NCBI GenBank assembly: GCA_027533425.1
Contig: JAPZUD010000005.1
Span: 310,001 to 374,000, forward strand
Origin: Beijerinckiaceae bacterium
GTDB taxonomy: Bacteria > Pseudomonadota > Alphaproteobacteria > Rhizobiales > Beijerinckiaceae
Reading direction: 5' to 3'
DNA length: 64,000 nt
Shown here: positions 1 through 64,000 of the stretch, piece after piece
Layout of the letters: the number at the start of each line of letters is the position of its first letter
Numbering within the stretch: the stretch's first letter is position 1
The notes under the pieces: generated by a model
Told to the model about the DNA's origin: nothing
Database searches by the model: none
Seen by the model: only the letters and a program-made list of their open reading frames with translations
Program-made: the position numbers and the translations under genes

Positions 1-257
1 GCGACGAGGATGCCCCGATCGCCGATCCGGTGCTCGCCCTCAGGCAGCGGCAGCCAATGGCGGGAATCACCGTGCTGGTCGGCCCGGAAGGTGGCTTCAC
101 CGAGGAGGAGCGCGCCCATGCCCTTGCCCATCCGGGCCTGTTGCGGCTTTCGCTCGGGCCGCGGATCCTGCGCGCCGACACGGCAGCCGTGGCCGTTATG
201 GCGCTGGTCCAGAGCGTGTATGGCGACTGGATCGGCTCGACCGTCAATGAAATGTGA
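1..257 (+). CDS. rsmE: 16S rRNA (uracil-1498-N3)-methyltransferase, C-terminal part
   Basis: This is the 3' end of a gene that begins left of the window; the frame is open from base 3 and the last 85 codons are present. RsmE methylates N3 of U1498 in 16S rRNA using S-adenosylmethionine. The family signature LVGPEGGFTEEE is present, followed by the SPOUT-knot end LGPRILRADTAAVAVMA, which forms the cofactor pocket in this family. It is followed after about 100 bases by gshA on the same strand, a gene order I recall from rhizobial genomes. The N-terminal PUA-like half cannot be judged. Confidence 0.93.
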   Translation, partial: DEDAPIADPVLALRQRQPMAGITVLVGPEGGFTEEERAHALAHPGLLRLSLGPRILRADTAAVAVMALVQSVYGDWIGSTVNEM

Positions 258-361
258 CGGTGCCGTCATCGCGCCGCCATTGTCGGACCGCCCGGTGATG
301 CCTATACAGAGCGCAACACGAGCGTCATGACGCTCCCGCTTGAACGGCTTCCGAGGTATTT

Positions 362-1732
362 ATGGCGCGCGATACAGTGGATTTGACCCCTGTCGAAGGG
401 CGCGACGCGCTTGTCGCCTGGTTCGAACAGGGCAGCAAGCCCGAATCCGCCTTCCGGATCGGGACAGAACACGAAAAATTCCCTTTCTATTCCAAAGACC
501 TGTCTCCGGTTCCCTATGAGGGCGGCAAGGGTATCCGCGCCCTGCTGGAAGGCATGCAGGGCCTGCTCGGCTGGGAGCCCATTCTCGAGGGTGACCATCC
601 GATCGGCCTGTTCGACGTCACGGGCGGCGGGGCGATCAGCCTCGAACCGGGCGGTCAGTTCGAACTCTCCGGTGCGCCGCTGGAAACCCTTCACCAGACC
701 GCCATCGAGACCGCTTCCCATCTGGCGCAGCTCAAGCAGATCGCCGATCCGTTCGGGATCCGCTTTCTCGCGCTCGGCATGTCGCCGCTCTGGAGCCGGG
801 CGGAAACGCCTGTCATGCCCAAGGCGCGCTACACGATCATGCGGAACTACATGCCGAAGGTCGGCTCGCTCGGCCTCGACATGATGTTCCGGACGTCGAC
901 CGTGCAGGTGAATCTCGATTTCGCCTCGGAGGCTGACATGGTCCGGAAGCTGCGCGTCAGTCTCGCGCTGCAGCCGGTCGCGACCGCGCTGTTTGCCAAC
1001 TCGCCCTTCACCGAAGGCGCCCCGAACGGCTTCCAGTCGATGCGCTCGGAAATCTGGCGCGATACCGACAATGCCCGAGCCGGCATGCTGCCCTTTGCCT
1101 TCGAGGACGGGTTCGGATTCGAACGCTATGTCGATTACGCGCTGGATGTGCCGATGTATTTCGTCAAGCGCGGCGATACCTATCACGACGTGACGGGCCA
1201 GTCCTTCCGCGACCTGCTGGAGGGCCGGCTGCCGGGCCTGCCGGGTGTGCGCGCCACCACTTCGGACTGGGCCAACCACCTCTCGACGATCTTCCCGGAA
1301 GTCCGGCTGAAGCGTTACCTTGAGATGCGCGGCGCCGATGTGGGGTCGTTGCCGGTCATCACCGCCCTTTCCGCCTTCTGGGTCGGCCTGTTCTATGACC
1401 GGGCGAGCCTGGACGCCGCCTGGGACCTCGTGCGGGACTGGAAGGCGGAACAACGCCAGGCGTTAAGGGATGCGGTGCCCAAGGCGGGACTCGGCGCCTC
1501 GATCGGCGGCAGGGCCGTGCTGGACATTGCACGCGAGGCTGTTGCCCTGTCGCGGGCCGGGCTGGCGCGGCGGGCGCGCCTCGACCGGGAAGGCCGGGAC
1601 GAGACGATCCATCTCGCGCCGCTGGAGGCGATCCTTGCCAGCGGGAAGAACCAGGCCGAAACCCTGCTGGAACGCTTCCACAGCGAATGGAACGGCTCGG
1701 TGCTGCCGGTTTTCTCTTCGAACGCCTACTGA
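362..1732 (+). CDS. gshA: Glutamate--cysteine ligase (plant/alphaproteobacterial type)
   Basis: Catalyses the first, ATP-dependent step of glutathione synthesis, joining glutamate and cysteine to gamma-glutamylcysteine in the cytoplasm. The 456-residue protein has the length of the GCS2 class shared by alphaproteobacteria and plants. Visible family features are the N-terminal RIGTEHEKF, the DVTGGGAISLEPGGQFELSG block and the MFRTSTVQVNLDF strand. The ATG at 362 has a GAGG ribosome site about 7 bases upstream. The 3' end overlaps the convergent chlorite-dismutase-family gene by 7 bases. A glutathione synthetase (gshB) gene is not in the window. Confidence 0.95.
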   Translation: MARDTVDLTPVEGRDALVAWFEQGSKPESAFRIGTEHEKFPFYSKDLSPVPYEGGKGIRALLEGMQGLLGWEPILEGDHPIGLFDVTGGGAISLEPGGQFELSGAPLETLHQTAIETASHLAQLKQIADPFGIRFLALGMSPLWSRAETPVMPKARYTIMRNYMPKVGSLGLDMMFRTSTVQVNLDFASEADMVRKLRVSLALQPVATALFANSPFTEGAPNGFQSMRSEIWRDTDNARAGMLPFAFEDGFGFERYVDYALDVPMYFVKRGDTYHDVTGQSFRDLLEGRLPGLPGVRATTSDWANHLSTIFPEVRLKRYLEMRGADVGSLPVITALSAFWVGLFYDRASLDAAWDLVRDWKAEQRQALRDAVPKAGLGASIGGRAVLDIAREAVALSRAGLARRARLDREGRDETIHLAPLEAILASGKNQAETLLERFHSEWNGSVLPVFSSNAY

Positions 1733-2280
1733 ACGCGGCTGACGCGGATCTCGACTTCCCGCTCGACAAAGCTCCATTCCGCCGTCTCGCGCAGGCGCGA
1801 GAGCATGGCATCGAAGGGTGCCTCGTCCTCGGGGGCGAATTCGAACCAGGTCAGGAAATCGAAGGGTTCGCCGAGATCGCGGCTGTGATGGAGGCGGCGG
1901 GCGATGCCCGGCAGATAATCCATGCCGATCCGGATATGGCGCGACTGCTCCTCGAAGATCGCGCGGCGCTCATCCTGCGCCAGCGCCCACCAGGCGGCTG
2001 ATTTGCGGATGGGGATCAGCACGGCCCTGCGAGAGGCGGGCCGGCCCAACCCCTCCTGCCGGGCCGCGAGTTCGACGAGTTCGCTCCGATGGGAATACCG
2101 TGCATGCGACACGGTGCCCTTGAGCTGCCACGCCACCGCCTCGACTGGGGGTTGGCCGGTTGTCACGATCGACAGACAGGCGGCGGGCGGCAAGGACTGG
2201 CCCGTTACGGGGACGATCCGGTCGATGGACCAGGCGCCCTGACGGCCTGCAACAAAATCGACAGTCAACGGTACGGTCAT
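1726..2280 (-). CDS. Chlorite dismutase family protein (short form)
   Basis: A 184-residue protein of the short chlorite-dismutase-like class, a ferredoxin-like heme-binding fold. Visible marks are SAAWWALAQDERR, the RHIRIGMDYLPGIARRLHHSRDL helix with the expected proximal histidine at about residues 131-132, and DFLTWFEF on the next strand. Family members are either true chlorite dismutases or heme proteins of other or unknown function. I could not place the distal arginine that true enzymes need, so chlorite activity is not claimed. I chose the ATG at 2280 because it gives the usual short-form length and begins with family-like sequence. It lies downstream of the LysR gene on the same strand. 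Confidence 0.75.
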   Translation of the reverse strand: MTVPLTVDFVAGRQGAWSIDRIVPVTGQSLPPAACLSIVTTGQPPVEAVAWQLKGTVSHARYSHRSELVELAARQEGLGRPASRRAVLIPIRKSAAWWALAQDERRAIFEEQSRHIRIGMDYLPGIARRLHHSRDLGEPFDFLTWFEFAPEDEAPFDAMLSRLRETAEWSFVEREVEIRVSRVQ

Positions 2281-2326
2281 GCCCGCTCCTCCCCCGGAAG
2301 GAGGGCCAGCAAGAGCGATGCCAGCA

Positions 2327-3220
2327 TTACTCGGCCGCGAGCATCGCGTTCTTGCCCTCGATGGAGAGGTTGTCGAGGCTCTGCATGATATGATCAGCCA
2401 GCGCGTTCGAGACGTGATCGCGCGAGGCGGCATTGCGGACGAGTGCGATCTGCACGCTGGGCAGGTCCGGAAAGCCATCGGCTTCCGTCAGGACCCGCAT
2501 CCCGGCACGGACCGCGCTTTCCGGCAGGACGCTGACCGACAGGCCAGCCAGGACAACCGCACCGACCGCCGCCGAATTCCAGCTGGTATAGAGGATCCGA
2601 TGCGGCACATTGCGGCGCTTGAGCCGCGTGACCGCCGCCTCACGCCAGTTGCACGTGTCGCGGCCGAGCGCCAGCGGCACCGGCCGCGCCTCATGCGTGC
2701 AATGACGCTGTGACGTTACCCAGAGCAGGCGCTCCTCGCGGATGATCTCGCCGACATTGCGCTTGTCCGAGTGGGTGATGATGGCCATGTCCAGTTCCAT
2801 CGACTGGAGATTGGCGATCAGGCAGGGCGTCGGCTCGCAGACAACCAGCACCTCGATGCCGGGATTCGAGGCGGTGAAGCGTGCCAGAATCTGCGGCAGG
2901 TAGCGCTCGGCATAATCATCCGGCACGCCGAGCTTCACGCGGCCGGTCAGGCGCTCGCCCCGGAACGAGGCGACAGCCTCATCATTGAGGCGGATCATCC
3001 GGTAGGCGTAATCGAGCAGGCGCTCGCCATCTTCGGTCAGCCGGGCAGCCCGCCCCTCCTTCTCGAAGAGGTCGCGGCCGATGCGCTCCTCGAGCCGGCG
3101 GATCTGCATCGAGACAGCGCTCTGCGTCTTGTGGACGATATCCGCCGCGCGGGTAAACGAGCCTGTCTCGGCGATCGCGATCAGGGTGCGGAGATGATCA
3201 TTGTCAAGCACGGGCAGCAT
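2327..3220 (-). CDS. LysR-family regulator, VtlR/LsrB-like
   Basis: A 297-residue LysR-type regulator: N-terminal winged helix-turn-helix (about 1-65, with FTRAADIVHKTQSAVSMQIRRLE as recognition region), a linker helix, and a periplasmic-binding-like effector domain from about 90. The N-terminal third closely resembles what I recall of VtlR/LsrB of Brucella, Agrobacterium and Sinorhizobium. In Brucella, VtlR activates an AbcR small RNA and genes for small DUF1127 proteins. That fits this locus, where a DUF1127 gene is transcribed divergently across a palindromic intergenic region. The start has a GGGAG ribosome site. The specific VtlR assignment is inference from sequence resemblance and context. 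Confidence 0.85.
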   Translation of the reverse strand: MLPVLDNDHLRTLIAIAETGSFTRAADIVHKTQSAVSMQIRRLEERIGRDLFEKEGRAARLTEDGERLLDYAYRMIRLNDEAVASFRGERLTGRVKLGVPDDYAERYLPQILARFTASNPGIEVLVVCEPTPCLIANLQSMELDMAIITHSDKRNVGEIIREERLLWVTSQRHCTHEARPVPLALGRDTCNWREAAVTRLKRRNVPHRILYTSWNSAAVGAVVLAGLSVSVLPESAVRAGMRVLTEADGFPDLPSVQIALVRNAASRDHVSNALADHIMQSLDNLSIEGKNAMLAAE

Positions 3221-3370
3221 GGGGGACTCCCTTCGGCATTATCAGGTCGGAGATCCATCGCCGGTTTCGGCTGGATTCCGCGGGCAAGGATTCCAGCCGG
3301 CAGGCTTGCATGCCTTCCTGCACTGTCATTCGAATTCTTGATGAGTAGATAAAAAACATTCGCTTCTGAA

Positions 3371-3389
3371 ATACAAGGGAGTCTTGTAT
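3371..3389. promoter_or_regulatory. Perfect palindromic operator candidate between LysR and DUF1127 genes
   Basis: ATACAAG (3371-3377) and CTTGTAT (3383-3389) form a perfect 7-base inverted repeat with a 5-base spacer, in the 265-base gap between the divergent LysR and DUF1127 genes. It fills the spacer of a possible rightward promoter: TTCTGA at 3364-3369, 17 bases, TATAAA at 3387-3392. LysR proteins usually bind dyads in such divergent regions, so the LysR protein is the natural candidate ligand. The promoter hexamers are weak matches and the binding is inferred. Confidence 0.5.
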
Positions 3390-3485
3390 AAAATTCCTGT
3401 CAATCGGAGAGACGGTTTCCGGCCCCTCGGAAACCCGGCCAACTCTCCCGCATCGAGAAGATGCCAAACGCGAAAGGAACAGGTC

Positions 3486-3827
3486 ATGGCCATCGTCCCG
3501 GGTTTTATCACGGCTCTGCTGCTTGCTGCGGTCAAGGGTGTGGTTCAACTCCACACGGCCATGGCCAATCGTCGCGCGGCCAAGGAACTTCTCAACTGGG
3601 ATGCGCGGGCGCTGAAAGACATCGGCCTGACACGAGGCGATGTTCGAGGAGCGCTTGCCGAATCATTTTCCGCGGATCCCACCGTTTCCCTTTCCCTGAT
3701 CGCAGCCGGGCGTGATGTCACGCCCCGGCGGGATGGCGCGGTCCGCCCTTCGCCCGCAAGGGCGACGGCGGTCAGCAAAGACCGGCTCGGCAATCTCCCC
3801 TCCGCCGAGCCGGCGCTTTGCGCCTGA
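3486..3827 (+). CDS. DUF1127 domain protein
   Basis: A 113-residue protein with a hydrophobic N-terminus (about 5-20) and a DUF1127 segment at about 32-58 (LLNWDARALKDIGLTRGDV). DUF1127 proteins are small, basic, often stress-regulated; some in Agrobacterium and Rhodobacter are linked to RNA or phosphate metabolism. Most are about 45-70 residues, so the 50-residue tail here, rich in Arg, Ala and Pro, is unusual. The start at 3486 follows an AAAGGAAC ribosome site. It is divergent from the LysR gene and ends before a strong terminator. Confidence 0.8.
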   Translation: MAIVPGFITALLLAAVKGVVQLHTAMANRRAAKELLNWDARALKDIGLTRGDVRGALAESFSADPTVSLSLIAAGRDVTPRRDGAVRPSPARATAVSKDRLGNLPSAEPALCA

Positions 3828-3939
3828 CGCCCTGAAGCGATCGACTGGGCCTGCCGGCGTTCTCCCCCGTTCCTTGGCAGGCCCTCTCTCTTTCCCTTCG
3901 CCTCCGGCCGTTTCTCCCCTCCACAGGCCGGAACGAAAA

Positions 3940-3970
3940 AACCGCCCGGTTGCAGCGCAACCGGGCGGTT
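3940..3970. terminator. Bidirectional intrinsic terminator
   Basis: A 14-base perfect stem, AACCGCCCGGTTGC paired with GCAACCGGGCGGTT, around a 3-base loop. An A-run precedes it and a T-rich stretch follows, so it can work in both directions. It separates the rightward DUF1127 gene from the leftward gene ending at 4011. Confidence 0.85.
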
Positions 3971-4010
3971 TCCTTTTGCCAAAGACCGTGGCGATCAGGC
4001 CTTGGCCTGA

Positions 4011-5816
4011 TCAGACGATCTTGTTCTGGACCGTGACAACTGCCGGCTTCACGCCCGCGAGATAGGCACCGACCTTGGCTTCGGCAGCCACATCACGACC
4101 GCGCTCGCCGGGCCAGATTGCGTTGTCATCGTCTGAGCCAGGCTTGCCGAACACACCCGGTTTCCGGTTGTCCGACACCCTTTCAGAGCGTTCGCCTTCT
4201 TCCTTGCGGCGCTCCGATGCCTTGTCCAGATATTCGGAGACACGGTCAATCACCCGCCGATCGGAGTCCGCCATGGCCTTGGTCATGAACTCCGCGAAGC
4301 GGTCGCGGATCTCGCCATACGAGCTGGCGGCGCGCTTCAGGGCTTCCTGGGCCCCGGCGGAGAGCACGGTGTCATCCTCTTTCGTCACAGACGGGGTTGC
4401 GGATGACTTGGCTTCATCCGTCTCCGGAGCCGGCGTTCCGGCGTTGCCCGTCGCAGGCGCGGCCTCGTTCGCGGTCACCGGCGGAGCCACAGGCGCCTCC
4501 GGGGCCGGAGCCGGGTTCACGGCCACGACCGGCGGGGCAGCCGGCTCAACCGGGGCCGGACCAGCCGGCGGCTTCACCGGGTCCGTGACGGGTGGCAGGA
4601 CCGGCGGCACCGTGATGCGCGGTGTCAAGCCGTCATAACGGTCGCTGTTCGACTGGAGATCGGCGGCGACGAGCGAGTAATCGTTCATCTCGTTCTGCAG
4701 GCGCAGGAATTCCGAACGGGTCAGACCGTCGCGGACCAGCTTGTTCTCCGAACGCTGGATGTCCTGCTGCAGGTCGAGCAGGCTGATCGCCTCCTCGTTC
4801 GTCAGCGAACCGTTGTCGATGCCGCGGGTCAGGCCTTCGAGCTGCTGGGCCTGGCGCTTGTCGACCTGGACAACATCAACATAGCTGTCGGCCAGACGCT
4901 TGCCGTCGTCGTTGCGCTGGAGATCATAGATCAGGATCTCGGCATCGTTCATGCTGCTCGAGAGGTTGACCCATTCGCGCCAGTCGACCTTGCCGTTCTG
5001 CAGGGCCGTGGCCTCTTCCTCGTTGACGACAGCGAACTGGTTACGCACCGTCTCGGCCTCGGCCTCGGTCAGGCTGCCGGCCTTGAGCCCATCGGCCAGC
5101 ATCTTCTCGAGCTGGGCCTGACGGTCATTGACGGCATCGGCGTAGGAATAGCTGCCGAGATTGACGCCGACGCCGTTGTTCCGGGCCTGGTTCAGCGCAT
5201 CAGCGGATTTGCGCAGCTGGTCCATCACCTGCTTCATCTCGCCGGCGGTCAGCTTGCCATCGGATTCACGGAATTTCGCCTCGAGCGCGGCGAGCTGGTC
5301 TTGCTGGGCGACAAGGACCTTGGCCTCGTCCTCGGTCAGCGAACCATCATTCAGCCCATGGCGGATGCGATCCGCCAGATTGGCCTGGACGACATCGATG
5401 TCACGCCCGTCGATCCCCTCGAGGCTCGACAGGTTGATCCCGCGGTCATTGTTCGACAGCCGATCCAGCAGCTTGTCGGCATTGTTGAGCCTGTTCGCGA
5501 GACGGCGGAGGTCGCGGTCGGTCGGCCCCCCTTCCTTGGCGAAGATCTCGTTGGCATAGGCCTCGATGGCTTCCATGCGCTTGAGTGCCCGCTCGCCCTC
5601 ACGGAGGGTGAAGGACCGGTCATACAAGGCGGCGCCAACCTGCTGACGCAGCATCCAGGCCTTGGCGTCCAGCTCCGAAAGGGCGGGAACAGCCTTCTTG
5701 GTAACGGTTTTTTCCTGCTTCGCCGCGGCATTGCCGCCGGCATTGTTCTGCTGTCCCGAGGCAGCCAGAGCCGCAGCCGGGTTCACGGCCGCGTTCGAAG
5801 AGACATTCTGGATCAT
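4011..5816 (-). CDS. Uncharacterised four-repeat protein with Pro/Ala-rich linker
   Basis: A 601-residue protein I do not recognise. The N-terminal 45 residues are Asn/Ala/Gln-rich with no signal peptide or membrane segment. Four related helical repeats of about 75 residues follow at about 48-125, 143-215, 232-304 and 321-395, spaced about 89 residues apart. Copies 2-4 share a GSLT-x-x-EA motif and copies often end in NND- or SNSD-like turns. Residues about 400-470 are a Pro/Ala/Val linker. The last 120 residues are charged and helical, with an Arg/Glu-rich stretch near 525-550. The start follows GGGGAAA in an AT-rich 186-base upstream region with repeated GCAA/TTGC motifs. No function is assigned. 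Confidence 0.85.
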   Translation of the reverse strand: MIQNVSSNAAVNPAAALAASGQQNNAGGNAAAKQEKTVTKKAVPALSELDAKAWMLRQQVGAALYDRSFTLREGERALKRMEAIEAYANEIFAKEGGPTDRDLRRLANRLNNADKLLDRLSNNDRGINLSSLEGIDGRDIDVVQANLADRIRHGLNDGSLTEDEAKVLVAQQDQLAALEAKFRESDGKLTAGEMKQVMDQLRKSADALNQARNNGVGVNLGSYSYADAVNDRQAQLEKMLADGLKAGSLTEAEAETVRNQFAVVNEEEATALQNGKVDWREWVNLSSSMNDAEILIYDLQRNDDGKRLADSYVDVVQVDKRQAQQLEGLTRGIDNGSLTNEEAISLLDLQQDIQRSENKLVRDGLTRSEFLRLQNEMNDYSLVAADLQSNSDRYDGLTPRITVPPVLPPVTDPVKPPAGPAPVEPAAPPVVAVNPAPAPEAPVAPPVTANEAAPATGNAGTPAPETDEAKSSATPSVTKEDDTVLSAGAQEALKRAASSYGEIRDRFAEFMTKAMADSDRRVIDRVSEYLDKASERRKEEGERSERVSDNRKPGVFGKPGSDDDNAIWPGERGRDVAAEAKVGAYLAGVKPAVVTVQNKIV

Positions 5817-6002
5817 TAGTTTCCCCTGTCCAAGCGTCCTGCTTGTGGGGACCTGATTAGTTTAGAACATAATCATCAATGCAAAATGCAAAGCGCGCAA
5901 TTTTAGAGAAAGGCGGAATTTTGCAGGTTGCAAAAAACGCCACGATTTCAAGGCCAACAGCGCGTGAAGATGGCCCGTCGGATTTATCGAAAATGCGATG
6001 GA

Positions 6003-6812
6003 TCAGCCTGACTGGCCATCCCGCGGGCGGGAGAACTGGCTGAACATCTCCTGCCACGCATCCATCTGTGTCGACTGCACGTGCTTGCCCGTCTCGAACA
6101 TGCCCTTCAGCATGTCCAGCCCGGCACCGAGCGGATCGGCCTGCGGCGGCGGTTCGGGTGGACGTCCGCCCGTCATCATCGTGTTGAGGATATTGCCGAA
6201 CATCCCGCCGAGTCCGCCCTGCTGCGGTTGGGGCTGGCCGCCGAACATTCCACCCATCATGTTCCCGAAGACATTGCCCGGATTGTTCTGGTTCATGCCC
6301 TGGCCGAACATGCCACCGAGCATGCCGCCCAAACCGCCTTGCGCTGCGCTGCCCTGCATCATCTGGCCGAGGATGCCGCCGAGACCGGAATTCGCCGCGC
6401 CCTTGAACAGGCCGCCCATGACCATCGCGGTGATGACGGGCAGCATCTGCTGCATGATCGTGGCCGGGAGGCCGGCGAATTGCGCCGCCTGCTGCGCGAT
6501 GGCCTGCGTCATTTCGGGGCCGCCGAACATCGAACCGAGCGCATTCCTGCCCTCGTTCTCCAGATGATCGGGGATGCCGTCGCCATCCGAATCGTAGAAC
6601 TGCGCGCTGTTCTGCGACTGGCCGAGGGTGGAGAGGATGTTCTGCCAGCCCTCGATGGTCTGGGCCTGCTGCTGCAGCCCGAGCGAGATGGCCGGCAGCA
6701 CGGCCTCGACCGCCTGCTGGGCCTGCTGCGGGCCGATTCCGAACTGGCTGGCCAGATTCTGGTAAGCGTTGCCGCCCTGCGCACCCTGCATGATATCAAA
6801 CAGATTGATCAT
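6003..6812 (-). CDS. DUF937 (YidB-like) family protein
   Basis: A 269-residue protein with an N-terminal DUF937 region (about 1-140): MINLFDIMQ, then a Gln-rich helical part. It has an acidic loop DSDGDGIPDHLE at about 74-85 that looks like a thrombospondin-3/EF-type calcium loop, and a low-complexity Gly/Met/Gln region from about 140 to 215 (repeated GGLGGMxG). DUF937 proteins have no firm biochemical role. It is leftward, upstream of the MATE gene and downstream of the four-repeat protein, with about 185 bases between it and the latter's start. Confidence 0.78.
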   Translation of the reverse strand: MINLFDIMQGAQGGNAYQNLASQFGIGPQQAQQAVEAVLPAISLGLQQQAQTIEGWQNILSTLGQSQNSAQFYDSDGDGIPDHLENEGRNALGSMFGGPEMTQAIAQQAAQFAGLPATIMQQMLPVITAMVMGGLFKGAANSGLGGILGQMMQGSAAQGGLGGMLGGMFGQGMNQNNPGNVFGNMMGGMFGGQPQPQQGGLGGMFGNILNTMMTGGRPPEPPPQADPLGAGLDMLKGMFETGKHVQSTQMDAWQEMFSQFSRPRDGQSG

Positions 6813-6896
6813 GGCTCTTCCTTTTGGGATCTTGCCCTTGCCGGCCTTGAGGCAAGCCTAGCCTGTCGTTTCCGGCCCCGCAATGCGGCAGCGGGC

Positions 6897-8264
6897 TCAG
6901 GACGGACTTGTCCCGCCCTTGCGCCGCTCGATCCCGCCGATAGCACGGAACACCACCCAGACCGCCGCGATGCCGAAGACGAGCGAACCGGCAACAAGGC
7001 CGATCATCGCGCCTTCCACCCCGCCCCATTGCGCACCCAGCCAGGCCAATGGCACCGTGCCAAGTGTGGCGCGCCCCCAGTTGAAGGCGGTGGAATAGAG
7101 CGGGAAGCCGAGATTGTTGAACGCGGCATTGGCGACAAGGACCAGCCCGATAAACACCCAGGCCAGACCGCCGACCAGGCAGAAATAGGCGACATACCGC
7201 GCCGTCGCGCCGTCGACGCCGAAGAAGAGGGGAATCTGGTTGCGCAGCAGGATCAGCAGGAGCCATGCACCCAGCGTGTAGAGCCCGCAGAAGAGAAAGG
7301 CATCCCGCATGGCCATGCGCAGCCGGTCGAACCGGCCGGCACCGAGATTCTGACCGAGGATTGGCCCCACGGAACCCGACAACGCGAAGACCGCGCCGAA
7401 CGCGACAGGAACCAGACGGTCGAGAATCGCGTTGGCGGCAACCGCCTCGGCGCCGAACGGAGCGAGGATGCGAAGATAGAGCAGGCCGCCGATCGGGGTG
7501 GCGACATTCGTCAGGATAGCCGGGACGGCAATGCCGAAAAAGCCGTCCCAATCCCGCCGGAGGCCGGACCAAGTCGGGCGATCGAGCATCCGGTGCACCC
7601 GGACAACCCCCTGCAGGCCGACAAGGGTGAAGACCACGCGGGAAATGACCGTGGCCCAGGCGGCACCATCGGTGCCGAGGCCTGCAACGAAGATCAGCAG
7701 CGGATCCGTCACGGCCGTCACGAGCCCGCCGAACAGGGTCACCTGCATCGCCCGCCGGGCATCGCCGACCGCCCGAAGCAGGCCGGACAGCATCATGCCC
7801 GTGGCCATCAGGATATTCGCCGGCAGGGTAATCACCAGGTAGCGATGCGCGACGTCACGCGGCACGCCCTTCGCGCCCAGCAGGTCAAGCACCTGTGGCA
7901 GGATGACGAGCAGGAGCAGCGATATGATGATGCCAACGAGATTCGCCAGAACGAGCGCGTTGGTCGCAACACGCCGCGAGACGGCCGGATCGCCTGCACC
8001 AATCGCACGGGAAACGAGCGCAGTGCCGGCGATCATCGAGCCGATATTGACGGAAATCGCGACAAACAGGACGGTGGTGGCATAGCCGACACCGGCGGTC
8101 AGCTCATCGTTGTCCAGTCGCGAGACATAGAAGAGCGACAGGAAATCGACCAGGAAAATAGCCATCAGCCCGATCGCGCCGGTCACGGTCATCTCGATGA
8201 CGTGGCGCATGGTCGAGCCCTGCGTGAACCGCGCCTGCCGGGCGCCTCCGTCCGGTGCGTTCAC
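6897..8264 (-). CDS. MATE family efflux transporter
   Basis: A 455-residue inner-membrane protein with twelve hydrophobic segments in two homologous halves, the length and layout of multidrug and toxin extrusion exporters, which use Na+ or H+ gradients. Family-like segments include GAIGLMAIFLVDF near the N-terminus and VAVPAILTNVATPIGG-like sequence at the start of the second half. The start is GTG, and GTGA overlaps the stop of the Kef-type antiporter by 4 bases, so the two are translationally coupled. The substrate is unknown. Confidence 0.88.
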   Translation of the reverse strand: MNAPDGGARQARFTQGSTMRHVIEMTVTGAIGLMAIFLVDFLSLFYVSRLDNDELTAGVGYATTVLFVAISVNIGSMIAGTALVSRAIGAGDPAVSRRVATNALVLANLVGIIISLLLLVILPQVLDLLGAKGVPRDVAHRYLVITLPANILMATGMMLSGLLRAVGDARRAMQVTLFGGLVTAVTDPLLIFVAGLGTDGAAWATVISRVVFTLVGLQGVVRVHRMLDRPTWSGLRRDWDGFFGIAVPAILTNVATPIGGLLYLRILAPFGAEAVAANAILDRLVPVAFGAVFALSGSVGPILGQNLGAGRFDRLRMAMRDAFLFCGLYTLGAWLLLILLRNQIPLFFGVDGATARYVAYFCLVGGLAWVFIGLVLVANAAFNNLGFPLYSTAFNWGRATLGTVPLAWLGAQWGGVEGAMIGLVAGSLVFGIAAVWVVFRAIGGIERRKGGTSPS

Positions 8265-10120
8265 GAGGATTCTCCGGTCACGCCCTCGCCGTGGGCGGCC
8301 GGCACGGCCGGCTTGGGCCGGGCCGTCAGGTCGCGGCCCTTGCGCTTCGGCTCGGAAAGCGGTTCGGGTGCCAGCGTCGCGCCGATCAACAGGTCAGTCC
8401 CGCCGAGAATACCCTCGTCGCGCTGGCGCAGCAGGCGCTGGATGTCGCGCCGCCGGATATCCAGCCGGATGGACTCGGATTCATCCTCCGAGAGGCCAAG
8501 CGCCATCAGGGCTGTCCGGCCGAAGCTCAGCGCGCCCTCGAATGTCTCGCGGATCGGGTTGCGGACGCCCCGCTCCATCAGGTCGAGGGCATGGACACGG
8601 TCATAGGCGCGGACAACCAGCTTCGCCTGCGGGAAGGCCCGAACCGCCATTTCCGCGATGGTTGAGGCAGCCTCACGGTCGTCGATGCAGATCGCGATCA
8701 CCGCGGCCTTCTCTGCCCCTGCCGCCCGGAGCACATCGAGCCGCCGGCCATCGCCGTAATAGACCTTGAATCCGAACCGGCCCGCCGCGCGGATCCGGTC
8801 GATATTCCGGTCGATGACCGTGACATTGCGCTCGGCCGCGAGCAGCATCTGGTTGGCGACCTGCCCGAACCGGCCGAATCCGATAACCAACACCTCGCCG
8901 CCAGCACCATCGAAATCCTCGGCCATGTCCTCGTCGGGCTTCTGCCTTTCGGCAAGCCGCGCCAGCACAGGTTCGGCAAGCTTCACCAGGACAGGCCCCA
9001 GGAACATCGTGATCGCCGCGATTGCAGCGTAAAGCGTCGCCTCGCGCGGGGCGATGAAGCCCAGCGTGCCCGCCAGCGGTATGATGACGAAAGCAAACTC
9101 GCCGATCGTGGAGAGCAGGACCGAGGCCCGGACGGCATCGGCGACAGGCTGGCGATATATGCGCAACAGCGCATAGGTTAGGGCAGCCTTGAGGCCCATG
9201 ACCAGCATGGCCATGCCGAAGACGAAGGCGAGGCTGCCCATTACGACCTGGCCATCGATACTCATGCCCACGCTCATGAAGAACAGGCCGAGCAGCAACC
9301 CCCTGAAGGGTTCGATATCCGCCTCGAGCTGGTGGCGGAAGTTGCTCTCGGCCAGCATCAGCCCGGCAACGAAGGCGCCGAGCGCCGCCGATAGACCCAC
9401 GGCATGCATGGCTTCTGCCGCGCCCAGCACGACGAGCAGGGCAGCCGCCGTCATGACTTCACGCGCATCGGCACGGGCGAGCAGCCGGAAAAACGGATTG
9501 AGCAGGTAGCGCCCGGCGAGGACCAAGGCTGCGAGCGCACCGAAGGCAAGCGCAATATCCGGCAGATGCTGGCTCATGCCACCGCCGCCGGGCAGACCGG
9601 CCAGAAGCGGCATCAACGCGATGAAGGGCACAATCGCCATGTCCTGGAAAAGGAGGACCGCAAAGGATTTCTGGCCATAGGCCGTGGCGAGGGCACCGCG
9701 CTCGTTGAGAACCTGCAGGGCAATCGCCGTAGCCGACAGTGCGAAGGCAAAGGCCATGGCCAGCAACCCGGCCCCCCGCAGGCCCAGAATGTAGAGGGCC
9801 ATGGCCAGCACGATCCCGGTCACTAGCACCTGCAGCAGCCCGAGGCCCAGAATGTCGCGCCGCATCGAGACGAGCTTGGAGGGCTTGAGTTCGAGCCCGA
9901 TCACGAACAGGAACATCACGATGCCCAGTTCGGCGACCGTACGCAGCGCATCAGGCGAGCGGAAAAGCCCGAGACCGGACGGGCCGATGACAATCCCGGC
10001 CAGAAGATAGCCGAGCACGGCGGACAGACCGGCAAACCGCAGAAGCGGTACGGCCGCCACGGCCGCACCGAGAAAGACAAGCGTCGAGGTGGTGGCGCTG
10101 GCTGCGCTGGGATCGGCCAT
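8261..10120 (-). CDS. Kef-type monovalent cation:proton antiporter (CPA2) with RCK domain
   Basis: A 619-residue protein: an N-terminal Na+/H+ exchanger domain of about 12 membrane segments (about 10-390), then a cytoplasmic TrkA-N/RCK Rossmann domain beginning VLVIGFGRFGQVANQ at about 405-420. Such proteins export K+ or Na+ against protons and can be gated by glutathione adducts or nucleotides. The ATG at 10120 was chosen over an upstream in-frame start because it has a GGAG ribosome site and gives the family N-terminus. It is the first gene of a two-gene unit with the MATE exporter. Confidence 0.88.
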   Translation of the reverse strand: MADPSAASATTSTLVFLGAAVAAVPLLRFAGLSAVLGYLLAGIVIGPSGLGLFRSPDALRTVAELGIVMFLFVIGLELKPSKLVSMRRDILGLGLLQVLVTGIVLAMALYILGLRGAGLLAMAFAFALSATAIALQVLNERGALATAYGQKSFAVLLFQDMAIVPFIALMPLLAGLPGGGGMSQHLPDIALAFGALAALVLAGRYLLNPFFRLLARADAREVMTAAALLVVLGAAEAMHAVGLSAALGAFVAGLMLAESNFRHQLEADIEPFRGLLLGLFFMSVGMSIDGQVVMGSLAFVFGMAMLVMGLKAALTYALLRIYRQPVADAVRASVLLSTIGEFAFVIIPLAGTLGFIAPREATLYAAIAAITMFLGPVLVKLAEPVLARLAERQKPDEDMAEDFDGAGGEVLVIGFGRFGQVANQMLLAAERNVTVIDRNIDRIRAAGRFGFKVYYGDGRRLDVLRAAGAEKAAVIAICIDDREAASTIAEMAVRAFPQAKLVVRAYDRVHALDLMERGVRNPIRETFEGALSFGRTALMALGLSEDESESIRLDIRRRDIQRLLRQRDEGILGGTDLLIGATLAPEPLSEPKRKGRDLTARPKPAVPAAHGEGVTGESS

Positions 10121-10285
10121 GGGCGCGGGGCTCCGGGAGAATCGTCGGCCTTGGCCGATCTCGATGGTCTCCCCAATGTAAGGGTGTGTTCCGGAATTGC
10201 GATACACCGGGGAAGGCTCTATCCCAAGCATCAATCAAGTTTCCTTGATCAGAACGACGCGAAACCACGGAAGGTCCGGCACACC

Positions 10286-10705
10286 ATGGAATCCCTCATG
10301 AAAATCGGCGAAGGCCGGGAAATCGGAGTCGCCGCGACCTATGTCGCCCTGCTGATCCTGCTGGGCTTTGTGCTGGCGGTCCGCGTCATCCTTGTCCGGC
10401 GCGCGCAGAAGATCGGCATTGGCGACGGTGATGACCGGCAGTTGATGAAGCGCATCCGCTGCCACGGGAATTTCAGTGAATATGCGCCGCTGCTGATCGC
10501 GATCCTGATCCTGCTGCCGCTGCTCGGCGCGAAGGACTGGATGATCCATGTCGCCGGAATTGCCTCTGTGACCGGCCGGACGTTGCATGCGATCGGGCTG
10601 AGCCAGACCTCCGGTGTCAGTTTCGGCCGCATGGCCGGGATGATCATCACCTTCACCACCCTCGTTCTCGGGGCGCTGGCCCTGCTCTGGCTTGCCTGGG
10701 CCTGA
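10286..10705 (+). CDS. MAPEG family membrane protein
   Basis: A 139-residue protein with four hydrophobic segments. It carries the MAPEG-type loop RCHGNFSEYAPL at about 60-72, where N and E correspond to conserved family residues. Human members are microsomal glutathione transferases and eicosanoid enzymes; bacterial roles are mostly unproven. It is divergent from the Kef-type antiporter (165-base gap) and 5 bases upstream of cysQ. GGAAGG lies about 12 bases before the chosen ATG. A second in-frame ATG five codons later is also possible. Confidence 0.85.
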   Translation: MESLMKIGEGREIGVAATYVALLILLGFVLAVRVILVRRAQKIGIGDGDDRQLMKRIRCHGNFSEYAPLLIAILILLPLLGAKDWMIHVAGIASVTGRTLHAIGLSQTSGVSFGRMAGMIITFTTLVLGALALLWLAWA

Positions 10706-10710
10706 CTCGG

Positions 10711-11517
10711 ATGACCAGCCCCGCGCTACCCGATCTCGCCGTTCTCCATCGACATTTGCTGTCCGCGGCTGCGGAGGCCACGGCGATTGCAATGGCCCAT
10801 TACCGGCCGGGCCGGCGCACCTCTGCCGAGATCATCTGGAAGGATGGCGGTTCGCCGGTGACCGGCGCCGATCTGGCTGTGGACGCGTTCCTCGCCGACA
10901 CGCTGCCGCGCGGCGTGCCGCTGGCCTATCATTCCGAGGAGCGGCCCGAGAGCTGGCAGGGCGCCCAGGCGGCGGCCTATGTCGTCGATCCGATCGATGG
11001 CACGCGGGATTTCATGGAAGGCGGCGAGGCCTGGTGCATCGTCATCGGGGTTGTGGCAGCAGGCATTCCTGTGGCGGGGGTTCTGGCCGTCCCGGCGCGG
11101 CAGCAGGTTTTCTCGGCCTGGCGGGGCGGCGGGGCCTGGCTGAACGGCGTGCCGCTGGGCACTATCCTGGCGCCCGCCGGGCCCCTGCGGGCAACCGGGC
11201 CGCGCAGCGCGCTGGATGCCCTTGCCGGCCGCATCGGCCAGCCCCTTGAGCAGGCGGCCGCCGTACCGGCCCTCGCCCATCGGCTGCTTGCGCCGGTCAA
11301 GGGGCAAGCCGATCTCGCGCTGGCGCGCGGTGGCGGGCATGACTGGGACATCGCCGCCGCCCATGCGATCCTCGCCGAATGCGGCGGCAGCCTGTCGCGG
11401 ATCGACGGACAGGCCCTGAGCTATGACCTGGCGGGAGGCACCCTTCCGCCGCTGATGGCGGGCCAAACCGGGCTGATCGACAAAATCCGGTCGACACTCT
11501 TGACTGACTCCGCCTGA
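10711..11517 (+). CDS. cysQ: 3'(2'),5'-bisphosphate nucleotidase, CysQ-like (inositol monophosphatase superfamily)
   Basis: A 268-residue Mg2+-dependent phosphatase. CysQ removes the 3' phosphate of PAP/PAPS, recycling a by-product of sulfate activation. Superfamily metal-binding motifs are present: EE at 76-77, DPIDGT at 93-98, and the C-terminal HDWDIAAAHAI at about 210-220. It leads a rightward run with DUF4170, DUF374, waaA and lpxK. Related inositol-phosphatase activity cannot be excluded from motifs alone, but the first assignment is the usual one for this gene order. Confidence 0.85.
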   Translation: MTSPALPDLAVLHRHLLSAAAEATAIAMAHYRPGRRTSAEIIWKDGGSPVTGADLAVDAFLADTLPRGVPLAYHSEERPESWQGAQAAAYVVDPIDGTRDFMEGGEAWCIVIGVVAAGIPVAGVLAVPARQQVFSAWRGGGAWLNGVPLGTILAPAGPLRATGPRSALDALAGRIGQPLEQAAAVPALAHRLLAPVKGQADLALARGGGHDWDIAAAHAILAECGGSLSRIDGQALSYDLAGGTLPPLMAGQTGLIDKIRSTLLTDSA

Positions 11518-11600
11518 TTGAGGATCGAAGGCGGCAGGATTCTCCGCTGCCGCGCCGGTTCGCCCCGTATCCGCTGGCAGCTTTCAGGCAGGAAGACATC

Positions 11601-11840
11601 ATGGCCCAGGAAACAGGCGGCAAGCAGCTCCTTCACCTCGTTTTCGGCGGGGAGCTGGAAGCCATCGACAGCACAACCTTCCGTGATCTGACCAGGCTCG
11701 ACATCGTCGGCATCTTCCCCGACTACAAGAGCGCCCACGTCGCGTGGAAGGCCAAGGCGCAGGCCACGGTCGACAATGCGCAGATGCGCTATTTCATCGT
11801 CCATATGCATCGCCTGCTCGACCCCGATACCGCTGCCTGA
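11601..11840 (+). CDS. DUF4170 domain protein
   Basis: A 79-residue cytoplasmic protein of the DUF4170 family, found mainly in alphaproteobacteria and of unknown function. Typical segments are LLHLVFGGELE and DIVGIFPDYKSAHVAWKAKAQ followed by TVDNAQMRYFIVHMHRLLDP. It sits between cysQ and the DUF374 acyltransferase, and its stop overlaps the next start by one base (TGATG). This tight linkage suggests a role connected with the lipid A/Kdo genes downstream, but that is inference. Confidence 0.88.
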   Translation: MAQETGGKQLLHLVFGGELEAIDSTTFRDLTRLDIVGIFPDYKSAHVAWKAKAQATVDNAQMRYFIVHMHRLLDPDTAA

Positions 11841-12613
11841 TGTTCCGGGCAATCGGGCGTTCCCGCGCCTTCCAGGTGGCCATCGGCTCGCTGATGGCGG
11901 CCTACCTGACCTTCGTGAAGCGGACCAGCCGGCTGATCTTCCTGCCGGATGAAGCCGTGCGCACGGTGGATGCGCACAGCCCGACCATCATCACGTTCTG
12001 GCATGGCCAACATCTCATGCAGACCTTCTTCCGGCGTCCGCATGACCGTTGCTACGTGATGATCTCGCGCCATGGCGACGGCGAGATCAATGCAGTGGCG
12101 GTGGAAAAGCTCGGCATGCTGGTTGTCCGGGGGTCCGGGGCGCAGCGCAAGGACCAGGTGCGCAAGCGCGGCGGCATCCAGGCGCTCCGGCAGATGCTGT
12201 CACTCCTCGCGGCGGGAGACCATGTCTCGATGACCGCCGACGTGCCGAAGGTTTCGCGCGTGGCCGGCGAAGGCATCATCACGCTGGCACAGCTTTCCGG
12301 CAGGCCGATCGTACCGATCGCCGTCGTCTGTTCGCGCCGCATCGATTTCCGGTCCTGGGATTCAGCTTCGTTGGGTTTGCCCTTCGGCAGGACCGCCATT
12401 GTCACCGGCGAGCGGATCGAGGTTCCGAAGGACGCCGACGCGAAGACCCGTGAACAACGGCGCCAGGCGCTCGAGGAGGAACTCGACCGCATCTATGCGC
12501 TCGGCTACGCTACTCTCGGCTCGCGTGATCCGGGGGCGGACCGTGCGGATGTCCTTGCCGCGCGGGCCGAACGGCGCAGGCAGGCCGCCAGCAATCCTGT
12601 CGAGCGCGGTTGA
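11840..12613 (+). CDS. DUF374 lysophospholipid-acyltransferase-like protein
   Basis: A 257-residue protein of the DUF374 family, related to lysophospholipid/lipid A acyltransferases. The catalytic HxxxxD-type motif of the superfamily appears degenerate here: TFWHGQHLMQ at about 50-60 holds the conserved histidine, and SMTADVPKG-like SMTADVPKVS at about 130-140 is the second block. One predicted membrane-associated N-terminal segment is present. It is overlapped by DUF4170 upstream and by waaA downstream, inside a Kdo/lipid A block, so a role in modifying the lipid A precursor is likely but unproven. The start was fixed by the TGATG overlap. Confidence 0.82.
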   Translation: MFRAIGRSRAFQVAIGSLMAAYLTFVKRTSRLIFLPDEAVRTVDAHSPTIITFWHGQHLMQTFFRRPHDRCYVMISRHGDGEINAVAVEKLGMLVVRGSGAQRKDQVRKRGGIQALRQMLSLLAAGDHVSMTADVPKVSRVAGEGIITLAQLSGRPIVPIAVVCSRRIDFRSWDSASLGLPFGRTAIVTGERIEVPKDADAKTREQRRQALEEELDRIYALGYATLGSRDPGADRADVLAARAERRRQAASNPVERG

Positions 12614-12621
12614 GGCAGAAT

Positions 12622-13935
12622 ATGTCCCGAGTGGTCTCTCCGGCTTCCGGCGCGTGGCGCAGGCCGTTCTCGCTGCTGGCCTACCGCGCGGTCTCCGCTC
12701 TTGCCTCGCCCGCCCTGCCCTTCCTGCTGCGCCGCCGGCTCGCTCAGGGCAAGGAAGATCCCGCCCGCCTCAACGAGCGGCTCGGCCGGCCAGTCATGCC
12801 GCGTCCGTCGGGCCAGCTGGTCTGGATCCATGCCGCCAGCGTCGGCGAGACGATGACGATCCTGCCACTGGTCACCCGGCTCGAAGCCGAGGGCGTCAGG
12901 ACTCTGGTGACAACCGGCACGCTGACTTCGGCGCAACTCGCGGCGGAACGCCTGCCGCAGGGCAGCGTCCATCAGTTCGTGCCGATGGATGGGCCCGGTG
13001 CGGCGAGGCGTTTCCTCGACCATTGGAAGCCGGATCTTGCCGTGATCTGCGAGAGCGAGATCTGGCCGAACCTCGTCATGGAGACCCGTTCCCGCGGCAT
13101 CCCGATGGGCTGGGTCAATGCCCGGATGTCGGCCCGCTCCTTCGCACGCTGGCAGCGCATGCCCGGCGCCGCGCGGGCCCTGCTGGGCGGGCTGGCCTTC
13201 TGCTTCGCGCAGAGCACCGCCGATGCCGAACGCTTTGCGGCCCTCGGTGCGCCGGCGGAGATGGCCGGCAACCTGAAGTTCGACGTGCCGCCCCTGCCGC
13301 TCGACCAGGGCGATCTGGACACGCTGCGCCAGCGCATCGACGACCGGCCTGTGCTGCTTGCGGCGTCAACCCATCCGGACGAGGAAATGATGGTCCTCGA
13401 AGCCTCGGCCGTCATCCGCGACCAGGTGGCCGAGCTTCTGACCATTCTCGTGCCGCGCCATCCCGAGCGCGGCGTGGAAATCGCCGATCTGGCGGCGCGC
13501 GGTGGCATGCGTTCGCTCCTGCGCAGTGCGGGGCAGCAACCCGACGACATGACGACGGTCTACATTGCCGATACCCTCGGCGAACTCGGATTGTTCTATG
13601 CGCTGGCGCGGGTGGTTTTCGTCGGCGGAACCTTCGTGCCGGTCGGCGGCCACAATCCGATCGAACCAGCCAAGTTCGGCGTGCCGATCCTGCACGGACC
13701 GCTCTTCTCGAATTTCACCGAGATCTATACCGAGCTGGACGAGAAAGGGGCCGCCATTCCGGTGGCGGATGCGCGCGCTCTGGGCCGGGCCGCTTCCCGG
13801 CTCATGCGGGATGCCGAGGCGCGCAATACACTGGGTGAACAGGCCCGCGCCATTGTTGCCGCACATGAGGGCGCGCTGGATCGCTGCTGGGCGGCGATCA
13901 TGCCGCTGATTTCTGCAAAGGGCAGTGCCCCATGA
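12622..13935 (+). CDS. waaA: 3-deoxy-D-manno-octulosonic acid (Kdo) transferase
   Basis: Inner-membrane-associated GT30 glycosyltransferase that adds Kdo from CMP-Kdo to lipid IV-A, the first sugar of the lipopolysaccharide core. Family features are the catalytic-base region WIHAASVGETM, ICESEIWPNLV, and the C-terminal FVGGTFVPVGGHNPIEPA donor-binding block. I chose the ATG at 12622, six bases after GAGG, over a TTG at 12610 that overlaps the previous stop. It overlaps lpxK by 4 bases. Length (437 residues) is normal. Confidence 0.95.
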   Translation: MSRVVSPASGAWRRPFSLLAYRAVSALASPALPFLLRRRLAQGKEDPARLNERLGRPVMPRPSGQLVWIHAASVGETMTILPLVTRLEAEGVRTLVTTGTLTSAQLAAERLPQGSVHQFVPMDGPGAARRFLDHWKPDLAVICESEIWPNLVMETRSRGIPMGWVNARMSARSFARWQRMPGAARALLGGLAFCFAQSTADAERFAALGAPAEMAGNLKFDVPPLPLDQGDLDTLRQRIDDRPVLLAASTHPDEEMMVLEASAVIRDQVAELLTILVPRHPERGVEIADLAARGGMRSLLRSAGQQPDDMTTVYIADTLGELGLFYALARVVFVGGTFVPVGGHNPIEPAKFGVPILHGPLFSNFTEIYTELDEKGAAIPVADARALGRAASRLMRDAEARNTLGEQARAIVAAHEGALDRCWAAIMPLISAKGSAP

Positions 13936-14948
13936 TGCGGCAGCCGCGTTTCTGGTCGCGAGACGGAAACCGGCTCTGGCGGGCGATGCTGGCCCCTCTC
14001 GGCTGGCTTTATGGCCGGCTGACCCTGCGCCGCCTGCGCCAGCCGGGCTGGCGGGCGCCCGTTCCGGTTGTTTCGATCGGCAATTTCACGGTAGGCGGCG
14101 GCGGCAAGACACCGACAACCCTTGCGCTTGCGGAGGCACTGGCCAATCGAGGCGAGCGCCCTTTCCTGTTGACGCGCGGCTATGGCGGGAATCTGGCGGG
14201 GCCGGTTCTTGTCGAGCCGGGCCGGCATGCCGCTCGGGATGTCGGCGACGAGCCGCTGCTTCTGGCAAGGGCTGCGCCGACCATCGTTGCCCGGGACCGA
14301 CATTCCGGCGCGGAGGCTGCGCTCGCGGCCGGCGCGGGGTGCCTGCTGCTTGACGATGCCTTGCAGAACCCGGCGCTCGTCAAGGATGTTTCCCTTGCCG
14401 TCATCGATGCCGGCTTCGGGTTCGGCAATGGCGCCTGCCTGCCGGCCGGGCCCTTGCGGGCGCCCGTTGCGGCCATGGCGAAATCGGTGGATGCGGCGTT
14501 GCTGGTCGGCGAAGGGCCGATTCCCGATGCCGTGCCGCCAGGCCTGCCGCTGTTCCGGGCGCAGATCGTTCCGGCCGACGACCTCACCGCCCTGATCGGC
14601 CGGAAAGTGCTGGCCTATTGCGGGCTTGCGCGCCCCGGGAAATTCCACGCGACGCTCGAGGCGGCGGGGATCATGGTCGCGGCTATGGCCGATTTCCCGG
14701 ACCATCATGCCTTCACGCCCGCCGAAGCGACGCGGCTTCTGGACGAGGCCACGGCAGAGGGTCTTGCCCTCGTCACAACGGAAAAGGATGCCGTGCGCCT
14801 GACGGGCGATCCGGCCCTGCAGGCCTTGGCTGCAGCAAGCCACGTCGTGAGGGTGCGGCTTGAACCCGAACCGGCTTTCCTTGACTGGTTCTACCGGGCC
14901 TTCGACTCGGCGCGGATCCGCGCGAGCACGGCGTCCGGCCCGGCATAG
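13932..14948 (+). CDS. lpxK: Tetraacyldisaccharide 4'-kinase
   Basis: Phosphorylates the 4' position of the tetra-acylated disaccharide to form lipid IV-A at the inner membrane, directly preceding the WaaA step. The 338-residue protein has the characteristic P-loop with VVSIGNFTVGGGGKTPT at about 46-62 and the later TTEKDAVRL block. Its ATG lies inside the waaA stop (ATGA), so translation is coupled. The last 58 bases overlap the convergent DUF2093 gene. Confidence 0.95.
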   Translation: MMRQPRFWSRDGNRLWRAMLAPLGWLYGRLTLRRLRQPGWRAPVPVVSIGNFTVGGGGKTPTTLALAEALANRGERPFLLTRGYGGNLAGPVLVEPGRHAARDVGDEPLLLARAAPTIVARDRHSGAEAALAAGAGCLLLDDALQNPALVKDVSLAVIDAGFGFGNGACLPAGPLRAPVAAMAKSVDAALLVGEGPIPDAVPPGLPLFRAQIVPADDLTALIGRKVLAYCGLARPGKFHATLEAAGIMVAAMADFPDHHAFTPAEATRLLDEATAEGLALVTTEKDAVRLTGDPALQALAAASHVVRVRLEPEPAFLDWFYRAFDSARIRASTASGPA

Positions 14949-15124
14949 GCCTCCTGCCGCTCGGCGCTCCAGTAGCGCAGGTCCTCGAGGGGGATGGGCG
15001 CACCGGTGACCCCGCACCGCACGAAGGTGCCCTGCCGCAGGATGCGGTAATCGCTGTCGGAATATTCCAGAAGGGCTTCCGTGCCGAGGGCCGGGCCAGC
15101 AGATCCGGATGCGAATTTGACCAT
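14891..15124 (-). CDS. DUF2093 domain protein
   Basis: A 77-residue protein of unknown function whose centre, FVRCGVTGAPIPLEDLRYWSAERQEAY split over residues about 35-60, matches the DUF2093 signature (C-x-V-TG then IPL-x-x-L-x-YWS). I placed the start at 15124, where GGAGAG lies about 6 bases upstream. An upstream in-frame start would add 33 residues unlike the family. It is convergent with lpxK, overlapping it by 58 bases, and lies downstream of xseA on the same strand. Confidence 0.8.
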   Translation of the reverse strand: MVKFASGSAGPALGTEALLEYSDSDYRILRQGTFVRCGVTGAPIPLEDLRYWSAERQEAYAGPDAVLARIRAESKAR

Positions 15125-15200
15125 CAGGCACTCTCCGTTGATGCGGAGGTCATACTGTCTGGCGGCATCGCCATCAACCTCCGCAATCCGGACAAAGCCT

Positions 15201-16766
15201 TCAAAAGAGCGAGCCCTGACCACCGCCGGAGGCGGGCTTCCGGGCAGGTCGAGGCCCAGAGGCAGCCGATCCGCCGGTCACGGCGTCGATCCGGCCATCG
15301 GCAAACTCGATCGAGATAGCCTGCCCGGTTTCAAGCCCCTCGCGGCGGCTGAGGATGCGATCCTCCTGCCGGATCACGGCATAACCGCGCGCAAGGACAT
15401 TCTTGTAGGCCAGCGATTCCAGCAGCTTGGCCTGCGCCTCGAGGGCGGCCTTCCTTACCTTCCCGCGAACCTCCATGGCATGCGGAAGGCGCCTTGCCAG
15501 CGACGCGAGGCTTTCCTTGCGCCGGGCAATCTCACGCGTTTCGCGCTGGTGCGTCGTCCGCATGGCCTGCTCGAGTCGCTTGCCCAGTTGCTCAAGCCGC
15601 TGCAGCCGCTCGGCCGGCTGGCGCTGGCCAATGCCGCGCAGCCGCTCGCCGAGGCCGGCAACGCGCTCGCGGAAGCGGGCGAGCCGTGCCTCGGGCTTCT
15701 GGGCGCCAAGCCTCCGGGCAAGGTTGGCCAGCAGGACGGAACGGCGGTCCCGCGCGGCACGGAGCGCGTTGTCGAGCCGGAGAATCGCGCGGTCGAGGCG
15801 CTGGGCCGGGCTTTCGAGGAGGCGTTCGGCAGAGCCCATGGCGCGGGCGAGGTTGGCGAGATCGCGGCGGCGGCGATCCTGCCCGCGGGCCATCGAACCG
15901 GCCAGCCGGGCGGCGCGATCCCGCAGATCGGCCAGAAGGTCGACCCGGACCGGGACCACCATCTCGGCTGCGGCGGTCGGCGTCGGGGCGCGGATATCCG
16001 CAACGAGATCGAGCAGGGTCCAGTCCGTCTCGTGGCCGATGGCCGAAACCAGCGGGATGGTGCTTTCCGCGGCGGCGCGGACGACGATTTCCTCGTTGAA
16101 GCTCCAGAGATCCTCCAGCGAGCCACCGCCACGCGCGACCACAAGCACATCTGGCCGCGGCAGATCATCCTCCTCGCCGATGGCGTTGAAGCCGCGAATA
16201 CCCGCGGCAACCTCGGCCGCGCTGCCCTCGCCCTGGACGCGGACGGGCCAGACGAGCACCGTGCAGGGGAAACGGTCCGACAGGCGGTGGATCATGTCGC
16301 GAATCACCGCGCCGGTCGGCGAGGTGACGATGCCGATTACCTGCGGCAGATAGGGCAAGGCCCGCTTGCGCGTCGCGTCGAACAGCCCCTCGCCCTGCAG
16401 CTTGCGGCGGCGTTCCTCCAGCAGCGCCATCAGCGCGCCCACGCCGGCCGGCTCCATCTGCTCGATGATGATCTGGTAGCTTGATTTGCCCGGGAAGGTG
16501 GTGATCCGGCCAATCGCCACCACTTCAAGCCCGTCCTCGGGGCGGAACTTGATTCGCGAGAAGACGCCCTTCCAGATCACGGCGTCGATCTTGGCGTTCT
16601 GGTCCTTCAGCGAGAAATAGACATGGCCGGAGGAATGCGGGCCGCGATAGCCGGAAATCTCGCCACGCAGGCGCACCTGCCCGAAAGCATCCTCGATGGT
16701 GCGCTTGAGGGCACCTGCCAGTTCGGAGACCGACAATTCGGGTGTGTTGGTGACCGGTTGATCCAT
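15201..16766 (-). CDS. xseA: Exodeoxyribonuclease VII large subunit
   Basis: Large subunit of exonuclease VII, which degrades single-stranded DNA in both directions together with XseB. The protein has an N-terminal OB-fold (VRLRGEISGYRG, HVYFSLKDQNAKIDAVIW) and the catalytic domain with GIVTSPTGAVIRD, VVARGGGSLEDLWSFNEE and SAIGHETDWTLLDLVAD. A coiled-coil stretch and a C-terminal segment end with VLARGYAV. The start at 16766 (MDQPV) gives the usual 521 residues. xseB is not in the window. It is divergent from purD with about 90 bases between. Confidence 0.95.
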   Translation of the reverse strand: MDQPVTNTPELSVSELAGALKRTIEDAFGQVRLRGEISGYRGPHSSGHVYFSLKDQNAKIDAVIWKGVFSRIKFRPEDGLEVVAIGRITTFPGKSSYQIIIEQMEPAGVGALMALLEERRRKLQGEGLFDATRKRALPYLPQVIGIVTSPTGAVIRDMIHRLSDRFPCTVLVWPVRVQGEGSAAEVAAGIRGFNAIGEEDDLPRPDVLVVARGGGSLEDLWSFNEEIVVRAAAESTIPLVSAIGHETDWTLLDLVADIRAPTPTAAAEMVVPVRVDLLADLRDRAARLAGSMARGQDRRRRDLANLARAMGSAERLLESPAQRLDRAILRLDNALRAARDRRSVLLANLARRLGAQKPEARLARFRERVAGLGERLRGIGQRQPAERLQRLEQLGKRLEQAMRTTHQRETREIARRKESLASLARRLPHAMEVRGKVRKAALEAQAKLLESLAYKNVLARGYAVIRQEDRILSRREGLETGQAISIEFADGRIDAVTGGSAASGPRPARKPASGGGQGSLF

Positions 16767-16859
16767 GCGCCGAGTGTAGAGATCGGCCGCGAGGGATGCT
16801 ACAGGCCTCTTGCGTTGCGGGACGGGGTTATCCGCAGCCTGCATGACCAGAGGGTAATC

Positions 16860-18134
16860 ATGAAGGTTCTTCTTCTCGGCAGCGGCGGCCGCGAGCATGC
16901 CCTTGCGCTGGCGCTTTCGCAGTCTCCGTCGCTGACACGGCTCTTCATCCTGCCAGGGAATGACGGCATGGCCGGGGAAGGGCAGCTCGTGGCGGGAATC
17001 GCCCTCGCCGACCATGCCGCGATTCTCGGATTCTGCCGTCAGGAGGCGATCGACCTCGTCGTGGTCGGGCCGGAAGCGCCGCTGGTCGCAGGCCTCGCGG
17101 ATGACCTCGCAGCCGCCGGTTTCGCCGTATTCGGCCCGTCAAAGGCTGCCGCCCAGCTCGAGGGGTCGAAGGATTTCACCAAGTCCGTCTGCGATGCGGC
17201 CGGCATCCCGACCGCGGCCTATGCCACTTTCACCGACCCTGCCGGCGCCCTCGCCTATCTCCGGGCGAAGGGCGCGCCGATTGTCGTCAAATATGACGGG
17301 CTGATGGCTGGGAAGGGCGTGACCGTCGCCGCCAGCCTTGCCGAAGCCGAGGAGGCCATTGCAGCGCTCTATGCCAACGAGTCGGCCGCCAAGGTGGTGA
17401 TCGAGGAGATGATGGTGGGCGAGGAAGCGAGCTTCTTCTGCCTGATCGACGGGGAAACCGTGGTGCCCTTCGGCTCGGCGCAGGATCACAAGCGGGTCTT
17501 CGATGGCGACAGGGGGCCCAATACCGGCGGGATGGGCGCCTATTCGCCGGCGCCGGTCTTCACCGAGGCGCTCGAAGCGGAAACACTGGAGCGGATCATC
17601 CGTCCGACCGCGCGGGAAATGGTGCGGCGGGGCATGCCCTATCGCGGTGTGCTTTTCGCGGGGCTGATGCTCACGGCCGAGGGGCCCAGACTGATCGAAT
17701 ACAATTGCCGGTTCGGGGATCCGGAATGCCAGGCGCTGATGCTGCGTTTCGAGGGTGATCTCGTGCAGGTACTGCTTGCGGCCGCGACCGGCGCTCTCGA
17801 CCGCGTGCGCGTGAGGCTCGGCGCGAACCATACCGTCGGTGTTGTCATGGCGGCAAAGGGCTATCCGGGCGACTATGCCAAGGGCAGCGTCATCCGGGGT
17901 CTTGGTCCGGCCGGCGCCCTGCCCGGCGTGACGATCTTCCATGCCGGGACGAAGACCGTCGGGGGCGAGGTGACCAGCCATGGTGGCCGGGTCTTGACCG
18001 TGGCCGCGACGGGAACCACGCTCCGCGAAGCGCGCGACCGCGCCTATGCAGCGGTGGATGCGATTGACTGGCCGGAAGGATTCTGCCGGCGCGATATCGC
18101 CGCCCGCGGGCTTGCGCGGCTCGGCCAGGGCTGA
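16860..18134 (+). CDS. purD: Phosphoribosylamine--glycine ligase
   Basis: Second step of de novo purine synthesis: ATP-dependent joining of glycine to phosphoribosylamine to form GAR. The 424-residue protein begins [15 protein letters not shown], contains the ATP-grasp blocks [16 protein letters not shown] and [13 protein letters not shown], and the family hallmark RFGDPECQ. The ATG at 16860 follows AGAGGG. It is followed after 12 bases by the dehalogenase-like gene, probably cotranscribed, though the functions are unrelated. Confidence 0.96.
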
Positions 18135-18146
18135 GGGAGGCACAGG

Positions 18147-19046
18147 ATGGGCGATCTGGCGGATCTGTTTCCCGGCTTCGAGAGCCTCTATGTCCCGACG
18201 CGGGAGGGCCAGGTCTTCGCCCGGGTGGGCGGCAAGGGCCCGCCCCTCGTCCTGCTGCATGGCTTTCCGCAGACCCATGTGATCTGGCACCGGATGGCGC
18301 CGGAACTCGCGAAGACGCATCAGGTCATCGCCATGGATCTGCGCGGCTATGGCTGGTCCAGCGCCCCGCGCGGCGGCCCGCCGCACGAGACCTATTCCAA
18401 ACGCGCCATGGCGGAGGATGTGCTGGCCGTGATCGACCGGCTCGGCCATACGCGTTTTGCCCTGGTCGGGCATGACCGCGGTGCCCGGGTCAGCTACCGG
18501 CTGGCGCTGGATCATCCCGGCCGGCTGACCCGCCTGGCCCTGCTCGACATCATTCCCACCCTCGCCATGTGGGAGCGGATGGATGCCCGCCGGGCCATGC
18601 AGGTCTATCACTGGAGCTTCCTCGCCCAGCCTGCACCGATGCCGGAAACCCTGATCGCGAAGGCTCCGGCGGAATGGCTCGAGCATACGCTGGCCAGCTG
18701 GACAGCCGCAAAAGACCTTTCCGCCTTCGACAGCCGGGCGCTGCGGCATTACCGGGCCTTCTTCAACGATCCCGCGCGGATCCATGCCTGCTGCGAGGAT
18801 TACCGCGCCGGGGCCGGGCTCGACATGGACCATGACGAGGCAAGCCGGCAGGCCGGCACGCGGATCGATTGCCCCGTGCTTGTGCTCTGGGGCGAGGTCG
18901 GCATTCCCGCCGCCGGGGCATCCCCGCTGGAGGCCTGGAAGATCTTCGCGCCGCACGCGACGGGCGCGCCGATCCGGGCCGGGCATTTCCTGCCGGAGGA
19001 GAACCCCGCCGATACGCTGGCTGCAATCAAGGCGTTTCTCGGATGA
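18147..19046 (+). CDS. Alpha/beta hydrolase, fluoroacetate/haloacetate dehalogenase-like
   Basis: A 299-residue alpha/beta hydrolase of the haloacetate dehalogenase group, which hydrolyses haloacetates to glycolate via an ester on an aspartate. Visible residues are nucleophile D110 in GHDRGARV, carboxylate-binding R111 and R114, acid D134, halide-pocket H155 and W156 (YHWSFLAQPAP), W185, Y219 (CEDYR) and base H280 (AGHFLPEE). These are the positions I recall for the Rhodopseudomonas palustris enzyme RPA1163. Retention of the full halide pocket supports C-F or C-Cl hydrolysis, but epoxide or ester hydrolysis remains possible. It overlaps the patatin gene by 4 bases. Confidence 0.82.
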   Translation: MGDLADLFPGFESLYVPTREGQVFARVGGKGPPLVLLHGFPQTHVIWHRMAPELAKTHQVIAMDLRGYGWSSAPRGGPPHETYSKRAMAEDVLAVIDRLGHTRFALVGHDRGARVSYRLALDHPGRLTRLALLDIIPTLAMWERMDARRAMQVYHWSFLAQPAPMPETLIAKAPAEWLEHTLASWTAAKDLSAFDSRALRHYRAFFNDPARIHACCEDYRAGAGLDMDHDEASRQAGTRIDCPVLVLWGEVGIPAAGASPLEAWKIFAPHATGAPIRAGHFLPEENPADTLAAIKAFLG

Positions 19047-19891
19047 AGAGCCGCAAGCGCAAGCCGAAGATCGGGCTGGTGCTCGGCTCCGGCGGGGCAC
19101 GTGGCCTCGCACATATCGTGGTGCTGGAAACGCTCGACCGGCTGAAACTGAAGCCGGTCGAGATGGCCGGCACCTCGATCGGTGCCATTCTCGGGGCGGC
19201 CTATGCCTCGGGTGTCAGCGGCGCGGAATTGCGCGCCCATGCGATCCGCGATTTCAAGAACCGCACCGATGTGATGACGCGGCTGTTCCAGACCCGGGTT
19301 GGCCGATTCGTGGATCTGTTCCAGCAGGGGCTGGCCAACCCGGTGCTGGTGGATGGCGAGGGCATTCTCGAGCGCTTCCTGCCGCGCCCCCTGCCGGAGA
19401 CCTTCGAGGAATTGTCGATCCCGCTCTCGGTAATCGCGGCGGATTTCCACCGGCTTGACCGGGTGGTCTTCACCGACGGGCAGCTCCGGCCTGCTGTTGC
19501 GGCCTCGATGGCGATTCCGGGCCTCGTGCGGCCGGTGGTCTATCGTGATCGCGTGATGGTCGATGGCGGCGCCGTTGACCCGCTGCCGGTGCGGGCGATC
19601 TCCGGCGAGGCCGATCTCATCATCGCGGTCGATGTCTCCCGCGCGGCCGCCCGGGAGGAAAGCGAGCGAATCCCGAATGCGGTCGAAACAGGGTTCCGCG
19701 TATTCGACCTGATGCAGGCCGCCCTGGCCGATGCGCAGGCGAGTGACAACAGCCGGCCGATCTACCGGCTCAAGGCCCCGGTCGAAGGCTTCAACGCGCT
19801 CGATTTCTTCTCGGCCAAGGGCATCCTCGCCGCATCCGAAGGACTGGCCGGCGCGGTCGAAGCCATTATCGCGCAGGCTTCCGCGCGCTAG
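19043..19891 (+). CDS. Patatin-like phospholipase (RssA-like)
   Basis: A 282-residue serine lipid hydrolase. It has the oxyanion-hole loop GSGGARG at 15-21, nucleophile S45 in GTSIG, and the catalytic aspartate D174 in VDGGAVDP, completing the Ser-Asp dyad. Family members hydrolyse acyl esters of phospholipids; the natural substrate here is unknown. Its ATG overlaps the stop of the dehalogenase-like gene (ATGA), indicating coupled translation. The 3' end overlaps convergent tadA by 4 bases. Confidence 0.9.
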   Translation: MKSRKRKPKIGLVLGSGGARGLAHIVVLETLDRLKLKPVEMAGTSIGAILGAAYASGVSGAELRAHAIRDFKNRTDVMTRLFQTRVGRFVDLFQQGLANPVLVDGEGILERFLPRPLPETFEELSIPLSVIAADFHRLDRVVFTDGQLRPAVAASMAIPGLVRPVVYRDRVMVDGGAVDPLPVRAISGEADLIIAVDVSRAAAREESERIPNAVETGFRVFDLMQAALADAQASDNSRPIYRLKAPVEGFNALDFFSAKGILAASEGLAGAVEAIIAQASAR

Positions 19892-20343
19892 CGCCGGTCC
19901 CGGAAAAAGGCGCGGAGCATCTCCGCCGCTTCCTGCTCGCGGATGCCGGGATAGACATCCGGCACGTGGTGGCAACTCGGCTGGGCATAGAGCCGTGGTC
20001 CATTCTCCACCGCGCCGCCCTTCGGGTCTCCCGCCGCGTAGTAAAGCCGGCGGATCCGCGCGAAGGAAATGGCCGTGGCGCACATCGGGCAGGGTTCGAG
20101 CGTGACATAGAGATCGGCGCCGACCAGCCTTTCGCTGCCGATCCGGGCGCAGGCCTCGCGGATGGCCAGCATCTCGGCATGGGCGGTGGGATCCCGGGTC
20201 TCGCGCATGCGGTTGCCGGCCCGGGCGAGGAGCTCGCCCTCGCGCAGGATGGCGGCGCCGATCGGTACCTCGCCCCGCGCCGCGGCGGCGCGCGCTTCCT
20301 CGAAAGCCAGGTCGAAGCCGTTGAGGCCCTGCTCTTTCCTCAT
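19888..20343 (-). CDS. tadA: tRNA adenosine(34) deaminase
   Basis: Converts adenosine 34 of tRNA-Arg(ACG) to inosine, allowing decoding of CGN codons. The 151-residue protein has the zinc-dependent deaminase motifs: H55 and catalytic E57 in HAE, and C85/C88 in EPCPMC. The ATG at 20343 gives normal length. A much longer open frame upstream on this strand is antisense to the pseudouridine synthase gene and is not part of the gene. Confidence 0.94.
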   Translation of the reverse strand: MRKEQGLNGFDLAFEEARAAAARGEVPIGAAILREGELLARAGNRMRETRDPTAHAEMLAIREACARIGSERLVGADLYVTLEPCPMCATAISFARIRRLYYAAGDPKGGAVENGPRLYAQPSCHHVPDVYPGIREQEAAEMLRAFFRDRR

Positions 20344-20436
20344 GGCATGCCTGCCTTCCGCTCCCTGCCCTGCGGTTTGCGAATAAAATTGCGGCTGGCC
20401 CTCGCAACAGGCTGTCGATCCTGATATGAGCGCGAC

Positions 20437-22197
20437 ATGTCTGACAGCGATAATGAGAAACGTCGCGGTGGCAAGCCCCGCGACACCCGCCCGCGCGCCG
20501 ATCGTTCCGGCGATTCCCCGCGTTCCCCGCGCCCGAAAGGCGAATTCCGCCCGCGGCCGGACCGCGACGCGCCAGCGGGTGACAGCCGCCCGAAACGCAG
20601 CTTCCGCCCCCGCGACGAGCAGGGCGGCGAGGAGCGTAGCTTCCGCCCGCGTCCGCCGCGCGATGGCGACCGCAGCGACCGGCCCTTCACACCGCGCGCC
20701 CCGCGCCGGGACGAGGATGCGAATGCGCCGAGCGGATTCGCGCCGGAAGGCGAACGCATCGCCCGCGTGATGGCACGGGCCGGGCTTTGCTCGCGCCGTG
20801 ATGCCGAGGTCTGGATCGAGGAAGGCCGTGTCAGCGTCAATGGCCGCGTGATCGACAGCCCCGCGCTGGATGTCACGGATCGTGACCGCATTCTTGTCGA
20901 TGGCCAGCCGCTGCCGGCGCGGGAGCGCACGCGGCTCTGGCTCTACAACAAGCCGCGCGGCCTCGTGACCACGGCGAGCGATCCGGAGGGGCGGCCGACC
21001 GTGTTCGACCATCTTCCGGCGGAATTGCCGCGCGTGGTTTCGGTCGGACGACTCGACATCAATACCGAAGGGCTGATGCTGCTGACCAATGATGGCGGAC
21101 TTGCCCGGGTGCTCGCCCTGCCGGAAACCGGCTGGCTGCGCCGCTACCGGGTGCGCGTGCATGGCGGCGTCGACCAGTCCATGCTCGACACGCTGCGCGA
21201 GGGCATCTCGCTCGACGGGATCGATTACGGCCCCATCGTCGCCACGCTGGAACGCGAAGTCGGCGACAATGCCTGGCTGGTCATGGATCTGCGCGAAGGC
21301 AAGAACCGCGAGATCAAGCGCGTACTCGAGCATTTCAACCTGCAGGTGAACCGCCTGATCCGGGTGTCGTTCGGGCCCTTCCAGCTCGAGGATCTCGGCG
21401 AGGGCGCGATCGAGGAAGTCCGGACCAAGACCCTGCGGGACCAGCTCGGTGACCGGCTGACCGCCGAGGCCGGTGCCTATTTCGACGGGCCGCGTCGCGA
21501 AAGCGGGGCTGACCGCGAGGCGATGCTGCAGGACGAGCCTGTCCGCAAGCGTTTCGACAAGCGCAAGCCCGGCGAGAAGCGCGAGCTGGCCCTTTCCGGC
21601 GCAGCGAAAGACCTGAAGGTCGAGCGCGAACGCGTGGCCGACCGCCGGGGTCGTACCGTCAAGGTGGAACGGATCGTCAAGAAGGACCTGCCGCCGGAAG
21701 AGCCGCCGCGGATCATCCGCGAGGAGCGCGAGGAACGGCGGCCGCGCCGTGATTTCGGTGATCGGCCCTTCCGTTCGCGCGACGGTGCGCCGAGCGGTGA
21801 TCGCCCGTTCAAGCCGCGTGGCCCGCGCCGCGATGATCAGGGCGGCGAGGAGCGCAGCTTCCGACCGCGCCCGCCGAGGGATGGCGCGCCAAGTGGCGAC
21901 CGCCCGTTCAAGCCCCGCGCCCCGCGCCGCGATGATCAGGGCGGCGAGGAGCGCAGCTTCCGGCCCCGGCCGCCCCGGGATGGCGCGCCGGGTGGCGACC
22001 GCCCGTTCAAGCCCCGCGCCCCGCGCCGCGACGATCAGGGTGGCGAGGAGCGCAGCTTCCGGCCCCGGCCGCCGAGGGATGGCGCGCCAAGTGGCGACCG
22101 CCCGTTCAAGCCGCGTGGCGAGTTCAAGCGGCCGGGCGGCCCCAAGCCGGGCGGCCCGCGCCCGGGTGGCAAACGGCCGCCGCGCGACCGGGGCTGA
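20437..22197 (+). CDS. RluB-type 23S rRNA pseudouridine synthase with expanded basic tails
   Basis: A 586-residue RsuA/RluB-family enzyme. The core lies at about 105-335: an S4 RNA-binding domain (RIARVMARAGLCSRRDAEVWI) and the catalytic domain with VGRLDINTEGLMLLTNDG holding the conserved aspartate. E. coli RluB modifies U2605 of 23S rRNA. Both ends are disordered and Arg/Pro-rich, and the C-tail has a 33-residue unit in three full copies and one partial. The core is ordinary; the tails make the protein about twice the usual length. It is followed by rsmD after 3 bases. Confidence 0.9.
   Translation: MSDSDNEKRRGGKPRDTRPRADRSGDSPRSPRPKGEFRPRPDRDAPAGDSRPKRSFRPRDEQGGEERSFRPRPPRDGDRSDRPFTPRAPRRDEDANAPSGFAPEGERIARVMARAGLCSRRDAEVWIEEGRVSVNGRVIDSPALDVTDRDRILVDGQPLPARERTRLWLYNKPRGLVTTASDPEGRPTVFDHLPAELPRVVSVGRLDINTEGLMLLTNDGGLARVLALPETGWLRRYRVRVHGGVDQSMLDTLREGISLDGIDYGPIVATLEREVGDNAWLVMDLREGKNREIKRVLEHFNLQVNRLIRVSFGPFQLEDLGEGAIEEVRTKTLRDQLGDRLTAEAGAYFDGPRRESGADREAMLQDEPVRKRFDKRKPGEKRELALSGAAKDLKVERERVADRRGRTVKVERIVKKDLPPEEPPRIIREEREERRPRRDFGDRPFRSRDGAPSGDRPFKPRGPRRDDQGGEERSFRPRPPRDGAPSGDRPFKPRAPRRDDQGGEERSFRPRPPRDGAPGGDRPFKPRAPRRDDQGGEERSFRPRPPRDGAPSGDRPFKPRGEFKRPGGPKPGGPRPGGKRPPRDRG
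21781..22127 (+). repeat. In-frame 99-bp tandem repeat within the pseudouridine synthase gene
   Basis: Copies begin at 21781, 21880, 21979 and 22078 (the last partial, about 50 bases). Each encodes DGAPSGDRPFKPR followed by PRRDDQGGEERSFRPRPPR-like sequence, broken by one variable residue (G or A). The copies are nearly identical, which suggests recent duplication. A diverged copy of part of the unit is in the N-terminal tail near 20614-20700. Confidence 0.93.
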
Positions 22198-22200
22198 TCC

Positions 22201-22758
22201 ATGCGGATCGTCGGCGGGCGGCTTGGCGGGCGGACCCTCCGGGGGCCGCAGGGCGACAGCATCCGGCCGACGACCGACCGGATGCGGCAAGCGCTGTTCA
22301 ACATCCTGATCCATGCCTGTGCGTTCCCGTTCGACGGCGCCCGCGTGCTGGATCTCTTCGCCGGTACAGGCGCACTTTCGGCGGAGGCGCTGTCGCATGG
22401 GGCCGGCTTCGCCGTGATGGTGGATATCGGCGCCGAGGCGCGCGGGCTGCAACGCGAGAATGTCGAAGCGCTCGGGCTGGGCGGGATGACGCGCATCCTC
22501 CGGCGCGATGCGACGCGGCTCGGCGAGGTCGCGCCCTTCGAGCCTTTCGGCCTCGTCTTCTGTGATCCACCCTATGGCAAGGGGCTGGGCGAGGCAGCCC
22601 TCGCCTCGGCAATGCGGGGGGGATGGATCGCGCCGGAGGGGCTGGTGGTGCTGGAAGAACGCGCGAGCGTCGCGGTGGCCCTGCCTGCGCCACTGGTGGA
22701 GATCGATCGCCGGAAGGCCGGCGAGACCCAGCTCATCTTCGGCCGCATGCCGGGCTGA
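22201..22758 (+). CDS. rsmD: 16S rRNA (guanine-966-N2)-methyltransferase
   Basis: Methylates N2 of G966 in 16S rRNA with S-adenosylmethionine. The 185-residue protein opens with the family start MRIVGGRLGGRTL, has the RPTTDRMRQALFNIL block, the cofactor motif LDLFAGTGALSAEAL at about 50-65, and the catalytic DPPYGKG at about 122-128. It begins 3 bases after the pseudouridine synthase stop, so two rRNA-modification genes form one unit. It is convergent with mutL. Confidence 0.95.
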   Translation: MRIVGGRLGGRTLRGPQGDSIRPTTDRMRQALFNILIHACAFPFDGARVLDLFAGTGALSAEALSHGAGFAVMVDIGAEARGLQRENVEALGLGGMTRILRRDATRLGEVAPFEPFGLVFCDPPYGKGLGEAALASAMRGGWIAPEGLVVLEERASVAVALPAPLVEIDRRKAGETQLIFGRMPG

Positions 22759-22765
22759 GGCCCGG

Positions 22766-24574
22766 TCAGGACCGGCCGAACAGGCGCTCCAGATCCTTCA
22801 GGCCGAGCGACACATAGGTCGGGCGGCCGTGGTTGCACTGGCCGGAACCGGGCGTTGCCTCCATCTCGCGCAGCAGGGCATCCATTTCCTCCAGCCGAAG
22901 CCGGCGGCCGGCCCGGACGGAATGATGGCAGGCGAAGGTCTTCAGGACGTGGTCCTGCCGCGCGGCGAGGCTTTCGCTGCCGCCCCATTCGCTGACCTGA
23001 TCGGCGAGATCCCGCATCAGCGCCACGATATCCGAGCCCGCCAGGGCCGCCGGCACTTCCTGGACGGCCACAGCGCCCGGCCCGAACGGTTCGATGACCA
23101 GCCCGGCCTCCGCGAGGGCCCCGGCCTGATCGAGCAAGGCCGCGATGGCGGGTTCGGGGAGGTCGATGACGGCCGGAATGAGCAGCGGCTGGCGGGGCAC
23201 GGCGCCCTCGGCGCGGGCCTTCTTCAACCGCTCGTAGACCAGCCTTTCATGGGCGGCATGCTGGTCGACGATGACCACGCCCTCACCGGTCTGGGCAAGG
23301 ATATAGGTTTCATGGAACTGCGCGCGGGCATAGCCGAGCGGCGGGAAGCCCGCCTCCCCGTCCTCCGCGCCTCCCGCAGGCCCGCCGACCGGTTCCGAAA
23401 GCCGGGCCGGCTCGGCAAAGCCGGCATGCGGCATGGCGGGGGCCGGCCGCTCCGGCAGGCGCTGGTCCGGGAAAACGAAGCTGAGCGGGCGCGGCGGCGG
23501 GCTGCCGGTACCGAGATGGGTGATGCCCTGGGCGCGCAGGCGCTGCAACATGGCCTCGCCGCCCCGGCTCGACGCCTGATGCCCCATGCCGGCCAGCGCA
23601 TCGCGGATGCCGGCAATCATCAGGCCGCGAATGCCCTCGGCATCGCGGAAGCGGACTTCCAGCTTGGCCGGATGGACATTCACATCGACGCCGGCAGGGT
23701 CGAGCTCGAGGAACAGGGCCACGACGGGGTAACGGCCAGCCATCAGGCTGTCGGCATAGGCGGCCTTGAGCGCGCCGATCAGCAGGCGGTCGCGAACGGG
23801 GCGGCCATTGACGAAGAGATATTGGTCCAGCGCACTGGCGCGATGATAGGTCGGCAGCGAGGCCAGCCCCGAGAGGCGGAAGCCGTTGCGCTCCGCTGCG
23901 AGCGTGGCGGCATTGCCGGTGAAATCCTCGCCGATCAGCCGCGCGATCCGGCGGCGCAGGCCCTCCTCGCCCGGTGCTTCCGCGGGCAGGTCGAACCCGG
24001 AGAGGTGATCCCCGGACAGCGTGAAGGCGATTTCGGGATGGGCCATGGCGAGGCGGCGGATGACAAGCGCCACCGCCTGGGCCTCGGCGCGGTCGCCCTT
24101 CAGGAATTTCAGCCGCGCCGGGGTGGCATAGAAGAGATCGCTCACCTCGACCCGCGTGCCTTGCGCCATGGCGGCGGGACGGATCGGCCCGACCTGTCCG
24201 GCATCGACAAGAATGGCATGGCCCTCTCCGCCTGCCACGCGCGTGGTGATCTGCAGCCGCGCGACCGCGCCGATCGAGGGCAGGGCCTCGCCCCGGAAGC
24301 CGAGGGTGAGGATGCGATCGAGCTGGCCTTCCGGCAGTTTCGAAGTGGCATGGCGGCGGATGGCGAGGGCGAGATCCTCCGGCGGCATGCCGGCGCCGTC
24401 ATCCGTAACGCGGATCAGCCGGCGCCCACCCTGTTCCAGCCGGATCTCGATGCGGCGCGCGCCGGCATCGATGGCATTCTCGACCAGTTCCTTCGCTGCG
24501 GCGGCCGGACGCTCGATCACCTCGCCGGCGGCAATCTGGTCGATCAGGACAGGGTCAAGCTGGCGGACGGGCAT
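22766..24574 (-). CDS. mutL: DNA mismatch repair protein MutL with endonuclease motif
   Basis: A 602-residue MutL. The N-terminal GHKL ATPase is intact: AGEVIERPAAAAKELVENAIDAG, DDGAGM, RHATSK, GFRGEALPSI. The C-terminal dimerisation domain holds DQHAAHERLVYE at about residue 440, the DQHA-x2-E-x4-E motif of MutL proteins that nick DNA themselves, plus ACHHSVRAG and QCNHGRPT. These predict an intrinsic endonuclease, as expected for bacteria without MutH. A Pro/Ala-rich linker of about 70 residues joins the domains. Confidence 0.95.
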   Translation of the reverse strand: MPVRQLDPVLIDQIAAGEVIERPAAAAKELVENAIDAGARRIEIRLEQGGRRLIRVTDDGAGMPPEDLALAIRRHATSKLPEGQLDRILTLGFRGEALPSIGAVARLQITTRVAGGEGHAILVDAGQVGPIRPAAMAQGTRVEVSDLFYATPARLKFLKGDRAEAQAVALVIRRLAMAHPEIAFTLSGDHLSGFDLPAEAPGEEGLRRRIARLIGEDFTGNAATLAAERNGFRLSGLASLPTYHRASALDQYLFVNGRPVRDRLLIGALKAAYADSLMAGRYPVVALFLELDPAGVDVNVHPAKLEVRFRDAEGIRGLMIAGIRDALAGMGHQASSRGGEAMLQRLRAQGITHLGTGSPPPRPLSFVFPDQRLPERPAPAMPHAGFAEPARLSEPVGGPAGGAEDGEAGFPPLGYARAQFHETYILAQTGEGVVIVDQHAAHERLVYERLKKARAEGAVPRQPLLIPAVIDLPEPAIAALLDQAGALAEAGLVIEPFGPGAVAVQEVPAALAGSDIVALMRDLADQVSEWGGSESLAARQDHVLKTFACHHSVRAGRRLRLEEMDALLREMEATPGSGQCNHGRPTYVSLGLKDLERLFGRS

Positions 24575-24652
24575 GGTTGCTTATGGCCTGATTCGCAGCC
24601 CGGGCCGGCTGCGGTGCTGCGGAGCCTGTGGGCAAGGCACCCGGCGCGCCGG

Positions 24653-25186
24653 CTATTTCTCCACCAGACCGCGCAGATTGGCGAGACCGGCCTCGAAATC
24701 GCGCCCGACCATGCGGTCCATGTTCATCAGCAGATCCATGATCTTGCTCATGAGCGGCGAGGGGCCTTCCATGGCCCAGACGAGTTCAGTGCCACCCTCG
24801 ACCGGGTTCAGCGTGAAACTGGCGCGATTGGTGGCGCGGAAGGGCTTCTCGAATTCCAGCCGATAAGCCACGGCCTCATGCGGGCGGCTTTCGATGATGC
24901 TCATATTGCCCTTGCCGACCTGGTTGTTGCCGTCCCAGCCCATGCTGGCGCCGAGCCCCGCCCGGCTGGGGCCGTAGGTGGTGCGCATGGCCGGGTCCTT
25001 GTGGGCCCAGGGCGACCAGAGCTGCCAGGATTCAAGGCTGTCGAGATAGGGGTAGATCGCCTCGGGCGTGGCCGCCAGCACGATGCGCCGCTCGATGCGG
25101 AACCGGTCCGGCTTGCGCGAGGCGAGGAGGACCAGCGCGAGAACCGCGCCGGCCAGAACCACAAGCAGGATCATCCACCACGGCAT
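24653..25186 (-). CDS. Membrane-anchored SRPBCC (polyketide cyclase-like) protein
   Basis: A 177-residue protein with an N-terminal membrane anchor (about 4-22) and a START/SRPBCC ligand-binding domain: IERRIVLAATPEAIYPYLDSL, then WSPWAHKDPAM and a GxGASMGWDGN turn. It belongs to a common family of unknown ligand. It lies between typA and mutL on the same strand, with no functional hint from neighbours. Confidence 0.82.
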   Translation of the reverse strand: MPWWMILLVVLAGAVLALVLLASRKPDRFRIERRIVLAATPEAIYPYLDSLESWQLWSPWAHKDPAMRTTYGPSRAGLGASMGWDGNNQVGKGNMSIIESRPHEAVAYRLEFEKPFRATNRASFTLNPVEGGTELVWAMEGPSPLMSKIMDLLMNMDRMVGRDFEAGLANLRGLVEK

Positions 25187-25240
25187 GCCGGCCTCCCTGA
25201 TCGCTCGCGGAGCCTTCTGCCTTCATGGGGAAGGCCGGGA

Positions 25241-27067
<1,827 letters not shown>

Positions 27068-27202
27068 GGGTTTGTTCCAAAAGGCGCCCGGGCGTCCGGT
27101 GGATCCCGGACGATGGCGGCAGGGCATTGCAGTCTACGGTGTTGCAGCGCAGTATCCTTTTTGCGCTGCAAGAGCAAGCCGGCGCGCGGCGATTCCGGCC
27201 GT

Positions 27203-28552
27203 TCAGGTCGAAATTGCCGCCGGACCCGGTGGCCGGCGCGGCTCGCTGCGCTCTCCCGGCGCCTCCCGGATCCGCTGCTGGGCATCCGCCAGCGCAAGGC
27301 GCAACTCGTCGACAAGGAAGCGGATCGTGGCGATCCGGTCCGAATCCTGCGCGGCTTCCGCGACGGAATGGAGCAGCATGTGGTGGAGCATGCGGGCCTC
27401 GCCCTCGAGGGCGGGAAGCGCCTCGGCCGAGGGAGCCTGACGGAGCTGGTCGATCAGCACGACCATGCGGTGCAGCTCGTCATCCGTCACCGGATGGACA
27501 CCGGTGCGCGTGTTGCTCACCCGTGAGAAGAGCGCCGCCGCAACCGAGCCGACCAGCGAGAACCCCATCACGCCGAGGTAGAACCAGTCACCGTAGCGCT
27601 CGAAGAACGTCTTTGTCTCACCCTCGATATAGGCGATCGTGCCGGGATGGACCGGAAGCTTGGCGCCCCTGTCTTCGGCGGAAGGCAGTTCGATCTGGTT
27701 GGCGGCCGGCGCTTCTGCAGCAACAGAGAGGCGGAGCGCGAAAAGCAGCCGGGTCAGTTCGCTGACGACCGATTCATCCAGCGTGCGGCGGGCCACGAGG
27801 CGATGGGTTGCCGCAAGCGTGGTGGTCTCCTCTTCCGGTTGCGGGGGATCGCCGCCGAAAACACCGCGCACCAGCTCGACCGTGTCATAGGCCGGGATCT
27901 GCTCCGCGATCGCCTCGGCCTCGGCGATGGGCAGGAAGCCGGGCTCCTCGTTCTCGACCTTGGGAAAAGCGAGGAAGGCCCAGCGGCTCATCCGGTCCGC
28001 CACCGGCGCGACCGAAAAGAAGGCATCGAGCTTGCCATCCTGCATCGCCTGGCCGATCTCGGCCTGGCTTCCGCGGATGACATCGACCTCCGAGGCCGCG
28101 ATACCGTAATGGGTGAGGATGCTCTCGAGCATCCGGTCATTGGCCGGGCGCGGTGCGATGGAGCCGATCGCCTTGCCCTTGAGATCGCCGATCTTCGCGA
28201 TCTTCGAACCGGGCCTGGTGACGAAATAGACCGCCTCGCGGCGGAAGATCGCCACCGTGGCGGCCTTTTCCGGCACGGTGATGTCCGAGCGGATCACCGC
28301 CAGATCCGCCTTGCCGCTTTCCAGCAGCGCGCCGCTGGCGGAGGCGCCTTCCGTCAGCACCAGTTTCAGCCGCAGCGAAGCTTTCTCGCGCTGGAGCGAT
28401 TGCAGGAAGGCCACGACAATGCGGATGTCCTGCCCGCCGAGCGGCCCCACCGCAATCCGAAGGAGGCGCGGCGCAAACAGCCCGTAGGAGATCGCTGCCG
28501 CGATCGCCACGCCGACAAAGACCATGGCCAGAACTTTCAGCCGCATGCGCAT
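27203..28552 (-). CDS. TAXI-family (TRAP-type) solute receptor with extra C-terminal membrane segment
   Basis: A 449-residue protein: an N-terminal signal-anchor (about 5-27), a TAXI solute-binding domain (about 30-320; GSQAEIGQAM, LKGKAIGSIAPR), then a second membrane segment (about 325-345) and a cytoplasmic helical tail of about 100 residues. TAXI proteins normally deliver organic acids or amino acids to a TRAP permease. No TRAP permease gene lies nearby. The extra membrane pass and cytoplasmic tail suggest a tethered binding or sensor protein; that is inference. Confidence 0.82.
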   Translation of the reverse strand: MRMRLKVLAMVFVGVAIAAAISYGLFAPRLLRIAVGPLGGQDIRIVVAFLQSLQREKASLRLKLVLTEGASASGALLESGKADLAVIRSDITVPEKAATVAIFRREAVYFVTRPGSKIAKIGDLKGKAIGSIAPRPANDRMLESILTHYGIAASEVDVIRGSQAEIGQAMQDGKLDAFFSVAPVADRMSRWAFLAFPKVENEEPGFLPIAEAEAIAEQIPAYDTVELVRGVFGGDPPQPEEETTTLAATHRLVARRTLDESVVSELTRLLFALRLSVAAEAPAANQIELPSAEDRGAKLPVHPGTIAYIEGETKTFFERYGDWFYLGVMGFSLVGSVAAALFSRVSNTRTGVHPVTDDELHRMVVLIDQLRQAPSAEALPALEGEARMLHHMLLHSVAEAAQDSDRIATIRFLVDELRLALADAQQRIREAPGERSEPRRPPGPAAIST

Positions 28553-28610
28553 CGATCCGCCCTCCGGTCCTGGCCGTTCCGGCGGGGAAACACGCCGCCC
28601 CCGCCCGGCC

Positions 28611-29840
28611 TCAGCTGGTGCGGGCCTTGCGCATGGCGAGGGTCCGCAGCCTCAGCGCGTTGAGCTTGATGAAGCCCTGCGCATCCCGATGATCATAGGC
28701 CACCGCGCCTTCCTCGAAAGTCACGAGTTCCTGATCATACAGCGAATACGGGCTTTCGCGACCGATGACCGTCGCATTGCCCTTGTAGAGTTTCATCGTG
28801 ACACGGCCGGTGACATTTTCCTGGCTCTTGTCGCACAAAGCCTGGATCATCTCGCGTTCCGGCGTGAACCAGAAGCCGTAATAGACCAGCTCCGCATAGC
28901 GCGGCATCAGCGATTCCTTGAGATGCATCGCCTCGCGGTCGAGCGTGATCGATTCGATGCCGCGATGGGCGGCATGGAGAATCGTACCACCCGGCGTCTC
29001 GTAGACCCCGCGCGACTTCATGCCAACGAAGCGGTTCTCGACGAGGTCGAGCCGGCCGATGCCGTTCTCCTTGCCGAGCTCGTTGAGGCGGGTCAGGAGC
29101 GTCGCCGGCGACATGCGGACGCCGTCGATGGCCACGGCATCACCCTTCTCGAAATCGATGGTGATGGTCGTGGCCTTGTCCGGGGCCGCCTCGGGCGCGA
29201 TGGTGCGCATATAGACCATTTCCGGGGCCTCGATGGCGGGGTCCTCGAGCACTTTCCCTTCCGAGGAAGAATGCAGGAGGTTGGCGTCGACCGAGAACGG
29301 CGCCTCGCCATACTTGTCCTTGGCGATCGGGATCTGGTGCTGCTCGGCAAAGGCGATCAGCCGGGTGCGGCTGGCCAGGTCCCATTCGCGCCAGGGCGCG
29401 ATGATCTTGATGTTCGGCTCGAGCGCGTAATAGGTCAGCTCGAACCGGACCTGGTCATTGCCCTTGCCTGTCGCACCGTGGCAGACGGCATCGGCGCCGA
29501 CCTGGCGGGCGATCTCGATCTGGCGCTTGGCGATGAGCGGCCGCGCGATCGAGGTGCCGAGCAGGTACTGGCCCTCATAGAGCGCATTCATGCGGAACAT
29601 CGGGAAGACGAAATCGCGGGTGAATTCCTCGCGCAGGTCGTCGATGAAGATATGCTCCGGCTTGATGCCCAGCAATTCGGCCTTCTTGCGCGCCGGGTCC
29701 AGTTCCTCGCCCTGGCCGAGATCGGCGGTGAAGGTCACCACCTCGCAGCCATAGGTGGTCTGGAGCCATTTCAGGATCACGGAGGTATCGAGACCTCCGG
29801 AATAGGCCAGGACAACGCGCTTGATATCGGATTTCGCCAT
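28611..29840 (-). CDS. argG: Argininosuccinate synthase
   Basis: Penultimate step of arginine synthesis: citrulline plus aspartate plus ATP to argininosuccinate. The 409-residue protein begins with the N-type ATP pyrophosphatase loop [18 protein letters not shown] and carries [16 protein letters not shown] and [20 protein letters not shown]. The ATG at 29840 is preceded by GGAAGAAG. It appears to be a single-gene unit between the TAXI gene and divergent moeB. Confidence 0.97.
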
Positions 29841-30003
29841 CGGTTCTTCTTCCAAACGTCCGGGCCAAGGCAGCCCGGAACTCCATTCCCCTCACCCGGC
29901 CCAAATTCCTTGCGCAGCATCAACACTGGCTCGAAAAGGCGCTGGAGAGGTCCTATAAACGGAACCCGACGGCACGCAAGCCACTCCCGCGAGAACGCCC
30001 AAG

Positions 30004-30750
30004 ATGCTTTCCTCCGACGACCTGACCCGCTTCGCCCGCCATATTGTGCTGCGCCATATCGGCGGGCCGGGCCAGCAGCGCCTGCGCCGCGCCAGCGTAC
30101 TGGTGGTCGGTGCCGGCGGGTTGGGCACGCCGCTCCTGCTCTATCTGGCGGCAGCGGGTGTGGGGCGGATCGGGATCATCGACGACGATGTCGTCTCGCT
30201 GTCGAACCTGCAGCGGCAGGTCATCCATGGGACGTCCGATCTCGGCCGACCCAAGGTCGAGAGCGCGGCCGAGGCCGTGCACCGGATCGACCCGGCTATC
30301 CTCGTGGACCGGCATGCCATGCGGCTCGATCCGGGCAATGCCGCCGCGCTGGTCGCCGGCTATGATGTCATTGCCGACGGGTCGGACAACTTCGACACGC
30401 GCTATCTGCTGGCTTCCGTATGCGAGGCGGCGCGGAAGCCGCTGGTCCATGCTGCGGTGAACGAGATGCATGGCTCGGTGACCGTGCTCCGCCCGTGGGA
30501 GGCCGGGCCGGATGGCGGGCTCAATCCACGCTACACGGATCTCTTCCCCGAAAAGCCGCCGGCCGGGAGCATTCCGACCTGTTCGGAAGCCGGCGTTCTC
30601 GGCGCGCTGGTCGGGCTGGTGGGCTCGCTCCAGGCGATCGAGGTCATCCGGCAGATCTCGCCGTTCGGGACACCGCTTGTCGGCAAGCTGCTGCTGATCG
30701 ATGCCCTCGACATGCGGTTCGAGACGATCGAATACGGGCGGCCAGGCTAG
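30004..30750 (+). CDS. moeB: ThiF/MoeB-family adenylyltransferase
   Basis: A 248-residue E1-like enzyme that adenylates the C-terminus of MoaD (or ThiS) for sulfur transfer. It has GAGGLG at 36-41, the DDD cluster near 59-61, LSNLQRQVIHG, and the TCSEAGVLG block. There is no C-terminal rhodanese domain. Only two cysteines are visible, so the paired CxxC zinc site of E. coli MoeB is absent. No molybdopterin or thiamine genes are nearby. The 3' end overlaps the convergent secreted-protein gene by 4 bases. Confidence 0.85.
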   Translation: MLSSDDLTRFARHIVLRHIGGPGQQRLRRASVLVVGAGGLGTPLLLYLAAAGVGRIGIIDDDVVSLSNLQRQVIHGTSDLGRPKVESAAEAVHRIDPAILVDRHAMRLDPGNAAALVAGYDVIADGSDNFDTRYLLASVCEAARKPLVHAAVNEMHGSVTVLRPWEAGPDGGLNPRYTDLFPEKPPAGSIPTCSEAGVLGALVGLVGSLQAIEVIRQISPFGTPLVGKLLLIDALDMRFETIEYGRPG

Positions 30751-31106
30751 CGCCGGCGCTTCCCGGGGGTGGCAGGGCGGACGCCGCTCCACGGATCGAT
30801 GACGGCACTGGTCCGGCCGTTGCGCCGGGTCATCTCGATACCGCCGATGCCCGGCAGCCCGCCATCGGGGCCTGCGCGGCGGCTATGGCGGCCCCGCCGG
30901 TTCATGACCGAGGCTTCCGGATCACCGGAGGTGACGCGCGGCGCCCGCTGGCCGCGCTGGGGCGCCTGCTTGGACAGGCATTCGTTATAGGCGAAGGCAT
31001 TCGAGATCCCCTCGCAGGCCGCAAGGGCCGGCCGGGAGAAAAGCCCGGCCCCCAGAAAAACCCATCCTGCCAGCAGGATCGGGCACGCAGCGTGGCGTTT
31101 TGCCAT
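30747..31106 (-). CDS. Small secreted hypothetical protein
   Basis: A 119-residue protein with a clear signal peptide (about 1-29, cut expected after FSRPALA) and a short mature part. Mature cysteines sit at about 31 and 43 in ACEGISNAFAYNECLSKQ, probably a disulfide loop. The rest is Arg/Gly/Pro-rich and looks disordered. I recognise no family. It lies 29 bases downstream of pheT on the same strand, so it may be cotranscribed. Confidence 0.68.
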   Translation of the reverse strand: MAKRHAACPILLAGWVFLGAGLFSRPALAACEGISNAFAYNECLSKQAPQRGQRAPRVTSGDPEASVMNRRGRHSRRAGPDGGLPGIGGIEMTRRNGRTSAVIDPWSGVRPATPGKRRR

Positions 31107-31135
31107 TCTTGAACCTCTTCAGCGCGGGCGAGACC

Positions 31136-33571
31136 TCACCCGCGCAAGGTCGCGCCCGTCTTTCCGGTGATTTCCGCCACCAGTTTCTTCGAAAAGGCCT
31201 CGATCTCCGCATCCGTCAGCGTTTTCTCGCGCGGCTGCAGCGTCACGTTGAGGCCAATCGAGACCTTGCCCGGCTCGATTCTCTTGCCGGCATAGACATC
31301 GAAGACCGTGACGCTGTCCGTCAAGGGCTTGTCGATGCCACGGGCGAGGCGAAGCAATGTCTCGGCCTCCACGCCTTGATCCACAAGGAAGGCAAAATCA
31401 CGGCTGACCGGCTGGAGATCCGGCAGATCGAGCCGCGCCTTGACCTTGGTCGGCTTCTTCTTGGGATAGGGCAGCCCGTCGAGGATGATCTCGAAGGCCT
31501 GAAGGCGCCCCTCGGCACCCAGCGCCTCGACAAGGCGCGGATGCAACTCGCCGAACCAGCCGACGACATCCTTCGGGCCGAAGCGCAGGATCGCTGCGCG
31601 GCCGGGATGGAGATGGTCCGGCGCCGGATTGACCTGGCCGGCCGCGACGACCTGCAGCCCGCCGGTGGGCACACCGAGCGTGGCCAGCAGGGCCATCACA
31701 TCGCCCTTGACGTCGAAGAGATCCGCCTCGCCACTGCCAGTCCAGTGCCGGCCCGCGCCGGCCGCCCGGGCGAGGCCGCGCCGGATGCCGGCCGCCGCGA
31801 AACGCTGGTCCTTCTCGCCATCCCCCCTGAAGATCTGGCCGACCTCGAAGAGCGCGACATCAGGATAGCCCTGATCGGCATTGCGCTGCGCCGCCGCGAC
31901 AAGGCCCGGCATCAGGCTGGGCCGCATGTCGGAGAGATCAGCCGCGATCGGGTTGGCGAGCGCCAGAGACGGCTGGCCGCCGCCGAACAGCGTCGCCGCC
32001 TTTTTCGACACGAAGGACCAGGTGACCGCCTCGACCAACCCGCGCACGGCGAGCGCGCGCTTGGCCTGCCGAACGCGGCCCTGAAGCGGGGTCAGGACGG
32101 GCTTATGCACTTCGTCCACGCGCTGGATCGGCACGAGCGGCACCGAATCCAGCCCGACAATGCGGACGATTTCCTCGACGAGATCGGTCTTGCCCTCGAT
32201 ATCCGGGCGGAAGGACGGCACAGCCACTTTCAGCACGGGGCCGTTGCCCGAGCACCAGAAGCCGAGGGCGGCGAGGATCGCCTTCATTTCCGAGACCGGC
32301 ACGTCGAGCCCGGTCAGGCGCTTCACTTCGGAGACCGGGAAATCGACGATCCGCTCGGTTTCCGGCACGGCGCCGGTCAGGCTGATCTGGCTCGGGGTGC
32401 CACCGCAGAGATCGACCACCAGCTTCGTCGCGAGTTCAAGGCCCGGCACGGTGAAGGCCGGGTCGACACCGCGCTCGAACCGGTAGCGGGCATCGGTGTT
32501 GATGCCGAGCTTGCGGCCGGTCTGCGCGATGTTGAGCGGCGACCAGAGTGCGGATTCGATCAGCACATCGGTGGTGTTCTCATCGCAGCCGGAATGTTCG
32601 CCACCCATGATGCCGCCGATGGATTCGGGGCCGTTATCGTCGGCGATGACGACCATGCCCGGTTCCAGCGCATAGGTCTTGCCATCGAGGGCGAGGATGG
32701 TCTCGCCGGCGCGGGCATGGCGGACAGTCAACGCGCCCTTGACCTTGGCCGCATCGAAAACATGCAGCGGGCGGCCGCGATCATAGGTGATGTAGTTGGT
32801 GATATCGACCAGCGCGTTAATCGGGCGGAGGCCGATGGCGCGCAGGCGCTTCTGCATCCATTCCGGCGAGGGGCCGTTCTTCACGCCGCGCACAAGGCGC
32901 AGGGCGAAAGCCGGGCAGAGGGCGCGGTCCTCGCCGGCGAAATCCAGCGTCACCGGCACGGTGCAGGCGGCATCGCCCTTGATGGCGGGAATGCCGGCAT
33001 CTTTCAGCTTTCCGAGCCCGGCGGCGGCCAAATCGCGCGCGATGCCATGGATGCCGGTCGCATCCGGGCGGTTCGGCGTCAGGTTGATCTCGATGACGGG
33101 GTCGGACAGGCCGGCCCATTCGGCATAGCGGGTGCCGACCGGCGCATCGGCCGGCAGGTCGAGAATGCCGTCATGATCCTCGGAAATCTCGAGTTCGCGG
33201 CCCGAGCAGAGCATGCCGGAGGATTCGACCCCGCGGATCACGCCCTTGCCGATCGTGATGTCCTTGCCCGGAATATAGGTGCCGGGCGGCGAGAAGACGC
33301 TCTTCATGCCGGTGCGGGCATTCGGCGCGCCGCAAACCACCTGGACCGGCCCGCCGCCGAGCCCGGTCTCGACCATGCAGACGCGCAGCCGATCGGCATT
33401 CGGATGCTGCTCGGCCGAGATGACATAGGCGATGGTGAAGCCCGAAAGCTTCTTGCCCGGGTCATCGACGCCTTCCACTTCCAGCCCGATGCGGGTCAGG
33501 GTCTCGACGATCTGGTCGAGCGTGGCGTCGGTTTCGAGATGCTCCTTGAGCCAGGAGAGTGTGAATTTCAT
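31136..33571 (-). CDS. pheT: Phenylalanyl-tRNA synthetase beta subunit
   Basis: Large subunit of the alpha2-beta2 enzyme that charges tRNA-Phe. The 811-residue protein has the N-terminal tRNA-binding/EMAP-like domain ([19 protein letters not shown]), the B3/B4 editing region, B5, the catalytic-like core and the C-terminal ferredoxin-fold anticodon-binding domain ([17 protein letters not shown]). It follows pheS after 16 bases in the same operon. Confidence 0.97.
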
Positions 33572-33587
33572 GGAATTGTCCTCCCGC

Positions 33588-34670
33588 TTATGCGCTCAGG
33601 CCGCCGGCCAGAGTCGGCAGGTCGAGCGGGCGGAAGCCGTAATGCCTGAGCCAGCGGATATCGGCTTCGAAGAAGGGGCGCAGATCCGGCATGCCATATT
33701 TCAGCATGGCGATGCGGTCGATGCCCATGCCCCAGGCATAGCCCTGCACGGCATCCGGATCGAGGCCGCAATTGCGCAGCACATTGGGATGGACCATGCC
33801 GCAGCCGAGGATCTCGAGCCAGTCCTCGCCCTCGCCGAAGCGGATCTCGCCGCCCTTGCGCGAGCATTGGATATCCACCTCCATCGAGGGTTCGGTGAAG
33901 GGGAAGAAGGAGGGGCGGAAGCGCATCTTAACGCTCGGCACCTCGAAGAAGGCCTTGCAGAATTCCTCGAGCACCCATTTCAGCTGGCCGAGATTGGCCG
34001 ACTTGTCGATGACCAGCCCCTCGACCTGATGGAACATCGGGGTATGGGTCTGGTCGGAATCGCAACGATAGGTGCGGCCCGGGCAGATGACACGGATCGG
34101 CGGCTTCTGGGCCAGCATCGTCCGGACCTGGACCGGCGAGGTATGGGTGCGCAGCAGCTTGCGCTCGCCGTTCTCGTCCGGGTTGAAGAAGAAGGTGTCG
34201 TGCATTTCCCGCGCCGGGTGATGCGGCGGGAAGTTCAGCTTCGTGAAGTTGTAATCGTCGCTCTCGACATCCGGGCCTTCCGCCACGGCGAAGCCGAGAT
34301 CGGCGAAGATCGCGGTCAGCTCGTCCAGCACCTGGCTGATCGGGTGGATGCGGCCGGTTTCGAGCCCGGATTCGAGGACCGGCAGGGTCACGTCCACCCG
34401 CTCGGCGGCGAGGCGGGCATCGAGCGCGGCATCCTTCAGCACGGCCCGGCGGGCGGCGAGCGCCTCGGTCACGCGGTCCTTCAGCGCGTTGATGGCGGCG
34501 CCGGCTTCCTTGCGCGCATCCGGCGCCATGGAGCCGAGCGTGGCCAGCAGCGCCGAGACGGAGCCCTTCTTGCCGAGGGCGGCGACACGCACGGCTTCCA
34601 GCGCCTCTTCCGTCGCGGCGGCAGCGATCTCCGCCGAGAGCGACTTTTCCAGTGAGGTCAGATCCGACAT
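33588..34670 (-). CDS. pheS: Phenylalanyl-tRNA synthetase alpha subunit
   Basis: Catalytic subunit of class II phenylalanyl-tRNA synthetase. The 360-residue protein has an N-terminal coiled coil (about 1-90) and motif 2/3 blocks: [47 protein letters not shown] and the C-terminal [13 protein letters not shown]. It is upstream of pheT. It lies downstream of an outer-membrane-protein gene that separates it from rplT, so it probably has its own promoter in the 34671-34798 gap. Confidence 0.97.
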
Positions 34671-34798
34671 TCCGAGAACCCCTTGTTGCGCGCCTCGCTT
34701 GTCATGCGGCGGGGAAGCGCGTCAAGCGCCCTGATGGGGGCGGGGCAAAAAACCGCCTTCGCTGCCCATGCCGGGAGGCGAAGGGAAAGCAAGAAAAA

Positions 34799-34820
34799 AA
34801 CCCGCCGTTTCCGGCGGGTT
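34799..34820 (-). terminator. Intrinsic terminator of the outer-membrane-protein gene
   Basis: On the minus strand a 9-base stem (AACCCGCCG with CGGCGGGTT, loop GAAA) is followed by a run of seven T residues. It lies about 50 bases past the stop at 34870 and before pheS, so it isolates the gene from the pheST unit. Confidence 0.85.
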
Positions 34821-34869
34821 CATCAGTCGACCGCAGATGCGGCCAGATATCGGGGCAAACGGTCTCGTT

Positions 34870-35781
34870 TCAGAAAGCGTAGGCCAGCTTCAGGCGCGCC
34901 TGGTGCAGCGGGAAGACGGCGGTGCCGAGGTTACGGTTCGGGCCGGACTTGTCATTGCCATAGACCTGGTAGGCCCAGGTGCCGTTCAGCGAGAACTTGT
35001 CGTTGATGGCCCAGAAGAAGGTCGGGCCGACATAGACGGCCGCGGCACGGAAGCGGCCATCAAGCCACATGCCGGTCATGGCGACCTGCGAGCTGGCTTC
35101 GGCACCGACATAGAGGGAATCCGTCACAGGGCTGGTCAGCGCGCCGCGGATATTGACCTGCGAGAGGTTCCGGAAGCCCGGCAGCGTGTTCGTGTAGGCC
35201 GACTGGAACAGTTCGATGTTCACGGCACCGAAGAGCTTGCCCTTCATCAGCTCGGCATCGGCCAGCAGACGGTAGGAATTGTTGAAGACCGAGTCGTGCC
35301 CGCCGTAGATCGTGAAGCCGTTATAGGCGCCGGCATTCGGGCTGACGGCGAAGGTGAGGCCGATGCCGTGCGGGGCGCGGCCGAGCAGCTTGTACTTCAG
35401 CTCGACACCGGCACCGAGGATCGTGCCCTGGCGCTCGACACCGCCATACGGCTTGAAGCCGCCAATCGTGTAGGTCAGGTACGGGCCGAACTCGAAACAC
35501 GGGAAGAAGGAGCCCGAGACCTGCGCGGTGCCGGTGTAGCCGTAGGTCTTGCCGCCCTTGCCGCCGGCGACATAGACGTTGTCGAGCGCAGCACCCCAGG
35601 CGCCGAGATCGGCAACATCCGAGCCCGTGGCAAAGCCGAAGGCATCGACCGGCAGCGCCTTGGTTTCCTTGCAGGCATTCGAGACAGCGGCCACCGGTGA
35701 CGGCTTCTTGGCGCCGAGATCTGCAGCCATGGCCGAGACAGAGAAAAGGGCCGCGGAGGCCAGAACGACAGAACGGAACAT
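34870..35781 (-). CDS. Putative outer-membrane beta-barrel protein
   Basis: A 303-residue protein with a signal peptide (about 1-22, cleavage expected after SVSAMA) and a mature start ADLGAKKP like many rhizobial outer-membrane proteins. The body alternates Gly/aromatic strands, and the chain ends LKLAYAF with the C-terminal phenylalanine used for outer-membrane assembly. Two cysteines at about 64 and 118 could form a disulfide. It has its own promoter region and terminator. It resembles no porin I can name. Confidence 0.8.
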   Translation of the reverse strand: MFRSVVLASAALFSVSAMAADLGAKKPSPVAAVSNACKETKALPVDAFGFATGSDVADLGAWGAALDNVYVAGGKGGKTYGYTGTAQVSGSFFPCFEFGPYLTYTIGGFKPYGGVERQGTILGAGVELKYKLLGRAPHGIGLTFAVSPNAGAYNGFTIYGGHDSVFNNSYRLLADAELMKGKLFGAVNIELFQSAYTNTLPGFRNLSQVNIRGALTSPVTDSLYVGAEASSQVAMTGMWLDGRFRAAAVYVGPTFFWAINDKFSLNGTWAYQVYGNDKSGPNRNLGTAVFPLHQARLKLAYAF

Positions 35782-36053
35782 TGCATACCCCAGTTGGCGA
35801 GGAAAACTCTCACTCCGGATACTTGGTTGCGCCGCACAACGTGTCAAAACACAAAGAACCGGCAAGCATACGTAAGTTTACGGAGTCACAAATTTGCAAC
35901 ATTCCTTGTATTCAATGCGCCTGATTTTTAAGCATCCCGCATATCCGGGGGCAATTTGATTGCTTCACGACTTCCGGATGGTAATGTTTCGGTAATGTTT
36001 GCCCGGAAGCCGGCGCAGGCCGGAGCCTTTTCCAACGAATCACAGCACAAAAA
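35782..36053 (-). promoter_or_regulatory. Upstream region of the outer-membrane-protein gene
   Basis: This AT-richer gap holds a leftward promoter candidate: a perfect TTGACA (35842-35847, minus strand), 17 bases, then AAGTAT (35819-35824). Further upstream are a perfect small palindrome CGTAA-GT-TTACG (35871-35882) and an 11-base direct repeat GGTAATGTTTC/GGTAATGTTTG (35980-36001), the spacing of OmpR-family operators. I see no gene in it. Confidence 0.45.
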
Positions 36054-36077
36054 AACCGGCGCCTTCGGGCGCCGGTT
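36054..36077 (-). terminator. Intrinsic terminator after rplT
   Basis: Minus-strand stem AACCGGCGCC/GGCGCCGGTT with a CGAA loop (10 base pairs), followed by a run of T residues, located about 28 bases past the rplT stop. Confidence 0.9.
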
Positions 36078-36104
36078 GTGAATACCTGGCCGTGGCCGGA
36101 AGGG

Positions 36105-36470
36105 TCAGGCGGTCGCCGGCAGGGCGCCCTTCGCCTGGTCGACAATCGCCTTGAAGGATTCCGGCTCGCGGATGGCGAGGTCGGAAAGCACCTTGCGATC
36201 GATCACGATGTTGGCGCGGGCCAGGCCATCGATGAAGCGACTGTAGGTCAGGCCGTATTCGCGGACAGCAGCGTTGATACGCTGGATCCAGAGCGCGCGG
36301 AACGTGCGCTTCTTGGCGCGGCGGTCACGCGTCGCATATTGCATCGCGCGATCGACGGCGGCCTTCGCGGTGCGGATGGTGTTCTTGCGGCGGCCATAGA
36401 AACCCTTGGCAGCCTTGAAGACTTTCTTGTGCTTGGCGTGAGACGTCACGCCCCTCTTCACACGAGACAT
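36105..36470 (-). CDS. rplT: 50S ribosomal protein L20
   Basis: Primary 23S rRNA-binding protein required for 50S assembly; in E. coli it also represses its own mRNA. The 121-residue protein shows [25 protein letters not shown] and [19 protein letters not shown]. It lies 121 bases downstream of rpmI. This gap and the rpmI region could carry translational control elements, but I could not identify a clear L20-binding mimic. Confidence 0.97.
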
Positions 36471-36591
36471 TGTTCAACTCCTGATTTGCTGATCGCTTTT
36501 GCCAGCGAGAGCGCGTCGCGCTCGGATCGTTTCATTCTGGTCGCGTTTCCTGACGCGAACCGGGGTCCACTTCGCTTGAAAACGCTCCCGA

Positions 36592-36792
36592 TCAGCCGTT
36601 CGGGAGGAAATACTTCTTGATGTTGTCGCCGTCGGTCTTGAACAGCACCCGCATGCCGCGATGATCGCGGATCTGCTTGTTGGTGCGCTTGATCATGCCG
36701 TGGCGCTTGCCGGACTGGGCGTGCTTGACCTTGCCCGTCCCGGTAATCTTGAAGCGCTTCTTGGCGCCGGATTTGGTCTTCAGCTTGGGCAT
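36592..36792 (-). CDS. rpmI: 50S ribosomal protein L35
   Basis: A 66-residue basic large-subunit protein: [21 protein letters not shown] and [12 protein letters not shown]. It has a strong AAAGGAGAGG ribosome site. It is normally directly after infC, but here a TM2-family gene and a 175-base gap lie between the two. Confidence 0.97.
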
Positions 36793-36967
36793 TTGCCTCT
36801 CCTTTGGAAGGAAGCGACCCCGAGGGGACGCGGCACGTCATCGGATCGGTGAAAATCCTCGACGCGAAAGAACCGCCACGGCAGCCCTTATCAGCCGGGC
36901 GGTTCGAACGAAGGCGCGCTGATACGTGATCACGCAGAAAAAGACAAGAGCCGGCTAGGGCGGGTCG

Positions 36968-37222
36968 TCAAGAATTCGGCCCGGCCTGCCGCAAATTGCA
37001 GTCCCGCACCATGCCCGGGATAAGAAAGGCATCCACGAGGCACCACCCCATTGTCGGCACCGACAGGCGCTTGTAGATTACCAGCTCCGGCACGAACATC
37101 ACCACGGCTATGGTAAGGCCAAGCAAGGCGAAACCACTCCAAGGCCTCGACAAATAGAAGCGGTGAACCCCAAGAGAGCCGACGAGAACCAAAAGCCCGT
37201 AGGCAATGACACTCTTCTTCAT
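36968..37222 (-). CDS. TM2-domain small membrane protein
   Basis: An 84-residue protein with two hydrophobic helices and the TM2 signature: KKSVIAYGLLVLVGSLGVHRFYL at the start, where GxHRFYL is diagnostic, then a second helix GFALLGLTIAVVMFVPE. TM2 proteins are widespread and of unclear function. It starts 24 bases after the infC stop with no obvious Shine-Dalgarno site. Its base composition is visibly less GC-rich than the flanking ribosomal genes, suggesting later acquisition. Confidence 0.82.
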   Translation of the reverse strand: MKKSVIAYGLLVLVGSLGVHRFYLSRPWSGFALLGLTIAVVMFVPELVIYKRLSVPTMGWCLVDAFLIPGMVRDCNLRQAGPNS

Positions 37223-37246
37223 GTGATGATGGTTTAAGCCAGCGCC

Positions 37247-37786
37247 TTATTTCGGCGCCAGCACCATGACGACCTGGCGGCCCTCGAAGCTCGGCTCGTT
37301 CTCGACCTTGGCGATTTCGGCCGTATCGGCCTTCACCCTGTCGAGGACTCGCATGCCGATATCCTGATGCGCCATTTCGCGGCCGCGGAAGCGCAGGGTG
37401 ATCTTCACCTTGTTGCCTTCCTCGAAGAAGCCCCTCATCGCCTTCATCTTGACCGTGTAATCATGGTCATCGATGGCCGGGCGAAGCTTGATTTCCTTGA
37501 TTTCGATGGTCTTCTGCTTCTTGCGCGCCTCGGCGGCCTTCTTCTGCTCGAGAAAGCGGAAGCGGCCATAATCCATGATCTTGCAGACCGGCGGCGTGGC
37601 ATTCGGCGAGACCTCGACAAGATCGAGTCCCTGATCCTCAGCCAGCTTGATGGCATCGAAGGTGGACAGGATGCCCTTGTTGGAACCGTCGGCGTCGATC
37701 ACCTGGACTTCCCGGATGCGGATATCCCGGTTGACGCGCGGGCCTTCCTTCACGGGAAGGGGAACGTTTCTCATCGGCCTGCGAAT
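37247..37786 (-). CDS. infC: Translation initiation factor IF-3, ATT start
   Basis: IF-3 binds the 30S subunit and checks start codons and initiator tRNA. The 179-residue protein has the N-domain ([13 protein letters not shown]), a linker, and the C-domain ([27 protein letters not shown]). The best start is ATT at 37784-37786, 7 bases after AAGGAG. It gives the usual N-terminus MRRPMR, while the ATG four codons later has no such spacing. Rare ATT/AUU starts on infC let IF-3 repress its own synthesis in E. coli; the same is expected here. Confidence 0.93.
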
Positions 37787-37849
37787 GGTCTTTCTCCTTG
37801 GCTATTGCGGATGTCGGCTGCCGGACGACCTTGTCCGGAAACCGGCGTG

Positions 37850-37878
37850 AAAATCAGCGCATTCGCGGACAAAGTCAA
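37850..37878 (-). promoter_or_regulatory. Candidate infC promoter
   Basis: Minus strand: TTGACT at 37873-37878, 17-base spacer, GATTTT at 37850-37855. The leader to the ATT codon would be about 55 bases and contains a CCGGAC-N6-GTCCGG hairpin (37821-37838). The -35 overlaps the stop of the upstream glycosyltransferase gene. Confidence 0.4.
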
Positions 37879-39095
37879 CGGGAAGGAACGGCCTTGCCCA
37901 CCTTGCCCTCAAGAAGGGCAATGTAGCAGTCCAGCGTCTGCGCCACCATCTGGTCGAGCGAGAAGTTCCGCTCGACATGGCGGCGCGCGCGGGTGGCCAG
38001 CGCATCGCGGGCACTGGGCTTGAGATCAAGCGCGAGAGCCAGCGCCTCGGCGAGGGCAGCGGCGCTGCCGGCCGGCACGCGCCAGCCAGTCCGCTGCTCC
38101 GGCCGCACCTGCGGCGGGGCCAGCACGGTTTCCGGCACGGCGCCGAGATCGGAGACAACCACCGGCACACCCATGGCCTGGGCCTCCACTGCCACCCGGC
38201 CGAAAGCCTCGGGCTCCGTCGAGGGCACAGTGACCACCGCCGAGGCGGCGAGCGCAGCCGGCATGTCGGTGACATGGCCGACGCGACGGATGACAGAGCC
38301 GAGATTGCGCGCCGTGATCTCGCCGTCCAGCTCGGCGACATAGCCCTCCCGGCCCTGCGGATCACCAGCCAGAATGAAGACAACATCGCGATAGCCGCGT
38401 TCGCGCAGGAGCGACGCCGCCTCGACCAGAAGCTTCTGCCCTTTCCACGGGGTGAGGCGGCCCGCCAGCAGGACGATCCGGTCATCGGGCGAGGTGAGCC
38501 AGCCCCGCCGGATCCGCTCGACCCGGTCAGGGCCGATCCTGTCGGGCGCGAAGGCTTCGAAATTCGTGCCGCGCGGAATGACGCGCAGCCTTTGCGGCTC
38601 GATCCGGTGGGTTTTCTGGATCAGTTCGGCGGTGAAATGCGAATTCGCGATCACCACGTCGCCGCGCGCCATCACGGAATTGTAGAGGATCTTCGGCGCC
38701 GACTTGCCGTTATAGGCGCCGTGGTAGGTGGTGACAAAACCGATCTTCATCGCCCGCGTCGCGGCATAGGCCACCCAGGCCGGCGCACGCGACCGGGCAT
38801 GGACCAGCTCGACCCGCTCCTCGCGCAGCAGGCGCACCAGCTTGCCGACATTCATCGCCATCGAGAGCGGGTTTTTGGTCGAGGCCGGGAACGGGACCCA
38901 GATGCCACCCTTGGTCTGCAATTCGCCGATCAGCCGCCCCCCCTCGGTTGCCACGAGGGCGCGCGCGCCGGCCTGCGAGAGGCCTTCGGCAATATCCACC
39001 GTCGTGCGTTCGGCACCGCCGGCATTCAGGTCGGGGATGATCTGGAGGATCGTCCTGCCGAGAAGCGGCTTCGCGGGGGAGGCAGAAAAGACCAT
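37875..39095 (-). CDS. GT4-family glycosyltransferase
   Basis: A 406-residue GT-B fold transferase. The N-domain shows IIPDLNAGGAERTTVDIAEGL, the acceptor side of GT4 enzymes. The C-domain shows LLAGRLTPWKGQKLLVEA, FILAGDPQGR and the nucleotide-sugar motif STEPEAFGRVAVEAQAMGVPVV with the family E-x7-E pair. It probably adds a sugar to a surface polysaccharide or lipid at the inner membrane face; donor and acceptor are unknown. The start at 39095 was chosen over longer in-frame starts because the family begins there. It is divergent from the hydrolase at 39206. Confidence 0.85.
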   Translation of the reverse strand: MVFSASPAKPLLGRTILQIIPDLNAGGAERTTVDIAEGLSQAGARALVATEGGRLIGELQTKGGIWVPFPASTKNPLSMAMNVGKLVRLLREERVELVHARSRAPAWVAYAATRAMKIGFVTTYHGAYNGKSAPKILYNSVMARGDVVIANSHFTAELIQKTHRIEPQRLRVIPRGTNFEAFAPDRIGPDRVERIRRGWLTSPDDRIVLLAGRLTPWKGQKLLVEAASLLRERGYRDVVFILAGDPQGREGYVAELDGEITARNLGSVIRRVGHVTDMPAALAASAVVTVPSTEPEAFGRVAVEAQAMGVPVVVSDLGAVPETVLAPPQVRPEQRTGWRVPAGSAAALAEALALALDLKPSARDALATRARRHVERNFSLDQMVAQTLDCYIALLEGKVGKAVPSR

Positions 39096-39205
39096 CGGGA
39101 AACGGGACTTTCGGAACCGGCTGGGGATGTTTACTGCTGCGCCGGGATCTGCGCAAACATCCGGGAATCGCGCCGGCGCATGCCGGACATGGGAGACATA
39201 GAGAC

Positions 39206-40003
39206 ATGGAGCAGCCGGTGCAATCGTTCGAGGTCGAGGGCAACCCGGAAGCGGGCTTCCCGCCACGCCGGCTGGCCTATCGCCTCAGGCCCGGACTACG
39301 GCCCACCCTCATCTGGATGGGCGGTTTCCGCTCGGACATGACCTCCACCAAGGCCGAGAAGCTGGACGAGGCGGCCGCGGCGGAGGGCTTCGGCATGATG
39401 CGCTTCGACTACACCGCGCATGGCGAATCGGGCGGCGATTTCGCCTCGGCGACACTTTCGCTCTGGCTTGACGATTCCCTCAGGATGATCCGGCAGTTCG
39501 GCGGCGAGCGGCCGATCCTTGTCGGTTCGTCCATGGGCGGTTGGCTCGCCCTCCGTGCGACCGAGATCCTGGCTGCCGAGGGCACCACGCCCGGCGGGCT
39601 GGTCCTGATCGCGCCGGCGGTGGATTTCACCGAAGCGCTGATGTGGGCACAGTTTCCGCCGGCCATCCGGCGGCAGATCGAGGAAGAGGGTGTCTGGTAT
39701 CGGCCTTCCGCCTATTCGCCGGAACCCTACCCGATCACGCGCGCGCTGATCGAGGACGGGAGGCGCCACCTGCTGCTGGGCAAGGGCGCGCGCTTCGGCG
39801 TGCCGATCCATATCCTGCAGGGTGCCGAAGACCCGGATGTGCCGCTGGGGCATGTCCGCCGCTTCGTGGCGGAACTGGTCGCGGAAGAGGTGCGGATGAC
39901 GGTGATCCCCGACGGGAACCATCGCCTTTCGCGCGACGAGGATATCGCCACGCTCCAGCGCATCACACTGGAGATGGCCCGCGCGCTGTCCGGCGCGCGG
40001 TAG
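39206..40003 (+). CDS. Alpha/beta hydrolase, ABHD10-like
   Basis: A 265-residue serine hydrolase. The nucleophile elbow is GSSMGGW at about 111-117, with an acid in GAEDPDVPL (about 208-216) and a histidine in PDGNHRLSRDED (about 235-245), so the triad is complete. The early block LIWMGGFRSDMTSTKAEKLD is typical of the group that includes mitochondrial ABHD10, an acyl-protein thioesterase and acyl-glucuronide hydrolase. The true substrate here is not known. It is a single gene between a divergent glycosyltransferase and a convergent DUF1150 gene. Confidence 0.82.
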   Translation: MEQPVQSFEVEGNPEAGFPPRRLAYRLRPGLRPTLIWMGGFRSDMTSTKAEKLDEAAAAEGFGMMRFDYTAHGESGGDFASATLSLWLDDSLRMIRQFGGERPILVGSSMGGWLALRATEILAAEGTTPGGLVLIAPAVDFTEALMWAQFPPAIRRQIEEEGVWYRPSAYSPEPYPITRALIEDGRRHLLLGKGARFGVPIHILQGAEDPDVPLGHVRRFVAELVAEEVRMTVIPDGNHRLSRDEDIATLQRITLEMARALSGAR

Positions 40004-40009
40004 CCGCCT

Positions 40010-40333
40010 TCAATGGACCGTCGCCATGTCGAGATCGTTCTGCCAGGCGCCGGAAATGACGAGATCCCGGCTGTCGGCCAGCATGAGCGGGGAGCCATCC
40101 GCCGCGAACAGTGCGAAAAGCTGGACCGATGGATGGACTTTCTCGGTCTGCGGAAACAGGTGGCGGAGTTCGGCCGCGCGGAAGGTGCGCATGTAGGCGA
40201 GCTCGCCATCGCCCATCGCCGCGAGGGCTTCCGGTGTGCGGGCCGGTTCCGGTGCCTGCGGCTTCACAGCCAGCGGCGGTCGCGCCGGATTGGCATTCTT
40301 CTTCGGGGGGGTCGTCCTCTTCATTTCGGCCAT
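40010..40333 (-). CDS. DUF1150 family protein
   Basis: A 107-residue protein with a basic, disordered N-terminus (1-37) and the DUF1150 domain (about 38-107: LAAMGDGELAYMRTF, LFPQTEKVHPSVQLFALFAADG, LADSRDLVISGAW). Function is unknown. It commonly follows Hsp20 in alphaproteobacteria, as it does here, which hints at a link to small-heat-shock activity. GGAGG lies 5 bases before the ATG at 40333. The 222 bases between it and the Hsp20 gene hold no convincing gene. Confidence 0.85.
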   Translation of the reverse strand: MAEMKRTTPPKKNANPARPPLAVKPQAPEPARTPEALAAMGDGELAYMRTFRAAELRHLFPQTEKVHPSVQLFALFAADGSPLMLADSRDLVISGAWQNDLDMATVH

Positions 40334-40555
40334 GGGAGCCTCCAGTTCACCTATTGAACGCACCAAGGCGTTGACGAAGTGTTGCGATCCATAAAAGGCG
40401 TCGAAAAGGTCCTGCTTTGCGGTTGATCCTCGCGCGATGTGCCACCACCAGCCATGCGGTGAAGCACAAACCGGACCAGACGCACGGCAGCGGGTGGCAT
40501 CGCGCCGGCCGGCACGGAATCGGCAGGGCAGGACCAAGGGCAGGTCCCGCGCGGG

Positions 40556-40984
40556 CTAGTCGCGGGCGTGGATATCGATCTTGCGGATGATCCGCTCCGG
40601 TTCGGGGCGGGCAAGATCCACCGAAAGCAGGCCATGCATCAGCTCGGCGCCGAGAACCTCCATGCCGTCGGCGAGGAGGAAGGCCCTCTGGAACTGCCGG
40701 GCCGCGATGCCGCGATGCAGGAACTGGCGGGTCTTGTCATCCTGCTGGCGGCCGCGGATCACAAGCTGGCTTTCCTCCAGCGTGATCTCGAGCTCGTCGC
40801 GGGTGAAGCCGGCAACAGCGAGCGTGATCCGCAGCCGATCGGGCAGGTTCTCGGTGCGCGGCAGGCGCTCGATATTATAGGGCGGGTACCCGTCCGATGC
40901 GGCCTTGGCGACGCGGTCGAGCGCACGCTCGATATCGTCGAAGCCCAGCATGAAGGGCGAGGACAGGGATGGAACGCGGGACAT
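40556..40984 (-). CDS. Small heat-shock protein, Hsp20/alpha-crystallin family
   Basis: A 142-residue ATP-independent holdase that keeps unfolded proteins refoldable. The N-terminus MSRVPSLSSPFMLGFDDIERALDRV is the IbpA-type arm; the crystallin domain spans about 38-135 (NIERLPR, RITLAVAGFTRDELEITLE, FLHRGIAARQFQRAFLLAD). The usual C-terminal IxI motif is weak: the chain ends IRKIDIHARD, where IDI may serve. The leader carries candidate heat-shock control elements described separately. Confidence 0.92.
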   Translation of the reverse strand: MSRVPSLSSPFMLGFDDIERALDRVAKAASDGYPPYNIERLPRTENLPDRLRITLAVAGFTRDELEITLEESQLVIRGRQQDDKTRQFLHRGIAARQFQRAFLLADGMEVLGAELMHGLLSVDLARPEPERIIRKIDIHARD

Positions 40985-41040
40985 GGCGAAAAGCCCTCCT
41001 GAAGAAGCGGCTCCGGTTGCGTCACCCGCAAGGGCGTGAC
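40985..41040 (-). promoter_or_regulatory. ROSE-like RNA thermometer candidate in the Hsp20 leader
   Basis: On the minus strand the bases from 41012 to 40992 fold into a hairpin in which the Shine-Dalgarno AGGAGG (40995-41000) pairs with CCGCUUC, leaving one bulged G and a UUCA loop. Rhizobial ROSE elements use a U-Y-G-C-U strand with a G opposite the Shine-Dalgarno; here it reads C-C-G-C-U, one base off. A second hairpin (41021-41040, GUCAC paired with GUGAC) lies upstream. This is a hand-folded prediction. Confidence 0.5.
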
Positions 41041-41047
41041 ACGAGGA

Positions 41048-41076
41048 ATATGGACAGTGCCCCGGCCGGGCGCAAG
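41048..41076 (-). promoter_or_regulatory. Heat-shock sigma-32-type promoter candidate for Hsp20
   Basis: Minus strand: CTTGCG at 41071-41076, 17-base spacer, CCATAT at 41048-41053. CTTG at -35 and a CYATNT-like -10 match the alphaproteobacterial RpoH pattern as I recall it. Transcription would start near 41041, so the leader would be the two-hairpin region just downstream. Confidence 0.5.
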
Positions 41077-41203
41077 AGGGGGAATGCCCGGGTCATGTGA
41101 CCGCCCCCAACGGTGCCGTTCGACAGCATCTGTCCGATGGATGATACAAATCCTGTCTGATCCGGAGTTTGCCATATTGGCCCAGCCCCCGCCTCCCGCC
41201 GGA

Positions 41204-41761
41204 ATGGATCCGGGCAAGGTGGCCCTGCGCAAGGCGGCGCTCGCCGCCCGTGCGGCCCTGACGCCGGCGATCCGGCAGTCCGCCGGTGCCGCGCTGGCGG
41301 AAACGGGCCCGCCTGCAATCATCCGGCTGGTTCCGGCGGCGCGCATCCTCGCCGGCTATGTCGCCCTGCGCGACGAGCTGGATCCAGCGCCCCTGCTGGC
41401 CGCGCTGGCCGCTTCCGGCTTCCGGCTGGCCCTGCCGCGGATGACGGCAGACGGCCTCGCTTTCCATGCCCATGAAATCGGCGACGCGCTCGAAAAAAGC
41501 GCATTCGGCGTCGCCGAGCCGCCGGCGGACACGCCAATCGTGGCGCCGGATGTGATCCTGACGCCGCTGGTCGCCTTCGACCGGCGCGGCAACCGGCTCG
41601 GCTATGGCAAGGGCTATTATGACCGCGCCTTCGCAGCGCATCCGCAGGCAACGGGGATCGGCCTTGCCTTCGCGGCGCAGGAGGTGCCCATGGTGCCGGC
41701 CGAGCCGCATGACCGCCCGCTCGCGGCGATCCTGACCGAGGCGGGGCTGGTGCTGCCCTGA
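41204..41761 (+). CDS. 5-formyltetrahydrofolate cyclo-ligase
   Basis: Converts 5-formyl-THF to 5,10-methenyl-THF using ATP. The 185-residue protein begins with the family helix KVALRKAALAARAAL and ends with PLVAFDRRGNRLGYGKGYYDRAF, the ATP/folate-site signature. I chose the ATG at 41204 because it matches family starts; an in-frame ATG at 41141 would add 21 unrelated residues but cannot be ruled out. It is divergent from Hsp20 and convergent with the CoxG-like gene. Confidence 0.88.
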   Translation: MDPGKVALRKAALAARAALTPAIRQSAGAALAETGPPAIIRLVPAARILAGYVALRDELDPAPLLAALAASGFRLALPRMTADGLAFHAHEIGDALEKSAFGVAEPPADTPIVAPDVILTPLVAFDRRGNRLGYGKGYYDRAFAAHPQATGIGLAFAAQEVPMVPAEPHDRPLAAILTEAGLVLP

Positions 41762-41771
41762 GCGCGCCCGG

Positions 41772-42278
41772 TCACGCGCGGCCGAGCTTCCACCATTTCC
41801 CCTTGGGCTTCTCGCCCTCGGCCTCGGGTTCTTCCGGGGTCGGGGCAACCGCCTCGCCGAAATTCTCGAAGAACTCGCCAGCCAGTTTCTTGGCGGTGGA
41901 ATCGATCAGGCGCGAGCCGAGCTGGGCGATCTTGCCGCCGACTTCCGCGCGGACGGTATAATGCAGGATCGTGGCATCGCCATCGGCCTCGAGGCGGACA
42001 TCGGCGCCGCCGCGCGCATGGCCGGCCACGCCGCCCTGCCCTTCGCCCGAAATCGTGTAGCCGTTCGGCGGATCGATATTCGACAGCGTCACCTTGCCGG
42101 TGAAGGACGCCTTGACCGGACCGATCTTGAGCGTGACCTTGGCCTCCAGCTCGTTCTCGCCGGTCTTCTCGACGGATTCGCAACCGGGAATGCAGGCTTT
42201 CAGAACCTCCGGATCATTCAGCGCGGCCCAGACCACCTCGCGCGGGGCCTCGATACGGCGATTGTCATTCATATCCAT
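41772..42278 (-). CDS. CoxG-like SRPBCC protein
   Basis: A 168-residue protein of the carbon-monoxide-dehydrogenase subunit G family: NRRIEAPREVVWAALNDPEVLKACIPGCE, then VKASFTGKVTLSNIDPPNGYTISGEG and a GGADVRLEADGD strand. CoxG is thought to recruit CO dehydrogenase to the membrane. No coxM, coxS or coxL genes are in the window, and many CoxG homologues act elsewhere, so no link to CO oxidation is made. The last 30 residues are acidic/Pro-rich. Confidence 0.85.
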   Translation of the reverse strand: MDMNDNRRIEAPREVVWAALNDPEVLKACIPGCESVEKTGENELEAKVTLKIGPVKASFTGKVTLSNIDPPNGYTISGEGQGGVAGHARGGADVRLEADGDATILHYTVRAEVGGKIAQLGSRLIDSTAKKLAGEFFENFGEAVAPTPEEPEAEGEKPKGKWWKLGRA

Positions 42279-42440
42279 GGCGCGTTCCTCCGGTGCGCAT
42301 GAAAGGCGGCGGCGGGCATGGCGTCAAGCGACCAGCGAGGCCGACTTTCGCAAGGAGGGCCTGCCTTATCCTGACAGAAACTGGCGGGAGGATGCGGCAA
42401 GCCCGGTTCTGTCAACACCCCTGCCAGAAAAGGACGCCGC

Positions 42441-42845
42441 ATGTATAGCCACGTTACCCTGGGCACCAATGATCTCGCCCGCGCCAAAGCCTTCTACGAT
42501 GCCGTTCTCGGCCCGATCGGCTATCCGATGATCCATGACGAGAGCGCGCATGACACCTATGGCTACGGTCCGGCGACACCCGGCGCGCCGAGCTTCTGGA
42601 TCCTGCGGCCAATCAATCGTCAGGCTGCAACCTTCGGCAACGGCACCACGATCGGCTTCGTCGTGACGAAACGCGCCCTTGTCGACCGGTTCCATCAGGC
42701 AGCGCTGGCAGCCGGCGGCGCCTGCGAGGGGGAGCCGGGTCTGCGCCCGCATTATCACCCGGATTACTACGGCGCCTATGTGCGCGATCTCGACGGCAAC
42801 AAGCTCTGCTGTGCCTGCCACCTGCCGGCCGACCAGGCGGTCTGA
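42441..42845 (+). CDS. VOC (glyoxalase/bleomycin-resistance) family protein
   Basis: A 134-residue single-domain protein with two beta-alpha-beta-beta-beta modules: MYSHVTLGTNDLARAKAFYDAVL with a metal-ligand histidine at 4, GFVVTKRALVDRFHQAALAAGG, and YYGAYVRDLDGNKL at the C-terminus. The family covers metal-dependent lyases, isomerases and dioxygenases. It lies 105 bases upstream of puuD, but a role in urate breakdown is not evident. Confidence 0.88.
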   Translation: MYSHVTLGTNDLARAKAFYDAVLGPIGYPMIHDESAHDTYGYGPATPGAPSFWILRPINRQAATFGNGTTIGFVVTKRALVDRFHQAALAAGGACEGEPGLRPHYHPDYYGAYVRDLDGNKLCCACHLPADQAV

Positions 42846-42950
42846 AGCCGAACTGGCACGGGAACTGTTTCCCGCCGGCCCAGAACACCCTTGCGAAATC
42901 GCGCGGCGCAAGCCAGCGTTGCGGCAAGGCCGAAACAGGCAGGCGGGACG

Positions 42951-44162
42951 ATGCTCGAATACGTGATCATGGAATGGGGAAGCGCGGCCCTGCGCTGGCT
43001 GCATGTCATTGCTGCCATGGCCTGGATCGGCTCCTCCTTTTTCTTCATGCATCTGGATGCGGGGCTGCGCCCGCATCCGGAGATTCCCGCCGGCAAGGGC
43101 GGCGCGGCCTGGCAGGTCCATGGCGGCGGCTTCTATGAGATGAAGAAGTATCTCGTCGCGCCGGCCAGCCTGCCGGCCGAGCTGACCTGGCACAAATGGC
43201 AGAGCTACGTGACCTGGCTCTCCGGCTTCTTCCTGCTGGGCTGGATCTATTACGCGCAAAGCTCGCTCTACCTCATCGACCCGGCGGTGCGGGTGCTGAG
43301 CCCGGCCGCCGCGGCGGGGATCGGCATCGGCTCGCTGCTGGCGGGCTGGATCGTCTACGACCTTCTCTGCAAGTCGCCGCTGGGCCGCAACGAGACCCTG
43401 CTTGCCGTGCTGGGCTTCGGCTTCGTGGTGGCCATGAGCGCCTTCTATGCGCAGGTCTTTTCCGGCCGCGGCGCACTGATCCATACCGGCGCGCTGATGG
43501 CGACGGTGATGAGCGGCAACGTGTTCCGGATCATCATTCCCAACCAGAAGAAGGTGATTGCCTCGCTGCTGGCGGGGCAGGCGCCGGATCCGGCCCTCGG
43601 CAAGCAGGCCAAGCAGCGTTCGGTGCACAACAATTACCTGACGCTGCCGGTCGTCTTCCTGATGATCTCGAACCATTATCCGCTCGTCCATACCGGGGCG
43701 GTGCTGCCGCTTCTCGTGGCGCTGATCACCTTCGCCGGAGCAATCATCCGGCATTTCTTCAACGGCTGGCATGCCGACCATTCGAGGGCGCCGTGGTGGT
43801 GCTGGATCGCCGCCCTGCTGGCCCTCGGCGCGGCGATGGCCCTGTCCTGGCAGGCGGCGCCGGGCCGGCAATCCTGGCTGGCCGCTGAACGGCAGATCGC
43901 CACAGCCAATCCCGCTCTGGCGGTGGAAGCGATCCAGATCGTGCAGGGGCGTTGCTCGATGTGTCATGCCGAGCAGCCGGTCTGGGACGGAATCTCCGCC
44001 CCTCCCAAGGGCGTGAAGCTGGCCGAGGAGGCCGATATCCGGCGTGAGGCGAAGGCGATCGGCTTGCATGCCGTTCTGACCCATGCGATGCCGCCGAACA
44101 ACATCACCGAGATCACGCCCGAGGAGCGCGCCACGCTCGCGCTCTGGCTGACCCGCCGGTAA
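42951..44162 (+). CDS. puuD: Urate hydroxylase PuuD with C-terminal cytochrome c domain
   Basis: A membrane-bound urate oxidase that makes 5-hydroxyisourate and passes electrons to the respiratory chain rather than making H2O2. The 403-residue protein begins with WLHVIAAMAWIGSSFFFMHLD, has about eight membrane segments with conserved histidines, and ends with a cytochrome c domain with CSMCH at about residues 335-339. The start at 42951 gives the usual N-terminus. It is followed 27 bases later by an allantoate-type amidohydrolase. Confidence 0.92.
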   Translation: MLEYVIMEWGSAALRWLHVIAAMAWIGSSFFFMHLDAGLRPHPEIPAGKGGAAWQVHGGGFYEMKKYLVAPASLPAELTWHKWQSYVTWLSGFFLLGWIYYAQSSLYLIDPAVRVLSPAAAAGIGIGSLLAGWIVYDLLCKSPLGRNETLLAVLGFGFVVAMSAFYAQVFSGRGALIHTGALMATVMSGNVFRIIIPNQKKVIASLLAGQAPDPALGKQAKQRSVHNNYLTLPVVFLMISNHYPLVHTGAVLPLLVALITFAGAIIRHFFNGWHADHSRAPWWCWIAALLALGAAMALSWQAAPGRQSWLAAERQIATANPALAVEAIQIVQGRCSMCHAEQPVWDGISAPPKGVKLAEEADIRREAKAIGLHAVLTHAMPPNNITEITPEERATLALWLTRR

Positions 44163-44189
44163 GCCGGCTCCCTGTCACGGATTTCCGCC

Positions 44190-45440
44190 ATGTCCCGCCC
44201 CAACCTGCCCGCCACGACCCGGATGATGGAGCGGCTCGACGCGCTCGCCCTCATCACCGACGAGCCGGGCAAGATCACCCGCCTCTACCTGTCCGATGCC
44301 CATCGCCGGGCGATTGATGTCGTCTCCGGCTGGTTCCGCGAGGCGGGGCTGGCCCCGGCGGTTGATGCGGCGGGGAATATCCATGCCCGGTACGAGGGAC
44401 GCGAGCCCGGCCTGCCGGCGCTGATCATCGCCTCGCATATCGATACGGTCCGGGATGCGGGGAAATATGATGGCAATCTCGGTGTCCTGGCCGGCCTCGC
44501 CGTGGTGGAGGAACTGGCCCGGCTGAACGAGCGCCTGCCTTTCGCGGTCGAAATCATCGCCTTCGGCGACGAGGAAGGCGTGCGTTTTCCGCAGACGCTG
44601 ACGGGCTCGCGCGCCATTGCCGGGCGGTTCGATGCCTCTGCGCTGGATGGCCGGGACCGCGATGGTGTCTCGATGCGCGAGGCGTTGGCCGCCTTCGGGC
44701 TCGATCCGGACGGGATTCTCCGCGTGGCCCGCAAGCCGGGTTCGGTGATCGGCTATCTCGAATTGCATATCGAGCAGGGACCGGTGCTGGAGGCGGCGGA
44801 CGAGCCGCTCGGCATCGTCACCTCGATCGCCTCGATCCAGCGCTTCACGGCGACAGTGACCGGCGAGGCCGGGCATGCCGGCACGGTGCCGATGCCCTAC
44901 CGGAAGGATGCGCTGGCGGCCGTGGCGGAGATGGTGCTCGCCGTCGAGCGCGAGGCGCAGCAGGCGCCGGGTCTGGTCGGCACGGTCGGCCGGATCGAGG
45001 CCTCGCCCGGTGCGATCAATGTCATCCCCGGCAGCGTGACCTTCACGCTCGATCTCCGGGCGCCGGATGATGCCGCCCGCCATGCGCTGGTGGCGCGGGT
45101 GCGTGGCGCGCTCGAGGCGATTGCCGGGCGCCGCGGCGTGACGCTGGCGCTCGAAGCCGGCTACGAGGAGCAGGCAACGCCCTGCCACCCCGCCATCCAG
45201 GCGGCGTTGGCGACGGCGATCGAATCGCTCGGGCACACACCCTTGCGGCTGCTTTCAGGCGCGGGGCATGATGCCATGGCCTTCGAGACGCTCTGCCCGA
45301 TGGGCATGCTGTTCCTGCGCTGCAAGGGAGGCATCAGCCATAACCCGCTGGAATCGATTACGGAAGCGGATGCGGATGTCGCGCTCGCGGCGATGCTGGC
45401 CTTTGTGCGAGCGCTCGACCCGGCGAAACTGGCCAGCTGA
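44190..45440 (+). CDS. M20-family amidohydrolase, probable allantoate amidohydrolase
   Basis: A 416-residue binuclear metal hydrolase of the allantoate amidohydrolase/N-carbamoyl-amino-acid hydrolase group. Metal ligands are visible in SHIDT, KYDGNLGV, FGDEEGVRF, LHIEQGP and the C-terminal ISHNPLE. The GAGHDAM loop is also typical. Its place directly after puuD favours allantoate as substrate in purine breakdown; beta-ureidopropionase-type activity is the alternative. Genes for the intermediate steps (5-hydroxyisourate hydrolase, OHCU decarboxylase, allantoinase) are not in the window. Confidence 0.88.
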   Translation: MSRPNLPATTRMMERLDALALITDEPGKITRLYLSDAHRRAIDVVSGWFREAGLAPAVDAAGNIHARYEGREPGLPALIIASHIDTVRDAGKYDGNLGVLAGLAVVEELARLNERLPFAVEIIAFGDEEGVRFPQTLTGSRAIAGRFDASALDGRDRDGVSMREALAAFGLDPDGILRVARKPGSVIGYLELHIEQGPVLEAADEPLGIVTSIASIQRFTATVTGEAGHAGTVPMPYRKDALAAVAEMVLAVEREAQQAPGLVGTVGRIEASPGAINVIPGSVTFTLDLRAPDDAARHALVARVRGALEAIAGRRGVTLALEAGYEEQATPCHPAIQAALATAIESLGHTPLRLLSGAGHDAMAFETLCPMGMLFLRCKGGISHNPLESITEADADVALAAMLAFVRALDPAKLAS

Positions 45441-45453
45441 AGGTGGCCAGCAA

Positions 45454-45476
45454 AAAGGGCGCCCGAAGCGCCCTTT
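45454..45476. terminator. Bidirectional intrinsic terminator
   Basis: A 9-base stem AAAGGGCGC/GCGCCCTTT around CCGAA, preceded by A residues and ending in T residues. It lies between the rightward amidohydrolase gene and the leftward cytochrome c gene. Confidence 0.75.
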
Positions 45477-45510
45477 GCCGCTCGGCCGATGGTGATGGCC
45501 TGCTTTCGCC

Positions 45511-45894
45511 TTACTTCGTCTTGCCGTCCGGACCGAAGGTCTTCAGATAGGCAATGAGATTGGCGATGCGGGTCTCGTCCTTCAGGCCGGCATAGACCAT
45601 CTTGGTGCCGGGCATCTGGCCCCGCGGGTCCTTGATGTAGGTGGTGAAATTGGCCTCGTCCCAGACCTTGCCGGAATTCTTGTTCGCGTCGGAATAATTA
45701 TAGCCCTCGACCGTCCCCGCCTTGCGGCCGATCAGCCCGTTGAGATGCGGGCCGACGCCATTCTTGGCGCCTTCACCCACGGCATGGCAGGCGCGGCACT
45801 GACCGAATACGGACCTCCCGGCTTCCGCATCCTGGGCTACAGCAGGGGCCAGGCTGGCGAGGGTCAGGGCCAGGATGGCGATCGAGCGATTCAT
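45511..45894 (-). CDS. Class I cytochrome c (c2/c550-like)
   Basis: A 127-residue periplasmic electron carrier. It has a signal peptide (about 1-20, cleaved after APAVA), a heme motif CRACH at about 33-37, GVGPHLNGLIGRKAG, and the distal methionine in GTKMVYAGL. Length and layout match mitochondrial-like cytochrome c2. Its partner is unknown. It is leftward, downstream of a LysR gene, with 84 bases between. Confidence 0.92.
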   Translation of the reverse strand: MNRSIAILALTLASLAPAVAQDAEAGRSVFGQCRACHAVGEGAKNGVGPHLNGLIGRKAGTVEGYNYSDANKNSGKVWDEANFTTYIKDPRGQMPGTKMVYAGLKDETRIANLIAYLKTFGPDGKTK

Positions 45895-45978
45895 TGCATT
45901 CCCCTTTTTGAATGTTTGGAACTGGAAATATGCCAAAACCGATCTGAGCGCAAGCTGAACCAATGTGGCAGATTGCCT

Positions 45979-46890
45979 TCAGCCGGACAGAACCAGCCCC
46001 TGGTCCCAGCTCGGCACAGGGCCATAGAGTTCCAGCAGGAAATCGATGAAAACGCGCGTCCGCTGCGGCAGGTGGCGGCGCGAGGGATAGACGGCATGGA
46101 TCGCCACACGGTGGCTGGCGCGATAGCGCGGCAGCACCTGGACAAGGTTGCCGGCGCGCAATTCCGGCCCGACATCCCAGGTCGAACGGAGCGCAATGCC
46201 CATACCGGCGATGACCGCCTCGCGAATCACTTCGCTGGAATTGGTGGCGACACGGCTGGCCACCGGCACCGACACAGGCCCTTCCGGTCCTTCCAGCCGC
46301 CAGTGATCGGCATTGTGGACCAGCAGGGCATGGCGTCCGAGATCGGCGAGGCTCTCCGGGCGGCCCTGCCGGGCGAGATAGGAGGGAGCGGCGCAGAGCA
46401 CGCGGTGGTTCGGTGCGAGCTTGCGCGCGACGAGGCTCGTATCCTGCAGGTCGGCGATACGGATCGCGACGTCGAACCCGTCGCCGACCACATCGACGAA
46501 GGAATCCGTGAGCGAGAGATCGAGCGAGATTTCGGGATAGCGCTCCAGAAACCGCACAAGATGCGGCGCCACATGCAGCCGCCCGAAGGTGGTCGGCGCC
46601 GAGACGCGCAGGGGGCCGCGGGCCAGCATCGCGCGCTGGGAGACCCAGTTCTCCGCCTCCTCCACCGAGGCGAGGATGGCAAGGACGCGTTCGTGGAATC
46701 CGCGCCCGGCTTCCGTCAGCGCGATCTGCCGCGTCGTGCGCTGGAGCAGCCGCGTGCCGAGCCGCTCTTCCAGCCGCTTGATGCGCTTCGAAATGACCGG
46801 CGGCGACAGGCCGAGATCGCGGGCGGCCTGCGACATCGAGCCGGTTGCCGCGACGCGCGCGAAGATATCGAGATCACCCAACCTGTCCAT
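45979..46890 (-). CDS. LysR-family regulator (CrgA-like group)
   Basis: A 303-residue LysR regulator: winged helix-turn-helix at 1-60 (FARVAATGSMSQAARDLGLSPPVISKRIKRLEERLG) and an effector-binding domain typified by RGPLRVSAPTTFGRLHVAPHLVRFL. This start motif marks the CrgA/DmlR-like group, whose effectors are diverse. It is divergent from glcD with a 174-base gap, so control of the glycolate genes is possible but untested. The start at 46890 was chosen over an upstream in-frame ATG because the family begins there. Confidence 0.9.
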   Translation of the reverse strand: MDRLGDLDIFARVAATGSMSQAARDLGLSPPVISKRIKRLEERLGTRLLQRTTRQIALTEAGRGFHERVLAILASVEEAENWVSQRAMLARGPLRVSAPTTFGRLHVAPHLVRFLERYPEISLDLSLTDSFVDVVGDGFDVAIRIADLQDTSLVARKLAPNHRVLCAAPSYLARQGRPESLADLGRHALLVHNADHWRLEGPEGPVSVPVASRVATNSSEVIREAVIAGMGIALRSTWDVGPELRAGNLVQVLPRYRASHRVAIHAVYPSRRHLPQRTRVFIDFLLELYGPVPSWDQGLVLSG

Positions 46891-47064
46891 GCGGAAACAA
46901 ATAGCGCGATCCATTCGATTCCGGAACAGATGCCATGCAGAATCAGCGGTGCTGTCCGCCGCCTGCGACTACGCTAGGATTAGGATGGTTCCAAAGGGTC
47001 TGATAGAAGAGCCGGATCAAGGAAATGGAGCCGGAGACCGGCCATTGTTCTGGGGAGAGCAAGC

Positions 47065-48498
47065 ATGGGCGCCATCGCCTTTCCGACGCCGCAGGCGGAT
47101 ATCCTTGCCCGCCGCGAGAGCATCCTCGCCGGCCTTGCCGCGCTTTTGCCTCCCGAATGCCTGATCACCAGCGAGGACGAGCGCCGCGCCTACGAGACGG
47201 ATGCCTTCACCGCCTATCGCCGCGTGCCGATGGCCGTGGCCCTGCCGCGCAATACGGCGGAGGTTTCGGCCGTGCTCGCCTATTGCCATGCCGAGAGCGT
47301 TCCGGTGGTTCCACGCGGCGCGGGCACCAGCCTTGCCGGCGGGGCGATCCCGCAGGAAGATGCGGTGGTGATCGGCGTCTCGAAGATGAACCGCATCCTC
47401 GAGATCGATTATGCGAACCGCTTCGCCCGCGTCGAGGCTGGCGTGACCAACCTCGCCATCACCAACACGGTCTCGGCCGAGGGCTTCTTCTACGCGCCGG
47501 ACCCGTCGAGCCAGCTCGCCTGCACGATCGGCGGGAATATCGGCATGAATTCCGGCGGCGCGCATTGCCTGAAATACGGGGTGACCACCAATAACATCCT
47601 CGGCGTGACGCTGGTGCTGGTCGATGGCACCGTGGTCGAGATCGGCGGCGCGGCGATGGATGCGCCGGGCTATGACCTGCTCGGCCTCGTTTGCGGCTCG
47701 GAAGGCCAGCTCGGGATCATCACCGAGGCGACGGTGCGCATCCTGCGCGCTGCGGAGGGGGCGCGGCCGGTGCTGTTCGGCTTCCCGACCAGCGAGCAGG
47801 CCGGGGAGGCCGTGGCGGCGATCATCGCGGCAGGGATCGTGCCGGTGGCGATGGAATTCATGGACAAGCCGGCCATCGAGATCTGCGAGGCTTTCGCCAA
47901 GGCCGGCTATCCGATGGATGTCGAGGCGCTGCTGATCATCGAGGTCGAGGGTTCGGACCCGGAAATGGATGCCACGCTGGCGCGCATCGTCGCGATCGCC
48001 CGCGAGCATGGCGTGAAGACGGTGCGCGAGTCGAAATCGGCTATGGAGACGGCCGCGATCTGGAAGGGGCGCAAGAGCGCGTTCGGCGCGACCGGACGGA
48101 TCGCCGACTATATCTGCATGGACGGCACGATCCCGACGGGGCAATTGCCCTATGTGCTGCGCCGGATCGACGAGATCGTGAAGCATTACGGGCTGCGCGT
48201 CGCCAATGTTTTCCATGCCGGCGATGGCAACCTGCACCCGCTGATCCTCTACAATGTCAATGATCCGGGCGAGGCCGAGAAGGCCGAGGAAGCCGGCAAC
48301 GACATCCTGAAGCTCTGCGTCGAGGTGGGCGGCTGCCTTACCGGCGAGCATGGCGTCGGCATCGAGAAGCGCGACCTCATGCATCACCAGTTCAACCGGG
48401 TCGATCTCCAGCAGCAGCTGCGCGTCCGCGCGGCCTTCGATGCGCAATGGATCCTGAACCCGGCCAAGGTGTTCCCGCTTGACGGGAGGGCGGCATGA
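47065..48498 (+). CDS. glcD: Glycolate oxidase subunit GlcD
   Basis: FAD-containing catalytic subunit that oxidises glycolate to glyoxylate. The 477-residue protein has a PCMH-type FAD domain (VVPRGAGTSLAGGAIP, TIGGNIGMNSGGAHCLKYG) and the C-terminal FAD-oxidase domain (NVFHAGDGNLHPLI, LTGEHGVGIEKRD). GGGGAGAG precedes the ATG. Its stop overlaps the glcE start by 4 bases. Confidence 0.95.
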   Translation: MGAIAFPTPQADILARRESILAGLAALLPPECLITSEDERRAYETDAFTAYRRVPMAVALPRNTAEVSAVLAYCHAESVPVVPRGAGTSLAGGAIPQEDAVVIGVSKMNRILEIDYANRFARVEAGVTNLAITNTVSAEGFFYAPDPSSQLACTIGGNIGMNSGGAHCLKYGVTTNNILGVTLVLVDGTVVEIGGAAMDAPGYDLLGLVCGSEGQLGIITEATVRILRAAEGARPVLFGFPTSEQAGEAVAAIIAAGIVPVAMEFMDKPAIEICEAFAKAGYPMDVEALLIIEVEGSDPEMDATLARIVAIAREHGVKTVRESKSAMETAAIWKGRKSAFGATGRIADYICMDGTIPTGQLPYVLRRIDEIVKHYGLRVANVFHAGDGNLHPLILYNVNDPGEAEKAEEAGNDILKLCVEVGGCLTGEHGVGIEKRDLMHHQFNRVDLQQQLRVRAAFDAQWILNPAKVFPLDGRAA

Positions 48499-49682
48499 TC
48501 GTGGTGCGGCGGCCGCAGGACGAGGAAGAACTGGCGAGCCTCGTGCGCGAGGCCAGCGGCCATGGCGCGCCGCTCGCCATCGAGGGAGGCGGCACGCGCA
48601 AGGGGCTGGGCCGGCCGGTCAATGCCGGGATCACCGTCTCGGTGGGCGGGCTCACTGGGATCACGCTTTACGAACCGGCGGAGATGGTGATCGGCGCGCG
48701 GGCGGGCACGCCGCTGGCGCTGATCGAGGCGGCCCTGGCGGAGAAGGGCCAGATGCTCGGGTTCGAGCCGCCGGATTTCCGCCGCCTCTACGGCACGGAA
48801 GGCGCGCCGACGATCGGTACCGTGGCGGCGGGGAATCTCTCCGGCTCGCGCCGCCTCTGGGGCGGGGCCTGCCGCGACAGCCTGATCGGCGTGCGCTTCG
48901 TCAACGGGCTCGGCGAGATCGTCAAATCCGGCGGGCGGGTGATGAAGAATGTCACCGGGCTCGACCTGGTGAAACTGCAATCCGGCGCCTGGGGCACGCT
49001 CGGGGTGCTGACCGAGGTCATCTTCAAGGTTGTGCCACGACCGGAGGTGACGCAGACGCTCCTGCTCGAGGGCCTGTCGGAGGCCCGCGCCATCGAGGCG
49101 ATGAGCGCCGCGGTCGGCTCGCCCTTCGAGATTACCGGCGCGGCGCATCTGCCCGCGCAGGCCGGCGCGCCCGCACAGACGCTGCTCCGGATCGAGGGCT
49201 TTGCCTTCTCGGTCGAGTACCGGGCAGAGGCTTTGGCGGGGTTGCTGAAGCCCTTTGGCGCGCTTGGCCGGCTGGACGGCCCCACGGCGGCTGCCCTCTG
49301 GCGCGATGTGTCCGACGGTGCGCTCCTTGCCGAACCGCGCGACCGGGCGCTCTGGCGGCTCTCGGTCAAACCGGGCGAAGCGGCCGCAGCGGTCGCGGCC
49401 ATCCGGACCACCCGCGAAGCCTCCGCCTTCTATGACTGGGCGGGCGGCCTTGTCTGGCTGGCCACGCCGGAAACAGGCGATGCCGGGGCGGCGGTGATCC
49501 GCCGGGCGGCACGGCAGGCCAGCGGCTATGCCACCCTTCTCCGGGCTTCGGACGGGCTGCGCGCCGAGGTGCCGGTTTTCGAGCCCGAACCGGCCCCCAT
49601 CGCCGCGCTGAACCGCCGGATCAAGACCAGTTTCGACCCCGAAGGGCTGCTCAATCCGGGGAAGATGCATAGTGGAGTTTGA
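48495..49682 (+). CDS. glcE: Glycolate oxidase subunit GlcE
   Basis: Second FAD-binding subunit of glycolate oxidase. The 395-residue protein has IEGGGTRKGLGRP, GTVAAGNLSGSRRLWGG and KSGGRVMKNVTGLDL in the PCMH domain, and ends NPGKMHSGV. It is translationally coupled to glcD. Its last codons contain a GGAG ribosome site 7 bases upstream of the inserted receiver gene's ATG. Confidence 0.95.
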   Translation: MIVVRRPQDEEELASLVREASGHGAPLAIEGGGTRKGLGRPVNAGITVSVGGLTGITLYEPAEMVIGARAGTPLALIEAALAEKGQMLGFEPPDFRRLYGTEGAPTIGTVAAGNLSGSRRLWGGACRDSLIGVRFVNGLGEIVKSGGRVMKNVTGLDLVKLQSGAWGTLGVLTEVIFKVVPRPEVTQTLLLEGLSEARAIEAMSAAVGSPFEITGAAHLPAQAGAPAQTLLRIEGFAFSVEYRAEALAGLLKPFGALGRLDGPTAAALWRDVSDGALLAEPRDRALWRLSVKPGEAAAAVAAIRTTREASAFYDWAGGLVWLATPETGDAGAAVIRRAARQASGYATLLRASDGLRAEVPVFEPEPAPIAALNRRIKTSFDPEGLLNPGKMHSGV

Positions 49683-49683
49683 A

Positions 49684-50334
49684 ATGAGCCTGATCTCAAA
49701 CCCTCAGTTTTGGCAGGCTATCGCTTGGCCTCTCGTTGCAATCTTCGCATTTTTGCTTCTCTTGAAGCCGCTCAAGGCACTTCTAGAGCGCGAAAATCTG
49801 TCCATAGTGGTGGGAAACACAAAAATTGATGTGAAGTCTACAACGGTCCGATTTGGAGAAGACATATCGCAACTTCAAAAAGAAATTGCAGAATTAAAGA
49901 GTATTGTTGAAGAACTGAATCCTAATTTAGGCGAAAATTCAGAAATATCTGGTGATTTGAACGAAATATCTACGCGCAAGCGCGTTTTGTGGGTTGATGA
50001 CAATCCAGGCAATAACGTATTCTTGATTGAGTCGGTCAATAGAGATGGTTGGGATGTTGATACAGCAATTTCAACATCAGATGCGCTGAAAAAAATTTCT
50101 CAATTGAACTATAACGCGATAATTTCTGATTCTACTCGATATGAAGATGGAATTGAAAATCGATTTGCTGGCCTTGAGTTTTTGAAGGCATTGCAGAAAA
50201 ATAAAAATGAAATTCCAATATTGATTTTTACAGGACGTGAAGGAGCAAGATTAACCAGTCACTTTATAAATGCAGGAGCCTCTAAGATTACTAGTTCCGG
50301 ATCTGAGATTTTTTCATTCCTTCGATCAATCTAA
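49684..50334 (+). CDS. Membrane-anchored receiver-domain protein inserted in glcDEF
   Basis: A 216-residue protein: one N-terminal membrane helix (about 12-28), a short strand-rich part, a coiled coil (about 60-80), an Asn/Glu linker, and a CheY-like receiver domain (about 100-216). The receiver keeps acidic D105-D106 (VLWVDDNP), phospho-acceptor D149 (AIISDS), T183 (LIFTGREG) and K201 (GASKIT), so it should be phosphorylatable. No output domain follows. The gene is strikingly AT-rich with codons (ATA, TTA, AGA) rare in neighbours. A GTG at 49672 is an alternative start. No kinase gene is adjacent. Function unknown. Confidence 0.85.
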   Translation: MSLISNPQFWQAIAWPLVAIFAFLLLLKPLKALLERENLSIVVGNTKIDVKSTTVRFGEDISQLQKEIAELKSIVEELNPNLGENSEISGDLNEISTRKRVLWVDDNPGNNVFLIESVNRDGWDVDTAISTSDALKKISQLNYNAIISDSTRYEDGIENRFAGLEFLKALQKNKNEIPILIFTGREGARLTSHFINAGASKITSSGSEIFSFLRSI

Positions 50335-50352
50335 AAGCAGAAAAGACACAGG

Positions 50353-51669
50353 ATGCAGACGAATTTCTCGCTCGCGGCTTTGGCCGATCCGGCGATGCAG
50401 GCCTCGGAGAAGATCCTCCGGACCTGCGTCCATTGCGGTTTCTGCACCGCCACCTGCCCGACCTATCTCGAGCTCGGCGACGAGCTCGACAGCCCGCGCG
50501 GGCGCATCTACCTGATCAAGAAGATGTTCGAGCAGGGCGAGCCGGCCACGCCGGAAGTGGTGCAGCATATCGACCGCTGCCTGTCCTGCCTGTCCTGCAT
50601 GACCACCTGCCCGTCCGGCGTGCATTACATGCATCTCGTTGACCATGCCCGCGCGCATATCGAGGACACGTATCGCCGGCCGTGGCACCAGCGCTTCCTG
50701 CGCGAGGTCCTGGCCCGTGTGCTGCCCTATCCGAACCGCTTCCGCTTCGCCCTGGCCGCGGCCTGGCTCGGCAAGCCGTTCCGGCCGCTGGTGGCGAAGG
50801 TGCCGAAGATCGGCGGGCCGCTGGCAGCGATGCTGACGCTGGCCCCCTCCCGCCCGGCCGGACGCTCGGCCATGGAAGGCCCGGCCAGCTTCCCGCCGAC
50901 CGCGCCGAAGCGGGGCCGGGTGGCGTTGCTGTCCGGCTGTGCACAGCCGGTCCTGGCGCCGGAGATCAACGAGGCGACGATCCGCGTCCTTACCCGGCTG
51001 GGCATCGAGGTGATCCTGCCGAAGGGCGAAGGCTGCTGCGGCGCGCTGGTCCACCATATGGGCCGCGAAGCCGAGAGCCATGCCCAGGCGGCGCGGCTGA
51101 TCGATGCCTGGATTGCCGAGATCGAGGGCGAGGGGCTCGACGCGATCCTGATCACCGCCTCGGGTTGCGGCACGACGATCAAGGATTATGGCTTCATGTT
51201 CCGCAATGACCCCGCCTATGCCGGGAAGGCGGCGCGGGTCTCGGCCCTGGCCAAGGACATCACCGAGTATCTCGCCGGGCTCGATCTGGCGCCGGTCCAG
51301 CCTACGGGCCTGACCATCGCCTATCATTCCGCCTGTTCGATGCAGCATGGCCAGAAGATCACCGAGGCTCCGAAAACGGTCCTCAAGGCGCTGGGCTTCA
51401 TCGTGAAGGATGTGCCGGAAGGGCATATCTGCTGCGGCTCGGCCGGCACCTACAACATGCTCCAGCCGGAGATTTCCGGCCGATTGCGGGCCCGGAAGAC
51501 GCGCAATATCGCCAAGCTGAAGCCGCAGGCCGTGGCGACCGGCAATCTCGGCTGCATCAGCCAGATCGGCCTCGGCTTTGCCGAACGGAACGAGGCGGTG
51601 CCGGTGGTGCACACGATCGAGCTGGTGGACTGGGCGCTCGGCGGCGACAAGCCGGCCAAGCTGGGCTGA
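50353..51669 (+). CDS. glcF: Glycolate oxidase iron-sulfur subunit GlcF
   Basis: Electron-transfer subunit of glycolate oxidase. The 438-residue protein has two ferredoxin clusters (C25, C28, C31, C35 and C76, C79, C82, C86) and two CCG domains (GCCGALVHHMG, ICCGSAGTYNML). It links GlcDE to the membrane quinone pool. Its upstream bases lack a clear Shine-Dalgarno site because an AT-rich gene separates it from glcE, which may lower its translation. Confidence 0.95.
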   Translation: MQTNFSLAALADPAMQASEKILRTCVHCGFCTATCPTYLELGDELDSPRGRIYLIKKMFEQGEPATPEVVQHIDRCLSCLSCMTTCPSGVHYMHLVDHARAHIEDTYRRPWHQRFLREVLARVLPYPNRFRFALAAAWLGKPFRPLVAKVPKIGGPLAAMLTLAPSRPAGRSAMEGPASFPPTAPKRGRVALLSGCAQPVLAPEINEATIRVLTRLGIEVILPKGEGCCGALVHHMGREAESHAQAARLIDAWIAEIEGEGLDAILITASGCGTTIKDYGFMFRNDPAYAGKAARVSALAKDITEYLAGLDLAPVQPTGLTIAYHSACSMQHGQKITEAPKTVLKALGFIVKDVPEGHICCGSAGTYNMLQPEISGRLRARKTRNIAKLKPQAVATGNLGCISQIGLGFAERNEAVPVVHTIELVDWALGGDKPAKLG

Positions 51670-51700
51670 GGCGCCCTCGCCCGCTCGCTGTCGCGCGCGA

Positions 51701-51722
51701 CCTCTCCCCCGAGGGGGAGAGG
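51701..51722. repeat. Perfect intergenic palindrome, dispersed-repeat type
   Basis: CCTCTCCCCC and GGGGGAGAGG flank a 2-base centre (10-base perfect arms) in the convergent gap between glcF and the antiporter gene. It is preceded by CGCCCGCTCGCTGTCGCGCGCGA. This arrangement resembles short palindromic repeats common between genes in GC-rich alphaproteobacteria. It may also act as a weak terminator. Confidence 0.6.
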
Positions 51723-51735
51723 CGGGAACGCCCCC

Positions 51736-53196
51736 TCAGCGGAAGAACAGGAACGTCAACACCACGAAGAGCGGTACGAGGATACCGACCGACCAGACCA
51801 TGTAGCCGAAGAAGCTGGGCATCTTCACGCCCATATCCTTGGCAATGGCATAGACCATGAAGTTGGGCGCGTTGCCGATATAGGAATTCGCGCCCATGAA
51901 CACGGCGCCGCAGGAGATCGCGGCGAGGGTCAATGCCATCGGGCCCATCAGCGCCTTCGGATCACCGCCCGCCAGCTCGAAGAAAACGAGATAGGTCGGG
52001 GCATTGTCGAGGAAGGACGACAGGATGCCCGTCGCCCAGAAATAGGCAACATTGTTCGGCGTGCCATCCGGGTTGGTCACCAGCGCCACCAGCGGGCCGA
52101 AGGCACCGGCCTTGCCGGCCTTCAGCATGGCGAGAACCGGGATCATGCAGATGAAGATACCGGCGAAGAGCTTGGCGACCTCGAGGATCGGGCCCCAGGA
52201 GAATTCATTGCCCGCGCGGACGGGCTTCGGCGTGATCTTCAGCGAAACGAGCGCGATGATGACCAGCGCGATATCGCGCGCGATGTTCTGGAGCTCCATC
52301 TCGCCGCCGGGGAATTTCACGGTGATGCCCGGCTTCCACGAGGCGGAAACGAGAATGGCGACAATGATCGCGCCGAGCAGCGCAAAATTCGACGTCCCGA
52401 ACAGTTTGATCGGCCGGTCCGGTGTCTTGTCCTTCAGCGGGGGGAGTTTGTCTTCCTTGCCATGCAGGATGCTGTCCCAGATGTAGAACAGGACAAGCAG
52501 GGCGATGACGAGGAAGAGCATCTCCCCGAACATGTGTGTGGTGGTCCAGAAGAAGTCGACGCCGCGCAGGAAGCCGAGGAAAAGCGGCGGATCGCCGAGC
52601 GGCGTCAGCGAACCGCCGATATTCGAAACGAGGAAGATGAAGAAGATGACGACATGCACATTGGTGCGGCGGTCGTCATTCGCGCGGATGATCGGGCGGA
52701 TCAGGATCATCGAGGCGCCGGTCGTGCCGACGATGCTGGCCAACACCGTTCCGATGCCGAGCAGGCCGGTATTGACCAGCGGCGTGCCGCGCAGGTTGCC
52801 GGTGACGAGAATCCCGCCGGCCACGGTGAAGAGCGCGAAGAGCAGGATGATGAAGCTGACATATTCGAGCAGCAGCGTATGCAGGACGGCCGCCAGCGCA
52901 ACGCCTGCCCCCTTGGAGAGGACAAGCGGCAGCACGGTCAGCACCGCCCAGAAGGCAGCGATCTTGCCGTAATTGTGCTCCCAGAAATGGGGGAACAGCA
53001 CCGGCCCCGTGGCGATGCAGAGCAGGAGACCGCAAAAGGGGACGGCCCAGAGGAAGGAGAGGCCCGCGCCATCAAGCCCTTCCGCCGCGAGCGCCGGGCC
53101 GGCCATGCCGAGGCTGATGGCCAGCATGGCCCCGATCACCACGCCGAGACGGCCGCAGCCCTTGTGGCCCCGCACGGCCGGAAACATCCGAAGCAT
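51736..53196 (-). CDS. NhaD/CitMHS-like sodium:proton antiporter
   Basis: A 486-residue inner-membrane protein with an N-terminal signal-like segment (cleavage may occur after GPALA) and about 12 membrane helices. Ion-transporter-superfamily signatures are present: SNIGGSLTPLGDPPLFLGFLRG and FLDNAPTYLVFFELAGG in the two halves. Members exchange Na+ or Li+ for H+; a citrate or other anion substrate is possible. The start at 53196 follows GGGGGAG. Confidence 0.87.
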   Translation of the reverse strand: MLRMFPAVRGHKGCGRLGVVIGAMLAISLGMAGPALAAEGLDGAGLSFLWAVPFCGLLLCIATGPVLFPHFWEHNYGKIAAFWAVLTVLPLVLSKGAGVALAAVLHTLLLEYVSFIILLFALFTVAGGILVTGNLRGTPLVNTGLLGIGTVLASIVGTTGASMILIRPIIRANDDRRTNVHVVIFFIFLVSNIGGSLTPLGDPPLFLGFLRGVDFFWTTTHMFGEMLFLVIALLVLFYIWDSILHGKEDKLPPLKDKTPDRPIKLFGTSNFALLGAIIVAILVSASWKPGITVKFPGGEMELQNIARDIALVIIALVSLKITPKPVRAGNEFSWGPILEVAKLFAGIFICMIPVLAMLKAGKAGAFGPLVALVTNPDGTPNNVAYFWATGILSSFLDNAPTYLVFFELAGGDPKALMGPMALTLAAISCGAVFMGANSYIGNAPNFMVYAIAKDMGVKMPSFFGYMVWSVGILVPLFVVLTFLFFR

Positions 53197-53461
53197 AGGC
53201 TCCCCCACCCTGTTTTTCGCTGACAGGACAGAAGCGGGGTGACACCGCAAGGTCAAGGGGGAAGCCGGCGTTGACAGCGCTCCTCCCCCGGATTTCCATT
53301 CGGCCGCTTCCCGCCCTGCGCCGGGAAGATCGGGAGGCGCAACCCTTCACGCGCGATGGCCGGATTGGCACCCGGTTTCACTTGCGGTTCATTTTTCTGA
53401 TGGCATGATATTTTTCAGAAGATTTCTCTGTCATCATTTTATTTCCGAGAGAATCCTGCCG

Positions 53462-54241
53462 ATGTGTCGCTTCCTCGCCTATCAGGGCCAGCCCGTCCTG
53501 CTCGAGACCGTGGTGTCCAAGCCCTGCCACTCGCTGATCCACCAGTCGATCTGCGCGACGGAGGCAAAGACCTCGACCAATGGCGACGGGTTCGGCCTCG
53601 GATGGTACGGCGAGCGTCCGGAGCCGGGCATCTACCGCGACCTGCGCCCGGCCTGGTCGGACGAAAACCTGCTGTCCATCTGCGCGCAGGTGCGTTCGCC
53701 GCTCTTCTTCGCCCATGTCCGGGCCGCGACCGGCACCGCGACCGCGCGGGCCAATTGCCACCCGTTCAGCCATGAGACCTGCATGTTCATGCATAACGGG
53801 CAGATCGGCGGCTACGGGCAGATCCGCCGGGGGATCGAGAATCTCATTCCCGATCCGATGTATCGCCACCGCCATGGCACGACGGATTCCGAAGCCATCT
53901 TCCTCGCCGCCATGGCGCGGGGCGCCGCGAGCGATGCCGTCCGGGCCTTTGCCGAGGTGCTCTCGGCCATTCGCGGCATGACGAAGGCTGCCGGCATCAA
54001 TGATGCGCTGCGCTTCGCTGCTGCCTTCACCAATGGCGACACGCTGCATGCCTTCCGCTGGGCCTGCGACGAGAAGGCGCCGACGCTGTACTGGCGGCAT
54101 GACAATAACGGCCTGCATGTCGTTTCCGAGCCGCTGGACGAAACCCGCGCCATGTGGAACGCACTGCCGCAGGGCTCCGTCCTTGTGGCCGACCGCCATG
54201 GCCCGCCGCAGGTGCACCCGTTCAATCCGGCCTGCCACTAA
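53462..54241 (+). CDS. Class II glutamine amidotransferase (YafJ/EgtC-like)
   Basis: A 259-residue N-terminal-nucleophile hydrolase whose Cys2 (MCRFLAYQG) becomes the catalytic N-terminus. NGDGFGLGWYG, HVRAATGTATARANCHPF and MHNGQIGGYG match the family glutaminase pocket. EgtC removes a gamma-glutamyl group in ergothioneine synthesis; YafJ homologues are uncharacterised. No egt genes are here. A possible operator lies upstream: TTCTGA (53395-53400) and TCAGAA (53415-53420). A transglutaminase gene follows after 162 bases. Confidence 0.88.
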   Translation: MCRFLAYQGQPVLLETVVSKPCHSLIHQSICATEAKTSTNGDGFGLGWYGERPEPGIYRDLRPAWSDENLLSICAQVRSPLFFAHVRAATGTATARANCHPFSHETCMFMHNGQIGGYGQIRRGIENLIPDPMYRHRHGTTDSEAIFLAAMARGAASDAVRAFAEVLSAIRGMTKAAGINDALRFAAAFTNGDTLHAFRWACDEKAPTLYWRHDNNGLHVVSEPLDETRAMWNALPQGSVLVADRHGPPQVHPFNPACH

Positions 54242-54403
54242 GCCAGCCCGGCAGCCTGTCCGCGACCGCGCCAACAAAGTCCGGCATCCGGGCCCGAGGC
54301 GTGCTACGGTCCTGCCGGCTGCATCTGCCGGGCCGCCCGGCCAGCCCTGCCCCGCCGTATTCCCGGCCCGGTGCCACATTGCGGCAGAAGAGATCAGGCA
54401 CGC

Positions 54404-55219
54404 ATGAAGCTGCGCATCGGCTACGAGCTTCACTATCTGTTCGAGCATCCCACCCCGGCCATCCTGATGCTCAATGTCCATGCCAGCCGTGTCATGGATC
54501 TCGTCCTGCCCGATCATGTCGCGACCATCCCTCCCGTGCTCCTGTCCGGCTACCATGACGGGCATGGCAATTGGTGCACGCGGCTTGTCGCACCAGCCGG
54601 AGCCTTCACCCTGCGCGGCGATGCGATCATCCGCGACAGCGGCCTGCCCGATCCGGAAGGCACCCGCCATTGGCAGGTGCCGGTCGAGGATCTGCCGGAT
54701 GACACGCTCGTCTTCCTTCTGCCCAGCCGCTTCTGTGACAGCGACCGGATGCTGGACCTGGCCTGGCAGCTCTTCGGTGCGGTCGAGCCCGGAAGGCCCC
54801 GGGTCCAGGCCGTCTGCGATTTCGTGCACCGGCATATCGCCTTCGGCTATGCGCATGCCTCGGTCGGGCGCAATGCGACTCAGGCCTATGAGGAAAGGCG
54901 GGGCGTGTGCCGGGACTATGCCCATCTCGCCATCGCCTTCTGCCGCGCCCTCAATATTCCCGCCCGCTACTGCACGGGCTATCTCAGCGATATCGGCACG
55001 CCGCTGCCGCATCCGCCGGGCGATTTCGCCGCCTGGATGGACGTTTATCTCGGCGGGGAATGGCAGATGTTCGACCCGCGCAACAACAGGCCCATGATCG
55101 GCCGGGTGCTGATGGCCCGAGGCCGGGATGCGGCGGATGTCGCGATGACGACGACGTTCGGGCCCAACACGCTGACCGGCTTCCGCGTCTGGACGGATCC
55201 CGTGGAAGGCGGGGTCTGA
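54404..55219 (+). CDS. Transglutaminase-like protein with altered catalytic triad
   Basis: A 271-residue protein: an N-terminal beta-rich domain (about 1-100) and a transglutaminase-like core. The nucleophile C169 lies in RRGVCRDYAHL and the acid D224 in WQMFDPRNN. The usual HAW triad histidine is replaced: residues 208-211 read FAAW. I recall that related alphaproteobacterial proteins also lack it (often SAW), so the group may use another histidine or be inactive as a hydrolase. It follows the amidotransferase gene on the same strand. Confidence 0.85.
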   Translation: MKLRIGYELHYLFEHPTPAILMLNVHASRVMDLVLPDHVATIPPVLLSGYHDGHGNWCTRLVAPAGAFTLRGDAIIRDSGLPDPEGTRHWQVPVEDLPDDTLVFLLPSRFCDSDRMLDLAWQLFGAVEPGRPRVQAVCDFVHRHIAFGYAHASVGRNATQAYEERRGVCRDYAHLAIAFCRALNIPARYCTGYLSDIGTPLPHPPGDFAAWMDVYLGGEWQMFDPRNNRPMIGRVLMARGRDAADVAMTTTFGPNTLTGFRVWTDPVEGGV

Positions 55220-55228
55220 CGCGGGTCT

Positions 55229-56104
55229 TCAGGCCGTGCGGCGCCCGGGCCAGAGGCCCAGCACGAGCAGGCAACCGGCGATGATGATGGCGCCGCCGGC
55301 CAGCTGCGGCCAGGACAGGGTCTCGCCGAGCCAGAGCGCCCCGATCAGCACGGCGACCACCGTCACCGCAAATTCGACGCTGATCGTGCGCGTCGCGCCG
55401 ATCGAGGCGACGAGGCTGAAATAGACCACATAGGTCAGGCCGCTCATGCCGCCGCCGAGGATCAGCAGGGAGAGGAAATCCATCGGCACCAACGCTCCCG
55501 GCACCGGGACCAGCAGGATCAGGGGCAGGGCCATGATCCCGCCGGAGAGGAAGGCGAGCATCGTCACCTCCCAGGAGCCGGCCGCCTTCAGATAGCGGCT
55601 GGCATAGACCGAGCCGAACGCCGCGCAGAGCGCGCTGGCGATCGAGGCGAGGCAGCCGATCAGGAAGAGCGGCGTGAAGGGAACGGCCGGGAAGCCGACC
55701 AGCAGGACGACTCCGGCAAAGCCGAGGGCAAGGCCCGCCAGTTTGCGGCCATCCAGCGTCTCAAGCCCCCAGAGCCGGCTGATCAGCATCGAGAAGAGCG
55801 GGATTGTCGCCACGAGGATCGCTGCCATCGCGGTGCCGATGATCGGCGTGGCATAGGACAGGCCGATCAATTGCCCCGCAACCGTGGTGGCTCCGACCAT
55901 CAGGCCATGGCGGAGCGGGAAGCCGAAATCGAGCCGGCGGCCCAGCGCCCGGGCCAGCAGATAGAGGAAGATCGCCGCGAGGATACAGCGGAAGGTGACC
56001 GCGCCGACCCAGCCAAAGGCCTCGACCACACGCACCAGCACCAGGAAGGACAGGCCCCAGACGAGGGCGAGGAAGACATAGCCGGCAAGATCGCGGGGGG
56101 ACAT
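55229..56104 (-). CDS. DMT-superfamily (EamA) transporter
   Basis: A 291-residue inner-membrane protein with ten hydrophobic segments in two EamA repeats (about 8-140 and 150-285), the drug/metabolite transporter layout. Typical segments are LALVWGLSFLVLVRV at the start and LGETLSWPQLAGGAIIIAGCLLV at the end. Such proteins export amino acids or related compounds. I took the ATG at 56104; a TTG two codons upstream is less likely. It is leftward just downstream of polA. Confidence 0.9.
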   Translation of the reverse strand: MSPRDLAGYVFLALVWGLSFLVLVRVVEAFGWVGAVTFRCILAAIFLYLLARALGRRLDFGFPLRHGLMVGATTVAGQLIGLSYATPIIGTAMAAILVATIPLFSMLISRLWGLETLDGRKLAGLALGFAGVVLLVGFPAVPFTPLFLIGCLASIASALCAAFGSVYASRYLKAAGSWEVTMLAFLSGGIMALPLILLVPVPGALVPMDFLSLLILGGGMSGLTYVVYFSLVASIGATRTISVEFAVTVVAVLIGALWLGETLSWPQLAGGAIIIAGCLLVLGLWPGRRTA

Positions 56105-56152
56105 GGGCAACCGGGGATCGGGGGCGGGATGCGAGCCGGGCGGGTGCCCGGC

Positions 56153-59137
56153 TCAATGCGCCTCATCCCAGTTGCGGGCGGCGCGGGCATCGACCTTGAG
56201 CGGCACCTGCAACTGGAGCAGTGGCAGCGGCGCCTCCTCCATCACCCGGGTGATGACCGGGATGGCGCGCTCCGCCTCGGCCTCGGGCACCTCGAAGATC
56301 AGCTCGTCATGCACCTGCAGCAGCATGCTGGCGGGAATGGCGCGCTCGGCGAGCACAGCATCCATCCGCAGCATGGCGCGGCGGATGATATCCGCCGCCG
56401 AGCCCTGAATCGGGGCGTTGATGGCCGCACGCTCCATGAAAGCACGTTCGGACGGGTTCCTCGAATCGATGGCCGGATAGTGGCATTTGCGGCCGAAGAT
56501 CGTCTCGACATAGCCGTCCTTGCGGACCTTCGCCTTCATCGCCTCCATATAGTCCTTGATGCCCGGGAAGCGCTCGAAATACTTGCGGATATAGGCGCCG
56601 GCCTCCTCGCGCGGGATCGAGAGCTGGTTGGCGAGGCCGAAGGCGGAAATGCCGTAGATGATGCCGAAATTGATCGCCTTGGCGCGGCGGCGGATCTCGC
56701 CGGTCATCTCGGCCAGGGGCACGCCGAACATTTCCGACGCGGTCATGGCATGGATATCCACGCCCTCGGCAAAGGCCTTCCGGAGCTGCGGGATCTCGGC
56801 GATATGCGCGAGGATACGCAATTCGATCTGGCTGTAATCGGCCGAGATCAGCAGTCGGCCAGGCTCCGCCACGAAAGCGGTGCGGATCTTGCGGCCCATT
56901 TCGTTGCGGACCGGGATGTTCTGGATGTTCGGCTCCGACGAGGCGAGGCGCCCGGTCGTGGTCGAAGCCAGCGAGAAGGAGGTATGGACCCGGTTGGTTC
57001 GCGGGTTCACATAGCCCGGCAGCGCATCGGTATAGGTCGATTTCAGCTTCTGCATCTGCCGCCATTCGAGCAGGCGCGCAGGCAGCTCGTGGCCTTCCGC
57101 CGCGAGATCCTCCAGCACATCGGCGCCGGTGGACCAGGCGCCGGTGGCGGTCTTCTTGCCGCCCGAGAGGCCCATCTTGCCGAAGAGGATATCGCCCAGC
57201 TGCTTGGGTGAACCGAGATTGAAGCTCTCGCCGGCCAAAGCGTGGATCTCCGATTCGAGCCGGGCCATGCCTTGCGCGAATTCGCCCGAGAGCCGGGAGA
57301 GGATCTGGCGGTCGATGGCGATGCCGCGCCCCTCCATCCGGGCCAGGCAATCGGGCATGCCGCGTTCCAGCGTCTCGTAAACGGAGACCATCCCCTCGGC
57401 GACAAGGCGCGGCTTCAGCGCCAGCCAGAGGCGCAGGGTGATGTCGGCATCCTCGGCGGCATAATGCGTTGCCTTGTCGAGTGGCACCTGATCGAAGGTG
57501 ACGGCGCCCTTGCCCTTGCCGGCCACTTCCGAAAACGGAATCGGCTTGTGGTGGAGATGCAGGGTGGACAATTCGTCCATGCCATGGCCATGGCGCCCGG
57601 CATCGAGCACGTAGGAGAGGAGCATCGTATCGTCGACCGGCGCGATATCGACGCCGTGCTGGCGCATCACCGCGAGGTCGAACTTGATGTTCTGCCCGAT
57701 CTTGAGCACGGCCGGGTCTTCCAGCACCGGCTTGAGCAGGGCCAACGCCTCGGCCAGCGGGATCTGCCCGGCGACAAGGCCGGAATCGAACAGGCCGTCG
57801 CCGCTGCGATGCTGGAGCGGCACATAGGCGCCCTCGCCGGGCGCGGTGCTGAGCGAGACGCCGACAAGGTCGGCCTGCATCGGGTCGAGGCTGTTCGTTT
57901 CGGTATCGAAGGCGAGGATGCCGCGCTCGCGGGCGCGATCCAGCCAGGCGGCAAGGGCGGCAGCGGTATGCACGGCCTCATAGGCCTCGTGCTTCACCGG
58001 CATCGCACGCAGGGCAGCGAGCCTTGTCGCGGCAAGGCCGGCCGGGCCTTCGGGCGGCGCTTCTGCAAGGGCAGCGGAGCCGGCCGGGCTGCCGGCCGCA
58101 ACCGCGCCCGTGCCTGCTGATGCCGGAGAAGCCGCTCCGTCAGCGCCCGCGCTGCCTTTGGCATAGGCCGGATCGGGCTCGATCTTGTCGACCGCCACGC
58201 CGTAAAGCTCGGCAACTCGGCGGGTCAATGTCGTGAATTCCATCGCCTTCAGGAAAGCCACGGCCGCCTCGGCGGTCGGGTCATGCGCGACAAGTGTCTC
58301 GAGCGGGGCTTCCACCGGCACATCTCGGACGAGCGTCACAAGCGTACGCGAGATGCGGACCTTCTCGACCACCTCCGGGTCAGTCAGCGTCTCGCGGCGC
58401 TTCGGCTGCTTGATCTCGCCGGCGCGGGCGAGCAGCGTGTCGAGATCACCATAGTCGGTGATCAGCTGCGCGGCCGTCTTGACGCCGATGCCCGGCGCGC
58501 CGGGGACATTGTCGGTGGAATCGCCGGCCAAAGCCTGCACATCGACGACGCGGTCGGGCTTCACGCCGAAATAGTCGATGACCTCGGCCTCGCCGATCAG
58601 GCGCTCTTCACGCTCGCCGGAGGCGGGGTCGTACAGCACGACGCCCGGCTCGATGAGCTGCATCAGGTCCTTGTCGGCGGAGACGATGGTCACTTCTGCC
58701 CCGGCGCGGACGGCCTGCCCGGCATAGGTGGCGATGAGATCATCCGCCTCGTAGGTATCCATCTCGATCGGCTGGTAGCCGAAAGCCTTGACCACCGCCC
58801 GCATCAGCGGGAATTGCGGCACGAGATCCTCGGGCGGCTCGGAGCGGTTCGCCTTGTAGGCGGGGTAGAGCGCCTTGCGAAAGGAATTCTCGCTCTTGTC
58901 GAAGATCATCGCGAGATGAGTGGCCTTGCGCCCGCGCGCGCCCTCGCGGATGAACTGCACCAGCTTGGTGGCGAAGATGCGCACGGCTCCGGTCGGCAGC
59001 CGGTCGGATCGGTAATTATAGCGCTGGTCCTGCCGGATCGACTGGAAATAGGCCCGGAAGACGAAGGACGAGCCATCGATCAGGATGACATGGTCGCCGG
59101 GACCGGGCGGATTGATGCGGGGCGTTTCGCTGGACAT
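56153..59137 (-). CDS. polA: DNA polymerase I
   Basis: Repair and Okazaki-fragment polymerase. The 994-residue protein has a 5'-nuclease domain (ILIDGSSFVFRAYF, ALAGDSTDNVPGAPGIGVKTA), an intact 3'-5' exonuclease (AFDTETNSLD at about 410, so proofreading should be active), and the family A polymerase (SADYSQIELRILAH, RRRAKAINFGIIYG, LQVHDELIFE). An Ala/Gly-rich linker near 330-370 is longer than in E. coli. The start at 59137 removes a long unrelated extension. Confidence 0.97.
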   Translation of the reverse strand: MSSETPRINPPGPGDHVILIDGSSFVFRAYFQSIRQDQRYNYRSDRLPTGAVRIFATKLVQFIREGARGRKATHLAMIFDKSENSFRKALYPAYKANRSEPPEDLVPQFPLMRAVVKAFGYQPIEMDTYEADDLIATYAGQAVRAGAEVTIVSADKDLMQLIEPGVVLYDPASGEREERLIGEAEVIDYFGVKPDRVVDVQALAGDSTDNVPGAPGIGVKTAAQLITDYGDLDTLLARAGEIKQPKRRETLTDPEVVEKVRISRTLVTLVRDVPVEAPLETLVAHDPTAEAAVAFLKAMEFTTLTRRVAELYGVAVDKIEPDPAYAKGSAGADGAASPASAGTGAVAAGSPAGSAALAEAPPEGPAGLAATRLAALRAMPVKHEAYEAVHTAAALAAWLDRARERGILAFDTETNSLDPMQADLVGVSLSTAPGEGAYVPLQHRSGDGLFDSGLVAGQIPLAEALALLKPVLEDPAVLKIGQNIKFDLAVMRQHGVDIAPVDDTMLLSYVLDAGRHGHGMDELSTLHLHHKPIPFSEVAGKGKGAVTFDQVPLDKATHYAAEDADITLRLWLALKPRLVAEGMVSVYETLERGMPDCLARMEGRGIAIDRQILSRLSGEFAQGMARLESEIHALAGESFNLGSPKQLGDILFGKMGLSGGKKTATGAWSTGADVLEDLAAEGHELPARLLEWRQMQKLKSTYTDALPGYVNPRTNRVHTSFSLASTTTGRLASSEPNIQNIPVRNEMGRKIRTAFVAEPGRLLISADYSQIELRILAHIAEIPQLRKAFAEGVDIHAMTASEMFGVPLAEMTGEIRRRAKAINFGIIYGISAFGLANQLSIPREEAGAYIRKYFERFPGIKDYMEAMKAKVRKDGYVETIFGRKCHYPAIDSRNPSERAFMERAAINAPIQGSAADIIRRAMLRMDAVLAERAIPASMLLQVHDELIFEVPEAEAERAIPVITRVMEEAPLPLLQLQVPLKVDARAARNWDEAH

Positions 59138-59298
59138 GCCCCGGTTTATAGGCCCCGCCGGCAGAAAGGTCAGCCGGGATTTCGGACAAATCACGGCAGG
59201 ATTCGCTTGTCCGGGCGGACAGTCAGGCCTTGTCCCATGGAGAGGACAATCGATCACACGCAACGGGTTGCAGGCAAACAGGCGCAGCCCGACAAAAA

Positions 59299-59324
59299 AG
59301 GCCGGCAGGTTGCCCTGCCGGCCT
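59299..59324 (-). terminator. Intrinsic terminator after rpsA
   Basis: Minus strand: an 11-base stem AGGCCGGCAGG/CCTGCCGGCCT with a 4-base loop, followed by TTTTTT. It lies about 45 bases past the rpsA stop. Confidence 0.9.
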
Positions 59325-59369
59325 GATCGGCTCGTCGTGGATGGCCGGGCGACCCGGCCGCCCCGCGAC

Positions 59370-61064
59370 TTACTTGGTCTTCTTGAGGGCGGCGCCGAGA
59401 ATGTCGCCGAGCGTGGCACCCGAATCGGCAGAGCCGTACTGGGCCATGGCTTCCTTCTCTTCGGCCATTTCCAGCGCCTTGATCGACACCTGGACCTTGC
59501 GGGCCTTCTTGTCGAACAGGATGACGCGGGCATCGAACTTCTCGCCGGCGGCGAAGCGGTCCGGACGCTGGTCCGCACGGTCGCGGGCCAGTTCCGAGCG
59601 CTTCACGAAGGTGGTGAGATCCGAGCCGACGATCTTGGCTTCAAGACCGCCATCCTTCACTTCCAGCACTTCGCAGGTGACGACGCCACCGCGCTTGATC
59701 GAGTCCCCGGCATCCGCGAAGGGATCGCCCGAGACCTGCTTGATGCCGAGCGAGATGCGCTCCTTCTCGATATCGACGTCGAGCACAATGGCGCGAACCA
59801 TGTCGCCCTTCTTGAACTCGTCGATGACCTGCTCGCCCGGACGGTTCCAGTCGAGATCCGAGAGATGGACCATGCCGTCGACATCGCCCTCGAGGCCGAT
59901 GAACAGGCCGAACTCGGTCTTGTTCTTGACTTCGCCTTCGACAACCGACCCGACCGGGTGGCGATCGATGAAGCTTTCCCACGGGTTGTTGAGGGTCTGC
60001 TTGAGGCCGAGGCTGATGCGGCGCTTCGAGGGATCGACCTCGAGAACCTGCACTTCGACTTCCTGGCTGGTCGAGAGGATCTTGCCCGGATGGACGTTCT
60101 TCTTCGTCCAGGACATTTCCGACACGTGGATCAGGCCTTCGATGCCCGGCTCCAGCTCGACGAAGGCACCGTAATCCGTGATGTTGGTCACGCGGCCGGT
60201 GAACTTGCCGTTGATCGGGTACTTGGCTTCGATGCCTTCCCACGGATTGCCCTGCAGCTGCTTCATGCCGAGGCTGATGCGGTGGGTATCCTGGTTGATC
60301 TTGACGATCTTGACCTTCACGGTCTGGCCGACGGTCAGCACCTCGGTCGGGTGGTTGACGCGGCGCCAGGCGATATCGGTCACGTGCAGCAGGCCGTCGA
60401 TGCCGCCGAGATCGACGAACGCACCGTAATCGGTGATGTTCTTGACGACGCCGTCGATGATCTGGCCTTCCTCGAGATTCGAGACCAGTTCCTGGCGCTG
60501 GCCGGCGCGGGTCTCTTCAAGGACCGTCCGGCGCGACACGACAATGTTGCCGCGGCGGCGATCCATCTTCAGGATCTCGAACGGCTGCAGGACGCCCATG
60601 AGCGGGCCGACATCGCGGATCGGGCGGATATCGACCTGGCTGCGCGGCAGGAACGCCACGGCGCCGTCGAGATCGACGGTGTAACCACCCTTGACCTGGT
60701 TGAAGATCGTGCCGGTGACCTTTTCCTTGGCTTCATAAGCCTTTTCGAGGCGGACCCAGCTCTCTTCGCGGCGGGCCTTGTCGCGGCTGATGACCGCTTC
60801 GCCCATCGCATTCTCGACGCGCTCGAGATAGACCTCGACCTTGTCGCCGACCTTGATGACCTGGTCCTTGTTCGGACCGGCAAATTCCTTCAGCGCCACG
60901 CGGCCTTCGGTCTTGAGGCCGATATCGATGACGGCAACGTCCTTTTCGATCGCGACAACGGTGCCGGTGATCACCGAACCTTCGGCCGTATCGGCCGAGA
61001 GAAAGGACTGTTCGAGCAGAGCCGCGAAATCCTCGCGGCTGGGAGACATAGCAGTGGTGGACAT
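59370..61064 (-). CDS. rpsA: 30S ribosomal protein S1
   Basis: mRNA-binding protein needed for initiation on structured leaders. The 564-residue protein has six S1 domains; the third to sixth are typical RNA-binding OB folds (repeated ITDYGAFVDLGGIDGLLHVT, ISLGMKQ, ISLGLKQ). The start at 61064 was preferred; an ATG five codons later is also possible. In many proteobacteria cmk lies directly upstream; here the upstream neighbours are unrelated and cmk is not in the window. Confidence 0.97.
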   Translation of the reverse strand: MSTTAMSPSREDFAALLEQSFLSADTAEGSVITGTVVAIEKDVAVIDIGLKTEGRVALKEFAGPNKDQVIKVGDKVEVYLERVENAMGEAVISRDKARREESWVRLEKAYEAKEKVTGTIFNQVKGGYTVDLDGAVAFLPRSQVDIRPIRDVGPLMGVLQPFEILKMDRRRGNIVVSRRTVLEETRAGQRQELVSNLEEGQIIDGVVKNITDYGAFVDLGGIDGLLHVTDIAWRRVNHPTEVLTVGQTVKVKIVKINQDTHRISLGMKQLQGNPWEGIEAKYPINGKFTGRVTNITDYGAFVELEPGIEGLIHVSEMSWTKKNVHPGKILSTSQEVEVQVLEVDPSKRRISLGLKQTLNNPWESFIDRHPVGSVVEGEVKNKTEFGLFIGLEGDVDGMVHLSDLDWNRPGEQVIDEFKKGDMVRAIVLDVDIEKERISLGIKQVSGDPFADAGDSIKRGGVVTCEVLEVKDGGLEAKIVGSDLTTFVKRSELARDRADQRPDRFAAGEKFDARVILFDKKARKVQVSIKALEMAEEKEAMAQYGSADSGATLGDILGAALKKTK

Positions 61065-61371
61065 GAAAACTCCGAATGCGCCTGCTGCCTTGGCAGCCTC
61101 CGGCGCGGACACTGGTGCTTCGTCGGTTGCGTTTCACCCCGTTCCGCCAGCCGCCGCAAAGACGCAGCGAAGCCCGTGAAGGCGACCAGTGCAGGAAGAA
61201 CACCGGCGGGCGGGATGCATGGTTTCCCTTCCGGCTCGTCTGGCGGCACCCGCATTTTCACGAGAGGTGAGAATACGAAAACCGCCGGCACCCTGCAAAG
61301 GGCCCGGAAGATTGCCGCGGGAATACCAGAGACCAGCCCGGAGGTAAAGCGAAAGCGGCCGCGGGGCTGTC
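61065..61371 (-). promoter_or_regulatory. rpsA upstream region with promoter candidate
   Basis: This 307-base gap has no gene I can support. Minus strand: TTGCAG (61293-61298), 17 bases, TATTCT (61270-61275) is a fair promoter candidate and would give a leader of about 200 bases. S1 represses its own mRNA in E. coli through such a leader; whether this one does is unknown. Confidence 0.4.
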
Positions 61372-61686
61372 TCAGAGATGGCGCTTCGGCCGCCGGCCGC
61401 GGCGGGCCCGGATCGCGGCAAGCACGGCCTCGTCGCCGGCCTGCAGGTAGCGCCCGCGCTCGAGGATTTCCAGCGTGTATTCCTCAAAGGTCAGGCCGAG
61501 CGCCTCGGCCCGGGCCTGACGCAAGAGCAGGATATCGGTCGAGGCAGGGCGCCAGGCAGCGCGATGCTTGGCCTTCCAGGTGAAGAACTGGCCGATCCCG
61601 CCCGTTCCCCAGGGCGGAACATGGCGCTTTTCCCGCAACGGCGGCCCGCCATTATGACCGATGCCAATCCGCCGCTTGCCCGCCAT
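61372..61686 (-). CDS. Conserved hypothetical protein with N-terminal IGHNGGPPL motif
   Basis: A 104-residue basic protein. It begins with RIGIGHNGGPPL at 6-17, a short motif I have seen at the start of many otherwise unrelated alphaproteobacterial proteins. The second half, about 45-80, is helical with an ALGLTFEEYTLEILERGRYL segment that also looks conserved. No catalytic motif is visible. Its ATG directly follows the stop of the GNAT gene, so the two are translated together. Confidence 0.75.
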   Translation of the reverse strand: MAGKRRIGIGHNGGPPLREKRHVPPWGTGGIGQFFTWKAKHRAAWRPASTDILLLRQARAEALGLTFEEYTLEILERGRYLQAGDEAVLAAIRARRGRRPKRHL

Positions 61687-62148
61687 TCAGGGCAGGTCCC
61701 GCATCATGAAGGTGGAATTGGGATCGGGCCGGTAATCGCCGAAGGGCGGGCATTCAACAAAGCCATGCCGGATATAGAGTTCGCGCGCGGGCCGGAAATA
61801 CTCGAACGAGCCGGTCTCGAGATAGAGCCGGCGCAGGCCTGCAGCGCGCGCAGCCTCGAGGATATGGCCCAGCATGAAGCTGGCCACGCCACGCCGCAGC
61901 GCATGATCATAGGTCCGCATGGATTTGACCTCGCCAGCCTCCGCGTCGAGCCGGCGCAAGGCGCCCATGCCGAGCAGGTCCTCGCCGTCCCAGATCGTCC
62001 AGAAGGCGATGTCCGGCTTCTGCATCGCCGAGAGATCGAGCACATGGGCCGAGCCGGCCGGAGTGACAGCCCGGTTCGTCTCGAAATGGTGACGGAGAAG
62101 GGCAACCACACGGTCATCGGAGAAATCGCCGGGGCGGATTGTCAGCAT
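61687..62148 (-). CDS. GNAT-family N-acetyltransferase
   Basis: A 153-residue acetyl-CoA-dependent transferase. The fold is recognised from MGALRRLDAEAGEVKSM (beta 4), the acetyl-CoA loop RRGVASFMLGHILEAARAAG (helix 3) and LETGSFEYFRPARELYIRHGF (C-terminal). It resembles the YafP/PhnO-like group; the substrate is unknown. The gene starts 6 bases after the XRE-cupin gene and ends directly at the next start. Confidence 0.9.
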   Translation of the reverse strand: MLTIRPGDFSDDRVVALLRHHFETNRAVTPAGSAHVLDLSAMQKPDIAFWTIWDGEDLLGMGALRRLDAEAGEVKSMRTYDHALRRGVASFMLGHILEAARAAGLRRLYLETGSFEYFRPARELYIRHGFVECPPFGDYRPDPNSTFMMRDLP

Positions 62149-62154
62149 CGGGCC

Positions 62155-62724
62155 TCACACCAGGAACAGGAAATAGCGGGCGCCGGATTCCGGCGGGGTT
62201 TCGAAAACCGTCGGCCCGTAAAGCCGGTAGCGGAGGCAATCCCCGGGGCCGAGATCACGGCGGATGCCCTCGACCGTCAGGAAGAGCCGCCCCTCGATCA
62301 GCACAAGGTGATGTTCGTGACCCTGTCTGGCCGGTCCGTCATAGGCAATGTGCCGGCCCGCCGGCAGACGCGCCTCGACAACCTCGCCGCTCAGCCCGTC
62401 GGCGGGCGGTGAGACGAGACGACGCTCGAACCCGGTGGCAGGGTCCTGCCAGACCGGCTGCCGCGCCCGGGGCAGGAACGCATCGACCTGACGCTCGGCA
62501 AGGTGCAGCAACCGGGAAATCGTGATCTCGTAGGTGGTGGCGAGTTTCCCGAGCGTGCTCGCGGTGGCGCTGGTCTCGGCATTTTCCAGCCGCGAGAGGG
62601 TCGCGCGGCTGATGCCGGACCGGTTCGCCAATTCATCGAGCGACCAGTTCCGGGCGATGCGCAGGCTCTTGAGATGGGCAGCGATGCGGGAATCCAGATC
62701 GGCTGCGACGCTGTCATTTTCCAT
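62155..62724 (-). CDS. XRE-cupin transcriptional regulator
   Basis: A 189-residue regulator with an XRE helix-turn-helix (about 15-72: WSLDELANRSGISRATLSRLENAETSATASTLGKLA) and a C-terminal cupin (about 105-185: GHEHHLVLIEGRLFLTVEG), which usually senses a small molecule. In this class the regulator often sits next to the gene it controls; the GNAT gene 6 bases downstream is the obvious candidate. It is also 32 bases downstream of the rhomboid gene. Confidence 0.9.
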   Translation of the reverse strand: MENDSVAADLDSRIAAHLKSLRIARNWSLDELANRSGISRATLSRLENAETSATASTLGKLATTYEITISRLLHLAERQVDAFLPRARQPVWQDPATGFERRLVSPPADGLSGEVVEARLPAGRHIAYDGPARQGHEHHLVLIEGRLFLTVEGIRRDLGPGDCLRYRLYGPTVFETPPESGARYFLFLV

Positions 62725-62756
62725 AAACGAGATAAATTCTCATTTATGGAATTGTG

Positions 62757-63338
62757 TCAAGCCATGCGCGGACGGAGGATCAACGCGAGGATGGCACCGC
62801 CGATGAAGCCGCCGAGATGGGCCTGCCAGTCAATGCCGGGAACGAAGATCGTCACGGCAATGTTCAGGCCGATATTGATGGCGAAGAACGAGACCGGAAG
62901 GGCGATATCGCGGAGCAACCAGAAGGCAAAGAGCGCACCGAGCAGGCCCGATGCACCGCCCGAGGCGCCAGCACTGATGAAGGGCTGGCTGTGCAGCATC
63001 AGCGAGCCGAAACTGCCGGCGAGGATGGATCCGAGGAAGAGGATCGTCATCCGCAGGGCGCCAAGGCCACGCTCCAGCGGCACACCCCAGGCGAGCAGGC
63101 AGATGCCGTTTGCCACCAGATGCATCAGGCCGAAATGGAGAAAGCCGGCGGTGAGCATCCGCCAGTACTGGCCATCGAGCCAGTCGAGCGGCAGCAGCCC
63201 GCCCCAGGCCGCGATGGTGCGGGTGGACATGTCCAGCCCGCCTTCCGCGACGACGAGGCCGATATAGACCAGCGCATTCAGGGCAAGGAACAAACCCGTG
63301 GCGGGCGGCATACCCCGCGGTTCGGCATGGGTCTCCAT
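62757..63338 (-). CDS. Rhomboid-family intramembrane serine protease
   Basis: A 193-residue protein with six membrane segments. The catalytic pair is present: S126 in GASGG and H174 in AHLGGFIGG. The HxxxN oxyanion helper appears as HLVAN at 73-77. Rhomboids cut single-pass membrane proteins within or next to the bilayer; the substrate is unknown. It probably belongs to the same leftward unit as the XRE-cupin and GNAT genes. Confidence 0.92.
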   Translation of the reverse strand: METHAEPRGMPPATGLFLALNALVYIGLVVAEGGLDMSTRTIAAWGGLLPLDWLDGQYWRMLTAGFLHFGLMHLVANGICLLAWGVPLERGLGALRMTILFLGSILAGSFGSLMLHSQPFISAGASGGASGLLGALFAFWLLRDIALPVSFFAINIGLNIAVTIFVPGIDWQAHLGGFIGGAILALILRPRMA

Positions 63339-63356
63339 CAGGCAGGCACTCCGGGT

Positions 63357-64000
63357 TCAGATGAGGAAACTCGCGATCTCGGCGAGCGGCTTCTTTTCGG
63401 TGGCATGGCGGGGGATATGGGCATCCGCTGCAGGATAGCCGGTGACCAGCAGGATGTAGGGCTTTTCCTGCGCGGGGCGCCGGCAGATCTCGTTGAGGAA
63501 GCCCATCGGGCTGGGCGTGTGCGTCAGCGTCGCCAGGCCGGCATGATGCAGGGCAGCGATCAGGAAGCCGGTGGCGATCGAGACCGATTCCGGCACGTAG
63601 TAGTTCTTGCGCATCACGCCATCGGCGCTGGGGCTCGATCGGGCGCCGAAAATCGCGATCAGCCAGGGGGCGATCTCGAGGAAGGGCTTCTGCGGATCGG
63701 TGCCGAGCGGGCGCAGCGCGGCGAGCCATTCCTCGCCCGCCTTGCCGGCATAGAAGGCGCGTTCCTCCTCCTCGGCGGCCGCACGGATGCGGGCCTTGAG
63801 CGCGGGATCGCCGATCACCGCGAAATGCCAGGGCTGGTGGTTCGCGCCATTCGGCGCCGTACCCGCTGCACGGAGGCAGGTTTCTATGATGTCCCGCGGG
63901 ACCGGCCGAGGCGAGAAATCACGGACCGTATGCCGCCGGGCAATCTCGGCGCGGAAGGCTTCGGCCCGTTCGCGCATCTCCTCCAGCGGATATTCCCGGT
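63357..64000 (-). CDS. Nitroreductase family protein, 5' end outside the window
   Basis: An FMN-dependent oxidoreductase. The frame stays open to the right edge (upstream codons give REYPLEE before MRERAEAF), and family members normally begin further upstream, so I treat it as partial. Visible parts are RRHTVRDFS (phosphate/FMN), [14 protein letters not shown] (FMN), and [15 protein letters not shown] near the C-terminus. Members reduce nitroaromatics or quinones, or dehalogenate iodotyrosine. The substrate is unknown. Confidence 0.88.

What the first reader, a model, noticed from the sequence alone, without database searches (positions are those of the whole stretch)
49684..50334. AT-rich membrane-anchored receiver gene inserted exactly between glcE and glcF
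glcDEF is a tight GC-rich operon, yet a compositionally foreign gene sits between its second and third genes. It encodes one membrane helix, a coiled coil and a stand-alone receiver domain with all phosphorylation residues (D105/D106, D149, T183, K201) and no output domain. I know of no such subunit in glycolate oxidase. It could be a signalling input into the complex, a hitch-hiking regulatory module, or part of a conflict system using the WVDDNP-type receiver.
Basis: partly seen in the sequence, partly recalled or inferred. Interest (0 to 1): 0.72.

Follow-up and report, generated by a model that had tools for sequence, protein, structure and literature searches.

The report
Foreign membrane receiver in glycolate operon
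A foreign, AT-rich gene for a membrane-tethered signalling protein appears to have replaced another membrane-protein gene between two glycolate oxidase genes; some of its relatives elsewhere are fused to bacterial immune and cell-death domains, so it is probably a captured stress or defence part rather than a standard oxidase subunit.

Summary
The gene is real: ATG 49684 to stop 50334, one base after the glcE stop and 18 bases before glcF, GC 0.386 against a mean of 0.658 for 48 other window ORFs. It encodes a TM-length helix, a beta-hairpin, a second long helix and a well-folded receiver. One claim is wrong: K201 is not the receiver lysine. That column is S205, with Lys in 0 of 27 family rows. 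The gene belongs to a sparse "WVDDNPxNN" family, mostly in unrelated contexts, but sometimes fused to TIR or CHAT-TIR, near VMAP-C/caspase or patatin genes, near toxin-antitoxin genes, or on viral contigs. In five same-genus genomes this slot holds DUF2585; no DUF2585 was found in this genome, so the receiver appears to have replaced it. The slot is insertion-prone (26 of 112 junctions >=400 bp, 0 of 84 at glcD-glcE) and 16 of 19 assigned same-strand occupants are membrane proteins. A distant cousin sits in the same slot in another family (G046). Best reading: a captured, probably histidine-kinase-independent membrane receiver from the conflict/stress repertoire, expressed from glc. A dedicated partner of glycolate oxidase remains possible.

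The parts
49684..50334 (+). Gene for a 216-aa membrane-anchored receiver protein
   Evidence: ORF; Pfam Response_reg E 1.2e-9; GC 0.386
49702..49788 (+). Residues 7-35: helix of membrane length (most hydrophobic 19-mer is residues 9-27)
   Evidence: AlphaFold2 model; mean hydropathy 2.15
49831..49917 (+). Residues 50-78: long helix, coiled coil inferred
   Evidence: model
49978..50328 (+). Residues 99-215: receiver fold, acidic pair D105/D106, acceptor D149
50296..50298 (+). S205, at the column of the conserved receiver lysine
49674..49677 (+). GGAG, possible ribosome site for the receiver, inside the last glcE codons
   Evidence: sequence; inference
49671..50352 (+). Inferred foreign replacement tract: from the last three glcE codons (AGT GGA GTT) to the base before glcF
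   Evidence: the four closest relatives have GCC GG. and Leu/Ile there; DUF2585, or in G002 its 3' remnant, occupies the tract in them
47065..48498 (+). glcD
48495..49682 (+). glcE
50353..51669 (+). glcF
   Evidence: protein 95% identical to those of G002, G013 and G015

Best explanation
A single foreign gene has replaced the DUF2585 gene that sits between glcE and glcF in close relatives (shown by comparison; the direction is inferred). It encodes a receiver held at the membrane by one helix and a second long helix, probably a coiled coil. The receiver keeps the acidic pocket but lacks the conserved lysine, as do the family members aligned here, so it probably works without an ordinary histidine-kinase phosphorelay (inferred). 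The same receiver family is joined in some other bacteria to TIR, CHAT, caspase/VMAP-C and patatin proteins (shown), so the likeliest job is a membrane-tethered switch or adaptor of a stress or anti-invader response (inferred). Here it is carried as a solo gene, made from the glc transcript by translational coupling to glcE (inferred from the one-base spacing and the GGAG). Exact replacement may have used the conserved end of glcE and start of glcF as short recombination anchors, from a donor that also had it beside glcE (inferred).
For: Composition. No receiver at the junction in 15 other same-genus genomes measured; a DUF2585 gene exactly there in G005, G007, G012, G013 and G015, and in G027 of another genus (Pfam run on G015 and G013 only). 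No DUF2585 found in G000, G002 or G001, with its 3' end left as a remnant in G002. Native flanks: GlcF 95% and GlcE 89-92% identical to G002, G013 and G015. glcE ends HSGV (AGT GGA GTT) against HAG[L/I] (GCC GG.) in the four nearest relatives. Family: TIR-REC in L146, CHAT-TIR-REC in L035, a REC-GAF protein about 1 kb from a VMAP-C+caspase gene in L153, patatin directly upstream in L145; HicAB, DUF433/DUF5615, BrnT or an integrase fragment near four others; terminase genes on two viral contigs. Lys lost. Receivers without histidine kinases in conflict systems are described in PMC8195603 and PMC7824862 (passages).
Against: I recognised no effector, NTPase or toxin-antitoxin gene beside this copy, and PADLOC gives no match. 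Of 34 family neighbourhoods looked at with crude gene calls, 18 showed no such link and 3 were unusable. D105, D106, D149 and T183 are kept, so phosphorylation is not excluded. The strongest other match in the order sample is in the same glc slot, which fits a glc-specific role as well. G046 keeps a DUF2585 gene elsewhere, so replacement is not the rule there.
Confidence: 0.5

Rival explanations
1. Dedicated membrane partner of glycolate oxidase: the slot between glcE and glcF holds membrane proteins that dock, anchor or tune the GlcDEF complex, and the receiver is one of several interchangeable occupants.
For: Same-strand occupants include DUF2585 (9 genomes), DUF4870-like (4), this receiver (2) and a cation-efflux protein (1). 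The two strongest of the 7 family-positive genomes of the order sample have it there. DUF2585-GlcE/GlcF linkage is in print (PMC12419801, one passage).
Against: Most junctions have no room for an occupant: 70 of 112 are 50 bp or less. Occupants are unrelated in sequence and include DUF559 (2) and an unknown protein without a TM segment (1). GlcF is found in 280 of 387 genomes, while the receiver is at the junction in 2 of 112. Other family-positive genomes of the order, such as G227, have it away from glc.
Confidence: 0.2
2. Neutral passenger: a recent insertion in a permissive spot, expressed but without benefit, on its way to loss.
For: Insertion-prone junction (26 of 112 with >=400 bp against 0 of 84 at glcD-glcE). 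Strongly foreign codons. The AGGAG found before glcF in the four closest relatives is gone.
Against: Intact ORF with family-conserved residues. A cousin with GC close to its host's sits in the same slot in G046.
Confidence: 0.2
3. Conventional two-component receiver fed by a histidine kinase, acting as phosphate sink or single-domain regulator at the membrane.
For: D105, D106, D149, T183 present; nearest solved folds are ordinary response regulators.
Against: Canonical Lys absent in all 27 aligned rows; no kinase gene recognised by eye among the ORFs of 44-56 kb.
Confidence: 0.07
4. Assembly chimera or contaminant.
For: Abrupt composition change.
Against: Both borders lie at gene ends inside a 468-kb contig, and no DUF2585 was found in the genome. 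Reads were not available.
Confidence: 0.02

Closest known systems
Receiver domains without histidine kinases in conflict systems (VMAP/iSTAND2/TERNS3; passages of PMC8195603, PMC7159879)
   Same: Receiver fold, no kinase recognised beside it; family members fused to TIR and CHAT-TIR and near VMAP-C/caspase
   Different: Here a stand-alone membrane-tethered protein in a metabolic operon with no effector recognised beside it
cRec, cyclic-phosphate processing receiver (passages of PMC7824862, PMC9503650)
   Same: Divergent receiver, aspartates kept, outside two-component systems
   Different: Pfam scan gave Response_reg and two sub-threshold hits only; neighbours are glcE and glcF, not NAD/ADPr enzymes
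DUF2585 (lipocone superfamily) at glcE-glcF (passage of PMC12419801)
   Same: Same slot, also a membrane protein; the occupant apparently replaced here
   Different: No sequence relation seen; different Pfam family
Single-domain response regulators (CheY, Spo0F)
   Same: Receiver without output domain; acidic pocket
   Different: TM helix and long second helix added; conserved Lys lost

Membership tests
Response regulator receiver (PF00072) | Sequence match above curated cut-off | tested here: met
   38.8 bits against 30.2
Response regulator receiver (PF00072) | (beta-alpha)5 fold | tested here: met
   10-residue mean pLDDT 90 or more from residue 101 on; Foldseek E 8.7e-8 to PorX
Response regulator receiver (PF00072) | Acidic pair and acceptor Asp | tested here: met
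   D105 and D106 in 27 of 27 rows, D149 in 26 of 27
Response regulator receiver (PF00072) | Conserved Lys at end of strand 5 | tested here: not met
   S205; Lys in 0 of 27 rows, one a gap
Response regulator receiver (PF00072) | Phosphorylated by a histidine kinase | not testable with these tools
   needs biochemistry
Conflict-system receiver | Linked to or fused with effectors or NTPases | tested here: not met
   not met for the window copy, which lies between glcE and glcF; met for relatives L146, L035, L153, L145
cRec | Sequence match to cRec | tested here: inconclusive
   Pfam scan at E up to 1 gave only Response_reg, DUF6036 and TolA_bind_tri; that Pfam holds a cRec model is recalled, and no direct profile comparison was made
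cRec | NAD/ADPr or RNA-repair neighbours | tested here: not met
   neighbours are glcE and glcF
Glycolate oxidase accessory subunit | Conserved at the glc locus | tested here: not met
   2 of 112 measured junctions hold a receiver; family profile hits in 7 of 397 order genomes, 2 of them at glc
Glycolate oxidase accessory subunit | Physical or functional tie to GlcDEF | not testable with these tools
   needs pull-down or deletion

The most novel reading that the evidence does not exclude
The glcE-glcF junction is a membrane-partner slot of glycolate oxidase in this bacterial order, filled interchangeably by DUF2585, DUF4870, a metal transporter or a conflict-type receiver; in this genome the receiver ties glycolate oxidation at the membrane to a stress or immunity switch.
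Probability: 0.12. Interest if true: 0.75.

Novelty: new variant of a known kind. Interest (0 to 1): 0.45.

Why it matters
It documents a scattered family of stand-alone membrane receivers that shares its receiver module with TIR, CHAT and caspase-linked proteins and lacks the phosphorelay lysine. Six literature searches and the passages I opened showed no account of this layout, but none of those searches was worded for it and most subscription journals are not in the library. It also shows that a conserved metabolic operon has one junction that repeatedly accepts single genes, largely for membrane proteins, which makes a possible membrane partner of glycolate oxidase testable.

Tried and rejected
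Phage records gave no match; plasmid records gave 15 partial matches, none covering 80% of the query, and the Proteus and E. coli ones are chromosome-sized records. Conservation of the gene at glc in the genus was rejected. That the gene beside the receiver in L025 and L109 is an ADP-ribosyltransferase was a guess by eye; Pfam, NCBIfam and a PDB profile search gave no support, so it is not claimed; it was found in 2 of 15 genomes, not in G000 or G046. The sister grouping of window and G046 receivers is not firm: 93/91 in a 30-row tree, 76/87 in a 17-row tree; grouping the window with the Proteus copy is not rejected (p-AU 0.236), and with the Chlorobiales and Synechococcales copies only nearly (p-AU 0.0555). 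NCBIfam gave no match above a cut-off. The phylum sample of the Saccharothrix genome gave 3 of 246 genomes, that genome included.

Limits. In some searches only up to 7 first-look candidates per genome were scored, up to 12 and up to 4, so divergent members can be missed. Profiles A1 and A2 contain the window and G046 sequences, which lifts their scores. The 115 junctions are not a random sample: they are the nearest genomes by kinship or GlcF score, six of G046's family, and 40 that I picked by eye from the list for spread. Three without a recognisable glcE (L088, L101, L169) were dropped; 37 loci with too little glcF to align were measured from coordinates. The glcD-glcE control sees only loci that reach glcD. 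The Fisher p-values treat related genomes as independent. One genome per species is held, so no within-species comparison was possible. Of the 38 loci, three (L046, L052, L053) look like ordinary kinase or NtrC-type proteins.

Full report
What is there. The window has glcD 47065-48498, glcE 48495-49682 and glcF 50353-51669, all on the plus strand. Between glcE and glcF lies one ORF, 49684-50334 (216 aa), one base after the glcE stop; 18 bases separate its stop from the glcF ATG. It is the only stretch of the window where 400-base windows, stepped by 100, fall below 50% GC; its GC is 0.386, GC3 0.341 and CAI 0.288, against means of 0.658, 0.786 and 0.699 for 48 other ORFs chosen by a simple caller.

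Architecture. Pfam finds only Response_reg above its cut-off (residues 101-201, E 1.2e-9). The AlphaFold2 model, made from 27 family rows, has a helix 7-35 of membrane length, strands 40-43 and 46-49, a helix 50-78 and a complete receiver 99-215 (mean pLDDT 87, pTM 0.60). Foldseek places the receiver with ordinary response regulators (best E 8.7e-8). In the profile alignment to RcsC the canonical lysine pairs with a serine of the family; in the window protein this is S205, and the column holds Lys in 0 of 27 rows, one of them a gap. K201 is Lys only in the window row. The T183 column is Ala 7, Thr 6, Cys 5, Ser 5, Gly 3 and one gap.

Comparison with relatives. Of 61 related genomes searched with the protein, 15 including the window's own had a match at E 0.001; after the window's own the best is G046, in another family of the order (E 2.3e-23, residues 97-213), and the next is E 7.5e-7. 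Fifteen of the 16 other same-genus genomes could be measured: glcE-glcF is 3-26 bp in nine, 88 bp in G002 and 610-618 bp in G005, G007, G012, G013 and G015. The 610-bp insert is DUF2585 (Pfam E 8.7e-74 for G015, 1.6e-73 for G013; the others by likeness). Of seven genomes searched for DUF2585, G000, G002 and G001 have none, and G046 has one on another contig. The 88 bp of G002 end like the last codons of DUF2585. So the state near this genome appears to be DUF2585 in the slot, deleted in G002 and replaced by the receiver in G000 (direction inferred). The flanks are native: GlcF is 95% identical to G002, G013 and G015. The last three glcE codons differ: AGT GGA GTT against GCC GG. plus Leu or Ile in the four nearest relatives, after identical codons. 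This suggests the exchange starts inside the conserved end of glcE and that the donor also carried a glcE end there; it is an inference from 9 bases.

The slot. I measured 112 of 115 glcE-glcF junctions in the order, a chosen and not a random set (union recounted): 70 are 50 bp or less, 14 are 51-239 bp and 28 are 240 bp or more (26 at 400 or more). As a control, glcD-glcE has 4 of 84 at 240 or more and none at 400 or more. The 28 occupied junctions: DUF2585 in 9 genomes, DUF4870-like in 4 (2 of these above the Pfam cut-off), the receiver in 2, a cation-efflux protein in 1, DUF559 in 2, an unknown protein without a TM segment in 1 (L095), an apparent small gene on the other strand in 4 (L179, L184, L185, L188), 3 unassigned (L158, L173, L180) and 2 short ones without a clear gene (L078, L223). 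So 16 of 19 assigned same-strand occupants are membrane proteins, many of them in related genomes. Of the DUF2585 cases, G015, G013, L199 and L202 were tested by Pfam and the others recognised by likeness. The link of DUF2585 to GlcE and GlcF is already in print (PMC12419801; one passage read). The Fisher p-values (1.4e-7 and 1.4e-4) ignore kinship.

The cousin. G046 has a 241-aa protein of the same layout at the same junction; the interval has GC 0.63 against 0.72 for the locus. Of six other measured junctions in its family, five are short and one holds about 0.7 kb of other sequence, and 1 of 20 genomes of the family, G046 itself, has a family match. In 397 order genomes a profile that contains both sequences hit 7; G000 and G046 are strongest and both are at glc, the third, G227 (E 8.9e-32, model positions 9-216), and the others are elsewhere. 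In a class sample of 385, 4 genomes hit and only G000 covered the whole model. The two receivers come out as sisters with 93/91 and 76/87 support on long branches, 33% identity; this is not firm. Same slot, same rare family: either a glc-adapted lineage moving between glc operons, or an effect of the permissive slot.

The family. A scan of genome contigs gave 38 loci in many phyla, many with a TM segment, a linker and a WVDDNPxNN receiver; three look like ordinary kinase or NtrC-type proteins. Family-positive genomes were 7 of 397 (order), 4 of 385 (class), 3 of 246 (phylum of the Saccharothrix genome) and 22 of 398 (own phylum, broader profile, many weak). I looked at the surroundings of 34 distinct loci with crude gene calls. 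Four have effector links: TIR-REC (L146), CHAT-TIR-REC (L035), a large REC-GAF protein about 1 kb from a VMAP-C+caspase gene (L153, same place as L110) and a patatin gene directly upstream (L145). Four have toxin-antitoxin genes or an integrase fragment close by (L019, L020, L030, L041). Two share an uncharacterised neighbour gene, 42% identical (L109, L025). Two are on viral contigs with terminase genes. One is G046. Three gave no usable calls (L022, L164, L165) and 18 showed no such link. Passages read describe receivers outside two-component systems in conflict systems (PMC8195603, PMC7159879) and the cRec domain (PMC7824862, PMC9503650).

Judgement. Shown: a compositionally foreign single gene in the DUF2585 slot of glc; a receiver with a membrane-length helix that lacks the conserved Lys; a family with some immune and mobile-element links. 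Inferred: replacement by recombination at conserved gene ends; translational coupling to glcE; kinase-independent switching; a stress or conflict role. Not excluded: a membrane partner of glycolate oxidase.

Noticed in passing
glcE-glcF junction in 112 genomes of the order: The junction is a recurrent single-gene insertion slot, 16 of 19 assigned same-strand occupants being membrane proteins (DUF2585, DUF4870-like, cation efflux, receiver), unlike glcD-glcE.
   Followed up: partly
L109:1873-2484 and L025:4357-4980: An uncharacterised gene, 42% identical between a genome of the window's order and a Streptomyces MAG, sits beside the receiver gene in both; no Pfam or NCBIfam match and no significant PDB profile match.
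   Followed up: partly
L166:3896-4756 and L167:3671-4396: Membrane receiver genes on viral contigs that also carry terminase genes, possible phage cargo.
   Followed up: partly
L147:5131-6057, also L036 and L148: A protein with the same receiver behind an N-terminal Trans_reg_C DNA-binding domain (Pfam for L147), the reverse of the usual response-regulator order; L036 and L148 look alike by eye.
   Followed up: no
L020:5959-6459: The Proteus mirabilis copy ends early in the receiver, next to a HicAB toxin-antitoxin pair.
   Followed up: no
window 50335-50352: The AGGAG that precedes glcF in the four closest relatives is absent, so GlcF translation may depend on coupling to the receiver gene.
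   Followed up: no
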